A stretch of 49,438 nt of DNA from Fimbriimonadaceae bacterium (GTDB lineage: Bacteria > Armatimonadota > Fimbriimonadia > Fimbriimonadales > Fimbriimonadaceae): the NCBI GenBank assembly GCA_024710805.1, contig JANJUB010000131.1, positions 1 through 49,438 on the forward strand, given 5' to 3'. This document shows, piece after piece, positions 1-49,438 of this stretch. The notes below the pieces were generated by a model. The model saw only the letters and a list, made by a program, of their open reading frames with translations, had not been told where the DNA came from and did no database searches. Every line of letters starts with the position of its first letter. Within the stretch, counting starts at the first letter, position 1. A program made the translations under genes and the position numbers.

Positions 1-162
1 GGAGGCGCGTGCCGACATCGACGCCCGATGCAGCAGCAGCTTCTGTCGATGGAAGGCGAACTGCGTGAAAAACAACTCGTCTTCGACCAGCACCATCTCG
101 ACGACCCCATCGGGCAACCGGGGAAACAGCTGGTGGGGAAATACGAGGAGCGACCGACTCAC
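1..162 (-). CDS. Cryptochrome/photolyase family protein (N-terminal part, runs off left edge)
   Basis: Only the first 54 codons are in the window, read on the minus strand from a GTG at 162. The peptide begins MSRSLLVFPHQLF and continues with VLVEDELFF and FHRQKLLLHRASM. That series of short blocks is the usual N-terminus of the deoxyribodipyrimidine photolyase-related family (PhrB-like / FeS-BCP type), where the first beta-strand carries 'hxFPHQLF' and a later helix carries 'HKQKLxLHRASM'. By family knowledge these are FAD proteins repairing UV lesions or sensing light. The start was chosen because an in-frame TAA lies two codons upstream; an AAGGG stretch directly touches the GTG, so the ribosome site is poor. 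The FAD and iron-sulfur cysteine regions are outside the window. Confidence 0.72.
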   Translation of the reverse strand, partial: MSRSLLVFPHQLFPRLPDGVVEMVLVEDELFFTQFAFHRQKLLLHRASMSARAS

Positions 163-234
163 CCCTTAGGAGTACGCAACTCGCCGCTTATCGTTTTTTC
201 CATTTTTCCAACCGAATCAGAACCTCCTGAGAGG

Positions 235-240
235 TAGAAT
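235..240 (+). promoter_or_regulatory. Possible -10 element (TAGAAT) for the secreted propeller gene
   Basis: TAGAAT lies 22 nt before the ATG at 263, leaving a short leader that holds a good ribosome site (GGAGGG at 251-256, six bases from the ATG). No clear -35 is seen. Here the leader is of ordinary type, unlike many other starts in this window. Confidence 0.4.
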
Positions 241-262
241 TGCAGGTAATGGAGGGCTAAAA

Positions 263-2104
263 ATGAAACGCCTTTTCTTGATTTCGGCATCACTCGCCGG
301 CCTCACGGCATCTGCCATGGCTCAGGTTCCCTCGTGGTGGAGGGACTTCAATGCCGGCGGAAGCAGCGCGGAACAAGCGATCTCGATCGCTGTTGATGCA
401 AACGGCAATGTCTACAGCGCGGGCACCACCGGCACAAGTCCCGATACCGACATTCTCGTCGTGAGTTACTCGCCCACCGGAGCTTGGCGATGGACTGCCA
501 TCTACAGCGGCCCCGGCAACAAGGACGACCACCCAGTTGAGATTGCCGTGGACACCAACGGCGATGTGTACTTAGTCGGCATGTCGCACGAGACCATCTC
601 GATGAACGCGATGGTCACTCAGAAGTACGATGGAGCCACCGGCGTGCTTCAGTGGAGTCGATTCCACAAGGTGGTCGACTCCTTCCTTGGCGAAGTTCCT
701 TGTATAGCCCGTGGGATCACCCTTGGCCCTTCGGGCACGGTCTATGCCTGCGGGGCGGTGGAGGTCTTCAACGAGTTTCGCGACGCCTATGTTTCGAGCC
801 AATCGCGGTTGAATGGGACGTTCCTCAACAGCATCGTTTATGGTTCAGATCTCCAACCAGCTGCCAACCAAATCGCCAAGGACATCGTCTTCGATGGGAC
901 CGATGCGGTGTTCGTCGTGGGTTCGACCGCAGATAACAGCCAACCCTACTCGTCCGACGGCAGCGACATGTTCCTCACCCGGTTCAACGTCACTCTGACC
1001 CCCGCATGGACCAACACCTTTGATGGCTATGGCAAGCGTGATATCGGCCGAAACGTCGGAGTTCGCGGCAACGACGTGTTCGTGTTCGGAAACGCAACGA
1101 CGAACCCGGCCACTTACCCGGTTCTCTTCCTGGTAAAGGCGAATGCCTTGACCGGCGCAGAAGTATGGCGCAAGCTCCGCACTACCGCGAGCGATATTGA
1201 GATGGGCAAGATGGTCGTGAACTCGTTTGGCGACCCGACCATCCTCGGCAACATCGACCAGTTCGCCTCGTTCGCGTTGCGGTACCGCGGGACGGATGGC
1301 TACCTGTATTGGGAGCGGGTCTTCGGTGACCTCTACAGCGACCTCGCAGTCGACGCGGCGGCAGCGACCTACGTCGTGGGTTCGAGCACGCTCAAACTGT
1401 CGCACACGGGCACCGTTCTGTGGAACGCCGCAGAAGCCGGCGGAGCCGCCGCAGTGGGTCCGGGCAACGTGCTGTACACGAATCGTACGCAGTTCAATGC
1501 TACTGCCGATCTACGGACGATCCGCTGGTTCCAAGCCGCCTTTGCGCTGACTTTGGCTCCGTCCTCGACGGTGGGCGGTGTCAACGTGACGGGAACGATC
1601 AAGTCGAACCTCGTCGCTCCGCCGGGAGGGTTGTCGTTTACGATCAGCGAAAGCTCAATCTACGTGGCGACAGTCCAAGGCGTGACGATTCCTGCCGGCG
1701 CTACTCAAGCAAACTTCACGATCTTTACCGCCCCCAACAAGGGGTGGACCAACATCGTGGTGCCGATCACGGCGACGCTCAATGGTGTGACCGCCGTCGG
1801 AACGCTGACGATCTTGCCGCCCGTGCCTCAGAGCTTGGTCATGTCGCCCAACGTGGTGCAGGCCGGCGTCAGCTCCACGGGAACGGTAACGCTCACGGGC
1901 AAGGCTCCGGGTGCCGGGCTATGGGTCGCGCTCAGCGACAACAGTCCCGCCGCTTCGACCCCGGTTGCGGTGAAGGTGCCAGCCTACCAAACATCCGCCC
2001 AGTTCGTCGTGCAAACGACCGACCTCGCGGTGACCACGGTGGTGACCATCTCCGCGAAGTCAAATGGCGTCACCCAGACGGCCACGCTGACGATCAACCC
2101 GTAG
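263..2104 (+). CDS. Secreted beta-propeller protein with C-terminal Ig-like repeats
   Basis: 613 residues. A signal peptide is visible (MKRLFLISASLAGLTASAMAQ, cleavage after AMA). Residues about 25-410 contain repeated units of the type 'D-x-x-G-N-V-Y-x-x-G' (VDANGNVYSAGTT, VDTNGDVYLVGMS), as in SBBP-type bacterial beta-propellers. Residues about 425-613 form two similar stretches of some 90 residues with 'GxVxLT...V.VPA..TSAxF.V.T' strands, resembling the Ig-like repeats common in surface proteins of soil bacteria. No catalytic motif is seen. The gene is preceded by GGAGGG and followed by a strong hairpin at 2116. It is probably exported; its ligand and role are unknown. Confidence 0.8.
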   Translation: MKRLFLISASLAGLTASAMAQVPSWWRDFNAGGSSAEQAISIAVDANGNVYSAGTTGTSPDTDILVVSYSPTGAWRWTAIYSGPGNKDDHPVEIAVDTNGDVYLVGMSHETISMNAMVTQKYDGATGVLQWSRFHKVVDSFLGEVPCIARGITLGPSGTVYACGAVEVFNEFRDAYVSSQSRLNGTFLNSIVYGSDLQPAANQIAKDIVFDGTDAVFVVGSTADNSQPYSSDGSDMFLTRFNVTLTPAWTNTFDGYGKRDIGRNVGVRGNDVFVFGNATTNPATYPVLFLVKANALTGAEVWRKLRTTASDIEMGKMVVNSFGDPTILGNIDQFASFALRYRGTDGYLYWERVFGDLYSDLAVDAAAATYVVGSSTLKLSHTGTVLWNAAEAGGAAAVGPGNVLYTNRTQFNATADLRTIRWFQAAFALTLAPSSTVGGVNVTGTIKSNLVAPPGGLSFTISESSIYVATVQGVTIPAGATQANFTIFTAPNKGWTNIVVPITATLNGVTAVGTLTILPPVPQSLVMSPNVVQAGVSSTGTVTLTGKAPGAGLWVALSDNSPAASTPVAVKVPAYQTSAQFVVQTTDLAVTTVVTISAKSNGVTQTATLTINP

Positions 2105-2115
2105 AGGGTATCTTC

Positions 2116-2145
2116 GCAGGTGGAGAGCTTCGGCTCTCTGCCTGC
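2116..2145 (+). terminator. 13-bp UUCG-capped hairpin between the propeller gene and tRNA-Sec
   Basis: The arms 2116-2128 and 2133-2145 pair over 13 positions with two adjacent G-U wobbles (2121/2140 and 2122/2139), closed by the very stable C(UUCG)G tetraloop at 2129-2132. It starts 11 bases after the stop codon at 2104 and ends on the base before the tRNA. It may terminate the upstream message, but no U-run follows: the next bases are the tRNA acceptor. A role in tRNA leader folding is equally possible. Confidence 0.5.
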
Positions 2146-2240
2146 GGGGGCGCATCTCGGCCGGTGTCGGGCATGGTCTTCAAAACCAGTTGAGGCTCCT
2201 TACGGGGCCTGGTAGGTTCGACTCCTACACGCTCCCGCCA
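2146..2240 (+). tRNA. selC: tRNA-Sec (selenocysteine, anticodon UCA)
   Basis: 95 nt including the encoded CCA (2238-2240), the same length as E. coli selC. The anticodon loop CTTCAAA (2178-2184) carries TCA at 2180-2182, which reads UGA. Features specific to tRNA-Sec: an 8-position acceptor (2146-2153 with 2229-2236; pair 4 is G-U and position 8 is a C-A mismatch), a D-stem CTCGG/TCGGG with a short loop, a long variable arm with a 7-bp stem (AGGCTCC/GGGGCCT around TTAC), and a T-stem GTAGG/CCTAC around TTCGACT, followed by G-CCA. The long variable arm and UCA anticodon exclude tRNA-Trp and tRNA-Ser. The anticodon stem shows only four clear pairs (TGGT/ACCA). No selA, selB, selD or clear selenoprotein gene lies in the window. 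A small hairpin (CCTTGC/GCAAGG, 2254-2271) follows and may end the transcript. Confidence 0.9.
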
Positions 2241-2288
2241 ATCTCCTTGGAAACCTTGCCGCGCCGCAAGGCGTCTCAACTTCCGATC

Positions 2289-2774
2289 ATGCAAAAGATC
2301 TCATTGTTGGCCGGGCTGGTTGCGCTTGGCGTAGCCGTACCTTTCGTCCAGACTCCGAGCGAACTCGATCACGAGGGTCTCAAGAAGATGATCACCGGCC
2401 TTGGCTATGAGGTCAAGGAAGAGAAACTCGAGGAAGGTGGGGCTACCTACGAGTTTGTCGAAAAGCCGGAAGACTTCACGATTCCGATCCTCGCCGAGAT
2501 CAGCGCATCCAAGCGGTACATCTGGCTGACGGTTTTTCTCGGCGATCCTCCCAAGGACGTGGCCAAGCACACGAACCTGCTGAAGCATAATGCCGAGATA
2601 CAGCCGGCGTTCTTCTACATCTCCAAAGCTGGCAAGCTGAAGCTCGGCCTCGCAATCGATAACCGCGGGCTGACCCCCGAGCACCTCAAGCGCGTCATCG
2701 GCTTGGTCGTTGAGGGCGTGACTTCTACCGGAGCCGATTGGGGCAGCGAGAGCTCTCCCTTGCGGAACCGCTGA
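2289..2774 (+). CDS. YbjN / type III secretion chaperone-like domain protein
   Basis: 161 residues from ATG at 2289 (MQKISLLAGLVAL). The N-terminus looks like a signal peptide or anchor ending near residue 20. The rest fits the YbjN-like fold, which resembles type III secretion chaperones: a first helix LKKMITGLGYEV, strands including YIWLTVFLG, a middle helix with HNAEIQPAFFYIS, a strand LKLGLAIDNRGL, and a last helix in the position of VIGLVVEGVTSTG. Such proteins usually bind other proteins; no enzyme activity is expected. The gene sits 48 bases after tRNA-Sec with no strong ribosome site. A longer reading frame opening inside the tRNA is not credible. The substrate is unknown. Confidence 0.65.
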   Translation: MQKISLLAGLVALGVAVPFVQTPSELDHEGLKKMITGLGYEVKEEKLEEGGATYEFVEKPEDFTIPILAEISASKRYIWLTVFLGDPPKDVAKHTNLLKHNAEIQPAFFYISKAGKLKLGLAIDNRGLTPEHLKRVIGLVVEGVTSTGADWGSESSPLRNR

Positions 2775-2817
2775 TCCATCCCGCGAACCGACTTAGCGCG
2801 CACCCCGTCCTTCGGAT

Positions 2818-3321
2818 ATGCGGGTGCGCGCATTTTCGTTAACCGAGCTGCTGATCGTGATCGCGATCATCGTGATCCTCGCCGCCATCACGTTCCCCGT
2901 GATGGTGCGGGCCAAAGCCCGCGCCAAGCAAACCACCTGCATGAGCAACCTGAGGCAGATGGCGTTGCGGCACCAGATTGAGGGATCTCGGGGCGGAGAC
3001 ACACCCTGCCCGCTGAGCGATCAGTTCGACGTGCCCTACTATGGGATTCCAAACCGAAAGCTCGCCGAGGACCTCGAACTCGCCGACCCAGGCTCCGGCT
3101 ATTACGTCTGCTACCTCCACGGCAAGCACTTAGGCCCGGGAACATCGCCCGCTGATTTCGACGGCACGATCGTTCGACTGCGCCGTGATGGCTCGGTCCA
3201 CGTCCGTAAGGTCGAGCGAGGGTGCTTGAACGGTGTTCCCGTGCGACCGGATTGGCGGCTCTTCACCGACGCTCCGTGCCCGCCGGAGTATTGCTCACCC
3301 GAGATCAAGCCTTGCGAATAG
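2818..3321 (+). CDS. Pseudopilin-like protein with prepilin N-terminus
   Basis: 167 residues. The N-terminus (MRVRAF-SLTELLIVIAIIVILAA) is a type IV prepilin / type II secretion pseudopilin leader: short basic leader, cleavage before the hydrophobic helix, and Glu at mature position 5. A helix rich in Ala, Lys and Arg follows (ARAKQTTCMSNLRQMA), as is usual in these proteins. Near the end, RRDGSVHVRK resembles the 'DG' signature of the H-X9-DG class of bacterial pseudopilins. After membrane insertion a prepilin peptidase should cut and methylate it. There is no pilus machinery nearby, so it is an orphan minor pseudopilin. It ends two bases from the convergent gene at 3324. Confidence 0.8.
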   Translation: MRVRAFSLTELLIVIAIIVILAAITFPVMVRAKARAKQTTCMSNLRQMALRHQIEGSRGGDTPCPLSDQFDVPYYGIPNRKLAEDLELADPGSGYYVCYLHGKHLGPGTSPADFDGTIVRLRRDGSVHVRKVERGCLNGVPVRPDWRLFTDAPCPPEYCSPEIKPCE

Positions 3322-3323
3322 TC

Positions 3324-3929
3324 CTAGTTGTCGTTGAAAGACAACCGCTCCATCCATGTGGCGAGTGAGAGCTCCTCGTCGGTCCCACTCTGTTTCAGTC
3401 CTTGGATGACCCCCTCCCGCTCCTCCATCGTCCGATTTCGGCTCACCTTGGCCTTGGCGGTCAGCCGTTCGATCGGCATGGTGAACGCGATGATTCCGGG
3501 CAAGATGCGCTCTTGTTCGGCATCTTCCGCGCGAAAGTCCGAGTCCTCGCCCTGGTAGATGTCCGTCAGCTCGCGGACGATCGCGAGCGCGTCGGCCGTG
3601 TTCGCGGGCATTGGAATCCCAACTGCTTCGACCATCAGGTAGTTCCAGGTCGGAACCGCCGAATGTCCATACCACTTGGGGCTGATGTAGGCGTGGGGGC
3701 CGTGGAAGATCACGTTCATGGGAGTCCTGCCATCGATGAGCTTGCGATGGGGATTCGCCGCGGCGAGGTGTCCGCGCAGGAGCCGCTGGACGGGATCTAC
3801 GACGACCGGCATCAACGTGACGTACGGCTCACCATCGGCGACGCTGATCAGCGTCGCGAAGGGATGCTCGGCCATCAGCTGCCACGCGACGTCTTCCGAC
3901 ACCCGGGCGTGGCCGGGAACGTAGATCAC
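3324..3929 (-). CDS. paiB: FMN-binding negative transcriptional regulator, PaiB family
   Basis: 201 residues, which is the family's normal size. It starts MIYVPGHARV and has the PaiB landmarks: the 'HPFATLIS' strand, a 'GHLAAANPH' turn and the block HAYISPKWYGHSAVPTWNY, followed by a C-terminal region PGIIAFTMPIERLTAKAKVSRN. The fold is a split-barrel flavin-binding one. In Bacillus PaiB affects sporulation and protease genes; elsewhere the family is only loosely characterised. It is the last of four genes joined by 4-base overlaps (start at 3929 overlaps the stop at 3926), so translation is probably coupled to the secreted protein upstream. The link to the two FAD enzymes at the operon's head is only by position. 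Confidence 0.85.
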   Translation of the reverse strand: MIYVPGHARVSEDVAWQLMAEHPFATLISVADGEPYVTLMPVVVDPVQRLLRGHLAAANPHRKLIDGRTPMNVIFHGPHAYISPKWYGHSAVPTWNYLMVEAVGIPMPANTADALAIVRELTDIYQGEDSDFRAEDAEQERILPGIIAFTMPIERLTAKAKVSRNRTMEEREGVIQGLKQSGTDEELSLATWMERLSFNDN

Positions 3930-4567
3930 CAGATCCTCTCAATCGCTCCGTTGGGCAGCTCCAGCCGAAGGGGCAGCCCTTGCGCATCGATGAACGCCAC
4001 CCCGCGATCCGACTCGGTGCGGTGCGCCTTAACCTTGCGCCCGGCGATCGTAATGTCGACCAAGCCCTTATAGGTCGTCGTGACCAACTCCCACGTGAGC
4101 GTCTCCAGATTGACCGTGTTCGCCTTGACCACCGCCCCCGGCTTCGGCACATCGCGCACGAACCAGAACTCGCTCACATCCTCACGCACGGCCGTCTCGG
4201 GCAGGGGAATTTTCTTGACGGTTCGCTTGCCACCCTCGTCGATCACCGCATTGGCCCCCGCCGCGTCGAAGGTCACGACGACCGTCTTTCGCGTTTTCAG
4301 AGTGACATTGTGGGTCTCTTGGAACTTGCGGATCGGGCGTCCGGTCTTGTCGTACGTCGATTCTTGGCGGAGGTTGATGGCGAGGCTCTCCGATTTCAGC
4401 TCCATTGAAAGCTGGACGGACTTGCCGCCGTCCGCCCCCAGTTTCTGCAGCATGGTCGCCGTACCCGCAACGCGGCCATTCAAGTACACGGTCATCTTCA
4501 CGGGCGCGGGCGGCTTGGGTGCGCCTTGCGCTAGTCCGAGAAGCAGGATCAAGGGTAAGGGATTCAC
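3926..4567 (-). CDS. Secreted protein of unknown function
   Basis: 213 residues with a short signal peptide (MNPLPLILLLGLAQGAPK). The rest is predicted mainly beta: a series of strands such as KMTVYLNGRVAGTATM, SVQLSMELKSES, KTVVVTFDAAGAN and VDITIAGRKVKAH. This is the kind of layout seen in periplasmic lipid- or polymer-handling domains (DUF3108-like), but no clear family signature could be confirmed by eye. No catalytic residues stand out. Both ends overlap neighbours by 4 bases (start overlapping the stop at 4564; stop overlapping the start at 3929), so it is a true member of the four-gene operon. The function is unknown. Confidence 0.7.
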   Translation of the reverse strand: MNPLPLILLLGLAQGAPKPPAPVKMTVYLNGRVAGTATMLQKLGADGGKSVQLSMELKSESLAINLRQESTYDKTGRPIRKFQETHNVTLKTRKTVVVTFDAAGANAVIDEGGKRTVKKIPLPETAVREDVSEFWFVRDVPKPGAVVKANTVNLETLTWELVTTTYKGLVDITIAGRKVKAHRTESDRGVAFIDAQGLPLRLELPNGAIERIW

Positions 4568-5532
4568 ATCAACCTCTGGGCGGCTTGGACGCCGGTTTCG
4601 AACGCAAACTCGACACGCCCGCCGAGCAGACTATCACCCGCGATCAGCAGGCGCCCGTCGTTGCTGTTCACCTTTTCGAACAGCGACAGGCTCTCGGGCA
4701 GACTGTAGCGCCATCGTTTAACATCGGAAACGACCGGAGCCCCCCACGTGCTGCCGTAGATCCGCTCGATATAGTCGCACGTGTCGATTACGATTTGGGC
4801 ATCGTCCAAGTCGTAGTTCTGACGGCTGTAGGCAGGGCTGAGTTGCGCCACAAACGCGGTGTGGCCCGCCGGGGCCCGATCGGTGCACTTCGCCGACTCC
4901 ACGCTCAGCCACGTTAGGGGGTGGCGTTGCTCTGGCTCGATCAGGGCGTGGTAGTTGGTCTCAAGCGGTTGAGCGAATCCAAGCAGCACAGAGAGGCACG
5001 GACGGTAGGTCACGCTGTGGATGGGTCGGCTCTCTCCCGAGGCTTCGAGAAGGGCACTCGCTTGGGGCGCGGGCGGCGTCAAGATCAACGCGTCGAAACT
5101 CTCGCCATTCAGATCAAAACCCGAATCGTGGCGCTGGAACCTCGCAACCAGAGACTCGAATCGAATGTCCAATCCCTCAGCGAGCATCTTCGGCAGACGC
5201 GTGTTTCCGCCCCGATAGCAGTACCGCTCGATGCGGTTCTTGTGCGAGTCTCCGGGGCTGACGCGCGCGCCAACCAGCGTGTGGATGGGCTTCTCAATTT
5301 TCACCAAGTCGTCGTTGGATAGACGCTCGAACATCCACTTTTCGAGGCTTCTTCCCCGCGGCGCAATACTCGTGACCCCGGTGTCAAAGGTGTAGTCGCC
5401 GACGCGCCGCGTCGCGCACCTTCCGCCGACCGCCGTGGACTTTTCAAACAGGGTCACCGAATGTCCAGCTTCGTGGAGCGTGCGACCCGCGGCCAGGCCG
5501 CTGATGCCGGCCCCGACGATCCCGACTCTCAA
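4564..5532 (-). CDS. NAD(P)/FAD-dependent oxidoreductase, renalase-like
   Basis: 322 residues from a TTG at 5532. The N-terminal dinucleotide-binding motif follows at once (RVGIVGAGISGLAAGRTL), then an acidic strand end FEK and the arginine motif GGRCATRR, typical of the renalase / amine-oxidase FAD family. A Rossmann return near the C-terminus (RLLIAGDSLLGGRVEFAFETG) supplies the second FAD contact. The TTG start is chosen because its TTGA overlaps the stop (TGA) of the upstream oxidoreductase, and extending further would add a non-homologous arm. It probably oxidises an NAD(P)H-like or amine substrate, which cannot be deduced. It forms a pair with the next FAD enzyme in the same operon. Confidence 0.8.
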   Translation of the reverse strand: MRVGIVGAGISGLAAGRTLHEAGHSVTLFEKSTAVGGRCATRRVGDYTFDTGVTSIAPRGRSLEKWMFERLSNDDLVKIEKPIHTLVGARVSPGDSHKNRIERYCYRGGNTRLPKMLAEGLDIRFESLVARFQRHDSGFDLNGESFDALILTPPAPQASALLEASGESRPIHSVTYRPCLSVLLGFAQPLETNYHALIEPEQRHPLTWLSVESAKCTDRAPAGHTAFVAQLSPAYSRQNYDLDDAQIVIDTCDYIERIYGSTWGAPVVSDVKRWRYSLPESLSLFEKVNSNDGRLLIAGDSLLGGRVEFAFETGVQAAQRLM

Positions 5533-6782
5533 TGCGCCACCCGCTGGAGGTCTTCCTTCACCATTTCCGCGCAGACGAGCCCGCTCGAAAGGGCACCTTC
5601 GATGCTCGAGTGCTCGATAAACTCGCCGGCAAGGTACAGCCCGTCGCGGCCCGGTGTCGCGGAGGGCAGATGGGACCGGAAATGCGCCGGTTGATCGAAC
5701 TGGGCGAACGGTATTCGGTAAGCGCGCAGGAACCGCCACTCCTCGACTCCACGATGCGGCAAGAGATGCGCGGCTTCGGACTTCACCATCGCCTGTAACT
5801 CGTCGTCCGCCGCGGGGTGGTCCCCGTTGATGGTCACCGAAACGAGATGCTCGCCTTCGGGCGCGACGCGCGGGTTGACGACGCTCATGGGCACGATGAG
5901 GTTGACGAGTCCGTGGCCGGTGCGAAGAATGATCTTGGGCTCGTCGACCGGCGGCTCGGGAGCGGCATAGTAGAGGCAGATCTGCCCCCGCGGCGTGGTC
6001 GGCGTATGGAATCCGGTCAGCGACCCGGCTGCGGGCGAATCGGTGGCCACGATGACCGATGAAGCATCGAGCACCTCCCCGCTCTCCAGGACAACCCCCT
6101 TAACATGATGCTCCCCGACCAGCGACTTCACGCGAGTGTTCATCCGAAGTGAGCTGTTGGGCAATCCTGCCGCCATTTGCCTAGGAATCGCTTCGATGCC
6201 CGCCGCCGGCACGACGGTGTCACCCTCCGAGAGCATCTTCCAAACAAACGTGAACATCTGCCGCGAGACCGAAAGCGATCGGTCCATGAAGATTCCGCCG
6301 AAGAACGGGCGGGCGAATCGCTCAATGAATGCGGGTGAGAATCCGAGTTGGCGCAGGTGGCGGTACGTCGGCATATCGGGCATGCGCCAAATCTGGTTCA
6401 TGGACATGCCACGGCATTCCCACGTCCAATCGACCACCCGCAGCTTGTCGGACATCGAGAGGTATTCGTCAAAGGCGGTTTTCAGCGGGTTGTCGCCATC
6501 GACGTCGTGCAGTTCGCCGTGGTCCACGATGAACGCCCCTGGCGCGAATCGGCACAAGTCCAACTGCCGGTAGTCGAGGAGTTCGCGGGCCGATGGGTAC
6601 GCCGTGAACAGAACCTGAAAGCCGCGATCGAGGTGAAAGCCCTCGAACTCGTCGGTCTTGAGGCGACCTCCGGGCCGATCGTCGGCCTCGATCACCAGAA
6701 AGGGAATCCCGGCACGGTGCAGTCGACGCGCGCAAGCCAATCCCGCAAGCCCAGCGCCGACAATGATCACGGGGGAAGCCAT
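5529..6782 (-). CDS. FAD-dependent oxidoreductase of the phytoene desaturase / amine oxidase superfamily
   Basis: 417 residues beginning MASPVIIVGAGLAGLACARRL, a clean GxGxxG FAD-binding motif, then IEADDRPGGRLKT (the E...GGR signature) and DRGFQVLFTAYP. A C-terminal block ATPGRDGLYLAGEFIEHSSIEGALSSG closes the FAD site. These features place it with protoporphyrinogen-oxidase / carotenoid-desaturase-like flavoproteins, but no carotenoid genes are nearby, so the substrate is open. It is the first gene of the four-gene operon; TAAAAC lies 6 nt before its ATG and may be a leaderless -10. The gene diverges from the zinc-ribbon gene at 6827 with only 44 bases between the two starts. Confidence 0.82.
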   Translation of the reverse strand: MASPVIIVGAGLAGLACARRLHRAGIPFLVIEADDRPGGRLKTDEFEGFHLDRGFQVLFTAYPSARELLDYRQLDLCRFAPGAFIVDHGELHDVDGDNPLKTAFDEYLSMSDKLRVVDWTWECRGMSMNQIWRMPDMPTYRHLRQLGFSPAFIERFARPFFGGIFMDRSLSVSRQMFTFVWKMLSEGDTVVPAAGIEAIPRQMAAGLPNSSLRMNTRVKSLVGEHHVKGVVLESGEVLDASSVIVATDSPAAGSLTGFHTPTTPRGQICLYYAAPEPPVDEPKIILRTGHGLVNLIVPMSVVNPRVAPEGEHLVSVTINGDHPAADDELQAMVKSEAAHLLPHRGVEEWRFLRAYRIPFAQFDQPAHFRSHLPSATPGRDGLYLAGEFIEHSSIEGALSSGLVCAEMVKEDLQRVAH

Positions 6783-6815
6783 GCGAGAGTTTTACCTTCG
6801 GGCTTGGAATCGGCG

Positions 6816-6821
6816 TAAGAT
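6816..6821 (+). promoter_or_regulatory. Putative leaderless -10 (TAAGAT)
   Basis: TAAGAT ends 5 nt before the GTG at 6827. That spacing would put the transcript start on or next to the start codon. Confidence 0.4.
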
Positions 6822-6826
6822 AAGGC

Positions 6827-7648
6827 GTGAACTGCCCGAGATGTCAGGCGCCGGCGGCTCCGCATGCGGCATTCTGCGCGCAGTGCGGCCAGGTGTTTGG
6901 CGCACCGGCCCGGTCCTCGTTCTGGCTGGGCGCCGTGTTCGCATTCCTTGGCTTGGGTGCGATCGTTGGCATCCTCTTCGCAACCGGGACGCTTCAGCTT
7001 CGCGGAACGCAGAACACCCCCGCGATCACCCAGAGGGCGGAAGCCCCCGCACCGATTACCGCCAAGGGACCGAAGCAGATGCCCGACGACATCCGAGCCT
7101 GGCTGGAACACTTGGAACGGATCGAGCGCAAGCGCGTCGAACTGACGCAGGCTCAACTCGTGCAGGTGACGGTCATGGGAACCCAGCTTAAGGGGGTAGG
7201 TATCGCCGATGTCCTCGGCGGCATGTTCGAAGAGTCGGAGTCGACTGAATCCAAGCCCCCCGAACTCAGGAAGGCCGAGGGCACCGTCGCCGACGTACGT
7301 AAGCCCTGGGCCGACTTAGCAGACGAGTTCGGCACGCTGCCGCCTCCGCCGGGATGCCAAGAGGTCGCCATCAGCTACGATCAAGCCCTCCGCGAAACCG
7401 GTGCCACCATGGGCGATATCCTGGACGCAATGAACGGGGCAATGGAGAACCCGCAAGCGGCGATTCAGGCGCTGCAGAAGATTCGCGGCGAGCACATGGG
7501 CTCGATCGACGAGTCGGCCGGCCGAGCCGATCGGGGCGTACAAGCGATCTGCGACGCGTATGACACGCGCAAGTGGTTCACGATCCAACGCGACATCGGC
7601 GGCGGAATGCCCACGCTGACCGTTCCGGGCGGGGGACTCGGACCTTGA
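6827..7648 (+). CDS. Zinc-ribbon membrane protein of unknown function
   Basis: 273 residues from GTG at 6827. The first 25 residues form a zinc ribbon (CPRC at 3-6 and CAQCG about 12 residues later). One hydrophobic segment follows (about 33-55, FWLGAVFAFLGLGAIVGIL). The remaining 210 residues are mostly helical and charged, with no known signature (a stretch around DIRAWLEHLERIERKRVEL could be coiled coil). The layout is a cytosolic ribbon, one membrane pass and an exported domain. The last base triplets overlap the start of the SprT-like gene (TTGA at 7645), suggesting coupled translation. A similar ribbon-plus-membrane design occurs at 45250, but the rest of the sequences do not look related. 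Confidence 0.7.
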   Translation: MNCPRCQAPAAPHAAFCAQCGQVFGAPARSSFWLGAVFAFLGLGAIVGILFATGTLQLRGTQNTPAITQRAEAPAPITAKGPKQMPDDIRAWLEHLERIERKRVELTQAQLVQVTVMGTQLKGVGIADVLGGMFEESESTESKPPELRKAEGTVADVRKPWADLADEFGTLPPPPGCQEVAISYDQALRETGATMGDILDAMNGAMENPQAAIQALQKIRGEHMGSIDESAGRADRGVQAICDAYDTRKWFTIQRDIGGGMPTLTVPGGGLGP

Positions 7649-8142
7649 CGCCCGAACTCCGGGCAAAAGCCGAGGTCCTCCTCGACGAACTCATGACCCG
7701 CCACCCGATCGGGCCGCGGCCCTTGTTGCGCTGGAAGGCGATGCGGGTGAGCGCGGGCATGGCGTACTACCGCGAGTGGGCGATTGGCCTCAGCACCCGA
7801 CTCATCACTTCGGAAGAGCGGCTCGAACTGACGCTCAAGCATGAATACGCCCACCTCATGGCGGTGGCTCGGCACGGGCGGAAGGGAGCTGGCCACAGCC
7901 TGCCCTGGCAGCAAGCGATGCTGGAACTCGGACTAGATCCGAAGGTGCGGCACGACTTCCCCGTTGAGCGTAACCAACCGCGGACGGCAGTGATGTACCA
8001 GTGCGATCGGTGCGGCGAGGAGTTCCAGCGAAGTCGGAAGTTCCCGCGCGGACGGCAGTATCGGCACGTTGGGTGCGGTGGAGTAGTGAAGTTCACCGCC
8101 CGGATCGTCCCGACGGCGAAACGCGGGCGAGACGTGGCCTAG
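7645..8142 (+). CDS. SprT-like zinc metalloprotease-family protein
   Basis: 165 residues from TTG at 7645, which overlaps the previous stop as TTGA. The motif HEYAHLM (HExxH type) with the preceding helix ERLELTLK gives the zinc-binding active site, and a third ligand is probably the His in AGHSLPWQQAM. The C-terminus contains a treble-clef-like ribbon with CDRCG and HVGCGG, as in SprT/Spartan-like proteins. By family knowledge these are DNA-protein crosslink proteases in eukaryotes, while bacterial SprT proteins are poorly defined. A farther upstream ATG would overlap the preceding gene by 76 bases and is less likely. Confidence 0.8.
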   Translation: MTPELRAKAEVLLDELMTRHPIGPRPLLRWKAMRVSAGMAYYREWAIGLSTRLITSEERLELTLKHEYAHLMAVARHGRKGAGHSLPWQQAMLELGLDPKVRHDFPVERNQPRTAVMYQCDRCGEEFQRSRKFPRGRQYRHVGCGGVVKFTARIVPTAKRGRDVA

Positions 8143-8191
8143 TCACGCACTCAAGACCTCGGGGCCTCACAGCGACTCCGACTATGCCATG

Positions 8192-9502
8192 TTACTGCTG
8201 CGGACTGAACGCGGGGCCGCGGTAGTTGCCGCTCTCACCCGTGATGTTCTTGGGCTGCGCATCGGGCTGGGAGTCCAGGACGAACAGCGTCCGCCGTGTC
8301 GTGCCTTCCGCGATGTACGTCACCTGCTTACCGTCGGGCGACCACTCCGCCTCGACCGAAGGCGTGTTCAGCAGCGTCATCACCCCTTCGCTTCCGCCGC
8401 CGGTCTTGAAAGGCATGACGACCAGATTCTTGTTGTCCATGATCCCCGAGCCACGGTACGGCCCGACTGAGACCATCACCAACTGGCCGTCTGGCGACAA
8501 GCGCGGATGGCCGAACGCAAACTTGTCATCCATCGCGACCGCCACTGGAGGCTTTGCCGCAGGTTCTCCCGGCGTGTAAATGCCGATCATATGCCGGAAC
8601 GGATTCTTGGTCTTGCCGTTCTCGATGAACTCCGGTGGAATCTGTCGCGGATCGGGCCACTGGAACCCCTGCTGGGTAAACGCAACGTCACCGCTTACCG
8701 GATCGATATCGAACTCGATCCGCTCGCCCGCCGCCACCAGAATCGGACGACTCTTGGGATCGGTGATGTCGAGATTAGGCAACGAGGAGATGTCTTGACA
8801 AATGAGGACTTCGCCGGAGAGCAAGATGCGCCGCCCCTCAAACTCCACTTCGATCTCCCGACGCATGATCGCCACGATGTACTGCTTGTCTTTCGACCAC
8901 CGCGCAACCTTGAAACTCTGACCCAGCGATGCATAGAGCTGTTCAAACTGGCCGGTCGCACCGGATTCGCCTCGCCCAGTCGCATCCAAGGTTTGGGGTG
9001 GCAGAAGTTGCTTCGAAGTTCCGCCCAGCGGTTCCAGTTCGACGATCGTGCCGCCCGAAATCACGAGCGCGGTCTTGCTCGGCGTGCCGCCAGGCACGGA
9101 AAAGTCGAGGTACGACTTCGTGCGCTTGTCGATGGTTCGGCGCTCGACCGCGTTGCTCACCGGATTCCAGCGAAACACATGCGACTCGCCGTTGTCGCGG
9201 TCACTGATGAAGTAAACGCGTTGGCCATCGGGACTCCAAACCGGCGGCTGGTCCACGGCGCCCTCGACGTAACCCGGGCTCTTGATCACCTTCCCCGAGG
9301 GGTCGATCAACACGGCTTGGTAGCCGTCCTCGGTCTGCACCGCCGCCGAGATGTAGCCTTTGGAGACAAAATCGCCGGGGTCGGAGGTTCGCGTCTGCGA
9401 GACAAACCGGGTGTAGACGAGCACCAGACCGAGTAGGGTCGCGATCGCGATCAGATAGCGAAGTCCTCGCTGGCGGTTGATTTTGGCGACGGGCTTACTC
9501 AT
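8192..9502 (-). CDS. Membrane-anchored TolB-like beta-propeller protein
   Basis: 436 residues. A basic start is followed by one hydrophobic segment (about 14-35, LRYLIAIATLLGLVLVYTR), so the protein is probably anchored and exported. Several blades carry the PD40/WD40-like TolB signature 'WSPDGQRVYFISDRDNG', 'RLSPDGQLVMVSV' and 'EWSPDGKQVTYIAEG'. Such propellers usually bind proteins or peptides. The gene stands alone: it converges on the SprT-like gene (49 bases apart) and diverges from the sigma factor gene. A TAGAGT lies six bases before the ATG. The binding partner cannot be inferred. Confidence 0.82.
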   Translation of the reverse strand: MSKPVAKINRQRGLRYLIAIATLLGLVLVYTRFVSQTRTSDPGDFVSKGYISAAVQTEDGYQAVLIDPSGKVIKSPGYVEGAVDQPPVWSPDGQRVYFISDRDNGESHVFRWNPVSNAVERRTIDKRTKSYLDFSVPGGTPSKTALVISGGTIVELEPLGGTSKQLLPPQTLDATGRGESGATGQFEQLYASLGQSFKVARWSKDKQYIVAIMRREIEVEFEGRRILLSGEVLICQDISSLPNLDITDPKSRPILVAAGERIEFDIDPVSGDVAFTQQGFQWPDPRQIPPEFIENGKTKNPFRHMIGIYTPGEPAAKPPVAVAMDDKFAFGHPRLSPDGQLVMVSVGPYRGSGIMDNKNLVVMPFKTGGGSEGVMTLLNTPSVEAEWSPDGKQVTYIAEGTTRRTLFVLDSQPDAQPKNITGESGNYRGPAFSPQQ

Positions 9503-9508
9503 GAGCTG

Positions 9509-9514
9509 ACTCTA
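9509..9514 (-). promoter_or_regulatory. Putative leaderless -10 (TAGAGT) for the TolB-like gene
   Basis: Read on the minus strand, TAGAGT is followed by six bases and then ATG at 9502. No ribosome site is present between them. Confidence 0.45.
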
Positions 9515-9588
9515 TTGTGGCGCGAAAGGCGCATTTCGTAGGAACTCCCCAACGCGAGGCGCGGTTCCCACGTTTAGTAGAGGTAGGA

Positions 9589-10146
9589 ATGAAATCGATC
9601 GCCCGTTCGATTCCGGCAACCTGGAGCTCGGCGCCCTCAGGCTCCGAGCGGCAGTTGCTAGCGGCAGCCAAGGCTGGCGATCGCGGCGCGTTTGATGTGC
9701 TCGTCAGCATGCACAGCGACCCGCTGAGACGGTTTGTCTCCCGCCGAGTTCCGCCGAGCGCGATCGACGACGTCATGCAAGATACATGGATCTCTGCCTG
9801 GAACCACTGCGCCAAATACGTCGAACGCGCCCGGTTCCGCACGTGGCTGATGTCGATCGCTTTGAACAAGTGCCACGATTGGCACCGACAAGACCGCCCG
9901 GCCATCACGCAGACCGAAATCGAAGATACCGGCATCTCGTTCAGCCAGCTCGACCTTGCCGCAGACCTCGAGAAAGCCCTGAGCGCGCTTTGCCCGGGCG
10001 ACCGAGAACTCATCGACCTCTACTACTTCGAGCGCATGAGCATGCCTGAGATCGCCCGGCTGCTTGGGCGCAATCTGAACACCCTGAAGTATCAGTTCTA
10101 TCGTGCCCACCGCGTGCTTGCCGAGCACTTGGAGGATCCCAGTTGA
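9589..10146 (+). CDS. RNA polymerase sigma factor, ECF type
   Basis: 185 residues from ATG at 9589, chosen because AGAGGTAGGA directly precedes it. Region 2 is seen at DPLRRFVSRRVPPSAIDDVMQDTWISAW, with the usual 'D-x-x-Q-D/E' -10-binding segment and FRTWLMSIALNKC. Region 4 is a helix-turn-helix: LCPGDRELIDLYYFERMSMPEIARLLGRNLNTLKYQFYRAHRVL. It overlaps the next gene by 4 bases (TTGA at 10143), which encodes a zinc-type anti-sigma factor, so the pair forms a standard sigma/anti-sigma module. The inducing signal is unknown. A GGAAC sequence at 9541 looks like an ECF -35 but has no correctly spaced -10. Confidence 0.88.
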   Translation: MKSIARSIPATWSSAPSGSERQLLAAAKAGDRGAFDVLVSMHSDPLRRFVSRRVPPSAIDDVMQDTWISAWNHCAKYVERARFRTWLMSIALNKCHDWHRQDRPAITQTEIEDTGISFSQLDLAADLEKALSALCPGDRELIDLYYFERMSMPEIARLLGRNLNTLKYQFYRAHRVLAEHLEDPS

Positions 10147-10496
10147 GCTGCCCCATCGAGCGAGAAGCCGACGTCTTTCTCCTCGCGATCGGCGAACTGC
10201 CGATCGTGAGGATGCCGGGGGCGATTTGGCACTGGATCCTGTGCCCGCGATGCCGTCGCTCGACCCGAGGCATGCACCGCGCCGGGGGCCGACTCTCTCC
10301 CCGCCGGATTGCGGTTCGAGTGTGGTCGGTTCGCGTGGGAACGGTGGCCTTTGCCGCCGTGACGGCCAGCGGCCTGTGGGTGCTCAGCCGAGAGGCGGTC
10401 GATGCCGCCATGACCGCGATGGAGCGACCCAAGGTCAAGAGCGCAAGCTACGAATTCGGCGAGCCGGTCAAGGGTCAGCCGATGCGCCCCGACTAG
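10143..10496 (+). CDS. Probable zinc-binding (ZAS-type) membrane anti-sigma factor
   Basis: 117 residues from TTG at 10143, translationally coupled to the sigma gene by a TTGA overlap. The N-terminal domain contains His30-x3-Cys34-x2-Cys37 (HWILCPRC) together with Cys3, which is the zinc anti-sigma (ZAS) signature. One membrane segment is visible at about 57-80 (TVAFAAVTASGLWVLS), followed by a short outer tail. By family knowledge such proteins hold the ECF sigma factor at the membrane until a signal releases it. The domain is shorter than usual and lacks an extended sensor, so the input may come from a partner protein. Confidence 0.7.
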   Translation: MSCPIEREADVFLLAIGELPIVRMPGAIWHWILCPRCRRSTRGMHRAGGRLSPRRIAVRVWSVRVGTVAFAAVTASGLWVLSREAVDAAMTAMERPKVKSASYEFGEPVKGQPMRPD

Positions 10497-10499
10497 CGG

Positions 10500-10505
10500 T
10501 ATCGT
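10500..10505 (+). promoter_or_regulatory. Putative leaderless -10 (TATCGT)
   Basis: TATCGT lies six bases before the ATG at 10512 and overlaps the short gap after the anti-sigma gene. Confidence 0.4.
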
Positions 10506-10511
10506 AGACAT

Positions 10512-11312
10512 ATGTTAACCGACACGTTCGTGCACGTGGCCGGTGTCGGACTCGCGACCGAACGCTCACTCTGGGAGCAAGGATGCCCAAACTGGGATGC
10601 CTGGCTAGCCGAACCCGAACGCTTCGACGCCGATCCGGCAAGCCGGGCGACGGTCACCCGAGAACTCGAGAAGTCTCGACGCGCATTGACGTTCGGTGAA
10701 CATCAGTTTTTCGCCCGCAAGCTTCGGCAACGCCATGCTTGGCGAGCCCTGGGAGCATTTCCGGACCGCACCGTTTACCTGGATATCGAGACGGACGGAC
10801 GCACGGGGGGCGAGGCAATCACCACCGTCGGCCTCTACGATGGCACGACGTTTCGATGCCTCGTCCGCGGCGAGGACCTCCATGAGTTTCCGGACGTGAT
10901 CAGCCACTACGGGGTCATCGTCACCTTTTTTGGGGCGGGCTTCGACATCCCCCTGCTCCAACGAAAGTTCCCCCACGCTCCGCTCGACCAGATCCACATC
11001 GACCTGTGTCCGCTGATGCGGGATCTCGGTTACCGAGGCGGTCTCAAGAAGATCGAGGAGGACTTGGGCATCGAGCGTTCGCCGGAGACAAAGGGACTCT
11101 CAGGGCGAGATGCCATCTGGCTCTGGCGCGACCATGAGCGTGGCCGCAGCGGGGCACTGGAGCGGCTGGTCGCCTACAACCGCGAAGACGTTGTGAATCT
11201 GGAGACGCTCGCGACGGTCGCGCAAACGAGACTGGCGGAGGCAACACGGCGAGGCACGCTGATAGAACTCAAGCGGCCGCGCCGACGCGCTCCACGCATC
11301 TACGCAAGCTGA
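10512..11312 (+). CDS. YprB-like ribonuclease H-fold exonuclease domain protein
   Basis: 266 residues. The DEDD-type acidic residues are visible: D and E in VYLDIETDG, D in FFGAGFDIPLLQ, and D in the closing helix VAYNREDVVNLE. Between them sits the Mg-site neighbour HIDLCPLMRDLGYRGGLKKIEEDLGI. This is the YprB_RNaseH-like (RNase_H_2) family, a predicted 3'-5' nuclease. The first ~90 residues contain TDTFVHVAGVGLATERSLW and a helical region, resembling the helix-hairpin-helix N-terminus of YprB proteins. The gene has its own start signals and is not coupled to its neighbours. The substrate is unproven. Confidence 0.82.
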   Translation: MLTDTFVHVAGVGLATERSLWEQGCPNWDAWLAEPERFDADPASRATVTRELEKSRRALTFGEHQFFARKLRQRHAWRALGAFPDRTVYLDIETDGRTGGEAITTVGLYDGTTFRCLVRGEDLHEFPDVISHYGVIVTFFGAGFDIPLLQRKFPHAPLDQIHIDLCPLMRDLGYRGGLKKIEEDLGIERSPETKGLSGRDAIWLWRDHERGRSGALERLVAYNREDVVNLETLATVAQTRLAEATRRGTLIELKRPRRRAPRIYAS

Positions 11313-11332
11313 GAAGCGTACTATCGCCGTGT

Positions 11333-11338
11333 TATAGT
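11333..11338 (+). promoter_or_regulatory. Putative leaderless -10 (TATAGT)
   Basis: TATAGT is five bases before the ATG at 11344; no ribosome site fits between. This is one of the clearest examples of the pattern. Confidence 0.45.
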
Positions 11339-11343
11339 GGTCC

Positions 11344-11901
11344 ATGAACTGGTGGCGCAAGTTAACAGGTCGGGCGAAACCGACCGATCCCATCTTCGGT
11401 GAGCACATCGGATGGACGGTCCTCGGCTCTCTCCCCGTGCGGAGCGGTCGCATATGGGTTGGCGATGCCGCTTTCGCCCCCAATGAGGCCGATGGCGAAG
11501 TCGTCGAGTTAGCGCCGGGCGAGTACGAGGGACGGGTTCGGTGGCTTCGCTTTGGGCACGATGAACGGGCGGCGAATCTCATCCTCGTACCGCCGGGGGC
11601 CGAGTTCACTCGCGGTGACCAACTCGGAACCACGTGGGCAGACACCGCCACCCAAGGGGTCTGCGACTTCGACCTCCTTCAGGCGGCGATCACCGACGAA
11701 GAGGAGTACCGCGAAGCCTACGAACTCCAAGTAGAGGTCAAAGGGTCCGAGCGATTTGTGTTGGGTGACGCGGTCCTCTTGGTAACTTCCTCGGGCTTCG
11801 GCGACGGCTCGTTCAAGCTGTTTGAGTTGGTTCACGAGGGGCGGCGAGTGGGCATCGAGGTCGAGATGATCGGCCCCGACGAGCCCTATCCTTTCGGCTA
11901 G
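11344..11901 (+). CDS. Protein of unknown function, DUF4241-like
   Basis: 185 residues without signal peptide or membrane segments. The C-terminal block SGFGDGSFKLFELVHEGRRVGIEVEMI resembles the end of DUF4241-type proteins, where a 'GWGDGxYxV' turn is followed by a strand pair. Other parts are strand-rich (GRIWVGDAAFAP, YEGRVRWLRFGHDERAANLILV). No catalytic motif is seen. It is a single gene flanked by same-strand neighbours with their own starts. The function is unknown; the DUF4241 assignment is tentative. Confidence 0.6.
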   Translation: MNWWRKLTGRAKPTDPIFGEHIGWTVLGSLPVRSGRIWVGDAAFAPNEADGEVVELAPGEYEGRVRWLRFGHDERAANLILVPPGAEFTRGDQLGTTWADTATQGVCDFDLLQAAITDEEEYREAYELQVEVKGSERFVLGDAVLLVTSSGFGDGSFKLFELVHEGRRVGIEVEMIGPDEPYPFG

Positions 11902-11991
11902 ACTCCGTCGCCCGTATCGGGTAGCTTGAGCGCCATGAAATCCCGCCGTGACCTTGGTCGCTGTTCGGAACCCATTGGGCCCGGCGGCCCG

Positions 11992-11997
11992 TATCTT
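11992..11997 (+). promoter_or_regulatory. Putative leaderless -10 (TATCTT)
   Basis: TATCTT is six bases before the ATG at 12004. A GGGCC/GGCCC mini-hairpin lies just upstream (about 11977-11990). Confidence 0.4.
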
Positions 11998-12003
11998 GGC
12001 CCG

Positions 12004-13374
12004 ATGAAACGTGCCCTGCTTGCCCTCACCCTGTTGCCGACGCTCGCCATAGCGGACGAAGTCGACGACCTCATCCGAGCCGAGATGAAGGCGCGCCAGA
12101 TTCCTGGGGCCAGCGTACTCGTCACCAAAGACGACAAGGTCATCAAGCGCAGCGTTTACGGCAAAGCCAATGTCGAACTCGACGTGGATATGACCACCGA
12201 CAGCGTGTTCGAGTCGGGATCGATCGGCAAGACCTTCACCGCGGTCGTCATCCTGCAACTCGTCGAGGAGGGCAAGCTCAGCCTCGACGATCCGCTGTCG
12301 AAGCACTTTGAGAAGGCGCCCCCAACGTGGAGCGCGATCACGCTCCGTCACATGCTCGGCCACACGACTGGGCTCAAAGACTACGCCCTGGTTCCCGGCC
12401 TCGGACTCGCCGACCGATGGACGCGAGACGAGTGGATCGAAGGCATGGTCAAGCTACCGCTCGACTTCCCCACTGGGGCCGCCTTCGCTTACAGCAACAG
12501 CAACTACCTCCTGCTTGGCCTGGTCGCCGAGAAGGTCGGCGGGAAGCCGATCATGGAGCTCACCAAGGAGCGCATCATCGACAAGATCGGGCTCAAGCGC
12601 TCGTTTGTCGCCGAGCCGTTGCCCATTATTCCCCACCGGGTTTCGGGCTACCTGAAGCAGGGCGGCGTGCTGTTCAACGGACTCGATATTGCCGCCGGTT
12701 ACGGCGATGGGTCGCTGATCAACTCGCCGGAAGATCTCGCTGCCTTTGAAATGGCGCTTCGCGAGGGCAGACTGCTCAAGCCGGAGACCGTCACCCTCAT
12801 GCAGACCGCGGGCCGCCTGCCGACCGGAAGAAAGACCGGCTACGGCTTAGGCTGGTTCATCCGCGAGACGAACAAAGTGCGCATGGTTACCCACGGCGGC
12901 AACACTGGCGGATTCGGCGCATCGCTATTCCGGGTGCCATCCGCGAACCTCACGATCGTCCTCATGACCAACATGTTCGACGTGCCCGGGGATTCGATTG
13001 CCCAGAAGATCGCCGAGGTGTACGTCCCCGATTTGCGCCCGCGCAAGCTCGCCGAGAAGCCCGATCCGAATCCGGCGCTGACCGCAAAGCTACTCGCCAC
13101 GCTCCAGGCATTAGCCGCGGGAGAGGTGAAGGACGATCAGCTCGATGGGGAGTTCGCCGCGCGGCTGCGCACGCCGCGGGGCCAGATGGGACTGCGGGGC
13201 ATGGTGCTGTTCGCCAAGGTGGACAAGCTGACCTACCTCGAAAGCGAGGAAAGCGAACCGGACACAATCCACCGCTACCGCGTTTCCGCCAACGGCAAGG
13301 TCTATGTGGTTGCGTTTACGGTCACCAAGGACGGTCGCGTCTACTCGGTGGGCCAGCGCGAAGAGCAGCCGTGA
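12004..13374 (+). CDS. Serine hydrolase, beta-lactamase / D-aminopeptidase family (class C fold)
   Basis: 456 residues with a signal peptide (MKRALLALTLLPTLAIA). The catalytic Ser73-x-x-Lys76 is in ESGSIGKTF, the Tyr-x-Asn motif in FAYSNSNYLL, and the third motif in MVTHGGNTGG. These define the penicillin-binding-like serine hydrolases. Family members act as esterases, peptidases or lactamases, so resistance should not be assumed. Residues about 370-456 form a small strand-rich extra domain common in such exported hydrolases. The GTG of the next gene overlaps its stop (GTGA), indicating coupling to the sugar isomerase. The start was placed at the ATG before the signal peptide. Confidence 0.85.
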   Translation: MKRALLALTLLPTLAIADEVDDLIRAEMKARQIPGASVLVTKDDKVIKRSVYGKANVELDVDMTTDSVFESGSIGKTFTAVVILQLVEEGKLSLDDPLSKHFEKAPPTWSAITLRHMLGHTTGLKDYALVPGLGLADRWTRDEWIEGMVKLPLDFPTGAAFAYSNSNYLLLGLVAEKVGGKPIMELTKERIIDKIGLKRSFVAEPLPIIPHRVSGYLKQGGVLFNGLDIAAGYGDGSLINSPEDLAAFEMALREGRLLKPETVTLMQTAGRLPTGRKTGYGLGWFIRETNKVRMVTHGGNTGGFGASLFRVPSANLTIVLMTNMFDVPGDSIAQKIAEVYVPDLRPRKLAEKPDPNPALTAKLLATLQALAAGEVKDDQLDGEFAARLRTPRGQMGLRGMVLFAKVDKLTYLESEESEPDTIHRYRVSANGKVYVVAFTVTKDGRVYSVGQREEQP

Positions 13375-13883
13375 CCAAGGTCGACTTCTCGTCCGGGGTG
13401 ATCGAGGGGCCCGGCATCGTGACCGCACGTCGGATGCTGGGCGAACTGGGTGGGTTGTTCGAGGATCAGGAGGCCTTGGCGCATCTCGACCCGAACACCG
13501 TGGTGTACGAAACGTACAGCTATCCTGAGCCGGCGTCAGGGCCACCCGTCTTGCTGGCGGCGACGACGGTGCTCTATCCCGGTCGCGTCGGGCGCGAGGC
13601 GTTCATGACCCGGGGACACTTTCACGTCGATCCCACGCGCGGGGAATCGTGTTTCACCTTGCGCGGCTCGGGCCTACTGCTGTTGAGGGATCGCTCGGGA
13701 GCTGAGCAGAGAATCCAGATGACTTCAGGTTCGCTGACGATCATCGATGGCCGATTCGCGCACCGAGTCGCCAACGTGGGCGATGAGCCGCTGGTATTCC
13801 TCGTGACGTGGATGTCCGACTGTGGCCACGACTACGCCGGAGTCAGCGAGTGGCCCCGCGGGAGTTGGTCGGTCTCGCTTTAG
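13371..13883 (+). CDS. pgiA: Cupin-type glucose-6-phosphate isomerase
   Basis: 170 residues, the size of the archaeal-type cupin phosphoglucose isomerase. The metal site is visible as GHFHVDPTRGESCFTLRGSG (His, His, Glu) and RFAHRVANVG (His), arranged as in cupin isomerases. It interconverts glucose 6-phosphate and fructose 6-phosphate. Bacteria more often use the unrelated large isomerase, so this may be a second copy or the main enzyme. The GTG start overlaps the stop of the hydrolase gene by 4 bases. Other small cupins share the fold; the 'T-x-G-H-F-H' block makes this assignment likely. Confidence 0.75.
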   Translation: MTKVDFSSGVIEGPGIVTARRMLGELGGLFEDQEALAHLDPNTVVYETYSYPEPASGPPVLLAATTVLYPGRVGREAFMTRGHFHVDPTRGESCFTLRGSGLLLLRDRSGAEQRIQMTSGSLTIIDGRFAHRVANVGDEPLVFLVTWMSDCGHDYAGVSEWPRGSWSVSL

Positions 13884-13933
13884 CTCGCCCCTCGCCGGTT
13901 TTTCCGGGGGTATCATGACCCCTTGGAGTCACC

Positions 13934-13990
13934 ATGGACTTGGTGGAAACGGAGGTCGGAGCAGGGATGCTCCCTCCGATAACTCGATGA
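13934..13990 (+). CDS. 18-residue leader peptide coupled to the nitroreductase gene
   Basis: An open frame of 18 codons (MDLVETEVGAGMLPPITR) starts at 13934 behind a good ribosome site (GGAG, five bases away). Its TGA overlaps the ATG of the nitroreductase as ATGA at 13987. The nitroreductase start itself has no ribosome site, so reinitiation from this peptide would explain its translation. A TATCAT at 13909 could be the promoter -10. There is no homology evidence for the peptide itself. Confidence 0.45.
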   Translation: MDLVETEVGAGMLPPITR

Positions 13991-14805
13991 GTTCCCCCTT
14001 TCGCGAGCCGGCCGATGAGGCTTGGATCCGCCGTTATGGCGAGTACCCTATGCCCGATTTGCCCGATTTGGGCGCGTTCCTCACTCACCGTTCGGTGCGC
14101 AAGTTCCGGCCACAGCCGATTCCCGAGCCAATCCGCGAGGGTCTGATCGGAGTCGCCCAAAGCGCGGCCACGAGCAGCAACCTGCAGTTGTGGTCGGTCG
14201 TCGAAATCGACGATCCGGAACGACGAGATCGCATCGCTGAGTTGAGCGCAGACCAAGTCCAGATTCGCACGGCAGGGTGGTTCCTAGCGTTCATCGCCGA
14301 CCACCACCGTCTTCGGCAAGCGGGCTCGTCAGTCGGAGAATCCTGCGAAGGGCTCGACTACGCTGAGTATATGATCATGGCGATCGTCGATGCCGCGTTG
14401 GCCGCCGAGCGGATGGTCGCGGCGGCAGAGCACTTGGGCATCGGCTCCTGCTACATCGGCGCATTGCGGAACAATCCAGCCGAGATTCAAGAGTTACTGC
14501 AGTTGCCCACCGGCACCTTCGGCGTTTTTGGGCTCTGCCTCGGCTACCCTGCCGAGCCCATGACCGCCGCCATCAAGCCGCGACTGCTTCCAAGTGCGGT
14601 GCGGCACCGCGAGGTGTACCACCCCGACATGAGCCAAGAAGTCGCCGAGTACGACGAGCGGATGCGCGCGTTCTACGAGACTCAGCGGATGAAAGGCGAT
14701 GTGACGTGGTCGTCGCGATCGGGGCGGAGAGTCGACGAGCACCACTTGGGCGGGCGCGAGGTGCTTCTGGAATACCTGCGGAACCAAGGATTCCTTCGGC
14801 GGTAA
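13987..14805 (+). CDS. NADPH-dependent FMN oxidoreductase, nitroreductase family (NfrA/NfsA type)
   Basis: 272 residues from ATG at 13987. The N-terminal half has the flavin contacts HRSVRKFRPQPIPEPI and AQSAATSSNLQLWSVVEI, the pattern of oxygen-insensitive nitroreductases and NfrA-like FMN reductases. The block MVAAAEHLGIGSCYIGALRNNP and FGVFGLCLGYP complete the FMN site. These enzymes reduce flavins, nitro compounds or disulfides with NAD(P)H; the physiological substrate is unknown. A long C-terminal arm (HPDMSQEVAEYDERM onward) is typical of the NfsA-like subgroup. It follows the leader peptide with an ATGA overlap. Confidence 0.85.
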   Translation: MSSPFREPADEAWIRRYGEYPMPDLPDLGAFLTHRSVRKFRPQPIPEPIREGLIGVAQSAATSSNLQLWSVVEIDDPERRDRIAELSADQVQIRTAGWFLAFIADHHRLRQAGSSVGESCEGLDYAEYMIMAIVDAALAAERMVAAAEHLGIGSCYIGALRNNPAEIQELLQLPTGTFGVFGLCLGYPAEPMTAAIKPRLLPSAVRHREVYHPDMSQEVAEYDERMRAFYETQRMKGDVTWSSRSGRRVDEHHLGGREVLLEYLRNQGFLRR

Positions 14806-14808
14806 GCT
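14803..14808 (+). promoter_or_regulatory. Putative leaderless -10 (TAAGCT)
   Basis: TAAGCT covers the stop codon of the nitroreductase and lies six bases before the ATG at 14815. A GGAG between them could also act as a weak ribosome site. Confidence 0.35.
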
Positions 14809-14814
14809 GGAGCC

Positions 14815-15696
14815 ATGGTCGACCGTATCGTCTTGGGAGTTGACGGCGCGAAAGGCTACGTCCCTGCGCTCAACCTTCTGGCTGGGCTGGGCCTGCGCGC
14901 TTCACGTATCGACGCTGTCCACGTCGTCGAGATTGGCTACGGTTTGCCCGGCTTGCCAAGTACGCATAGCATCTGGACCGCGATCCAGGCCTCAGAAGAC
15001 CGCGGACGTAAGGTTCTTGAGAATGTTAAGGCCGAAGCTCGCGAAGCAGGTTTGAATATCGAGACCGCTCTCCTCCAGGGCCGCGTTGCCGGCAAGATCA
15101 TCGAGTTTGCCGACGCGGTGGGGGCCGGGCTCATCGCCGTGGGCTCCGAGCGCAAAGGACGGTGGGGCTCGCTGTTCTTCGGAAGTGTGACGCGCGAACT
15201 GAGCATCAATGCCCGCGCCAGCATTTTGGTGGGAAAAGGCAACGGCGTCGACGGCCAAGTGAACCATGCGATCTTCGCCATGGACCACTCGCCGTACGCC
15301 CACGAGTGCGCGAAGCAACTCCTGAACTGGAAACCTACCAATCTCAAGCGGGTCACGTTTGTGACGGGCTACTCGACCGACGTCAGTGCGCTGGACATGG
15401 CGATGCATGACATCGGGGTCTCGTCGGATGAGATTGCCGACGCGATCGGCAAGCTGGTCGCTGAGAAGAGCGAAGTTCTCTGCAAGCTCTATCGGGAGGC
15501 GGGAATCGAGGCAGATCACGTGATCGAGCAAGGAGATCCCCGCGATGTGATCGCCGATGCAATGGAGCATACGAAGTCAGAGCTGCTAATCTTGGGCGCA
15601 AGGGGCCACTCGCTGACCGAGCGGATAACACTGGGAAGCGTGTCCATGCACTTTGTGGTGAACACGCCGTACTCAACGCTCGTGTTGAGGCGCTGA
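14815..15696 (+). CDS. Tandem universal stress protein (two UspA domains)
   Basis: 293 residues made of two Usp folds. The first (1-140) begins DRIVLGVDGAKGYVPAL and ends with AVGSERKGRWGSLFFGSVTRELS. The second (about 150-293) begins HAIFAMDHSPYAHECAK and ends with LGARGHSLTERITLGSVS, the G-x2-G-x9-G-S nucleotide-binding loop. The second domain therefore should bind ATP; the loop in the first is less regular. Usp proteins help survival under starvation or energy stress and sometimes regulate transporters. The gene is single and starts six bases after TAAGCT. No further partner is visible. Confidence 0.87.
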   Translation: MVDRIVLGVDGAKGYVPALNLLAGLGLRASRIDAVHVVEIGYGLPGLPSTHSIWTAIQASEDRGRKVLENVKAEAREAGLNIETALLQGRVAGKIIEFADAVGAGLIAVGSERKGRWGSLFFGSVTRELSINARASILVGKGNGVDGQVNHAIFAMDHSPYAHECAKQLLNWKPTNLKRVTFVTGYSTDVSALDMAMHDIGVSSDEIADAIGKLVAEKSEVLCKLYREAGIEADHVIEQGDPRDVIADAMEHTKSELLILGARGHSLTERITLGSVSMHFVVNTPYSTLVLRR

Positions 15697-15806
15697 GCCC
15701 CTTTCGGAACTCCTGTCTCCGAGAGTGAAGAGCTGTCCAAGTTCGGCTCGAATCGCGAGAACATTCAAACGAGGCCCTGGGCAAGGATCAACAGACACCA
15801 CGGCGG

Positions 15807-15812
15807 TAGACT
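15807..15812 (+). promoter_or_regulatory. Putative leaderless -10 (TAGACT)
   Basis: TAGACT lies eight bases before the ATG at 15821. No ribosome site is present. Confidence 0.4.
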
Positions 15813-15820
15813 CACCGGCG

Positions 15821-16261
15821 ATGCCCACCGTCGAGTCAACGATCTGGATCGAGGCCCCGCTGGACCGCGTGTACGCGATCGCCAAGGACAATCAGTCCTT
15901 CCCTGAGTTCATGAAGGACGTCAAGTCCCTCACCGTCGTCGAGGAAGATGGCCCACGCGTGGTCAGCGACTACGTCGGCGTGGTGCCCCAGTTCATGCTC
16001 AAGGTTCGCTGGCGGCAAGAGGATGTCTGGGACGATGCCAACCATGTGTGCGCGTTTCGGCAGCTCCAGGGCGACTACGACAAGCTCGAAGGCACGTGGA
16101 AGTTCAAAGAAGAGAACGGCGGCACGCGCTTCGACTCCTTCCTCGAATACGAGTACAACGTGCCCACGCTCGGGCCGTTGGTCAGCAAGGTGATCTACAG
16201 CATCGTGGTGAAGAATGTCGAGAACATCCTCGCCGCGATCAAGATGCGCTCCGAGGCCTAG
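15821..16261 (+). CDS. SRPBCC (START/Bet v1-like) domain protein
   Basis: 146 residues. The N-terminal strand and helix ESTIWIEAPLDRVYAIAKDNQSFPEFMKDV are the typical start of polyketide-cyclase/COQ10-type SRPBCC proteins, which bind lipophilic ligands in a deep pocket. A strand series follows, with a C-terminal helix VVKNVENILAAIKMR that closes the pocket. No catalytic residue can be named. It is immediately followed, with zero spacing, by the transglycosylase gene at 16262, so they are probably cotranscribed; a functional link is not evident. The start is the ATG after the TAGACT signal; a longer upstream frame has no support. Confidence 0.78.
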   Translation: MPTVESTIWIEAPLDRVYAIAKDNQSFPEFMKDVKSLTVVEEDGPRVVSDYVGVVPQFMLKVRWRQEDVWDDANHVCAFRQLQGDYDKLEGTWKFKEENGGTRFDSFLEYEYNVPTLGPLVSKVIYSIVVKNVENILAAIKMRSEA

Positions 16262-17332
16262 GTGAGCGGAGTTCGCTTCGAGCTTCTCCATGTATGCCCG
16301 CGCACCGGCGCACGCCGAGGGCGCCTTTACACCCCCCACGGCACCGTCGAGACTCCGGCATTCATGCCCGTGGGCACGCAGGCCACGGTCAAAACGATCG
16401 GCAGCGAGGACCTCGAGGCCCTCGGCTTCGCGCTGATCCTCTCCAACACCTATCACCTCGAGCTTCGCCCAAGTTCGGAGCGCATCGAACGGTTGGGAGG
16501 GCTGCACCGCTTCATGAGTTGGAAAGGGGGCATCCTTACGGACTCCGGCGGCTACCAAGTGATGTCGCTCTCAAAAATGCGCAAGATCACCGATGAGGGG
16601 GTGGCGTTCCGCTCGCACCTCGATGGCTCGGAAATGTTCCTGTCGCCGGAGCGCGCCATCCAGATCCAAGGCCGCTTGGGCGTCGACGTCTCGATGGCGC
16701 TCGACGTGTGCGCTCCCTATCCCTGCACTCGCGATGAGGCCGCGAAAGCGATGGAGCAAACCCACCGTTGGGCGCTGCGCAATCTGGCCGCGCGACGCGA
16801 GGGACAAGCGGTTTTCGGCATCGTGCAGGGGGGAGTCCACGAAGACCTTCGCACCGAATCCGCCGCCTTTCTCTCGGAGTTGCCTTTCGATGGGTATGCG
16901 ATCGGTGGCGTGAGCGTGGGCGAACCCACCGAGCTGCAGTATCCGGTCGTGGCGTTTGCCGCCCCGAAGCTCCCCGTCGACAAAGCGCGCTACCTGATGG
17001 GCGTGGGCCACCCGGAGGATATCCTCCATGCGGTGCGTTGCGGGGTCGACTTGTTTGATTGCGTGCTGCCCACGCGCATGGCCCGCCACAACACGGTGTA
17101 CACCTCCGGCGGGCGGGTGAACGCACTCAATCAGAAGTGGGCAGAACACGACGGCCCGTGGGATGAGCGCGACGTGTTCCCGCAGACCGAGCGGTATTCA
17201 GCAGCGTACGTGCGGCATTTGCTCAAGGCGAAGGAACCCCTCGGCGCGCGCATCGCGACGCTCCACAATCTCGCGTTCTATGCCCGGATGATGACCGACA
17301 TCCGCCGCGCGATCGAGAGCGGCACGCTGTAG
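16262..17332 (+). CDS. tgt: tRNA-guanine transglycosylase (Tgt) lacking the zinc-ligand cysteines
   Basis: 356 residues from GTG at 16262. Catalytic elements are intact: Asp94 in LTDSGGYQ, Asp148/Cys150 in ALDVCAPYP, the GGVSVGEP loop, and the nucleophile Asp266 in LFDCVLPTR. The enzyme exchanges guanine 34 for a queuosine precursor in tRNAs with GUN anticodons. In ordinary bacterial Tgt a C-x-C-x2-C motif precedes Y-S-x-A-Y-x-x-H-L and binds zinc together with a later His. Here those three positions are Asp304, Phe306 and Thr309, while the His (335, in TLHNLAFY) remains. The zinc site is therefore incomplete, although the gene looks otherwise unbroken and of normal length. No other queuosine gene lies nearby. 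Confidence 0.85.
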   Translation: MSGVRFELLHVCPRTGARRGRLYTPHGTVETPAFMPVGTQATVKTIGSEDLEALGFALILSNTYHLELRPSSERIERLGGLHRFMSWKGGILTDSGGYQVMSLSKMRKITDEGVAFRSHLDGSEMFLSPERAIQIQGRLGVDVSMALDVCAPYPCTRDEAAKAMEQTHRWALRNLAARREGQAVFGIVQGGVHEDLRTESAAFLSELPFDGYAIGGVSVGEPTELQYPVVAFAAPKLPVDKARYLMGVGHPEDILHAVRCGVDLFDCVLPTRMARHNTVYTSGGRVNALNQKWAEHDGPWDERDVFPQTERYSAAYVRHLLKAKEPLGARIATLHNLAFYARMMTDIRRAIESGTL

Positions 17333-17407
17333 CTACTCCGGCAGTTAAAACCAATGAACCTTGATGCGTCGTGCCCTCGCTGAATCTGCCGAGCTGGCAA
17401 GGCCCAT

Positions 17408-17427
17408 GCCGGTACCCGTCAACCGGC
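17408..17427. terminator. Hairpin in the tgt/MFS convergent gap
   Basis: GCCGGT and ACCGGC pair over six bases around an 8-base loop in the 124-base gap between two convergent genes. There is no T-run on either side, so termination is only suggested by position. Confidence 0.3.
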
Positions 17428-17456
17428 GACGACCCATCCGTCGACTCGTCGTCCCG

Positions 17457-18677
17457 TCACTCGGGCAGCGGCTTGTCTTTTGTCTCGGGCGCAAGCGGTA
17501 AAGCCAACAGGCCCAAGACGTACACCAACCCCGCCAACATCACGCCATGAGCCGGCGAACTCTTGTCCGCGCCGATGATCATGCCGGTGACCCAGGGTAA
17601 CGGAGCCTGGGTGATCCGCGCCGTGTTGTAAGCAAAGCCGGCGCCGGTCGCCCGAATGCGCGAAGGAAACAGCTCGGGAAAGTACAGCCCGTAGATCGCG
17701 GTCAGCCCGATCGAGAGGCAAGAAATCGTCGGCGCGATCCACATCAGACTCTCGTACGTGACCTGCCCCCGGAGCGCGAAGTAGGTGACGGTTGGCGCCC
17801 CGATGAAACCGATCGCGAGCGCGGGACGACGTCCAAACCGCTTGGCGAAGTAAGGGAACAGGAACACGCCGAGCAGCGTGCCCGCGTGTTGGGCGTAGGT
17901 CACGAAGCTGGTGCGCGCGGCGACCACGGTGTCGGCCATACCCTCGCTCGCCGCTTTCACGAGGTTGGGCATCCAGTACGCAGCATTCCCTGCCCCCGCA
18001 ATGCCGACTGTGCCGATGACCATCGCGAGCAGCGCGTGCTTGCGCCATTTGCCCTCGCCGAACAGCTCCTTCAATGAGCCGGCGGCGACGTGAACCTTGC
18101 GCTCGGGCTCCTTGACCACCATGCGGATGAAGATGGTGACGACCGCCGGGGCCAGACCGATGAGAAACATCCAATGCCAGGAATACTCGCGCAGACCGAG
18201 ATTGGCGGTCGCGGCTAGAACCGGCCCCACCGCGGCGGCGGTCTGCAAAAACGCAGCCGCCAGCGGACGGCGTTTGTCAGGAAAAACCTCGGCAACCAGC
18301 GCGGCTCCCGCGGCCCACTCGCCGCCGATCCCAAGTCCGGTCAGGAAGCGAACGAACGCGACTTGCTCCCAGGTTTGGCAGGCGGCGGTGAGGGCGGTGA
18401 AGCAGCAGTAAAGGAGGATCGTGAGGATCATCGTGCGGCTGCGGCCCCACCGGTCAGCGAGGATGCCGAACACGAGCCCACCGATCGCCCACCCGATGAT
18501 GAACACCATCTGGATGAACCCCTCGACTTGGGGACCGCGCTCGGTGTACTCCGCAGCGCCCATGAGGTCGGTGAGCATGCGGGTCTTCGCCAGGTTGAAG
18601 AGCGCGGTGTCCATGATGTCGAACACCCACCCCAGCCAGGCGACAAACAGAATGGTCCACCGCAACCGCTCAGTCAT
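17457..18677 (-). CDS. MFS transporter, metabolite:H+ symporter type (SHS-like)
   Basis: 406 residues from the ATG at 18677, with about twelve membrane segments. The MFS loop signature is seen as GILADRWGRSRTM between segments 2 and 3 and as PYFAKRFGRRPALAIG between segments 8 and 9. The segment RFLTGLGIGGEWAAGAALVAEVFPDKRR is typical of the sialate/lactate:H+ symporter and related carboxylate transporters. The substrate is therefore probably an organic acid, but this cannot be fixed. A second ATG three codons upstream forms the end of the presumed -10 (TAGAAT), so the downstream ATG is preferred. The gene stands alone. Confidence 0.83.
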   Translation of the reverse strand: MTERLRWTILFVAWLGWVFDIMDTALFNLAKTRMLTDLMGAAEYTERGPQVEGFIQMVFIIGWAIGGLVFGILADRWGRSRTMILTILLYCCFTALTAACQTWEQVAFVRFLTGLGIGGEWAAGAALVAEVFPDKRRPLAAAFLQTAAAVGPVLAATANLGLREYSWHWMFLIGLAPAVVTIFIRMVVKEPERKVHVAAGSLKELFGEGKWRKHALLAMVIGTVGIAGAGNAAYWMPNLVKAASEGMADTVVAARTSFVTYAQHAGTLLGVFLFPYFAKRFGRRPALAIGFIGAPTVTYFALRGQVTYESLMWIAPTISCLSIGLTAIYGLYFPELFPSRIRATGAGFAYNTARITQAPLPWVTGMIIGADKSSPAHGVMLAGLVYVLGLLALPLAPETKDKPLPE

Positions 18678-18684
18678 GCGCGGC

Positions 18685-18690
18685 ATTCTA
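18685..18690 (-). promoter_or_regulatory. Putative leaderless -10 (TAGAAT) for the MFS gene
   Basis: On the minus strand TAGAAT is followed by seven bases and the ATG at 18677. It overlaps another in-frame ATG, which argues for the downstream start. Confidence 0.45.
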
Positions 18691-18985
18691 CTCCGACAGC
18701 GTTCGTCGGGCCCGGGTCAGTTCGAAGCGGTGCGAAGCCCGCTTTGCCCCGCGTCTTCGGAAAGGCGATGCTCCGTCAACACCACAGCAAGCGGCGACTG
18801 AGTGCCTACCTCCCGATTCAAATCCAGTCCTCCGACTTTGGGTTCGACGCTGCGCCCTCCCATCTCGATCCCGGTGATATCCCCTCACTGCCCAGCCCCC
18901 TCTCCCCGCAAGCGAGGCAAGGGGAGTTCCGCCCAATCCGCAGATTCAGGGGGTTACGAGGCACTTGCTAGCGGAGAAACCTAAG
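18687..18985. other. Noncoding gap with a C-rich/G-rich hairpin
   Basis: About 300 bases between the MFS gene and the end of the respiratory operon hold no convincing gene: open frames on both strands show no domain, signal or codon pattern. At 18902-18926 a CTCCCC/GGGGAG stem encloses GCAAGCGAGGCAA. Similar 'ctctccccgcaagcg' hairpins are common intergenic elements in GC-rich genomes, so this may be one degenerate copy of a dispersed repeat. Confidence 0.4.
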
Positions 18986-19015
18986 ATGCCCGCAGCCCCA
19001 AAGTGCCGCGGGCAT
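18986..19015 (-). terminator. Likely terminator of the respiratory operon
   Basis: A perfect 8-bp stem (ATGCCCGC at 18986-18993 with GCGGGCAT at 19008-19015) and a 14-base loop lies 26 bases beyond the last stop codon of the operon (19041). The following minus-strand bases are not T-rich, so termination may be Rho-assisted. Confidence 0.5.
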
Positions 19016-19040
19016 TATGAGCAACCTACTGGCTGAACCG

Positions 19041-19520
19041 CTAGTGGGACTCAGGCTGGGGCAACGACTCGGTCGGCTCGCCGGACTTGGGAATCTCCAG
19101 CTCGGACGGCAGCGCGGCCTCATCCGGGAAGCGGCCGTGGATCTTGCTCGGCGGGGTCCAGCCCTGCACCGGCTCCCACGAACGGGTCATGTAGTCGCCG
19201 AACGTGATGAGCAGGAACGGGAAGAAGAAGAAGCCCAGCAGCGCATACAGCTTGATCAGCTTGGTTCCCCACTTGACGCCCATGAAGACCAACACGACCA
19301 TCGTCGCTTTCACCATGGCGATCGCCAACGCGATGATGTTGTTGATCCACGAGCCCAGCGCATCGTTGCCGCCGCTCAGCATATGGCCGAAGTCGACCTT
19401 GTAGACCAAGATGGTCAAGCCCATCAGCACCGCGAGCAGGAGCATCGTCGCGAACAGCGTGCCCGGCTGCGTAATGTGGTGGTCGTCGTGACCGTGGTTA
19501 GAGTCAGTGTGCTTGCTCAT
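19041..19520 (-). CDS. ctaF: Cytochrome c oxidase subunit IV-like membrane protein
   Basis: 159 residues with a His-rich cytosolic start (HGHDDHH) and three hydrophobic segments (about 24-44, 59-81 and 91-110), which is the design of the small prokaryotic subunit IV of caa3 oxidases. The middle helix contains MVKATMVVLVFMGVKW, the family's most recognisable block ('KAxLVxxxFMHLKxE' in others). The C-terminal 45 residues are a polar, Pro/Glu-rich tail. The protein is a non-catalytic subunit in the inner membrane. It is the last gene of the operon; its ATG overlaps the stop of subunit III by 4 bases. A hairpin terminator follows. Confidence 0.82.
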   Translation of the reverse strand: MSKHTDSNHGHDDHHITQPGTLFATMLLLAVLMGLTILVYKVDFGHMLSGGNDALGSWINNIIALAIAMVKATMVVLVFMGVKWGTKLIKLYALLGFFFFPFLLITFGDYMTRSWEPVQGWTPPSKIHGRFPDEAALPSELEIPKSGEPTESLPQPESH

Positions 19521-20182
19521 TGCGGCATCAAGTAGAAGAGCGGGAAGAGGAAGATCCAGACGATGTCGACGAAGTGCCAGTAAAGGCCGATCATTTCGGT
19601 CGGGATGTAGTCCTTGACCGAGTAGGCGTCCTTCCAGATCAGATACTGGAGCGCACCGATGATGATCATGCCGATAAGCACGTGCAGGCCGTGCAGACCG
19701 GTCATGCCGAAGTACATGCTGAAGAACAGCTTAGCGATCTCCGGCGGCACGCCCGGCTCGTTCCATTGGAACGCCCAGGGAACGTGGCCGACGTGGATTT
19801 TGTGACTCCACTCGAAGACCAATTTGATGAACAGGAACGCGGCCGCACAAAGCTGCACGACGGTAAGCCAACCGAGGGTCGGCTTCTTCCGCTTCATCTG
19901 GTGGCTGTAAACCGCCATCGCCATCGCGAACGAGCTGAAGAGCAGCACGACGGTGTTGAGTCCGCCGAGCCCGATGTTCAGTTCCTTGTGAATCTCGAAG
20001 AAGTACGGCTGATACTTCATTCGATACAGGATGTAGGCGAGGAACAAGCCGCCGAAGAACATGACTTCGGTGACAAGGAACGCCCACATACCGACGATGT
20101 AGGACTCACGCTGCTGAGGCAGGTCCTCGAACTGGTGAAACACCAGATCGTCGTGATCGTGTCCGTGCGCCGCCGCCGACAT
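19517..20182 (-). CDS. ctaE: Cytochrome c oxidase subunit III
   Basis: 221 residues and five membrane segments, the short bacterial form of subunit III. Characteristic blocks are MWAFLVTEVMFFGGLFLAYI (helix with the conserved Glu), FSMYFGMTGLHGLHVLIGMI and IGLYWHFVDIVWIFLFPLFYL. It binds lipid and stabilises the catalytic subunit I. The His-rich start (AAHGHDHDD) is cytosolic. The ATG overlaps the last base of subunit I (TAATG), and the end overlaps subunit IV as ATGA, so all three are coupled. Confidence 0.93.
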   Translation of the reverse strand: MSAAAHGHDHDDLVFHQFEDLPQQRESYIVGMWAFLVTEVMFFGGLFLAYILYRMKYQPYFFEIHKELNIGLGGLNTVVLLFSSFAMAMAVYSHQMKRKKPTLGWLTVVQLCAAAFLFIKLVFEWSHKIHVGHVPWAFQWNEPGVPPEIAKLFFSMYFGMTGLHGLHVLIGMIIIGALQYLIWKDAYSVKDYIPTEMIGLYWHFVDIVWIFLFPLFYLMPQ

Positions 20183-21879
20183 TATCGCTTCACCTCATGG
20201 GCTCGGATGGGGGACTCTTCATCCCACGTGTCGTCGATGGGACCGTGGTCGAAATCGTACGCCTCATGCTCGACGATCGGGATCTGCTCGAAGTTCGTGG
20301 TGATAGGCGGCGAAGCGGTCTCCCACTCCAAGCCGCGCGCGTTCCACGGATTCGGGCCGACCTTCTTGCCGTACTTGAGCGACCAGGTCAGATAAAGAGC
20401 AGGGAGGATCAAGCCAACCGCCAGGACCGACGAGCCTAGCGTGCTCGCGATGTGATAGGGCTGGAACTCCGGCGCAAAGTAGTAGTAGTGATAGCGGCGC
20501 GGCATACCCATGTAGCCCATCACGAACTGCGGGAAGAACGTCAAGTTGAAGCCGACGAACACCAGCAGCGCGGACATCTTGCCCCAACTGTCGGGATACA
20601 TGCGGCCGAACATCTTGGGCCACCAGTAGTGGAGGGCACCGAGGAACGCGACCATCGCGCCGCCAACCATCACGTAATGGAAGTGCGCAACGATGAAGTA
20701 GGTCGCGGTCAGGTGCACGTCGGTGGCCAAACACGCGAGGTACAGGCCGGTCAAGCCGCCAATCAAGAACAGCCCGAGGAAGCCCAGCGCGTAGACCATC
20801 GGTGTCTGGAGCCGAACCTGACCCTTATAGATGGTCGCGGTCCAGTTGAAGACCTTGATCGCGGACGGCACCGCCAAGATGAAGGACAGCAGCGAGAAGA
20901 CGACGCCTTGGTACATCGACTGGCCGGCTACGAACATGTGGTGTCCCCACACGAGGAAGCCCAGCAGCGCGATCGCCAGCGAGGAGTAGGCGATCATGTG
21001 GTAGCCGAACGTGCGCTTCTGCGAGAAGTTCGAGATCAACTCGGAGATGACGCCCATGCCCGGCAGCACCATGATGTAGACCGCAGGGTGCGAGTAGAAC
21101 CAGAACATGTGCTGGAAGAGCACCGGATCGCCGCCGTTCGCCGGGTTGAAGACTCCGATGTCGAACATGCGCTCCATCACGACCAGCAGCAGGGTGATCG
21201 CAACCACCGGCGTGCCGAGAATGATAATGATGCTCGTCGCGTAGTGCGCCCAAACGAAGAGCGGAAGCCGATCCCACGTCATGCCCGGCGCTCGCATCTT
21301 GTGGATGGTCACGATGAAGTTCAGGCCCGTCGCGATCGACGAGAAGCCCATGATGAACAGGCCGATCAGACAGAGCGTGACCTGCGAGGTCGTCAACGAC
21401 GAGTACGGCGTGTAGAACGTCCAGCCTGACTCGACGCCACCCATCAGGAATGACATGAGCACGAGCACGCCGGCGATCATGTACATGTACCAACTCGCCA
21501 GGTTCAACCTAGGAAAGGCGAGGTCGCGGGCGCCGATCATGATCGGTATCAAGAAGTTTCCGAAGATCGCCGGGATCGACGGAATCAAGAAGAAGAAGAT
21601 CATGATGATCCCGTGAGCCGAGAACATCTTGTTGTAGGTCTCGCTCTCCATCATCAGGCCGTTCGGCGACATCAGTTCGATGCGAACCAACGACGCGGCG
21701 ATACTGCCGAGGAAGAAGAAGAACGTGACGCTGATCAGATACAGCACCGCGATCCGTTTGTGATCGCCGGTGAGCAGCCACGATCTCAGCGTGTGGCTGA
21801 CATTCAGGTAGTTGACCGAACTCGATTCGGGTTCGGGTGCCTGAACAGCTTCTCCGGGGGTGACAACGGTGGCGCTCAT
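20182..21879 (-). CDS. ctaD: Cytochrome c oxidase subunit I (caa3, A2-type)
   Basis: 565 residues, about twelve membrane segments. Ligands are visible: His89 (heme a, FSAHGIIM), His264 and Tyr268 in YSHPAVYI (CuB and the cross-linked Tyr), His313/His314 in WGHHMFV (CuB), and His399/His401 in VAHFHYV (heme a3 and heme a). The Glu of the usual 'GHPEV' is missing and replaced by the 'YSHPAV' form. This is the mark of A2-type oxidases such as those of Rhodothermus and Thermus, where Tyr-Ser is thought to take over in the D proton channel. The enzyme reduces oxygen to water and pumps protons. The ATG overlaps the end of subunit II by 4 bases. Confidence 0.95.
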
Positions 21880-22865
21880 GGGTTCATGCCTTCATTCGGG
21901 GTCGGGGCCACTGACGCGCTCTTGCCCGTCAGCGACTTGATGTACTCAAGCAGTTCGCGGATCTGCTCTTCAGTGAGCTGACCCTTATAGTCTTGCGGCA
22001 TCGTGTTCTCGTAGCCGTTCACGATCTTCGCTTCAGGCCGGATAATGGCCTCTCGGAGATAATCATCGTCCGCGGCAACAAGCTCGCCGGTCTTCAGCTT
22101 GCGCTTGGCCCCGGCGATGCCATGGAGCGACGGTCCGCGGACGTTGTCGTTCAGTTCATGGCAACCAAGGCAGTTCAGCTTCGTGTACAGTTCCTTGCCT
22201 CGCTCCACCAAGCTGGTGGGTGCGCCCGGCTTCTTCTTGTCGCCGCCTCGGGCGAGGAACTGCGCGTATTCGTCCGGCTTGACCACGTACACGTAGCCGC
22301 CCATCTCGGAGTGCTGGGTGCCGCAGTACATGTTGCAGAACAGCGGGTACTTGCCTTCCTTCGTCGGCTCGAACCACAGCGTGGTGTAGCGGCCAGGGAT
22401 GACCTGATACTGTGCGCGGAAGGCCGGAATGTACACCGCGTGGATGACGTCTTGCGAGATCATCGTGAGCTTGACCTTCTTGCCCAGCGGCACGTGAATC
22501 TCATTGTTCTCGCGCACGCCGTTCGGATGTTGGACATGCCACATCCACTGCTTGCCGATGACAAAGATCTCGATCGCGTCCTTGGGCATCGTGCGCATCT
22601 CGATGAAGACCTGCGCACCCCAAGCGAAGATTCCGAGGCCGAGAACCAGCGGCGGAATGGACCAGGCCAGCTCGATCTTGTGGCTATCGTGAACGATGTT
22701 CGAGCGATCAGCCTTGGAGCCCTTGCGATACTTGACCGCAAAGTAGAGCACCAGCGCAAACACGACGATCGTAAAGAACGCCGTCAGCGCGGAGATCACG
22801 TAGAACAGAGCGTCCACCTTCGGAGCGAAGGTCGAGGCCTGCGGTGGGGCGATATCGTAGTTCAT
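21876..22865 (-). CDS. ctaC: Cytochrome c oxidase subunit II with fused C-terminal cytochrome c (caa3)
   Basis: 329 residues. Two membrane helices (about 20-46 and 67-90) precede the CuA domain: His142, Cys177, Cys181, His185 and Met188 ([12 protein letters not shown]) form the dinuclear copper site, with the Trp-rich electron entry WMWHVQ. A class I cytochrome c domain is fused behind it: Cys232-x2-Cys235-His236 binds heme, with Met289 (NTMPQ) the likely sixth ligand. The fusion defines caa3 oxidases, which take electrons from a membrane complex or small cytochrome. There is no lipobox, and the N-terminus is short. It lies 16 bases after the SCO gene and is coupled to subunit I. Confidence 0.95.
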
Positions 22866-22881
22866 TCCAGCATCACTCGAC

Positions 22882-23772
22882 TTAGGCCTCCCGCCCGGTC
22901 GAATCCTCCTTCCCTTGCGAAATCTCTTTCAGTCGGATGTTCAGCCCATCCTGGCGGCTCCTGCTGTAGCGGCGGTTCATCACCAAAATGGAGCTGATCA
23001 AGGCGATGATCGTAGCGGCACCCGTCAGCTGCAGGGCTCGCCACACGTGCAACCGGGTCTTGCCGGTTAGCGGGTCGTACTGGAAACAGCCCATGAGGAA
23101 CGTTCGTTGCTCCATCGGGCCGATCGCGTTGGCCCGTGCGGCCACCAGCGAGTCGCGGAAGAGCACCGACGAGTACTCGGTGCCCAAGAAGTAGCGCGAG
23201 GCTCGACCCTCGGGAGTGAGTACAACCAAGCCGGTCGGGTGAACGATCTGGTCCTTCTCCGGGTTGTAGTAGTACTTGAAGCCCACCGAGTCGGCAATCT
23301 TGCGAACCTGATCCTCGTCGCCGGTCATGAAGTGCCAGCCCGCCTCACTGCCGCGGCGGTTGTAGAGGGACAGATACTGATTCTTCTTTGCGAGGGCCAA
23401 CTCCGGCGTTTCGCGCGGGTGGATGCTGACGGTGACGACGTCGTACGACTTGCCGATGTCATCGACCCGGAGCGCGCGGAAGATCTTCATCGCACCCTCG
23501 AACTCGAGCAGGCACGTGCCCTTGCACTGGTAGAAGACGAGCATCAGGGCGACGGGCCGCTCGCCGAAGAGGCTGCCAAAGGTGACTTCCTTCCCCTCTT
23601 CATTGCGCAACATGGCGTCCATCGGCACCTGGGCACCGAGTTTCTGGTCGAACGCCATCTCCTTATTGAGGTTCGGGCCCTGGTCACGCTTCAGAATCGT
23701 GCCAAACCACACGGTCAGCCCGAGAGCTGCCGCCGTACCCAATCCCCACCAAGCGCGCGTCGAGAGTGTCAT
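22882..23772 (-). CDS. sco: SCO1/SenC-type copper chaperone with extra C-terminal membrane segment
   Basis: 296 residues. A membrane anchor (about 8-28) is followed by a thioredoxin fold with Cys83-x3-Cys87 (YQCKGTC) and His178 (VHPTG), the copper ligands of SCO proteins. The family inserts copper into the CuA site of oxidase subunit II, whose gene follows. Unusually, a second hydrophobic segment occurs near the C-terminus (about 244-265, LQLTGAATIIALISSILVM) with a basic tail, giving two membrane passes. This arrangement is seen in SCO proteins of other ACIII clusters as far as can be recalled. The ATG overlaps the stop of the upstream small gene (ATGA). Confidence 0.9.
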   Translation of the reverse strand: MTLSTRAWWGLGTAAALGLTVWFGTILKRDQGPNLNKEMAFDQKLGAQVPMDAMLRNEEGKEVTFGSLFGERPVALMLVFYQCKGTCLLEFEGAMKIFRALRVDDIGKSYDVVTVSIHPRETPELALAKKNQYLSLYNRRGSEAGWHFMTGDEDQVRKIADSVGFKYYYNPEKDQIVHPTGLVVLTPEGRASRYFLGTEYSSVLFRDSLVAARANAIGPMEQRTFLMGCFQYDPLTGKTRLHVWRALQLTGAATIIALISSILVMNRRYSRSRQDGLNIRLKEISQGKEDSTGREA

Positions 23773-24149
23773 CGTCCGCTTCGCGCAGCCTCCTCGGCGA
23801 GGGCCTGGTCAATCGGAATGTGGCGGCGGCCGGTCTGCGAGTCGACCCCTTCCGTCGTCATCCGCTCATGCTCTCGGCGTCGCAGGTTGACGGTATCGGT
23901 GTGATTGGTCGAGCTGTCCTGGAGGGCCGGGTTCGGCTCGACGGGCAGTGTTCGCAGTTCGTAGTGCTCAGCGGCTTTGGGGCCAACCGAGTTCTTGTCA
24001 ATAAACCGCATGATCGGCGGCGTGGCGATGATGCCAAACACCGCCATTACGACCAGTCCAATCAGGCCGATACGGATGTCCCGCATCGGCAAATCCGACT
24101 GCTCGTAACCCTTCGATGCGTCGATTTCGACGTGTCGCTTAGTGTGCAT
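23769..24149 (-). CDS. Small membrane protein of unknown function inside the ACIII-caa3 operon
   Basis: 126 residues from ATG at 24149, overlapping actF by 11 bases and the SCO gene by 4, so it is a coupled member of the operon. It has a cytosolic start, one membrane helix (about 26-45, IGLIGLVVMAVFGIIATPPIM) and an outer domain. Its end contains LRRREHERMTTEGVDSQTGRRHIPIDQALAEEA. That segment resembles a motif recalled from unnamed proteins in respiratory clusters of other bacteria ('...GWVDRxxGxVRIPIDRAMELL'). It may assist assembly or be an accessory subunit of the oxidase or ACIII. No cofactor-binding residues (no Cys, few His) are present. The role is inferred from position only. Confidence 0.7.
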   Translation of the reverse strand: MHTKRHVEIDASKGYEQSDLPMRDIRIGLIGLVVMAVFGIIATPPIMRFIDKNSVGPKAAEHYELRTLPVEPNPALQDSSTNHTDTVNLRRREHERMTTEGVDSQTGRRHIPIDQALAEEAARSGR

Positions 24150-25314
24150 GCTCCACCTCCAGAAGGCGCGTGTCGTGCTTGGGCAGGACGGCGGCCTGTG
24201 CGATCTGGCTTCCGAGAACCGCCAGCCAAACTCCGCCCAAGGCGAACCAGGCAACGTAATCTTGCCAGTGGCCCAGCGAGTCGAGCAAGCGGCCACCGCG
24301 CATCGACGGCATGATCGTCCAGTACATGTCGCCGAAGCGCATCACGAAAATGAGAACCGCGACGATCAGCAGGTTGCGGGCAACCCGCTTCGTTCGCGGG
24401 GCCAAGAGCGCGGTGAACGGTACGAAGAACTGGAACAGGATGTTGGACGTGATCAGAATCGTCCAGCCCGCATCATTCCGCTTCAAGTAGTAAGGGATTT
24501 CTTCCTGAAGGTTGCCCGACCACGTGATGAGGAACTGGCTGAGCGTCATGTACTGCCACAGCATCGTCAGGGCGAACAGCATGTTGCCCAGGTCCTTGGT
24601 CAGCTGGGGAGTGATGATCGAAGCGAACGGCTCCTTGTGGCGATTCGCCAGCAGGATGATCACGCAGAGCGAAAGCGCGGTAAGGCCGCATCCGACTGCG
24701 GTCAGCATCGGCAGAATCGACGAGTACCAGGCGAGCTCCAGCGACATGATCCAGTCGGTCACCGCGAAGGTCATCGTCACGAAGAAGATAACCAGGCCGA
24801 CCGCACCCACCGACTGCCGGCGCACTCCCAGCGAAGGATCGAGCGTCTCATCTTGCTTCAGCGAGGAGCGTCGCAGAACGCTGGCCATGAGGATCCAGAT
24901 CAAGAAGTAAAGCACCTGCCGGCCGATGAAGAACGGCTGGTTCAAATACCACGATTTGGCGTGCACGATATGGTCGTGCATGTTCTCGCCCGCCATCCAA
25001 GGGAAGACTTCGGGCATGAACAGCAGGATGGGCACCATCAGAATGGCGCTCACGCCCAGGGCCACCACGCCGCCGCCCGCCTCCAGCATCCTCAGGACCG
25101 AGAGGCCCCAGGAACCGCGGATGGTGTGGTGGAGAATCGTCAGGCCGAGACAGCCGAGGACGAGGAGGGTCCAGAACACCCAGCCGAACAGATAGGCCTG
25201 CATCGTCGCGGTGCGATCGGTGGCGAAACCGACACCGAGGGCGATCAGCCCGAAGAGTGCGGCAAATCCTCCGATCGCGGAGAACTTCGAAAAGGCCACG
25301 TTATCGCGTTGCAT
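24139..25314 (-). CDS. actF: Alternative complex III subunit ActF (NrfD-like membrane subunit)
   Basis: 391 residues with about ten membrane segments, from ATG at 25314 (MQRDNVAFSKF). The start is chosen because it overlaps the end of actE by 14 bases and an upstream frame adds only a Pro/Arg arm. Blocks such as SWYLNQPFFIGRQVLYFLIWI, FAVTDWIMSLELAWYSSI and LSQFLITWSGNLQEEIPYYLKR are characteristic of ActF and mark the quinol-side region shared with ActC. The subunit is part of the membrane arm of the quinol:cytochrome c oxidoreductase. ActF binds no heme. Confidence 0.9.
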   Translation of the reverse strand: MQRDNVAFSKFSAIGGFAALFGLIALGVGFATDRTATMQAYLFGWVFWTLLVLGCLGLTILHHTIRGSWGLSVLRMLEAGGGVVALGVSAILMVPILLFMPEVFPWMAGENMHDHIVHAKSWYLNQPFFIGRQVLYFLIWILMASVLRRSSLKQDETLDPSLGVRRQSVGAVGLVIFFVTMTFAVTDWIMSLELAWYSSILPMLTAVGCGLTALSLCVIILLANRHKEPFASIITPQLTKDLGNMLFALTMLWQYMTLSQFLITWSGNLQEEIPYYLKRNDAGWTILITSNILFQFFVPFTALLAPRTKRVARNLLIVAVLIFVMRFGDMYWTIMPSMRGGRLLDSLGHWQDYVAWFALGGVWLAVLGSQIAQAAVLPKHDTRLLEVEHAH

Positions 25315-25912
25315 TGATCTCCTCGCTCGCGGCGGCATTGCCGGCGTTCTGGCTTCGCTGGAGAACGCGGATATACGCCGCGATCGCCCAGCGATCTTCG
25401 ACCGGAACGCGCGACGACACGCTGTACATCACTCCGTATCCGTTCGTCATGACATCGAAGAAGTGACCCACGGGCATCTGGCGCAGCCGATCCGTGTGGT
25501 AGTTGCCCACCGGGCGTTTCAGCGACAGACCACGGCTGGCGATCATGCCCTTGCCGTCGCCAATCTGGCCGTGGCACGGGCTGCAGAACACGGTGTAGCG
25601 CTCCTTGCCGCGCATCAGCAGGTCCTTGTAGGACTCAAGCTTGAGTTCGGTCATTGCCCGGTCGGCCGGAATAGCGGCGATCAGCTTTCCGTCCGCGCTG
25701 CGGCCGGTGAAGTAGATCGGATCGTCCATTTGCTGTCCGCGAGCGACGGTGCCTTTGACCTTGGGCCGAGACACCATGCCGTCCTCGAAGAACTCGCTAG
25801 CGTGCTGCGGCTTGGACTTTGGCTGTACCCACATATCCGTGTGACAACCCGCCAACACGGTCGTGACGCCAAGCATCAGCGGAAGGGCAATCTTAATCGT
25901 CGAGCGGCGCAT
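25301..25912 (-). CDS. actE: Alternative complex III subunit ActE (mono-heme cytochrome c lipoprotein)
   Basis: 203 residues. A lipobox (VLAGC, Cys about 23) follows a basic and hydrophobic leader, so the protein is an outer-face lipoprotein. One CxxCH heme motif is present (CSPCHGQIGDGKGM), followed by a candidate Met ligand in TNGYGVMYSV. This is the ActE design: a cytochrome c subunit that delivers electrons from ACIII to the oxidase or to a soluble carrier. Its ATG overlaps the last base of actD (TAATG). Confidence 0.9.
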   Translation of the reverse strand: MRRSTIKIALPLMLGVTTVLAGCHTDMWVQPKSKPQHASEFFEDGMVSRPKVKGTVARGQQMDDPIYFTGRSADGKLIAAIPADRAMTELKLESYKDLLMRGKERYTVFCSPCHGQIGDGKGMIASRGLSLKRPVGNYHTDRLRQMPVGHFFDVMTNGYGVMYSVSSRVPVEDRWAIAAYIRVLQRSQNAGNAAASEEINATR

Positions 25913-26475
25913 TACCAGTCACTCTCCTCTTCTTGACCGAGCACGGTCACCTGGACCGCGCCCGTGCCTTCCAGCGTGGATCGGGTTTCGTCAGCCGCAT
26001 ACCGCGGATCCTTGGCCTCGATCAGCAGGAAGAACCGATCTTGCGAAGCTCGATCGAAGTTTGGGGCATCGAAAACCGGGTGGTGCGGCTGAGGCAGCCG
26101 GTTCAGGCCGATCATGCCAAACACCGCGCCAAACGCCGCAAACAGGATGGTTGTTTCGAACGCGGGCGGCACGAAGGACGGCCAACTGAACAGCGGTCGT
26201 CCGCCAACGTTCAGAGGATAGGCATGGACCGAGACCCACCACTGAAGGGCGAGTCCGCCGAAGCCACCCATTACGCCCATGACAAAAATGATCCACGGCA
26301 CTTTCGCCTCGCGGAATCCAATCGCCTCGGGCAAGCCGTGCACGGGGAACGGCGTGAACGCATCCATCCGGGTGTAACCCTGATCGAGGGCGGTGTTCGC
26401 CGCCGCGATCAGGGTCTCCGGGCTTTCGTATTCGGCGATGATGCCGAAGGGTCCAGGTTTAGTCGGGGCATGCAT
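25912..26475 (-). CDS. actD: Alternative complex III subunit ActD (DUF3341)
   Basis: 187 residues with two membrane helices (about 60-82 and 95-120). The N-terminal soluble domain (FGIIAEYESPETLIAAANTALDQGYTRMDAFTPFPVHGLPEAIG) is the DUF3341 signature; the two helices follow, with WWVSVHAYPLNVGGRPLFSWP between them. ActD has no cofactor and is a structural membrane subunit. Both ends are coupled by single-base TAATG junctions to actC and actE. Confidence 0.92.
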   Translation of the reverse strand: MHAPTKPGPFGIIAEYESPETLIAAANTALDQGYTRMDAFTPFPVHGLPEAIGFREAKVPWIIFVMGVMGGFGGLALQWWVSVHAYPLNVGGRPLFSWPSFVPPAFETTILFAAFGAVFGMIGLNRLPQPHHPVFDAPNFDRASQDRFFLLIEAKDPRYAADETRSTLEGTGAVQVTVLGQEEESDW

Positions 26476-27896
26476 TAGGCTTCACCCCCCGTCACCGCAG
26501 GCTCAGCCTTATGCTCGCCTTCTTTCGTGCGGTGCAGAAGCTCACGCATTTCGAAGATCGAGATCATCGGCAGGAAGCGGATGAACAGGAACATCAGGAA
26601 GAAGAAGAGGCCGATCGTTCCGAGGAACATGCCGAAGTCCCAGATGGTCGGCACGTACATGCCCCAGCTCGACGGCAAGAAGTCTCGGTGGAGGCTCATC
26701 GGGATGATGACGAACCGCTCGAACCACATTCCCACGCTGACGAACAGCGTGACGATCCACACCCACGGCAGGTGCTGGCGATACTTCTGCTTCCACAGCG
26801 TCAGCGGCACGATGCCGTTGCACAGAATCAGCAGCCAGTACGCCCAGCCGTAGGGGCCGAACATGCGGTTCTTCATCATGAACGCTTCGTATTGGTTGCC
26901 ACTATAGAAGCTGAAGAAGATCTCGGCAAGGTAGCCGTAGAAGACGATCATTCCCGTCGCCAGCATGATCTTGCACATCCAGTCGATGTGCTTCATGGTG
27001 ACGAAGTCCTTCAGGTTGTACATCGCCCGCATGGGGATGAGGAAGGCAAGAACCATCGCGAAGCCGGCAAACACCGCGCCCGCGACGAAGTACGGCGGGA
27101 AGAGGGTGACGTGCCAACCCGGCAGGATCGAGACGGCGAAGTCGAACGACACGATCGAGTGAACCGACAAGACGAGCGGAGTCGAGAGGCCGCCCAGGAT
27201 CAGGTAGGCCTGCTCGTACCGGTGCCAGTGCTTCGTCGAACCGCGCCAACCCAGCGAGGCGACGCCGTAGACGAACCGCGCGGTCTTGTTCTTCGCACGA
27301 TCACGCAACGTTGCGAAGTCAGGAATCAGACCGATGCCCCAGAAGAGCAACGAGACCGTGAAGTAGGTCGAGACCGCAAAGACGTCCCAGACCAGTGGCG
27401 ATCGGAAGTTCGGCCACATCGCCAGCCAGTTCGGATACGGGAACAACCAATAAGCCGCCCAAGGGCGACCCGTATGGAGGAGCGGGAACAAACCTGCGCA
27501 CATAACCGCGAAGATCGTCATCGCCTCCGCAAACCGGTTGATCGACATACGCCACTTCTGGCGCATCAGCAGGAGAATCGCGGAGATCAGGGTTCCGGCG
27601 TGACCGATACCGATCCACCAGACAAAGTTGATGATGTCGAAGCCCCAGGCCGATGGCTGGTTGTTACCCCAGATACCGATGCCTTGGTAGAGCAACCAAC
27701 CAATGGACAGCATCAGCACCGACACGAGCAAGAACCCCATGGTGATGAAGAGGAACCACTGCTTGCCTTTCGCGTGCGAGGGCGAGAAGTTGTCCTGATT
27801 CAGCACCACCGAGCCGATACGATCGGTGATCGTATCGTAGTTGTGCTGCCCCTCGATCAGGACATCATCAACGGGTCTCAGCTTTGGGTCTGCCAT
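26475..27896 (-). CDS. actC: Alternative complex III subunit ActC (NrfD/PsrC-like quinol-binding subunit)
   Basis: 473 residues, about ten membrane segments. The block WGFDIINFVWWIGIGHAGTLISAILLLMRQKWRMSINR is the hallmark of NrfD-like subunits and contains the conserved His/Asp region near the quinol site. Other typical stretches are SVHSIVSFDFAVSILPGWHVTLFPPYFVAGAVFAG and FMMKNRMFGPYGWAYW. This subunit is thought to oxidise quinol and may move protons. It starts one base after the end of actB. A long open frame on the opposite strand is only a shadow of this GC-rich gene. Confidence 0.93.
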   Translation of the reverse strand: MADPKLRPVDDVLIEGQHNYDTITDRIGSVVLNQDNFSPSHAKGKQWFLFITMGFLLVSVLMLSIGWLLYQGIGIWGNNQPSAWGFDIINFVWWIGIGHAGTLISAILLLMRQKWRMSINRFAEAMTIFAVMCAGLFPLLHTGRPWAAYWLFPYPNWLAMWPNFRSPLVWDVFAVSTYFTVSLLFWGIGLIPDFATLRDRAKNKTARFVYGVASLGWRGSTKHWHRYEQAYLILGGLSTPLVLSVHSIVSFDFAVSILPGWHVTLFPPYFVAGAVFAGFAMVLAFLIPMRAMYNLKDFVTMKHIDWMCKIMLATGMIVFYGYLAEIFFSFYSGNQYEAFMMKNRMFGPYGWAYWLLILCNGIVPLTLWKQKYRQHLPWVWIVTLFVSVGMWFERFVIIPMSLHRDFLPSSWGMYVPTIWDFGMFLGTIGLFFFLMFLFIRFLPMISIFEMRELLHRTKEGEHKAEPAVTGGEA

Positions 27897-27897
27897 C

Positions 27898-30800
27898 TTA
27901 TGCGGTCTCCAATGCGGGGTGCGGGTTTCGAACCCGGCCCAGATAGGTCGTTCGCGGTCGCGTATTCAACTCGGTGAGCAGGCCGTAGTTCCGGCCGTTG
28001 GCCCGAGCGCGGGTAACCGCACTTGCCGGGTCAGCGAGGTTGCCAAATGTGATCGCCTGCGTCGGACACGCTTGCTGACATGCGGTCACGATCTCGCCGT
28101 CCTTGATCTCGCGCTTCTCCTTCTTGGCCACAATCCTGGCCTCGTTGATGCGCTGGACGCAGTAGGTGCACTTCTCCATGACACCTCGGCTCCGAACCGT
28201 GACGTCCGGGTTGTGCAGCAACCTGAGGAGCTTGATATCTTGCTCGTTCTGGAAGTTGCGCTGGCCGTAGTCCTTGCCAGGAATTTGATCGCGGCTTCCG
28301 AACTGATAGTTGTAGTAGTTGAACCGGCGCACCTTGTAGGGACAGTTGTTCGAGCAGTAGCGGGTGCCGACACAGCGGTTGTAAACCATCTGGTTCAAAC
28401 CTTCGTGGCTGTGCACCGTGGCCGCAACCGGACAGACCGGCTCACAGGGCGCCGTTTCGCAGTGCATACACATGATCGGCTGGAAGACCGTCATGGTCGA
28501 GTTCGGATCAAGAACGTCCTGGGCGGCTTTCGGGCTGATCGAACCCGATTGCGCAGGGCTCTCCCAAGGCGATCCGGCACCCGTGCCAACGTCGCGCATC
28601 TTGCCTGCGTCCTTAACCCGGTAGTAGCGGTCGACGCGGATCCAGTGCATCTCGCGGCCCCGGCTAACCTCACCCTTGCCGACGGTCGGAATGTTGTTTT
28701 CTGACTGGCAAGCACTGACGCAGGCATTGCAGCCCACGCAGAGGTTCAGGTCGATGACCATGCCGTATTGCGGATAGCCGTACTTCTCCCACTCCTTGGT
28801 GAGGTTGTACAGCGTGACATCTTCGAAATGGTGAAGGTTCTCGGGCTCCAGCGAGTTGTCCTTCATAAAGTCGGCGACCGTACCCTCGCGGATAATGTCG
28901 CGGCCCTCCATCGAGTGGTGGAGTTGAGCGGTGGCGAGCGGCGTCTTGCCCTTCACCTTTTCGACTTGCACGACGGCAAAGTCGGGGTGCCGCGTCGAGC
29001 GAAGCTTCATGAAGTCGAAGCCCACACCCCCGAGAACCTTGCCCGTCTCGGTGCGGCCGCCGCCCATGTGCAGCGTGATGACGTTGTCCGGATGGCCCGG
29101 TTGAACGAAGACCGGCGCTTCCACGGTCACCCCGTTCGCGGTGACCTGAACGTGATCCTCGAACTGAACCCCGAGTTGCTCGGCAGTGGCCGGACTGATG
29201 AGCACCGGGTTGTCCCAAGTCATCTTGGTCAACGGCTTCGGAAGCTCCTGCATCCAACCGTTGTTCGCGTACGAGCCGTCCCAGATGGTCGGATCGGGCA
29301 GGAACACAGCGTAGGTGCCGCTCGCGGCCTTGGGACTGACGTCCAACCCGGCGAGGGAGGCCGCCACTTCCTTCGGCTGGGCTTGCGTGCCCTTGATGAA
29401 ACCATCATGGAGAGCCTGCTCCCAGGTAATCCGGTCCGGAAGAACCGACTTCCACGTTTCGCGAACGATCTCCTCCGAAGGACGCGTATCCTTCATCATC
29501 AGCGCGAGTACTTCGAGCAAAGACTTACCCTTGTGAAGAGGCTCGATCAGCGGCTGCTGCAGCGTAATCGTGCCATCCAGCGTCGGCAGGTCGCCCCACG
29601 TCTCCAAGAAGTTCGCCTCAGGAAGGACCCACTGGCAAAGCTTGGATGTCTCGTTTGCCGAGTCTCCCAGGTAGATCGAGGTGGGAACCGCGGGCAAGAA
29701 GTCACCGAACTTCAAGTCCCCAGGCGCCGAGTAGACCGGATTGCCGCCCGCAATCATCAGCGTGCGGACCTTGCCTCCGGACAACGCCTGCGCGAGCTCC
29801 GCCAACGAGTCCAGCTTCATGACTGGAGCGCGTTCGGCGAGCGGATAGTAGTCCACCGGGGCTCCGATCTTCTTATTGATCGCGTGGGCGATCGCGTGAA
29901 CTTCCGCGGACTGGTGCGCGCCAACGTAGACCAAGCCACCTCGCGACAGATCTTGCGCCAATGCATCGATCCACTTCGAAGTGACTCCACCGGGCAGATC
30001 GACATTCGCGACCATCACGCCGAGCTTTGCCGCGACCGCCGCGGCAACTTGAAGCACTTCGGCCGGTGAGATCGCCACCCGGTGATCAGCAAATGCGCCG
30101 GTCAAGGTCGGCGAACTCTCGACGGCCCAGAGCCGACTCATGCCCTGTCCCGGAGTTCGCGTCGATGCGAAGTCACGAGCGTAGGCGACCGTGTGCGGGT
30201 TCGTCGCCATGAAGCAACCGTCAAGCGAAAGCACGGCGCGTGCTTCAGCGAACCGGTAGATCGGCTGGACCGACTCCCCAAAAGCCATGCGCGTGCCCGA
30301 CATCTCGTGGTCGTTGTTCACGACCTCGTATTGGTGCCACTTCGCATTCGGGTAGGACTTGAGGAACCGCTGAATCTGCCCGAAGAGCGTCGGCGACGTC
30401 ACGGCTCCCGTAAGAAGATGGAAACCGGCACCACCGGTCGGCTTCATATCTTCGAGCATCTTGCGCGACATGCCGAAGAAGGAATCCCAGGTGTTGATGA
30501 GCCCCTTTTGGCTGACATCTCCGAGCCGATCCGGGTCGTACATGTTCAGGATCGCGGCCTGGACAAAACAATCCGACAGCCCACGGCTTGCCGGGTGATC
30601 CGGATTACCGTCAAGCTTGGTCGGGCGACCTTCGTGGCTTTCGACGATGACCGGGAATCCGTAACCGCCGAAGGGCATCGCGGTCGCATAGTGCAACGCG
30701 GTGCCGGGCGGGCGATTCTCGGGATCGCGGACGAAGGGAATGACCTTCTCCTGTGGAAGATTGCGACAACCGGCCAAACCCGCGAGCGCCATGGAGGCAC

Positions 30801-30966
30801 CCATGAGTTTCAAAACCGAGCGGCGATCGACCTCAGGAATCGAACGGCGATGAGGAAACTCATCATCGAGCCACTCCTTGAACTCGTCGGTCTCCGCCAG
30901 TTGCTCCAACCCCTTCCAATAGGCAGAGCCCGACTTGCCACCCAGCTTCTGCCGGATCGCGGACAT
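27898..30966 (-). CDS. actB: Alternative complex III subunit ActB (molybdopterin-like plus iron-sulfur domains, Tat-exported)
   Basis: About 1022 residues from ATG at 30966, which has a GGAAGGGAAG ribosome site; a TTG nine codons earlier is less likely. A Tat-like twin-arginine stretch (DRRSVLKLMGAS, Arg48-Arg49) leads the protein across the membrane. Residues about 70-700 resemble the molybdopterin oxidoreductase fold that carries no molybdenum in ActB. The C-terminal part binds iron-sulfur clusters: CVGCNACVSACQSENN, CMHCETAPCEPVCP, CVGTRYCSNNCP, and CTYCVQR with ACQQACP. These serve the electron path from quinol to heme. Both domains are fused in one chain here, as in most ACIII clusters. 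Confidence 0.93.
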   Translation of the reverse strand: MSAIRQKLGGKSGSAYWKGLEQLAETDEFKEWLDDEFPHRRSIPEVDRRSVLKLMGASMALAGLAGCRNLPQEKVIPFVRDPENRPPGTALHYATAMPFGGYGFPVIVESHEGRPTKLDGNPDHPASRGLSDCFVQAAILNMYDPDRLGDVSQKGLINTWDSFFGMSRKMLEDMKPTGGAGFHLLTGAVTSPTLFGQIQRFLKSYPNAKWHQYEVVNNDHEMSGTRMAFGESVQPIYRFAEARAVLSLDGCFMATNPHTVAYARDFASTRTPGQGMSRLWAVESSPTLTGAFADHRVAISPAEVLQVAAAVAAKLGVMVANVDLPGGVTSKWIDALAQDLSRGGLVYVGAHQSAEVHAIAHAINKKIGAPVDYYPLAERAPVMKLDSLAELAQALSGGKVRTLMIAGGNPVYSAPGDLKFGDFLPAVPTSIYLGDSANETSKLCQWVLPEANFLETWGDLPTLDGTITLQQPLIEPLHKGKSLLEVLALMMKDTRPSEEIVRETWKSVLPDRITWEQALHDGFIKGTQAQPKEVAASLAGLDVSPKAASGTYAVFLPDPTIWDGSYANNGWMQELPKPLTKMTWDNPVLISPATAEQLGVQFEDHVQVTANGVTVEAPVFVQPGHPDNVITLHMGGGRTETGKVLGGVGFDFMKLRSTRHPDFAVVQVEKVKGKTPLATAQLHHSMEGRDIIREGTVADFMKDNSLEPENLHHFEDVTLYNLTKEWEKYGYPQYGMVIDLNLCVGCNACVSACQSENNIPTVGKGEVSRGREMHWIRVDRYYRVKDAGKMRDVGTGAGSPWESPAQSGSISPKAAQDVLDPNSTMTVFQPIMCMHCETAPCEPVCPVAATVHSHEGLNQMVYNRCVGTRYCSNNCPYKVRRFNYYNYQFGSRDQIPGKDYGQRNFQNEQDIKLLRLLHNPDVTVRSRGVMEKCTYCVQRINEARIVAKKEKREIKDGEIVTACQQACPTQAITFGNLADPASAVTRARANGRNYGLLTELNTRPRTTYLGRVRNPHPALETA

Positions 30967-31000
30967 ATCTAAACGCTTCCCTTCCGTCCCCAACTTGTTC

Positions 31001-31768
31001 CTACCTGTGGCAAATCCAGCAGTCTTCCAACTGCTTCTTCTTCAGCCGATAAAACTTCTCGAGCTGTTCTTCGGTGAGCATCTCGTCATTCTTGCGGGCA
31101 CCCATGCCTCCCCGCTCGATGTCCTTCTCCCTCGCCGTCAGCGGGTCCCCGGCCTGAATCTTCCGGTAGAGGTCAAAAACCTGCTCCCGCGGAGTCATGT
31201 CGGTGTTGGCCGGATCTGCGTAGATGAACTTCTCCGGCTCGCGGTGGCACTCCAAGCACCAAGCCATCGCGAATGGCTTGCCCTTAAACGTGATGTGCAT
31301 CTCCTGCACCGGGCCGTGGCACTGGTTACAAGCGATACCGCGGTCGATATGGACACTGTGGTTGAAATAGACGAACTCAGGAACCTTGTTGACGAGGTTC
31401 CACCCCTTGTCCCCGTTTCTAAACTTGATCGGCTCACCGGTCTCGAACGACGTGCGCACGGGCTCAAGGAGCGGGCTGTTCGTCCAGATCTGGCTGTGGC
31501 ACGACATGCAGGTCTCGGTCGGCGGAATGCCCGCCGTCCCAGACTCTTCGACCGAAGGATGACAGTACCGACAATCAATGCCAAGTTCGCGCACATGGTG
31601 TTTGTGGCTGAACGGCACTGGCTGGTCCAGAGGAACGCCCTGTTTCGTGTTGTAGGACGACCGACTGATCGTCGAGCCCGCGTAAAACAGGATGAATGGC
31701 GCGAGTCCGAGCAACATGAGACTGCCCCTCGCCGCCGAGTTTGCACTTGGTTTGAATAATTGAGCCAT
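31001..31768 (-). CDS. actA: Alternative complex III subunit ActA (pentaheme cytochrome c)
   Basis: 255 residues. An N-terminal membrane anchor (about 16-33) is followed by five CxxCH heme motifs at Cys66 (CRYCH), Cys87 (CMSCH), Cys147 (CNQCH), Cys171 (CLECH) and Cys250 (CWICH, four residues before the end). This is the typical count for ActA. Several extra His residues (HKHH, NHSVH) can be distal ligands. ActA receives electrons from ActB and passes them to ActE or the oxidase. Its ATG directly abuts the stop of ctaAB with no gap, and it is followed by actB after about 34 bases. Confidence 0.94.
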   Translation of the reverse strand: MAQLFKPSANSAARGSLMLLGLAPFILFYAGSTISRSSYNTKQGVPLDQPVPFSHKHHVRELGIDCRYCHPSVEESGTAGIPPTETCMSCHSQIWTNSPLLEPVRTSFETGEPIKFRNGDKGWNLVNKVPEFVYFNHSVHIDRGIACNQCHGPVQEMHITFKGKPFAMAWCLECHREPEKFIYADPANTDMTPREQVFDLYRKIQAGDPLTAREKDIERGGMGARKNDEMLTEEQLEKFYRLKKKQLEDCWICHR

Positions 31769-33700
31769 TTAGGTGCGCCCTATGCCCCCGATGAGATTCC
31801 TATGCCCCGAGTCGGAAAAAAGACTACCATGATGATGCGTTGCCTGTCTTGACGCTGGTGACGGACTTTTCGGGATCGAACAATCAATTGCGAAGACGAG
31901 GAACAGCACCGCCAGGTAGATCATCGAGAACTTGTATAGCCGAAACGCGTGCGGGCGATCAGTCTGACGGAACAGCTGGACGCTCATGATCAGCAACACG
32001 ACGTTCAGGACGATGGCGGTGACCAGATAAGTTTGCGCCGCGCGAGGACCATCCTGAGAAGGAACTAAAACGGGAAGCACCGACACGATCGCGGTCACCA
32101 CCGCGTACAGCACGATTTGCACGGCCGTCGCCCGTTCGCCATGAACCACTGGCAGCATCGGCACCTTGGCTTGCGCATAGTCATCCTTGATCATCAGAGC
32201 GAGTGCCCAAAAGTGCACCGGCGTCCAAACGAAGATGATCGCGAAGAGAATCCAGGCGATGGGGCTGAGTTCGTTGGTGTAAGCCGTCCACCCAACGAGC
32301 GGCGGAAATGCCCCCGCCGCCCCTCCGATGACGATGTTGTGCCATGTTCGCCGCTTCAGGAGCAACGTGTACACCACCACATAGAAGGCGAGTCCGGCCA
32401 AGGCGAGCATCGCCGCCATCAGGTTCGCCCCAATCCAAAGGATCGCAAACGACAGAACCGCCAGGGCAAAGGCAAAGAAAAGCGCGTGGGTCGAGGGAAT
32501 CGCTTGAGTCACCGTCGGACGCTTCGCGGTCCGCTTCATCGAACGGTCGATATCGCGGTCGATGACCATGTTGATCGCATTGGCCGATCCCGCCGCCATA
32601 TAGCCACCGATCATGCAGGCGAAAAAGAGCGTGCCCCCCGGCCATCCGCCCGCCGCGGCGAACAGCGCCGTCATCGTCGTGAAGAGCAGCAGGCTGATCA
32701 CCCGCGGCTTGGTGAGCACAAGGTACGCGCCGACCTTGGCCCGCCAACCATCGAGCGCCGGGATAGGCTCATCGGTTTCGTGAGCCGCCTCCACTCGTTC
32801 GATGCTTGGGGACAGGGCGAAGATCCCTAGGGCCACCAGCGAAATGAAGTTGATGTCCGCCATGACCAGATGGAACATCTGCATGGGAATCGGGGCCTTG
32901 AAGAAGATGTTCAGCAGCCCAACCGCGATCTGGAAAGCATAGAGGCCGACGACCCACTGAGCGGCCTTGCGCACCTGCGGGCTCGGGCGCAAGTGCGAGA
33001 TGAGTCCGCTGATGAACAGCAGGTAAACGCCGATCGTCACGCCCAGCAAGGGGTGCAGGGGCTGCAGGCGCACCATCCAGTGGGTCGCGGGGTTCAGCGA
33101 GGCGGCGATGACGTTGTCGACCGGCTTAAGCTGGTGGCCGAGCGCGGAAATCGCGCCGCTGACTCCGAGAAGCATCAGACCCAGAAAGCCGACCGCGAGG
33201 AGCATCAACACCGAACTCTGCCCACGGTACTTGGGAGTCTCGTAACCGCTTGCCATCAGTGCCGTGAACGCAATCGCCCCGACCAAGAAGTAGGTGCTGA
33301 TGACGTGAATCGCCATCACGAGGGCTCGCGCCACGGAGTCGTTGTCCGTCACCAAACCGAACTTGACGATGACCGCACCGATCAGCCCTTCGAACAGCGT
33401 GAGGCCAAGCACGGTCGCGGAAGCGCGGCGGATGGATGACCCTGGTGCGGAAAGGCGAAATGCCCACACCACCAAGATGATCGCGAGCAGCCCACACAGC
33501 GAAGTGGAAATGCGATGAGAGAGCTCGACCATGCGGCCGACGTCGCCCATGAGCGGAGTGTGATCGCCGTCGCAAAGCGGCCAATGGCTTCCACAGCCAT
33601 CACCGGAGCGGGATGCTCGAACAAACACTCCCCATGCAACCACGATCAGGTTGTAGAGCAGCGTGAGCCAGGCGAATTTAGCAAATCGGCTCAACCCCAC
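31769..33700 (-). CDS. ctaAB: Fused heme A synthase (CtaA) and heme O synthase (CtaB)
   Basis: 643 residues from GTG at 33700. Residues 1-300 are CtaA/COX15: paired heme-ligand His at 62, 132, 216 and 277 and the Cys36/Cys43 pair in the first outer loop. A hydrophilic linker (about 300-318) leads to CtaB/COX10, residues about 319-600, a UbiA-type prenyltransferase with Asn377, Asp381 and Asp385 (NMVIDRDIDRSMKR) and WTPVHFWALA. CtaB adds a farnesyl group to heme b to give heme O; CtaA then oxidises it to heme A, the cofactor of the oxidase in this operon. The order CtaA-CtaB in one chain is known from Thermus. About 40 polar residues form an extra C-terminal tail. It is the first gene of the respiratory operon. 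Confidence 0.93.
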   Translation of the reverse strand: MGLSRFAKFAWLTLLYNLIVVAWGVFVRASRSGDGCGSHWPLCDGDHTPLMGDVGRMVELSHRISTSLCGLLAIILVVWAFRLSAPGSSIRRASATVLGLTLFEGLIGAVIVKFGLVTDNDSVARALVMAIHVISTYFLVGAIAFTALMASGYETPKYRGQSSVLMLLAVGFLGLMLLGVSGAISALGHQLKPVDNVIAASLNPATHWMVRLQPLHPLLGVTIGVYLLFISGLISHLRPSPQVRKAAQWVVGLYAFQIAVGLLNIFFKAPIPMQMFHLVMADINFISLVALGIFALSPSIERVEAAHETDEPIPALDGWRAKVGAYLVLTKPRVISLLLFTTMTALFAAAGGWPGGTLFFACMIGGYMAAGSANAINMVIDRDIDRSMKRTAKRPTVTQAIPSTHALFFAFALAVLSFAILWIGANLMAAMLALAGLAFYVVVYTLLLKRRTWHNIVIGGAAGAFPPLVGWTAYTNELSPIAWILFAIIFVWTPVHFWALALMIKDDYAQAKVPMLPVVHGERATAVQIVLYAVVTAIVSVLPVLVPSQDGPRAAQTYLVTAIVLNVVLLIMSVQLFRQTDRPHAFRLYKFSMIYLAVLFLVFAIDCSIPKSPSPASRQATHHHGSLFSDSGHRNLIGGIGRT

Positions 33701-33709
33701 GGAAGGTTG

Positions 33710-33715
33710 ATTCTA
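33710..33715 (-). promoter_or_regulatory. Putative -10 (TAGAAT) of the respiratory operon
   Basis: On the minus strand TAGAAT is nine bases before the GTG at 33700 and lies just behind the hairpin that ends the preceding operon. It is the only promoter-like site seen before the 14.6-kb gene run. Confidence 0.5.
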
Positions 33716-33731
33716 CCTAGGTCGGGAAGAC

Positions 33732-33752
33732 GGAGCGATGTTTGATCGCTCC
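33732..33752 (-). terminator. Terminator hairpin of the lepB-NUDIX-methyltransferase operon
   Basis: GGAGCGAT (33732-33739) and ATCGCTCC (33745-33752) pair over eight bases around a 5-base loop, starting seven bases past the methyltransferase stop at 33759. The 3' side is not T-rich, but the place between two same-strand operons fits. Confidence 0.6.
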
Positions 33753-33758
33753 TCGCAC

Positions 33759-34511
33759 CTATTCTTTCACCGCAACGTACATCGCTTCGACCTCGTCGAG
33801 CTTCACCGGACGGCGACCCCACTCGCCGGCGGTCCCGCCCCAGACAGCTTCGACCGTGAACCCGACATGGCGCAGAATCGCCACCATCTCCGGAGGAATC
33901 AGCAGCCGCTCGCGAATCTGCATCGTCCGCTTCCCTTCCGGAAGCTCCCACTCATCCTCGTAGATCGAGAGCATCGAAGCGGGATCGAAGCGACCCTCCA
34001 AAACTAGATCGTCGGTCATCTGCCGGATCACCGCGTAGCCGTTCATGGCGGTCATCACAAACCGGGCATTCGGTCTCAACGCCCCGTAGATGCGCCGCAA
34101 TACCGCCAGATCGTGGCTGACAGGGTCCTCGTCCAAGTCCGCTAGCCCCACCGCCCCCTCGCAGAGACAGATCGCGGCATCGTACAAGGTGTCCGATTCC
34201 CAGGTCGTCGCATCTGCGTGAAGCCACTCGACCTCGACCCCTGACTCAGCGGCGGCTTTTCGCGCCTCGCTCAGCATCCCTTCGCTCAAATCGACACCGG
34301 TCACTCGGAATCCGCGCTCGGCAAGCATCACCGCGTGACGCCCGGTACCGCAGCCCATATCCAAGATCCGGCTGCCTTTCGGCAGTTCGAGGAGTTCCAG
34401 CAAGAACTCGACCTCGGCCCGCGTGTTCGCGGTGAAGGCATTCTGCATGTAGTGGGGGGCGTGCTGGTCGAAAAACTTCTGCCACACCCTCGGGCGTTCA
34501 CTCATGTTCAC
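33759..34511 (-). CDS. SAM-dependent class I methyltransferase
   Basis: 250 residues. Motif I is clear (SRILDMGCGTGRHAVMLAERG), followed by motif II VTGVDLSEGML, an acidic motif HADATTW, and the post-motif strand RFVMTAMNGYAV. This is the Methyltransf_25/11 fold; the closest known group methylates small molecules. The substrate is not evident. The GTG at 34511 overlaps the NUDIX stop as GTGA; an ATG two codons later is an alternative start. It is the last gene of a minus-strand trio with a signal peptidase and a NUDIX protein, which share no obvious pathway. Confidence 0.82.
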   Translation of the reverse strand: MNMSERPRVWQKFFDQHAPHYMQNAFTANTRAEVEFLLELLELPKGSRILDMGCGTGRHAVMLAERGFRVTGVDLSEGMLSEARKAAAESGVEVEWLHADATTWESDTLYDAAICLCEGAVGLADLDEDPVSHDLAVLRRIYGALRPNARFVMTAMNGYAVIRQMTDDLVLEGRFDPASMLSIYEDEWELPEGKRTMQIRERLLIPPEMVAILRHVGFTVEAVWGGTAGEWGRRPVKLDEVEAMYVAVKE

Positions 34512-34993
34512 GAAGCGTCTCTCAGTTTGCGGGCGCGCTGGAGCACCTCGTACGCGTGGCGGAAGACCTGCTCAGTGAGGTCGTTCCACAAGTGGTAGTG
34601 TTCGGGAAGCTCTTCCAAGGTCATGAACCGTCGGTCGGTCGATTCTTCGACGATTTGAATCTCGACGAGGTCGGCAACCCGGGCCGTGTAGCAATCCGCC
34701 CAGCGAACCTCGTTTCGCTCGGTGATCTGGTAGCAGCCGATGTACTGGATGTCATCCAGCACGGCTCCGGCTTCTTCGAGGGCCTCCCGCTGCACCGCCA
34801 CAAATGAGTCTTCGGTGGCTTCGACTCTTCCGCTGGGAATGCACCAGCCTCGGCCTACGATTTCGCAGACCAAAACTTCCTCACCCTGCCAGGGGAAGAC
34901 CAGCCCCGCAAACGCCCGCAACGGCGCCCGAAAGGGAGCCGGATAGAAGCGGAGCGTTTGGCGGCCATACTTGCCACTCAAAAAACGCTTCAA
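34508..34993 (-). CDS. NUDIX hydrolase
   Basis: 161 residues from TTG at 34993. The Nudix box G-x5-E-x7-R-E-x2-E-E-x-G is complete (starts GRVEATE, ends REALEEAG), so the metal-dependent diphosphate hydrolase should be active. The region after the box (YQITERNEVRWADCYTA) is the variable specificity part. Substrates of such short single-domain members range from NDP-sugars to damaged nucleotides, so none can be named. The start lies one base after the lepB stop, and the end overlaps the methyltransferase start. Confidence 0.85.
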   Translation of the reverse strand: MKRFLSGKYGRQTLRFYPAPFRAPLRAFAGLVFPWQGEEVLVCEIVGRGWCIPSGRVEATEDSFVAVQREALEEAGAVLDDIQYIGCYQITERNEVRWADCYTARVADLVEIQIVEESTDRRFMTLEELPEHYHLWNDLTEQVFRHAYEVLQRARKLRDAS

Positions 34994-34994
34994 C

Positions 34995-35429
34995 CTAATA
35001 ACTCACGATTTTTCCGAGAATACGGTTCCGAGGCACGGCCCCGTAGCGTCGGCTGTCCTCGGAGAAATCCCGGTTGTCTCCTAATACATAGACGTGTCCG
35101 TTCGGGACAACGTACTCACCGTTCGAGATCGACCACGATTCGGGCACGTTCGCCCAGTCGACCACCTGACCCTCGAGTTTGTAGACCCGCTTGATCATGT
35201 ACTCGCCCGGCGCCTCGCCGGTGATCACGATCACGTCGCGAGGCTGGATGTGTCCCACCAGCCAGTAGGCCCGACTCGAGAGCAACCTTCGACCCGACGT
35301 GAACGTCGGCTCCATCGAGTTGCCGGTCACCACGACCGTGCGGAAGTTCATGTAGAAGAACACGGTGATCCCGAAGATGATGACCAGCACCACGCCGAAG
35401 CCCGTGATCAGCCGACGTCTTCCGTTCAT
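34995..35429 (-). CDS. lepB: Signal peptidase I
   Basis: 144 residues, short for the family but with all core boxes. A single membrane helix (about 10-28) comes first, then the catalytic Ser38 in VTGNSMEPTF, the general base Lys80 in YMIKRVYKLEG, and the late box VLGDNRDFSEDSRRYGAVP. The enzyme cuts signal peptides from exported proteins, of which several are encoded in this window. Only one membrane helix is present, as in Gram-positive-type enzymes, and the short length means the extra non-catalytic domain is missing. It is the first gene of its operon and diverges from the DUF4446 gene with 42 bases between starts. A genome may hold a longer lepB elsewhere. Confidence 0.88.
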   Translation of the reverse strand: MNGRRRLITGFGVVLVIIFGITVFFYMNFRTVVVTGNSMEPTFTSGRRLLSSRAYWLVGHIQPRDVIVITGEAPGEYMIKRVYKLEGQVVDWANVPESWSISNGEYVVPNGHVYVLGDNRDFSEDSRRYGAVPRNRILGKIVSY

Positions 35430-35445
35430 TGTTCGCTACCTTCGC

Positions 35446-35451
35446 TATACT
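35446..35451 (+). promoter_or_regulatory. Possible -10 (TATACT) for the DUF4446 gene
   Basis: TATACT lies 20 bases before the ATG at 35472, which would leave a short normal leader. It sits in the 42-base gap shared with the divergent signal peptidase gene, so the two promoters overlap. Confidence 0.4.
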
Positions 35452-35471
35452 TAACGGTCGGCAGAAATTCC

Positions 35472-35993
35472 ATGGATGTGTTGCTCAAGAGCTTATCCGA
35501 ACTGGCGCCCGGCCTACTGCTCGGCCTCGGGGTCGCGGTCATCATTCTGATGATCCTCGTGTTCAACCTTCATCGGAAGCTTCGATCAATGGAACAGCGG
35601 TGGCAAGCGCTCCTGAGAGAAGCCTCAGGCTCGAACATCGAGCGCATGCTCCACGACCACTTCGATGAGCGGCGGATGTTGCTGGCTGAACACGCGGAGA
35701 CGCGTCGTCGGGTCGAAGTCCTCGAGGAGAAGTTGGAGGGTTCCAAGCGCCACCTTGGGTTGGTCCGGTACGACGCCTTTGAAGACGTCGGCGGGTCGCA
35801 GAGCTTCGCCCTGGCGATTTTCGACGACCGCGGCGATGGGGCGATCGTCAATAGCCTGGTGGGTCGCGCAGATTGCCGGGTGTACGCCAAGCCGTTGAAT
35901 CGCGGCCGGTCCGACCGGACGCTCTCTCAAGAAGAGCAGCGTGCCCTCGATGACGCCCGCCGCTCCACACCGAAGCCGCTGATTTCCCCTTAA
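35472..35993 (+). CDS. DUF4446 membrane protein
   Basis: 173 residues from ATG at 35472. One membrane helix (about 13-35) is followed by a probable coiled coil (residues about 38-95, KLRSMEQRWQALLREAS... HAETRRRVEVLEEKLEG) and the DUF4446 core LGLVRYDAFEDVGGSQSFALAIFDDRGDG, then DCRVYAKPLNRGRSDRTLS. The family is common in Firmicutes and other bacteria; function is unknown, and it is not an enzyme by appearance. It precedes the sigma factor gene by ten bases, so it may be cotranscribed with the sigma/anti-sigma pair. Confidence 0.83.
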   Translation: MDVLLKSLSELAPGLLLGLGVAVIILMILVFNLHRKLRSMEQRWQALLREASGSNIERMLHDHFDERRMLLAEHAETRRRVEVLEEKLEGSKRHLGLVRYDAFEDVGGSQSFALAIFDDRGDGAIVNSLVGRADCRVYAKPLNRGRSDRTLSQEEQRALDDARRSTPKPLISP

Positions 35994-36002
35994 GGGACCG
36001 CC

Positions 36003-36596
36003 ATGACCCAGTTCGCCGACGATCTCGTGCTCATCGAACGCGCCCAAAAGGGCGATCGTGATGCGCTGGATCACCTGATTCGCAAGTACGAGAAGCGAGC
36101 TTATCAATATGCCTATCGGCTGACCTCCAACGCGGAAGAGGCCTCTGATGTCGTGGGCGATGCCTTCGTGCGGATCCACGCCGCGATGAAGAACTTTAAG
36201 GGCAACAGCGCCTTCACCACCTGGATGTACCGAATCCTCACCAACTGCTTCCTCGACCTGCGCAAGCGGGAGCGGAGCCGACCCACGCAGAGTCTGGAGG
36301 CCACTCTACAGACCGAGGACGGCTTAGTCGAGCGGCAGTTCGAAAGCGATGAACCCACTCCCGATGAAGTCGCGGAGCGAAATCAACGCGAGGCAACGGT
36401 CGAGCGGGCGGTGGCCCTACTTCCCGAGTACCAGCGCGCCATGGTCACGCTCTACCACGCGGAGAACTTGTCGTACGAGGAGATTGCGGATGCCCTCGAC
36501 CTCCCGATCGGTACCGTGAAGAGCCGCCTCAACCGCGCGCGACTGTCCCTTCGTGAACATCTGGTGAAAGATGAGGAACTCTTTAATCTTGGATGA
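36003..36596 (+). CDS. RNA polymerase sigma factor, ECF type (RpoE-like)
   Basis: 197 residues with a ribosome site AAGGGA five bases before ATG. Region 2 is visible as ALDHLIRKYEKRAYQYAYRLTSNAEEASDVVGDAFVRIHAAMKNFKG and region 2.4 as FTTWMYRILTNCFLDLRKRE. Region 4 follows after an acidic linker: LLPEYQRAMVTLYHAENLSYEEIADALDLPIGTVKSRLNRARL. It resembles the RpoE group and uses an HTH to read the -35 element. The next gene, 31 bases on, encodes a protein with an anti-sigma layout. Its regulon is unknown. Confidence 0.9.
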   Translation: MTQFADDLVLIERAQKGDRDALDHLIRKYEKRAYQYAYRLTSNAEEASDVVGDAFVRIHAAMKNFKGNSAFTTWMYRILTNCFLDLRKRERSRPTQSLEATLQTEDGLVERQFESDEPTPDEVAERNQREATVERAVALLPEYQRAMVTLYHAENLSYEEIADALDLPIGTVKSRLNRARLSLREHLVKDEELFNLG

Positions 36597-36627
36597 AGTC
36601 AAAGCCTTGGGAGATTATTCCTAGCCT

Positions 36628-37485
36628 ATGATGAACGCCCACAAAGCCCGCGAATACTTTAGCGCCCATTACGAGGGGTCGCTTGACCGTGGATTGCGCG
36701 AGAGCTTTGAGAGGGTCCTCCGATCCGACGCCCAGATTCAAGCCGAGTACAAGGCCTTCTGCGGCACGATGGATCAGCTCAGCCAGTTTGGGCTCGCCGA
36801 CGTCGAACCGCCCAGCGATCTCCACGACCGCATCATGGCACGGCTCGACTTGAATGCTTGGGAGCAGAAGCAGCAGAGGCGCGTTCCGACCTTTGCCTGG
36901 TGGAAGACCGGGCTGGTTGCGGCGGCGGTCATCGCAGTTGCGGCATTCGGCGCAATCCGCGCCGGCCAGGAAGCTCCCGGTACCCCCACCGAAGCAACGG
37001 TTGTTCCGCAGATGTCGCCGCGGGCTCGCTTGGATGTGAAGCCGACCGAGAACGGCGTCGAACTCAGCTACCCGCGCGTTGGCAACCGGGTCGTCAGCAT
37101 TCGCAACGCAGAGGGCCAAGAGCAAGAGCGGATCGAACTGGTGAACCAGGCGATTGAGAACAAGTTACTCACGAACGAAGGGGCCACGGCCGCCATCGTA
37201 GAAATCGTGATCGAAGACTCACACACTTGGATTGCGCTTCCCGGTCAGGGAGAGTCGCCCGACGCCGTCGGTCAAGGCGACATCCGGCAGTTGGCGCTCG
37301 ATATCGCGAATCAGTGCCGGATTCCCGTCGTTTACCAAGGGGCAGACTTGAACTTGAATCCCTGGGAGATCGACTCGAGCGACGCACACCGTTCGGCGGA
37401 AGGTGCCCTCAAGAACCACAACTTGAAGATCGAGCTACGGGGAGATCGAAGCGAACCCCGAATCCTCTGGATTCTCGAGAACTAG
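36628..37485 (+). CDS. Probable anti-sigma factor with degenerate zinc-finger region
   Basis: 285 residues. The first 60 residues (AREYFSAHYEGSLDRGLRESFERVLRSDAQIQAEYKAFCGTMDQL) match the helical arrangement of zf-HC2 anti-sigma domains, but the HxxxCxxC zinc ligands are missing: only one Cys remains. One membrane helix lies at about 92-110 (GLVAAAVIAVAAFGAI), followed by a periplasmic domain of some 170 residues with no known signature. Its place next to an ECF sigma gene supports the anti-sigma role. A second ATG follows the first immediately. The 3' end overlaps the convergent gene by 51 bases. Confidence 0.68.
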   Translation: MMNAHKAREYFSAHYEGSLDRGLRESFERVLRSDAQIQAEYKAFCGTMDQLSQFGLADVEPPSDLHDRIMARLDLNAWEQKQQRRVPTFAWWKTGLVAAAVIAVAAFGAIRAGQEAPGTPTEATVVPQMSPRARLDVKPTENGVELSYPRVGNRVVSIRNAEGQEQERIELVNQAIENKLLTNEGATAAIVEIVIEDSHTWIALPGQGESPDAVGQGDIRQLALDIANQCRIPVVYQGADLNLNPWEIDSSDAHRSAEGALKNHNLKIELRGDRSEPRILWILEN

Positions 37486-38346
37486 CGCCTCGATCTGCTC
37501 ATCGAGCTTTCGAACGAAGTTCGTCTGGCTGTTGCTCGCCATCCGAAGCTCGCCCAGCATGGTCGGCACTTCACCGGTCGATGCCCACACGGGCCGCGGC
37601 ACCGAGGTGAAGGTCGCAAGACCCTCTTCTGGATTCATTCGGTTCATCGCAAGAAATCGATCGACTTCCTCGATGGGTGACGCTTCATGTCCCTGACGGA
37701 TCCGCTCCGCGTTGTAGAGTTGCCGCATCCAGCGCACGAGATGATCGAGCGGCTGCTGCTGGACGCGAACGGCGATGAGCTGCTCGCGACAGCGTTCGAT
37801 CGCTTGCTGAGACATGAAAGGAAGATACTCCTGGATGTGACCCAGTGCGGACCGTTGCTGCATTCCTGAATGCGCCACCGCATACGGATCGCTGTACTTC
37901 AGCACCTCGGCGAGTTGCATCGCCAAGACCAAGTCCTCCGCGGCCTGATCTGCCTTCCCTTCCTTAACCTCGTACTTCGCGATCGTCATCAGATGCATGA
38001 CCATCAGGTCCGCCGAACGGTAGACCTCTTGCTTGATCCCATCTCGAACAAAGTCGTGGATGTGAACCGGAAGCAAGGGCTGAAGGTCGCCTGACTTCGA
38101 ACCGGAGATCCATGACTTGGCGACTTGCCGCAACGCCGGACGATTGAGATCGCGCGGGTACATCGACCGAAACGGGGCCGCCTCCGTAACAAACGGCTGA
38201 TAGGCGGAAATCGCGTGATGCTGCTTCTGCGTGCAGGCGGTGAACTCGAACACGTTGACGTGGGTCCGAGCTCGCAGTGCCAGGGATCCAATATAGAGGA
38301 TCGGGCTCAAAACCATGAGCCGATAGGCCAGCATCCGTGCCTGCAT
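37435..38346 (-). CDS. Unknown protein with N-terminal membrane segment
   Basis: 303 residues. One hydrophobic segment near the start (about 6-26, LAYRLMVLSPILYIGSLALR) suggests a membrane anchor or signal; the rest is mostly helical (e.g. QAAEDLVLAMQLAEVL and HLVRWMRQLYNAERIRQ). No conserved catalytic pattern or known family could be recognised. It converges on the anti-sigma gene with a 51-base overlap of coding sequence, which is unusual and supports neither gene being much longer. An ATG four codons later is another possible start. Confidence 0.65.
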   Translation of the reverse strand: MQARMLAYRLMVLSPILYIGSLALRARTHVNVFEFTACTQKQHHAISAYQPFVTEAAPFRSMYPRDLNRPALRQVAKSWISGSKSGDLQPLLPVHIHDFVRDGIKQEVYRSADLMVMHLMTIAKYEVKEGKADQAAEDLVLAMQLAEVLKYSDPYAVAHSGMQQRSALGHIQEYLPFMSQQAIERCREQLIAVRVQQQPLDHLVRWMRQLYNAERIRQGHEASPIEEVDRFLAMNRMNPEEGLATFTSVPRPVWASTGEVPTMLGELRMASNSQTNFVRKLDEQIEALVLENPEDSGFASISP

Positions 38347-38465
38347 AGGGAGATGATCGGCACGCCCGCATTATTTCCTGTACCCGTGTTTTTGGCAGGT
38401 TAAGGCTCAACGGGTCAATCCCGGATGACCAAGACCCGCTCTCTGCATGAACTCTGACTTCAGAA

Positions 38466-39722
38466 CTAGACGGTCGCCAGGGCTTGCTCCAAGTCCCAGA
38501 TCAAGTCATCCGCCGCTTCAACGCCCACGGAGAGTCGAATCAGGCTCTCGGTAATCCCAAGTTCGTCGCGTTCGGCACACGGTACGTCCACGTGGGTCAT
38601 GGTCGCGGGGTGCTCGGCGAGGGACTCCGTGCCACCCAAGCTGACCGCCAGAGAGATGAGCTTCAGCGCGTTCAGGCAGCGGAACGCTCCCGCTTCTCCG
38701 CCCTCGACCTCGAACGAGATCATCGATCCCGCGCACGTACATTGCTTGCGGAAGAGGGTCTCGGCGCGCGACCCGGGCTGTTGGAAGCCTAAGTAGCGCA
38801 CCAACTTCACCTTGGGATGCCCCTGAAGGAACTCGGCAACCCGTTGGGCGGTCACTTGCATCTGGTCGGTGCGGACCTTCAGCGTCTCCAGAGAGCGCAT
38901 CAGCAGCCAACCCGTCCATGGCCCCGCCATGTTGCCCAGGAACGTCCGTAGCGTCTTGATCCGCCGCATCAATTCGGCCGAACCCGCCACCGAGCCCGCG
39001 ATGACGTCGCTGTGCCCGCCAATGAACTTGGTCGCTGAATAGACGTTGAGGTCGATGCCGAATTGGAGTGGGTTCTGCCACATCGGGCCCATGTAGGTGT
39101 TGTCACAAACCGACACCACCCGGCGATCATTAGTCGATAACCCCTTGGCAACGTTCGCGACCATCTCAAGGTCGATCAGATGATTGGTGGGGTTGGCAGG
39201 AGTCTCGACAAAGATCAACGCAACCCGATCCTCCTTCCCCGCAATCCTCGCTCGGATTGCGTCCGCGTCATCTTGAGGCATGAATCCGATGGGTTCGACG
39301 CCGATCTGAGGAAGAAACGTGTGGATGAAGTGATGCGTCCCGCCGTAGAGCGGCTTGCTGTGGAGGAGGACGTCGCCGGGCCGTAGGAACTCCAGAAGAA
39401 TGGTACTGATTGCGGCGATGCCGCTCTCGAAGACCGCCGCGTCATCAGCACGGTCCCAAAGGGCGAGCCGATTCTCGAGGATCTCCAGATCCGGATTGTT
39501 GAGGCGACTGTAAATCAGGCCAAGCTTCTCTCCCGGAGCCTGGTCGCGCAGGCCGTAAGCAACCTCAAAGAACGCCTTTCCTTCTTCTGCGCTGCGGAAG
39601 ACAAACGTCGACGTCTGGAAGATCGGACACTTCAGGGCGCCTTCTGAGAGCTCTGGGCGGTAGCCATACGACATCATCAAGCTTTCGGGTCGCATTCGCT
39701 CGATGGGGACATCTTTTGCCAT
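38466..39722 (-). CDS. Cys/Met metabolism PLP-dependent enzyme (cystathionine gamma-synthase family)
   Basis: 418 residues. The fold type I PLP enzyme signature is clear: IYSRLNNPDLEILENRLA near the start, DNTYMGPMWQNPLQFGIDLNVYSATKFIGGHSDVIAG with the cofactor Lys in SATKF, and the C-terminal GGTESLAEHPATMTHVDV followed by IRLSVGVE. These blocks mark the family that includes cystathionine gamma-synthase, beta-lyase and methionine gamma-lyase. The Tyr-x-Arg (YSR) and the C-terminal Arg (IRLSVG) that bind cofactor and substrate are present. Which reaction it performs cannot be told by eye; methionine gamma-lyase and gamma-synthase are both plausible. The gene is single, with an AT-rich promoter region. 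Confidence 0.87.
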   Translation of the reverse strand: MAKDVPIERMRPESLMMSYGYRPELSEGALKCPIFQTSTFVFRSAEEGKAFFEVAYGLRDQAPGEKLGLIYSRLNNPDLEILENRLALWDRADDAAVFESGIAAISTILLEFLRPGDVLLHSKPLYGGTHHFIHTFLPQIGVEPIGFMPQDDADAIRARIAGKEDRVALIFVETPANPTNHLIDLEMVANVAKGLSTNDRRVVSVCDNTYMGPMWQNPLQFGIDLNVYSATKFIGGHSDVIAGSVAGSAELMRRIKTLRTFLGNMAGPWTGWLLMRSLETLKVRTDQMQVTAQRVAEFLQGHPKVKLVRYLGFQQPGSRAETLFRKQCTCAGSMISFEVEGGEAGAFRCLNALKLISLAVSLGGTESLAEHPATMTHVDVPCAERDELGITESLIRLSVGVEAADDLIWDLEQALATV

Positions 39723-39728
39723 GTTTCT

Positions 39729-39734
39729 ATTTTA
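39729..39734 (-). promoter_or_regulatory. Putative leaderless -10 (TAAAAT) for the PLP enzyme gene
   Basis: On the minus strand TAAAAT is followed by six bases and then ATG at 39722. The divergent gap 39723-39868 is markedly AT-rich for this window. Confidence 0.5.
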
Positions 39735-39857
39735 ACTTATGATCTTCTGTGTTTTTCTCGTAGCACCGTCTATTATTAATCATTCATTTAGAATTACATT
39801 TCATTGGCGAATCGCCTCAGAACGCAGTTCGCTAATGATCTGCGCTTGATCACCAGG

Positions 39858-39863
39858 TATCGT
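39858..39863 (+). promoter_or_regulatory. Putative leaderless -10 (TATCGT) for the antiporter gene
   Basis: TATCGT ends five bases before the ATG at 39869. It faces the TAAAAT site of the divergent PLP gene about 125 bases away. Confidence 0.4.
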
Positions 39864-39868
39864 CAGCT

Positions 39869-41530
39869 ATGGACGGCTGGTCCCTGCTGCTTGAGCTTGT
39901 GGCCGTTCTTGCCGCCTCCTTCTTCTTCGGCGCAATCTTCGAGCGGATCCGGCTTGGGGCGGTCGTCGGTTACCTGCTCGCTGGGGTTCTCATTGGGCCG
40001 TCCGCACTCGGAGTGGTTCAGTCCATGGACGTCGTCCTTGGGCTCGCGGAGCTTGGCGTCGCGCTGCTGCTCTTCTCCACCGGGCTCGAGTTCTCTCCCT
40101 ACCGCCTTCGCAAGTTGGGCCGATCGACCCTCAAGGCGGGCACCGCCCAACTCCTGGTCACCATCCTCTTCTTCACGGTCATCGCGTTGGCCAGCGGCCT
40201 CGAATGGCGCCAGGCGCTCGCGGTGGGAATGATCGTCAGCGTCAGCAGTACGGCCATCGTGTTGCGCCAGCTTCGCGAGCGAGGCGAACTCGACGCGCCG
40301 CACGGAAAGCTGTCGCTCGGAATTCTGCTCATCCAGGATGTCGCGCTGATCCCGCTTGTACTCGGAATGACCGCCCTCGCTAGCCGCGCCGAGTCCGCTT
40401 CCCAGGTTCGACCAACGCCCGTGGCGATTGCGGGAATGATCATCGTCGCGGCGGTCATTCTCACCCGCTTCCTTCCCCGAGCCTTGCGCTCGCAGGCGAT
40501 GACCACCAACCGCGAACTCCCGATTCTCCTGGGCGTGGTTACGTGTGCCGGAGCGGCGTACGCCGCTCACTGGATGGGCATGTCGCCCTCGCTCGGGGCA
40601 TTCATCGCAGGCATGCTCCTCGCCGAGACCTCGTTCGAGCATCAGATCCGATCCGATGTCGCCCCGCTCAAGGCGCTATTCGGGACCGTGTTCTTCGCGT
40701 CGGTCGGCATGCTCGCGGATGTTCGATGGATCGCCGGCCACCTCTGGCTCGTGTTCACCGCGGTGGTCTTGTTGCTGGTGGCGAAGGGTCTGTCGAACTT
40801 CATCGCCGTCCGGCCATGGCGGTTTACGACGACGGTATCGATTGCCGCCGCGCTGTCGTTGGCTCAGGTTGGTGAACTCGGGTTCATCTTGCTGCAGGTT
40901 GCCGGTCGCGGCGGCTTGCTCGACCAGCCAACCACCCAACTTCTCACTTCGGTGATCGTCCTGTCGATGCTGGTGTCGCCGCTGTTGGTCGTCCGCTCTC
41001 CGCGGATCGCCCGGCGGTTGGCGCGGTGGCTGGTGCCGCCTCGCCGACTCGCCCGCGAAGAAATCGACGCCCAGCGAGCGACGCTTCAGGGGCACTTCGT
41101 GGTCGCCGGTTTTGGCACCGCGGGGCGCACCGCGACCCGGGTGCTTGGGGAGGCCCAGTATCGGGTCCTCGTCGTGGACCTCGACCCCAAGATCGTCCGG
41201 ACCGCCCCAGAGCACGGCGCCATCGCCAAGGTTGGAGACGCCACCCAGACCGATCTGCTCCTCGAATTGAACCTGAATAGTGCGCGCGGCCTGATCTTGG
41301 CGATCCCGGATTATCGATCGGCCTCACTCGTGATCGCCCATGCCCGGCAGATTGCGCCCGAACTCCCGATCGTCGCCCGCTCTCGCAATCACCCCTATGC
41401 CGAGGAACTCAAGCAAGCCGGGGCCGATTTGGTCATCGGGGAAGAGCAGTTGCTGGGGCGGCGGCTAGGCGAAGAAGCCGCCCGACTCGCCCACGGAGCA
41501 ATCGACGATGAAGTGCGCGATGCGCCCTGA
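39869..41530 (+). CDS. Kef-type cation:proton antiporter with RCK/TrkA-N domain (CPA2 family)
   Basis: 553 residues. The first ~390 residues form about 12 membrane segments of the Na+/H+ exchanger type, with GYLLAGVLIGPSALG, LLLFSTGLEF, the 'SSTAIVLRQL' re-entrant region and LSLGILLIQDVALIPLVL (conserved Gln-Asp pair). The cytosolic part (about 405-520) is a Rossmann RCK domain: GHFVVAGFGTAGRTATRVL, VVDLDPKIV, GDATQTDLL. The layout matches KefB/KefC, K+ efflux systems gated by nucleotides or glutathione adducts. It is a single gene. No ancillary KefF/KefG partner lies nearby, and regulation is not visible. Confidence 0.88.
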   Translation: MDGWSLLLELVAVLAASFFFGAIFERIRLGAVVGYLLAGVLIGPSALGVVQSMDVVLGLAELGVALLLFSTGLEFSPYRLRKLGRSTLKAGTAQLLVTILFFTVIALASGLEWRQALAVGMIVSVSSTAIVLRQLRERGELDAPHGKLSLGILLIQDVALIPLVLGMTALASRAESASQVRPTPVAIAGMIIVAAVILTRFLPRALRSQAMTTNRELPILLGVVTCAGAAYAAHWMGMSPSLGAFIAGMLLAETSFEHQIRSDVAPLKALFGTVFFASVGMLADVRWIAGHLWLVFTAVVLLLVAKGLSNFIAVRPWRFTTTVSIAAALSLAQVGELGFILLQVAGRGGLLDQPTTQLLTSVIVLSMLVSPLLVVRSPRIARRLARWLVPPRRLAREEIDAQRATLQGHFVVAGFGTAGRTATRVLGEAQYRVLVVDLDPKIVRTAPEHGAIAKVGDATQTDLLLELNLNSARGLILAIPDYRSASLVIAHARQIAPELPIVARSRNHPYAEELKQAGADLVIGEEQLLGRRLGEEAARLAHGAIDDEVRDAP

Positions 41531-41552
41531 CCAGAACCCAGCAAAACCACCA

Positions 41553-41558
41553 TAATCT
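41553..41558 (+). promoter_or_regulatory. Putative leaderless -10 (TAATCT)
   Basis: TAATCT lies five bases before the ATG at 41564 in a 33-base gap; no ribosome site is seen. Confidence 0.45.
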
Positions 41559-41563
41559 AACGG

Positions 41564-42172
41564 ATGGCGCAAGTTACGGAGATTTGGGCGGCGGCTCTGC
41601 CGACGATACGCAACGGTGTCACCGGCGTCGGTGTTTGGACGGCGCTCAACAGTTGCGTACCGGTTGCCATCGAGAATGGGTTCATCGTCCTTGGCTTGGG
41701 CTCCAACGATTTTGAACTCGCCGGCCATCTTCGAATCCCTCAAACGAAGAAGCTCATCGAGTCCGAGATCTCAAAAAGCATCGGTTCTCCCGTGTTGCTG
41801 CGAGTGATCGAGGGCACGACCGGCGAGGCATGGGAACGCGCGAAGCGGCGCGACGGAGAAGCCCAGCGCCTGCAAGACGCCGCCCAAGCGAAGCTCCGCG
41901 CCGAGATCAGTGCCCGAACGAACTGGGAATCGGTCTACGAGAGCCTCAGCCGCCGTTATGCCGCGATCAGCAACAAGTCGTTGCCCACCAATCGGGCTCG
42001 GTTCTTCGACGAAGCCATCGCCATCCTTGCCGAAGCACGCCGCAACCAAGAGTCTCACGACGACCTCGCCGAGCGCAACTTCGCCCGCTGTATCGAACGC
42101 GTGGCGCAGTACACCGAGCTCCCGAGCGCCCTGGTCGCGCACTACACCCTGAAAGCCGCCGGCGAACTATGA
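41564..42172 (+). CDS. Unknown protein with a DnaA domain I-like N-terminus
   Basis: 202 residues, soluble. The first 80 residues (EIWAAALPTIRNGVTGVGVWTALNSCVPVAIENGFIVLGLGSNDFELAGHL) follow the pattern of DnaA domain I: a Trp-anchored helix, a 'W' helix, then strand pairs and a final helix EIS..IGSPVLLRVIEG. The remaining part is helical with a possible coiled coil (residues about 88-120). No AAA+ or helix-turn-helix DNA-binding part of DnaA is present, so it is not an initiator. It could bind a DnaA-like partner or be another protein with a related fold. The stop overlaps the next gene as ATGA. Confidence 0.5.
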   Translation: MAQVTEIWAAALPTIRNGVTGVGVWTALNSCVPVAIENGFIVLGLGSNDFELAGHLRIPQTKKLIESEISKSIGSPVLLRVIEGTTGEAWERAKRRDGEAQRLQDAAQAKLRAEISARTNWESVYESLSRRYAAISNKSLPTNRARFFDEAIAILAEARRNQESHDDLAERNFARCIERVAQYTELPSALVAHYTLKAAGEL

Positions 42173-42939
42173 TCGCGGAGGCGATCGTTCTCGGTTCAGG
42201 GACCAGCAACGGGGTGCCGACTTTGGGCATCGACTACCCGCCCGAGTTCCTAGCCAATCCCAAGAACCACCGCACCCGGCCATCCCTCTTGCTCAAGGGA
42301 CCGCAAGGCAATGTTCTCATTGATTGCACGCCGGAGATGCGCCTGCAGCTGATCCGCGAGGACATCAAACAGGTCGACGCGGTGATCATCACCCACACCC
42401 ACGCCGATCACATCATGGGGATGGACGATCTGCGGTCCTTTTACCTTCGCACCAAGCGTGATATGCCGGTGTACACGCTGCCGCGCTATCAGGAAGACAT
42501 CCGGCGGGTGTTTAACTACGCGTTCCAGGAGTTTCCGCCGGGAGTCGAAGTTCCGCGGTACGACCTGCGTGACGCTCCCGATGAACTGGATCTCGCGGGA
42601 ATGCGGATTCGGCTGCGCGTGGTGGAGCACGGCCCGTGGCCGGTGTTGGCCGTGTTGGTCGGCAAGTTCGCCTACGTCACGGACGTCAAGACGATCTCCC
42701 CCGAGGTCCTTGCCGAACTGCGCGGGCTGGACACGCTGATCCTGGACGCGGTTCGTTATCGACCCCATCCCAATCACCTGCACTTTGAAGCCGCGGTCGA
42801 GCTTGCCCTTGAGTTGGGCGCCGGGCAGACCTATTTCACCCACCTCAGCCACGACTACGACCACGACTTGGTAAATGCTGAGTTGCCGCCGGGAATCGCC
42901 TTGGCGTACGACGGTCTGCATATTCAAATCGACGGCTAG
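42169..42939 (+). CDS. MBL-fold metallo-hydrolase, PhnP-like
   Basis: 256 residues from ATG at 42169 (ATGA overlap with the previous stop). The metallo-beta-lactamase motif [12 protein letters not shown] supplies the zinc ligands, with later His in VEHGPWPV, Asp in VTDVKTI and His in LHFEAAVE and [10 protein letters not shown]. The N-terminus [16 protein letters not shown] is typical of PhnP-type phosphodiesterases and tRNA Z-like groups. PhnP opens 5-phosphoribosyl 1,2-cyclic phosphate in phosphonate metabolism, but no phn genes are nearby, so a related cyclic phosphodiester substrate is possible. Coupling to the DnaA-N-like protein is unexplained. Confidence 0.8.
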
Positions 42940-42976
42940 GGGCGGCGAACGTGCCCGAGTCTCGATCCGTCTTAAC

Positions 42977-42982
42977 TACAAT
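42977..42982 (+). promoter_or_regulatory. Putative leaderless -10 (TACAAT)
   Basis: TACAAT lies seven bases before the ATG at 42990 that opens the prepilin leader; the ATG formed by its last bases (42981) is in frame but would lengthen the leader peptide by three residues. Confidence 0.4.
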
Positions 42983-42989
42983 GCCCGCC

Positions 42990-43802
42990 ATGAAACGGTC
43001 TGCGTTTACCCTCATCGAGTTGCTTGTTGTGATTGCGATCATTGCGATCCTCGCCGCCATCTTGTTCCCCGTGTTCTCGCAGGCCAAGCTGGCCGCCAAG
43101 AAGAGCAAGTCACTGTCGCAAATGCGACAGTTGGGAATCTCGGTGATGATGTACGCCACCGACTACGACGACCACTTCGTGCCCGCGACAAATCGGCCCC
43201 TACTGTGGCCGGCCGAAGAGGCGATCCTCTGGACCCAGGCCCTCCAGCCCTACGTCAAGAATAAGGACATCTTCATCGCCGTGGACTCGAGCGGCGGTTA
43301 CCCAGAGAACTGGGCAAGCCGGCAACAGGGCAGCATTGGCTACAGCGATGCGACGGGCGTCTGGGCGGCATCGACCGCTATCCCCGGCAATGCTGGCCCC
43401 GGCACAGAAGGATTCCCCGGAGCGGCTAACTTCAGCGAGGCCGAAGAAGTCGCGAAGGTCGGTCTCTTCACCGTAACCCCCAACGCCCCCGTCGGCGTGA
43501 CCACAACGAAGCACCGAGGCTACGTCTTCAACCCGTACAACGGCATGAACTCGCCGGATGGAGACTACAAGAAGGGACTGCCGATGATTTCTGACCGCGA
43601 CCTCGTCGTCGATGGCGGTGACCCCAACTATCCGAACTCTCCGAACCTAAACCCGGGTCAGCTCAAGCCAGTTTGGGCTCGATACGGAGCCGATAAGCAG
43701 GGCAACGGCGTGACTCCGGTCATCTTTGCCGACGGCCACTGCAAGATCTACTCCGCCAAGCAGATGAACGTGTTCGGAACGATTATCTGGCGCTTCCGCT
43801 AA
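42990..43802 (+). CDS. Pseudopilin of the H-X9-DG class (DUF1559-like)
   Basis: 270 residues from ATG at 42990. The prepilin leader (MKRSA then [21 protein letters not shown]) is textbook: cleavage before Phe, Glu at +5. The helix continues as [31 protein letters not shown], the usual start of the extracellular domain. The C-terminus has [17 protein letters not shown], close to the 'DG' H-X9-DG signature of pseudopilins found in large numbers in Planctomycetes and Armatimonadota. It is likely a surface or secretion-pseudopilus subunit. It is alone and overlaps the convergent reductase by four bases, their stops interlocking. The gene at 2818 is a second, shorter relative. Confidence 0.88.
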
Positions 43803-44785
43803 CTGGGCGTCCCCAGGTCCATATCGGAACTGTGGCCCGGGAAGAGTTTCGCCTCGGGATCGAGGCGAAGCTTGGCGAACCCCACCGCGATGGCCGCCTC
43901 GCCGACACCCGTGGCGATCAGCTTCATCTTGCTGGGGAACGTGCACACATCGCCAACCGCGAAGATGCCCGGGCGGTTGGTCTCAAACTGATCGTTGACC
44001 ACGATCTGCGTCTTCTCGATCTGCAGATCCCAGTCCTTGATCGGCCCTAAAGACGACTTGAACCCGACGTTCACGATGACGGCGTCGGCCTCCACCCGCT
44101 CGAGTTCCTTGGTCTGCGTGTTCTCGATCGTGACCGCCTCAAGCTGGTCAACTCCGTGCAATTCCTTGATCACCTGCCAGAGCCGCATCCCGACGGTACT
44201 CTGCTCAAGTTGGCGCACCGACTCTTCGTGGGCGCGAAACTGGTCGCGCCGGTGAACAAGCGTGATCTCCTTAGCGATTGGCTCCAGATTCAGGCACCAG
44301 TCGAACGCGCTATCGCCTCCGCCCACCACCAGGACCCGTTTACCGGCAAACACGCTCTTCTCACGGACGCCATACGAGAGGCCGCGGCCTACGTATTGGT
44401 CTTCCAGGGGAACCCCAAGCTTGGTCGGGGAGAACGCTCCCGCCCCCGCCGAGATGATCACCGTCCGCGTGGGATAGATCGCAGTTCCCGTACCGATCAA
44501 GAACCCTTCCTCGTCTTCAGTCAGCGTTTGGGCGGTCTCCTCGAGGACCAGTTCTGGACCGAACATCTGCGCCTGTTCCGCCATCTGGGTAGCGAGGTCC
44601 TTGGCGAGCACCTTGGGAAATCCCGGCATATCGTAGATGTACTTCTCGGGATACAGCGCGGTTAACTGGCCGCCAAGTTCGGGGAGGCTGTCGATAATCC
44701 GAACCGACATTCCTCTCAGGCCCGCGTAAAACGCAGCAAACAGTCCGACCGGTCCACCGCCGATCACGGTCACATCCTTGCGCAC
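43799..44785 (-). CDS. Ferredoxin/flavodoxin-NADP+ reductase, thioredoxin-reductase-like (YumC type)
   Basis: 328 residues from GTG at 44785. The FAD site reads [20 protein letters not shown] and [26 protein letters not shown]; the NADP site is [35 protein letters not shown]. The CxxC pair of thioredoxin reductase is absent, as expected for the YumC-type FNR. The late block [28 protein letters not shown] completes the FAD domain. It passes electrons between NADPH and ferredoxin or flavodoxin. The start is GTG in a TTTGGGG context, 38 bases from the divergent dut gene; a longer frame reaching into dut is unlikely. Confidence 0.86.
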
Positions 44786-44789
44786 CCCC

Positions 44790-44795
44790 AAATTA
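44790..44795 (-). promoter_or_regulatory. Putative -10 (TAATTT) for the FNR gene
   Basis: On the minus strand TAATTT is four bases before the GTG at 44785. The CCCCA...TGGGG mini-palindrome here lies between the divergent starts. Confidence 0.35.
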
Positions 44796-44811
44796 TGGGG
44801 CACCGGGCGGG

Positions 44812-44817
44812 TATGGT
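44812..44817 (+). promoter_or_regulatory. Putative leaderless -10 (TATGGT) for dut
   Basis: TATGGT lies five bases before the ATG at 44823. Confidence 0.4.
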
Positions 44818-44822
44818 GCCCA

Positions 44823-45269
44823 ATGATGGAAACCCGCGTCGAAGTTCGGTTTGAAGTTGGGGAGGGAGGCACCCTGCCCGCCTACCAAACCGCGGACGCC
44901 GCCGGGATGGACCTCTGCGCCGCGGTCGACGTCGAGTTGGCTCCGGGGGAAAGAAGAGTCGTACCCACGGGACTGCGAGCGGTGATTCCTGCCGGTTACG
45001 AGGGGCAGGTCCGCGCCCGATCGGGTCTTGCGGCCCGGCACGGGATCGGCATGGTGAACGCTCCGGGAACCATCGACGCCGACTACCGAGGCGAAATCGG
45101 GGTCATTCTGATCAACTGGGGCCAAGATGACGTCAAACTTAAGAAAGGTGAACGGATCGCTCAACTCGTGATTGCGCCGGTTGTCCGGGCCGTGATCACC
45201 CAAGTGGACGACGTTTCCGCTTTTCCGACCGATCGTGGGGAGGGGGGATTTGGAAGCACCGGAACATAA
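44823..45269 (+). CDS. dut: dUTP diphosphatase
   Basis: 148 residues; a second ATG follows the first directly. The five dUTPase motifs are visible: AGMDLCA (I), RSGLA (II), [17 protein letters not shown] (III), [10 protein letters not shown] (IV) and [10 protein letters not shown] (V). The enzyme hydrolyses dUTP to dUMP and PPi, which keeps uracil out of DNA and supplies dTMP synthesis. Motif III carries the catalytic Asp. The end overlaps the next gene by 20 bases, and the start is divergent from the FNR gene. Confidence 0.95.
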
Positions 45270-46341
45270 AGATCTCATTCTTTGCGAAAAGTGTTTCGCG
45301 ATGATGCCCTCGGATGCCGAGTACTGCGCCGAGTGCGGCGCTCCGCTCAGCGACGCTCCAGGCGTTGCCGGCAGCGATGCTGAGGTGTATCCCGAGCTTG
45401 CGAAGGCGAACGTCCTGCGCATGCGCAAAGAGTTCAAAGCCGCCGAAGATATCTGCCTCGCGATCCTGCGCCGCTTCCCCAACAACGCGTCGGCAAACAC
45501 CCTGCTCGGCGATATCTCGGTCGAGAGAGGCACCCTCGAGCAAGCGGTCGAATGGTATGAGTTGGCCCTCGATATCCTCCCCGACTCCAAAGAGAACCAG
45601 GACAAGCTCGCGGCGGTCCGGGCCAAGCTGAACGAGAGGCAGACTCAAACGACGGTCGAGAATCTTGGCATTCCGGCAAAGAAACCGCCCTACGTGCTTA
45701 TTGCGCTGGTCACCCTGATCGTCGTCGCCTTTGGAATTGCGGGCACCATTATGGTGAACAATGCCGGCAAAGGGGATGATCCGAATCGACCCCTCGTGGT
45801 TCAGGGCCAAGAGGACACGGGTGCGAAACCCATGGACGCGAATCAAGCAGCGGCGCAAACGCCCGAATCCGTCACTCCGATTTACGAATCTGATCCCGAA
45901 CTGCTGAGCCAGCTGTGCCAAGCCCTGGCCCTAGACCCGAAGCGCGTTCCCCTCGTTGAGGTGGGCAACGTCGATCGCGATGTGCGGATCACGCTTCTGG
46001 TCGAAGCCCCTGACGGCGAATGGCCGTTGCGGGCCAAGGTGGTTCGCAAGGCGTTTGACCTGGTGTCGGGGACTCCTCGAGTGGAACTGACGGTCAAGGA
46101 CGACGACCGGACGATGACCCAGTCGGTGAACCGGGAGACCTATAACCGTACGCTCGACCCGGCGTTTGATGTGCTCAACGAAGCTTTGCTGGTCGAGGTT
46201 CTGTTGGGTTACCGGATGCCGACACCGGTGGCGCCCGTCACCGACCCGGTGACTCCTCCCTCCGATCCCACAAACAGCATCCCTCCGGATAGCAGCGGCA
46301 ACCCGCCCTCGGATGATGCGGCCCGCGGCGGCGGGTCCTGA
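45250..46341 (+). CDS. Zinc-ribbon, TPR-like membrane protein of unknown function
   Basis: 363 residues from TTG at 45250, which has the ribosome site GGGGAGGGGGG inside the end of dut; a GTG 15 bases earlier is possible. A zinc ribbon (CEKCFAMM... CAECGAPL) occupies residues about 10-35. Two helical repeats like TPRs follow (residues about 45-115, e.g. [45 protein letters not shown]). One membrane helix lies at about 144-166 ([19 protein letters not shown]). The outer part is soluble with a Pro-rich tail. The design (ribbon, repeats, membrane, outer domain) suggests a membrane adaptor. No partner is known. Confidence 0.75.
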
Positions 46342-46392
46342 GCTTATTCTTTGAGGCAGACGCTTCTGGAAGACCACCCTGCCACCCTGTGG

Positions 46393-46428
46393 CTCGCCTC
46401 GGAGCCCGGATCGTAACTCCGTGGCGAG
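46393..46428. terminator. Imperfect 12-position hairpin in the 46342-46454 gap
   Basis: 46393-46404 and 46417-46428 form eleven pairs with one T-T mismatch around a 12-base loop. No T-run follows. It may end transcription of the zinc-ribbon gene or sit in the leader of the spermidine-synthase-like gene. Confidence 0.4.
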
Positions 46429-46439
46429 GCTCTGCGCGG

Positions 46440-46445
46440 TAAAGT
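46440..46445 (+). promoter_or_regulatory. Putative leaderless -10 (TAAAGT)
   Basis: TAAAGT lies nine bases before the GTG at 46455. The nine-base string TAAAGTCTC occurs again at 48658-48666, after the gene. Confidence 0.4.
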
Positions 46446-46454
46446 CTCCGAGCG

Positions 46455-48614
46455 GTGCGCGCACTCTTCACCCTTGCGATCTTTGCGGGCTCGTTTCTGC
46501 TCTTCCTCATCCAGCCCATGGCGGCGAAGATGGTGCTACCGACATTCGGCGGTGCTCCGGCGGTGTGGGGAGTGTCGCTGGTGTTCTTCCAACTCCTGCT
46601 GCTCCTCGGCTACGCCTACGCCAACTACCTGCCCCGCTGGATCGGCGAGCGAGCCTTGGTGGGGGTGCACGCGACTTTGCTCCTCCTTGCCGGTGCGGTC
46701 GCATGGGGCTTGGATCTCTCCCGATTCCGACCTGAAGCCGGCTCGGCCGGGCCGCCGGCGCTGGGTGTGCTCGCAATCCTCTCGCTTACCGTCGGGCTGC
46801 CGTATCTGATGGTGTCGACCGGCGCGCCGCTGCTGCAACGGTGGTTCGCCCAGACCAACGATCCCGATGCCCGCGATCCGTTCTTCCTCTACGCGGCGAG
46901 CAACGCCGGGAGCCTGGCGGGACTGCTCAGCTACCCGTTCCTCATCGAGCGGCAACTGGCGCTGGTTGGGCAGCTGCGATTCTGGGCGATCGGATTCGCC
47001 GCGCTGGTTGTCTTGGTGCTGGTTTGCGCCCGCTACGGGGGGCGAACCGAGGCCACGACCGCATCAGATTCCGACCGGCCGGATACGAAGACCCGGCTAC
47101 GCTGGATCGCGCTGGCTGCGGTGCCTTCGAGTTTGCTTCTGGGCGTGACGAGCTTCCTCACCACCAACTTGGCAGCCATCCCGTTGCTTTGGGTGATCCC
47201 GCTCAGTTTGTATCTCGTCACATTCATCGCCGCTTTTCGACGGGGGCGGTCTCTGGCGTACGCCGGTCTGTACCGGTTGGGTGCGTTCCTGCTCGTACCG
47301 CTCACCCTTGTTTTGGCTCTCGAGGCCACCGAGCCGTTCTTCCCGCTTGCGATCATCCATCTGGCGGTGTTCGTCGTCGCGGGGCTAGCCTGTCACGGCG
47401 AACTCGCGATGAACCGTCCTTCGGCGGCCCATCTCACCGAGTTCTACTTGTTCCTTTCGATCGGCGGAGTGCTCGGCGGCAGCTTCAATGCCCTCCTCGC
47501 GCCCACGGTGTTCCCGATCGCCTGGGAGTATCCGATCGCGCTGGTTGCCTTCCTGTTGCTGCGTCCCGGTGAGCGGTCACGGGGGGATGCCCCCATCGGT
47601 CTCGCGGTCGGGTTGCTCACGCTCGCGCTGACGCTGACTGCGGGAGCCATTGGCTGGGAGCCGGGGCCGCTCCGCACCGGCATCGCATATGGTCTGCCGA
47701 TCATCCTCGCCTTCCTCGCCATCGACCGGCCACTCCGCTATGCGATGGCCTTCGCCGGCTTCTTGTTCGTCATCGGCCAGTTTGGCCTTTCCGCCGGGGG
47801 CAAGATTGTCCACACCGAGCGGAGTTTCTTTGGCATCCACCGGGTCATCGACTCGCCGGATGGCAAGTTCCGCAGCCTCGTCCATGGAGTCACGATCCAC
47901 GGTCGGCAGTCCAAGTCTGATCCCGGGACACCCTTGACGTACTACCACCCGACCGGCCCGGTCGGACAAGTGTTCCAGATGCGGGCAGGCAAGGACGGCA
48001 ACCTGCGGGTGGCATTGGTCGGGCTCGGCGTGGGATCGCTCGCCGCTTACGGCCAACCGGGCGACATTTACGAGTGCTACGAGATCGACCCCGTTGTGAT
48101 CGACGTCGCCCGCGACCCGAAGCTGTTCACCTTCCTGTCTTCGTCGGCGGCTGAGTTGACGTTCATCGAGGGCGACGCGCGCATCATGCTTGGCTCCGCC
48201 AAAGACGCCGGCTACGACATTATCGTGCTGGATGCGTTTTCCAGCGATGCCATCCCTGTGCATCTGCTCACGAAGGAAGCCATCAAGCTCTATCTCGGCA
48301 CGCTCGCTCCGGATGGGGTGCTTGCGTTCCACATCTCGAACCGGTATCTGACGCTAAGCAAGGTCTTGGTGGGCGCCTGCGAGGAGCTTGGGCTCGCCGG
48401 ACGCTACGCCAGCGACCAGCCGGTTTTAGACGAGGAGCGCGAACAGGGCAAGGAACCGTCACAGTGGTTCTTCATGGCGCGAAACGAAGAGGACATCCGC
48501 CGGGCGGTGCCTCGCACCTCGCTCTATCAGCCGCTCACGACACTCGAGCGGTTGCCGGCGTGGACGGACGACCGGTCGAACCTGCTGGACGTCTGGGGCC
48601 GGGCCGAGGACTAG
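46455..48614 (+). CDS. Membrane-embedded spermidine-synthase-like fusion protein
   Basis: 719 residues from GTG at 46455. The first ~450 residues form about ten or more membrane segments, starting RALFTLAIFAGSFLLFLIQPMAAKM, which is typical of the 'fused MFS/spermidine synthase' family. The C-terminal 250 residues are a spermidine-synthase-like methyltransferase fold: VALVGLGVGSLAAYGQPGDIYECYEIDP (SAM/dcSAM loop), FIEGDARIML, and DIIVLDAFSSDAIPVHLLTKEAI (the D-A-F-x-S-D loop). The family's function is not settled; polyamine synthesis is unproven for it. No speA/speD partner is near. It ends before the AT-rich pocket. Confidence 0.83.
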   Translation: MRALFTLAIFAGSFLLFLIQPMAAKMVLPTFGGAPAVWGVSLVFFQLLLLLGYAYANYLPRWIGERALVGVHATLLLLAGAVAWGLDLSRFRPEAGSAGPPALGVLAILSLTVGLPYLMVSTGAPLLQRWFAQTNDPDARDPFFLYAASNAGSLAGLLSYPFLIERQLALVGQLRFWAIGFAALVVLVLVCARYGGRTEATTASDSDRPDTKTRLRWIALAAVPSSLLLGVTSFLTTNLAAIPLLWVIPLSLYLVTFIAAFRRGRSLAYAGLYRLGAFLLVPLTLVLALEATEPFFPLAIIHLAVFVVAGLACHGELAMNRPSAAHLTEFYLFLSIGGVLGGSFNALLAPTVFPIAWEYPIALVAFLLLRPGERSRGDAPIGLAVGLLTLALTLTAGAIGWEPGPLRTGIAYGLPIILAFLAIDRPLRYAMAFAGFLFVIGQFGLSAGGKIVHTERSFFGIHRVIDSPDGKFRSLVHGVTIHGRQSKSDPGTPLTYYHPTGPVGQVFQMRAGKDGNLRVALVGLGVGSLAAYGQPGDIYECYEIDPVVIDVARDPKLFTFLSSSAAELTFIEGDARIMLGSAKDAGYDIIVLDAFSSDAIPVHLLTKEAIKLYLGTLAPDGVLAFHISNRYLTLSKVLVGACEELGLAGRYASDQPVLDEEREQGKEPSQWFFMARNEEDIRRAVPRTSLYQPLTTLERLPAWTDDRSNLLDVWGRAED

Positions 48615-48642
48615 AAGTCGCGACAGAGCCGGATTGGCAACA

Positions 48643-48672
48643 CTCGGTCAAAGGCGCTAAAGTCTCGGTCAA
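48643..48672. repeat. Paired 9-bp direct repeats 21 bp apart around a TAAAGT
   Basis: CTCGGTCAA is present at 48643-48651 and again at 48664-48672, exactly 21 bases apart, about two helical turns. A TAAAGT (48658-48663) lies between them. This is the form of a two-site operator over a promoter. Nothing obvious is transcribed rightward until rtcB at 49197. Confidence 0.45.
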
Positions 48673-48797
48673 GCGGGAAGATCGGCATCGCTCGCCGAAA
48701 CACTAGGGGCACAGCAGGAAGTCAGTGTTCGAACCTTGGATTCCTTTCGACCGGCATTCGGTGAACAACTCCGCGGCCATAAGAAACAGAAAGACTA

Positions 48798-48998
48798 CTA
48801 TTGAGGTGCAGTTACGATGCCGCTGTCTCTGTACTTCGCTGGTGTTGAAGTTTCATAAAAGACAGGTTCTGGATTGCGCTTTCCTACAGGATTGTCAACC
48901 AAGAGAAAGTACATGATTAGAGAAGCTAGAAGAAGTAGGAGTAGGATTACGTTCCGAGAGTCCTCTTTTAGATCTTCGAGAAAGAGTTTGTGTTTCAT
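48798..48998 (-). CDS. Small membrane protein of unknown function
   Basis: 66 residues from ATG at 48998. The first 15 residues are charged (MKHKLFLEDLKEDSR), then a membrane helix (about 17-35, NVILLLLLLASLIMYFLLV) and a polar tail with several Pro and Tyr. No family is recognised. The ATG overlaps the stop (TGA) of the upstream small frame as ATGA, suggesting coupled translation. The base composition is AT-richer than the neighbours, so the pocket may have been acquired. Its existence as a gene rests on the overlap and the clear membrane pattern. Confidence 0.5.
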   Translation of the reverse strand: MKHKLFLEDLKEDSRNVILLLLLLASLIMYFLLVDNPVGKRNPEPVFYETSTPAKYRDSGIVTAPQ

Positions 48999-49147
48999 AT
49001 GAGGTCGCTCAGAGAATTGGTTGGGCAGCCGCTCAGTTCGAAGACCTCGCGAATCAGCTCGTCGTCTAGGTTCTGGTCGCCATGTGTGGAGAGTGACACG
49101 TCCCACTCTCGGAAATCAAGCCCTGGAACCCGCTCCTCGCTTGGCAC
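48995..49147 (-). pseudogene. Probable remnant of a VapB-like antitoxin
   Basis: A 50-codon open frame from GTG at 49147 ends NLDDELIREVFELSGCPTNS. That resembles the N-terminal RHH-type start of VapB-family antitoxins ('xNLDDELIREAxELSGxxTKRE'). In a second frame an ATG at 49083 reads MATRT and then stops at TAG (49066-49068); joining that to the LDDELIREV frame by one-base slippage would give a typical VapB opening. The frame therefore looks like a decayed antitoxin with a frameshift, cut short at 49. No vapC toxin is visible. It overlaps the small membrane protein start (ATGA). The assignment is tentative. Confidence 0.4.
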
Positions 49148-49196
49148 GTCTAATCACGTCCCACCCTCGCGACTGATCGCGAAGGAGGTTAAACCC

Positions 49197-49438
49197 ATGC
49201 AGATTTTGGACGGCATTCCCGTGTTCGGCGACCCCGTAGATCAAGGCGCGCTCGAACAGATCAAGAACGCGCGGCGCTTGGCCGCACACGTCGCCCTGCT
49301 CGCCGACCATCATCTCGGATTCGGCGTGCCGATCGGCGGCGTAGTCGCGTATCACGAACTGGTCTCGCCCTCCGGAGTGGGCTACGACATCGGCTGCGGC
49401 AACAAGGCGGTACGGCTCGACGTTCCTGCCCGCAAGGT
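49197..49438 (+). CDS. rtcB: RtcB-type RNA ligase (N-terminal part, runs off right edge)
   Basis: The first 80 codons are present from ATG at 49197, with the strongest ribosome site in the window (AAGGAGGT at 49182-49189, seven bases away). The peptide contains LLADHHLGFGVPIGG and SPSGVGYDIGCGNKAVRLDV, the opening motifs of RtcB: the Asp-His metal site and the 'V-G-Y-D-I-x-C-G' loop, where the Cys is a metal ligand. RtcB joins RNA 2',3'-cyclic phosphate or 3'-phosphate ends to 5'-OH ends using GTP, in tRNA repair or splicing. The catalytic His is outside the window. No archease or RtcA is seen. Confidence 0.9.
   Translation, partial: MQILDGIPVFGDPVDQGALEQIKNARRLAAHVALLADHHLGFGVPIGGVVAYHELVSPSGVGYDIGCGNKAVRLDVPARK

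Follow-up and report, generated by a model that had tools for sequence, protein, structure and literature searches.

The tRNA gene at positions 2146-2240 of the window, by which the whole stretch of 49,438 nucleotides analyzed here is meant, very probably belongs to a working bacterial selenocysteine (Sec) system of Fimbriimonadaceae that reads UGA in two genes, selD and a gene for a redoxin with Sec near its C-terminus. This GUXX-star redoxin likely represents a new selenoprotein family, found among the searched genomes only in Fimbriimonadales: a putative secreted enzyme of thioredoxin fold whose second catalytic residue would no longer lie in the CxxC motif but be a C-terminal Sec (Cys67-Sec184), with a bSECIS located entirely 3' of the stop. 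Both conclusions were drawn from comparison of sequences across genomes. A sequence-only reading of the window had expected UGA-containing selenoprotein genes in this genome, which standard annotation would truncate. Two such genes were found, both with bSECIS-like hairpins, and annotation would cut selD near its start and the redoxin three residues early.

The redoxin gene was found by a PF00578 search of the genome, followed by inspection of the ends of the matches. It encodes an AhpC/TlpA-like protein of 186 aa (G000:C159:6027-6587, with G000 for the source genome and C159 for the contig) and ends ...FDGAPSGGG-UGA-GCC-TTC-TAA, i.e. GAPSGGG-U-AF-stop. Homologs in relatives end GU[A/P/S/G][F/Y/I]-stop, or GCxF or GCxI in Cys forms; Sec and Cys are exchanged at one column, and this C/U184 column was invariant in 29 proteins. 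At least 36 UGA redoxin genes were found in at least 32 Fimbriimonadales genomes. Among the matches listed in a profile search of 291 genomes of the phylum, Sec-site UGA forms occurred in families f1 and f5 only, both of the same order. Named public records identical to loci of these genomes are Fimbriimonadaceae (in family f1, ACE_ARM8 and Bin_61_3, each labeled Fimbriimonadaceae bacterium) and thus Armatimonadota, the phylum that had been guessed from the letters of the window. The frames of L312 (G147; UGFPY, then UGA) and L314 (G148; UAFPNAASSAARVDG, then stop) run beyond two residues after Sec, so that the length of the UXX-stop end is not fixed.

The hairpin of the own redoxin gene, CGUUUCCC-GGU-GGGAAACG, begins four nucleotides after the stop codon. 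Taken alone, it outdid shuffled sequences only slightly (z -1.66), and the case for a redoxin bSECIS therefore rests on the comparison across genomes. A hairpin was present in 36/36 UGA redoxin genes; its loop begins 21-27 nt away, counted from the U of the UGA, and most often reads GGUC (13 of 36) or GGU (8 of 36). In the bSECIS of E. coli fdhF, GGU is found at 22-24. Double-changed cells numbered 92, compared to a shuffled mean of 21 and a maximum of 41. We are aware that the hairpins were picked per sequence, which biases the paired fraction upwards and makes TGA-ended ORFs and Cys homologs the fairer controls. A stem of at least 6 pairs was found in 50 of 339 TGA-ended ORFs, 11 of them also with a G[GT]T loop, and in 1 of 10 Cys homologs, there located further away. 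In seven of the 36 UGA genes (L235, L238, L239, L279, L309, L313, L316) the stop after U-x-x is again UGA. Here the true stop would be a second UGA, three codons behind that for Sec, and a single bSECIS would need to recode the first but not the second; if the first UGA is Sec and the second a stop, the position relative to the hairpin decides. These genes offer a natural test of the UGA-bSECIS distance needed for recoding.

With just three residues at stake, and with stem-loops as common after stops as in the control TGA stops, the redoxin UGA might also be an ordinary stop, and the next two codons, the following stop and the hairpin a product of chance or a transcription terminator. We regard this as very unlikely, because the hairpin keeps a set distance, a G-U-containing loop and compensatory changes throughout the UGA genes, because nearly all of them end U-x-[F/Y/I]-stop, matching the GC-x-F of the Cys homologs, and because the own redoxin gene has, further 3' of its GGU-loop hairpin, a second one that is terminator-like and has a T tract. 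Moreover, the UGA forms track tRNA-Sec. With UGA forms taken among the matches listed, tRNA-Sec was found in 31 of 32 UGA-redoxin genomes and in 27 of 81 others (Fisher p of 1.1e-10, relatedness not corrected). For genomes G126-G177 the list of UGA redoxins was fixed before the search for tRNA-Sec, and 12/12 genomes with a Sec-site UGA had the tRNA versus 11/40 others. In the genera g4, g7, g16, g19, and g24 the UGA genomes have tRNA-Sec, and some congeners are without it. The lone real exception was G054 (73% complete, 380 contigs), with a UGA redoxin and no tRNA-Sec found; its congener G052 has both. G142 was rejected as a UGA form without tRNA-Sec, its Sec-site residue being Cys and its TGA lying at another place. 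In 27 tRNA-Sec genomes no UGA form of the redoxin family was found among the matches listed, indicating that retention of Sec is not generally explained by the redoxin.

Reading the UGA as Sec184, the own redoxin has a single Cys, Cys67 in a CPxN motif, and a Sec in the C-terminal tail. Cys67 and C/U184 were invariant in the aligned redoxins, while the second Cys of CxxC was replaced in the aligned UGA forms (CPAN, CPVN, CPHN, CPIN, CPVS, CSAN, CGSN). The protein scored 64 bits against PF00578 (AhpC-TSA; Pfam, cut-off 26). The AlphaFold model gave a confident thioredoxin fold with a mean pLDDT of 88.8, with values of about 96 for residues 171-180 and about 85 for the last six. Its closest folds were ResA/TlpA and AhpE (Z of about 17, residues 24-169). 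A hydrophobic N-terminal segment in the predicted protein indicates that the redoxin is exported. Most likely it would work outside the cytoplasm as a thiol oxidoreductase resembling 2-Cys peroxiredoxins or TlpA, with Sec184 predicted to pair with Cys67 as a selenenylsulfide. The predicted Cys67/Sec184 layout provides a compact model for C-terminal selenium chemistry like that of mammalian thioredoxin reductase.

The selC gene of the window was called by ARAGORN as tRNA-SeC at exactly 2146-2240 (+) with anticodon TCA. RF01852 matched it end to end at 2146-2236 with 67.2 bits (Rfam gathering score 47, E-value 1.2e-11) and was the sole Rfam gathering match in the window. The sequence-only reading had placed a Sec tRNA of 95 nt with UCA anticodon and long variable arm at this very locus, and the two methods agree with it to the base; the Sec covariance model that it had proposed as a check accepts the locus. 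Genome-wide, the runner-up to RF01852 was a tRNA-Ser(CGA) with 47.4 bits, 20 bits lower, and across the whole genome the tRNA-Sec score was well separated from those of the tRNA-Ser, -Leu, and -Arg genes that cross-match. The length of 95 nt includes the encoded CCA at 2238-2240. The features are as follows.

2146..2240 (+): tRNA-Sec (selC), 95 nt with encoded CCA (ARAGORN; RF01852, 67.2 bits; alignment with 30 relatives)
2180..2182 (+): UCA anticodon, reads UGA (ARAGORN, TCA at position 35; sequence)
2146..2152 (+): 5' strand of the acceptor stem, 7 standard pairs with 2230-2236 (sequence)
2153 (+): position 8 (C) facing A at 2229, non-standard as in most relatives (alignment)
2156..2171 (+): D arm, 6-bp stem (Rfam match; fold)
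2193..2210 (+): long variable arm, stem with 4-nt loop (fold)
2212..2228 (+): T arm, 5-bp stem GUAGG/CCUAC (alignment; fold)

An acceptor of 8 positions had been claimed as well. It shows 7 standard pairs (one of them G.U) and an eighth position, but the eighth, C8.A66 (2153/2229), is not a standard pair. The length of the tRNA is compatible with the 8/5 layout (8-bp acceptor, 5-bp T stem). Among the aligned tRNA-Sec of Fimbriimonadales, 30 of 31 lacked a standard pair at 8:66, as did 71 of 77 tRNA-Sec in a sample that covered many phyla, was picked by a pattern requiring A66 and had U at position 8 in only 6. A lineage-specific novelty was rejected, as the same state occurs in tRNA-Sec of Bacillota, Gemmatimonadota, Nitrospirota, and others of this A66-selected sample. 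Judged by these alignments, a non-standard 8:66 is a common tRNA-Sec feature, neither a novelty nor, since most tRNA-Sec examined share it, a defect. Taken together with a weak A.G in the stem of the anticodon arm, it could otherwise be seen as the mark of a pseudogene, of a tRNA-Ser assigned wrongly or of an allo-tRNA serving another function, in a genome with no working Sec system. Such a reading is extremely improbable for a gene that scores 67 bits versus 47 for the nearest tRNA-Ser, has its 8:66 state in common with most tRNA-Sec and stands in a genome with complete selA, selB, and selD and UGA genes; moreover, a genome of the same genus (G001) has tRNA-Sec, UGA selD and UGA redoxin, the latter with 95% identity. 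Between the end of the upstream gene (2104) and the start of the tRNA, a strong hairpin with UUCG loop (gcaggtggagagcTTCGgctctctgcctgc) without a T tract was observed at 2116-2145 of the window. At 26475-30993 of the window, a gene for an NrfD-like membrane protein adjoins that of a 1031-aa protein with 4Fe-4S domains; the pair appears to be part of an alternative complex III.

The window spans the whole of contig C147 in an assembly of 3.25 Mb and 207 contigs, with 96% completeness and 3% contamination. The genes selA, selB, and selD, which the sequence-only reading had expected elsewhere in the genome, were all found intact on other contigs: SelA at C160:3244-4308 (411 bits) and SelB at C143:14942-16771 (347 bits), both with no internal stops, and SelD at C191:17537-18436 (356 bits) with one TGA. 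Thus, selC, selA, selB, and selD occur together in one genome, on four different contigs. In related genomes, tRNA-Sec (at least 66 bits) was found in 35 of 61, with SelD above cut-off in 34 of these 35; neither gene was found in the other 26. The 35th tRNA-Sec genome, G036, has a low-scoring SelD fragment with UGA. Relatives with a complete genome on a single contig, e.g. G008 and G018, have both tRNA-Sec and SelD. Although the number of contigs, the contamination and the scatter of the sel genes might point to Sec genes of another organism mixed into the same bin, this has next to no probability in view of the same three genes in the close relative G001 and of the complete genomes G008 and G018.

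In the proposed Sec system, tRNA-Sec would be serylated by SerRS. SelA would then convert the seryl-tRNA to Sec-tRNA using selenophosphate from SelD, and SelB would deliver the Sec-tRNA to UGA codons upstream of a bSECIS hairpin. In G038 the tRNA-Sec gene adjoins selD (L064, G038:C4:80606-81722), unlike in the source genome with its sel genes on separate contigs. The record JADZEW010000001.1 (L100), labeled 'Methanoregulaceae archaeon isolate SJ84', was identical to contig C1 of G001 over 7,900 bases and 86% identical to the window. From these identities its archaeal label looks wrong, and the record looks like that of a Fimbriimonadaceae bacterium.

SelD had been named as a candidate selenoprotein, and the gene agrees with this, with one in-frame UGA (...VSCAG-U-ASKLGP) and a covarying bSECIS hairpin. 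In 28 UGA-containing selD genes from 28 genomes, a 7-bp hairpin follows the UGA, with the loop at nucleotides 36-40. Paired cells amounted to 86.7%, compared to only 28 to 63% for slid registers, and 19 double-changed cells were counted versus a shuffled mean of 6.5, with 0 of 500 shuffles as high. As this hairpin lies in the reading frame, part of its conservation is coding. The Rfam SECIS families gave no match on the own selD stretch. Two Sec-using genomes have a SelD with Cys instead of Sec (L063 in G040, L085 in G002); in L085 a weak hairpin remains where the bSECIS had been, suggesting that the change from Sec to Cys was recent. A Cys-form paralog of the redoxin (L020, end region SSGCSF) was found as divergent neighbour of selD at G000:C191:16851-17345 (-). 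The same divergent arrangement occurs in G001, and the homolog in G002 lies about 3 kb from selD. The paralog may supply electrons or selenium to SelD.

Formate dehydrogenase alpha had also been proposed as a selenoprotein and was rejected for the source genome, where it carries Cys (RVCHAP) and not Sec. No match to SelW-like proteins (PF10262) was found in the own genome, and in the other PF00578 thioredoxin-superfamily proteins of the genome the matched parts were free of UGA. One UGA close to the end of C16:11803-12138 (GCFIGS-UGA), with no suitable hairpin, was read as a real stop. The scan for hairpin plus UGA covered the window and selected loci of the own genome, and further selenoproteins are likely beyond them. 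Its sole other candidate, L214, whose hairpin loop is at a large distance from the UGA, was otherwise unsupported and was rejected.

Overall, Sec use in Fimbriimonadales (Armatimonadota) is wide but patchy, and the redoxin family stayed hidden from standard annotation because the loss is confined to the last three residues. In the open-access literature, no work on selenocysteine in Armatimonadota or Fimbriimonas was found, while an earlier mention elsewhere is possible; under the name Armatimonadetes, the open-access search yielded Planctomycetes work only.

The tRNA shares with E. coli selC and RF01852 the UCA anticodon, the long variable arm, the 6-bp D stem, the 5-bp T stem, the encoded CCA and the length of about 95 nt. 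At the eighth position of the acceptor, E. coli has a C-G pair and the tRNA of the window C.A, a difference common to most relatives and not specific for this genome. Taken alone, tRNA-Sec, sel genes and UGA selD are ordinary selenium biology. The redoxin matched no dedicated model of NCBIfam release 20; only general redoxin models matched, below cut-off. A 2026 inventory lists 119 prokaryotic selenoprotein families and subfamilies (PMC13188914), among them different kinds of families with a C-terminal Sec, and Sec redoxins whose motifs are N-terminal; no family in it combines the AhpC-TSA/TlpA fold with GUXX-stop. By their names alone, UXX-star families 1 and 2, KCU-star and SaoC (NF041114, NF041211, NF033934, NF040734; PMC13188914) have Sec at or near the C-terminus as in the redoxin, and here, too, annotation loses only the last residues. 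The redoxin differs as an AhpC-TSA/TlpA-fold protein of about 186 aa, and none of the four models was among the matches of the own redoxin (E-value up to 10) or among the matches listed (25 families) for 19 redoxin members. The Sec-containing Prx, Prx-like, Redoxin and UGC-TlpA families (PMC13188914, Table 1) belong to the thioredoxin-like superfamily like the GUXX-star redoxin, but carry the motifs TxxU, UxxC, UxxU, and UGC, whereas the GUXX-star redoxin has an N-terminal Cys (CPxN) and its Sec in the tail (GUxF-stop). With the ResA/TlpA oxidoreductases and AhpE/PrxQ peroxiredoxins (PDB 4nmu, 1st9, 1xxu) it shares the fold, but it is without CxxC and has an added C-terminal Sec/Cys tail outside the matched regions. 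Compared to these systems, the GUXX-star redoxin appears to be a new family of a known kind of selenoprotein.
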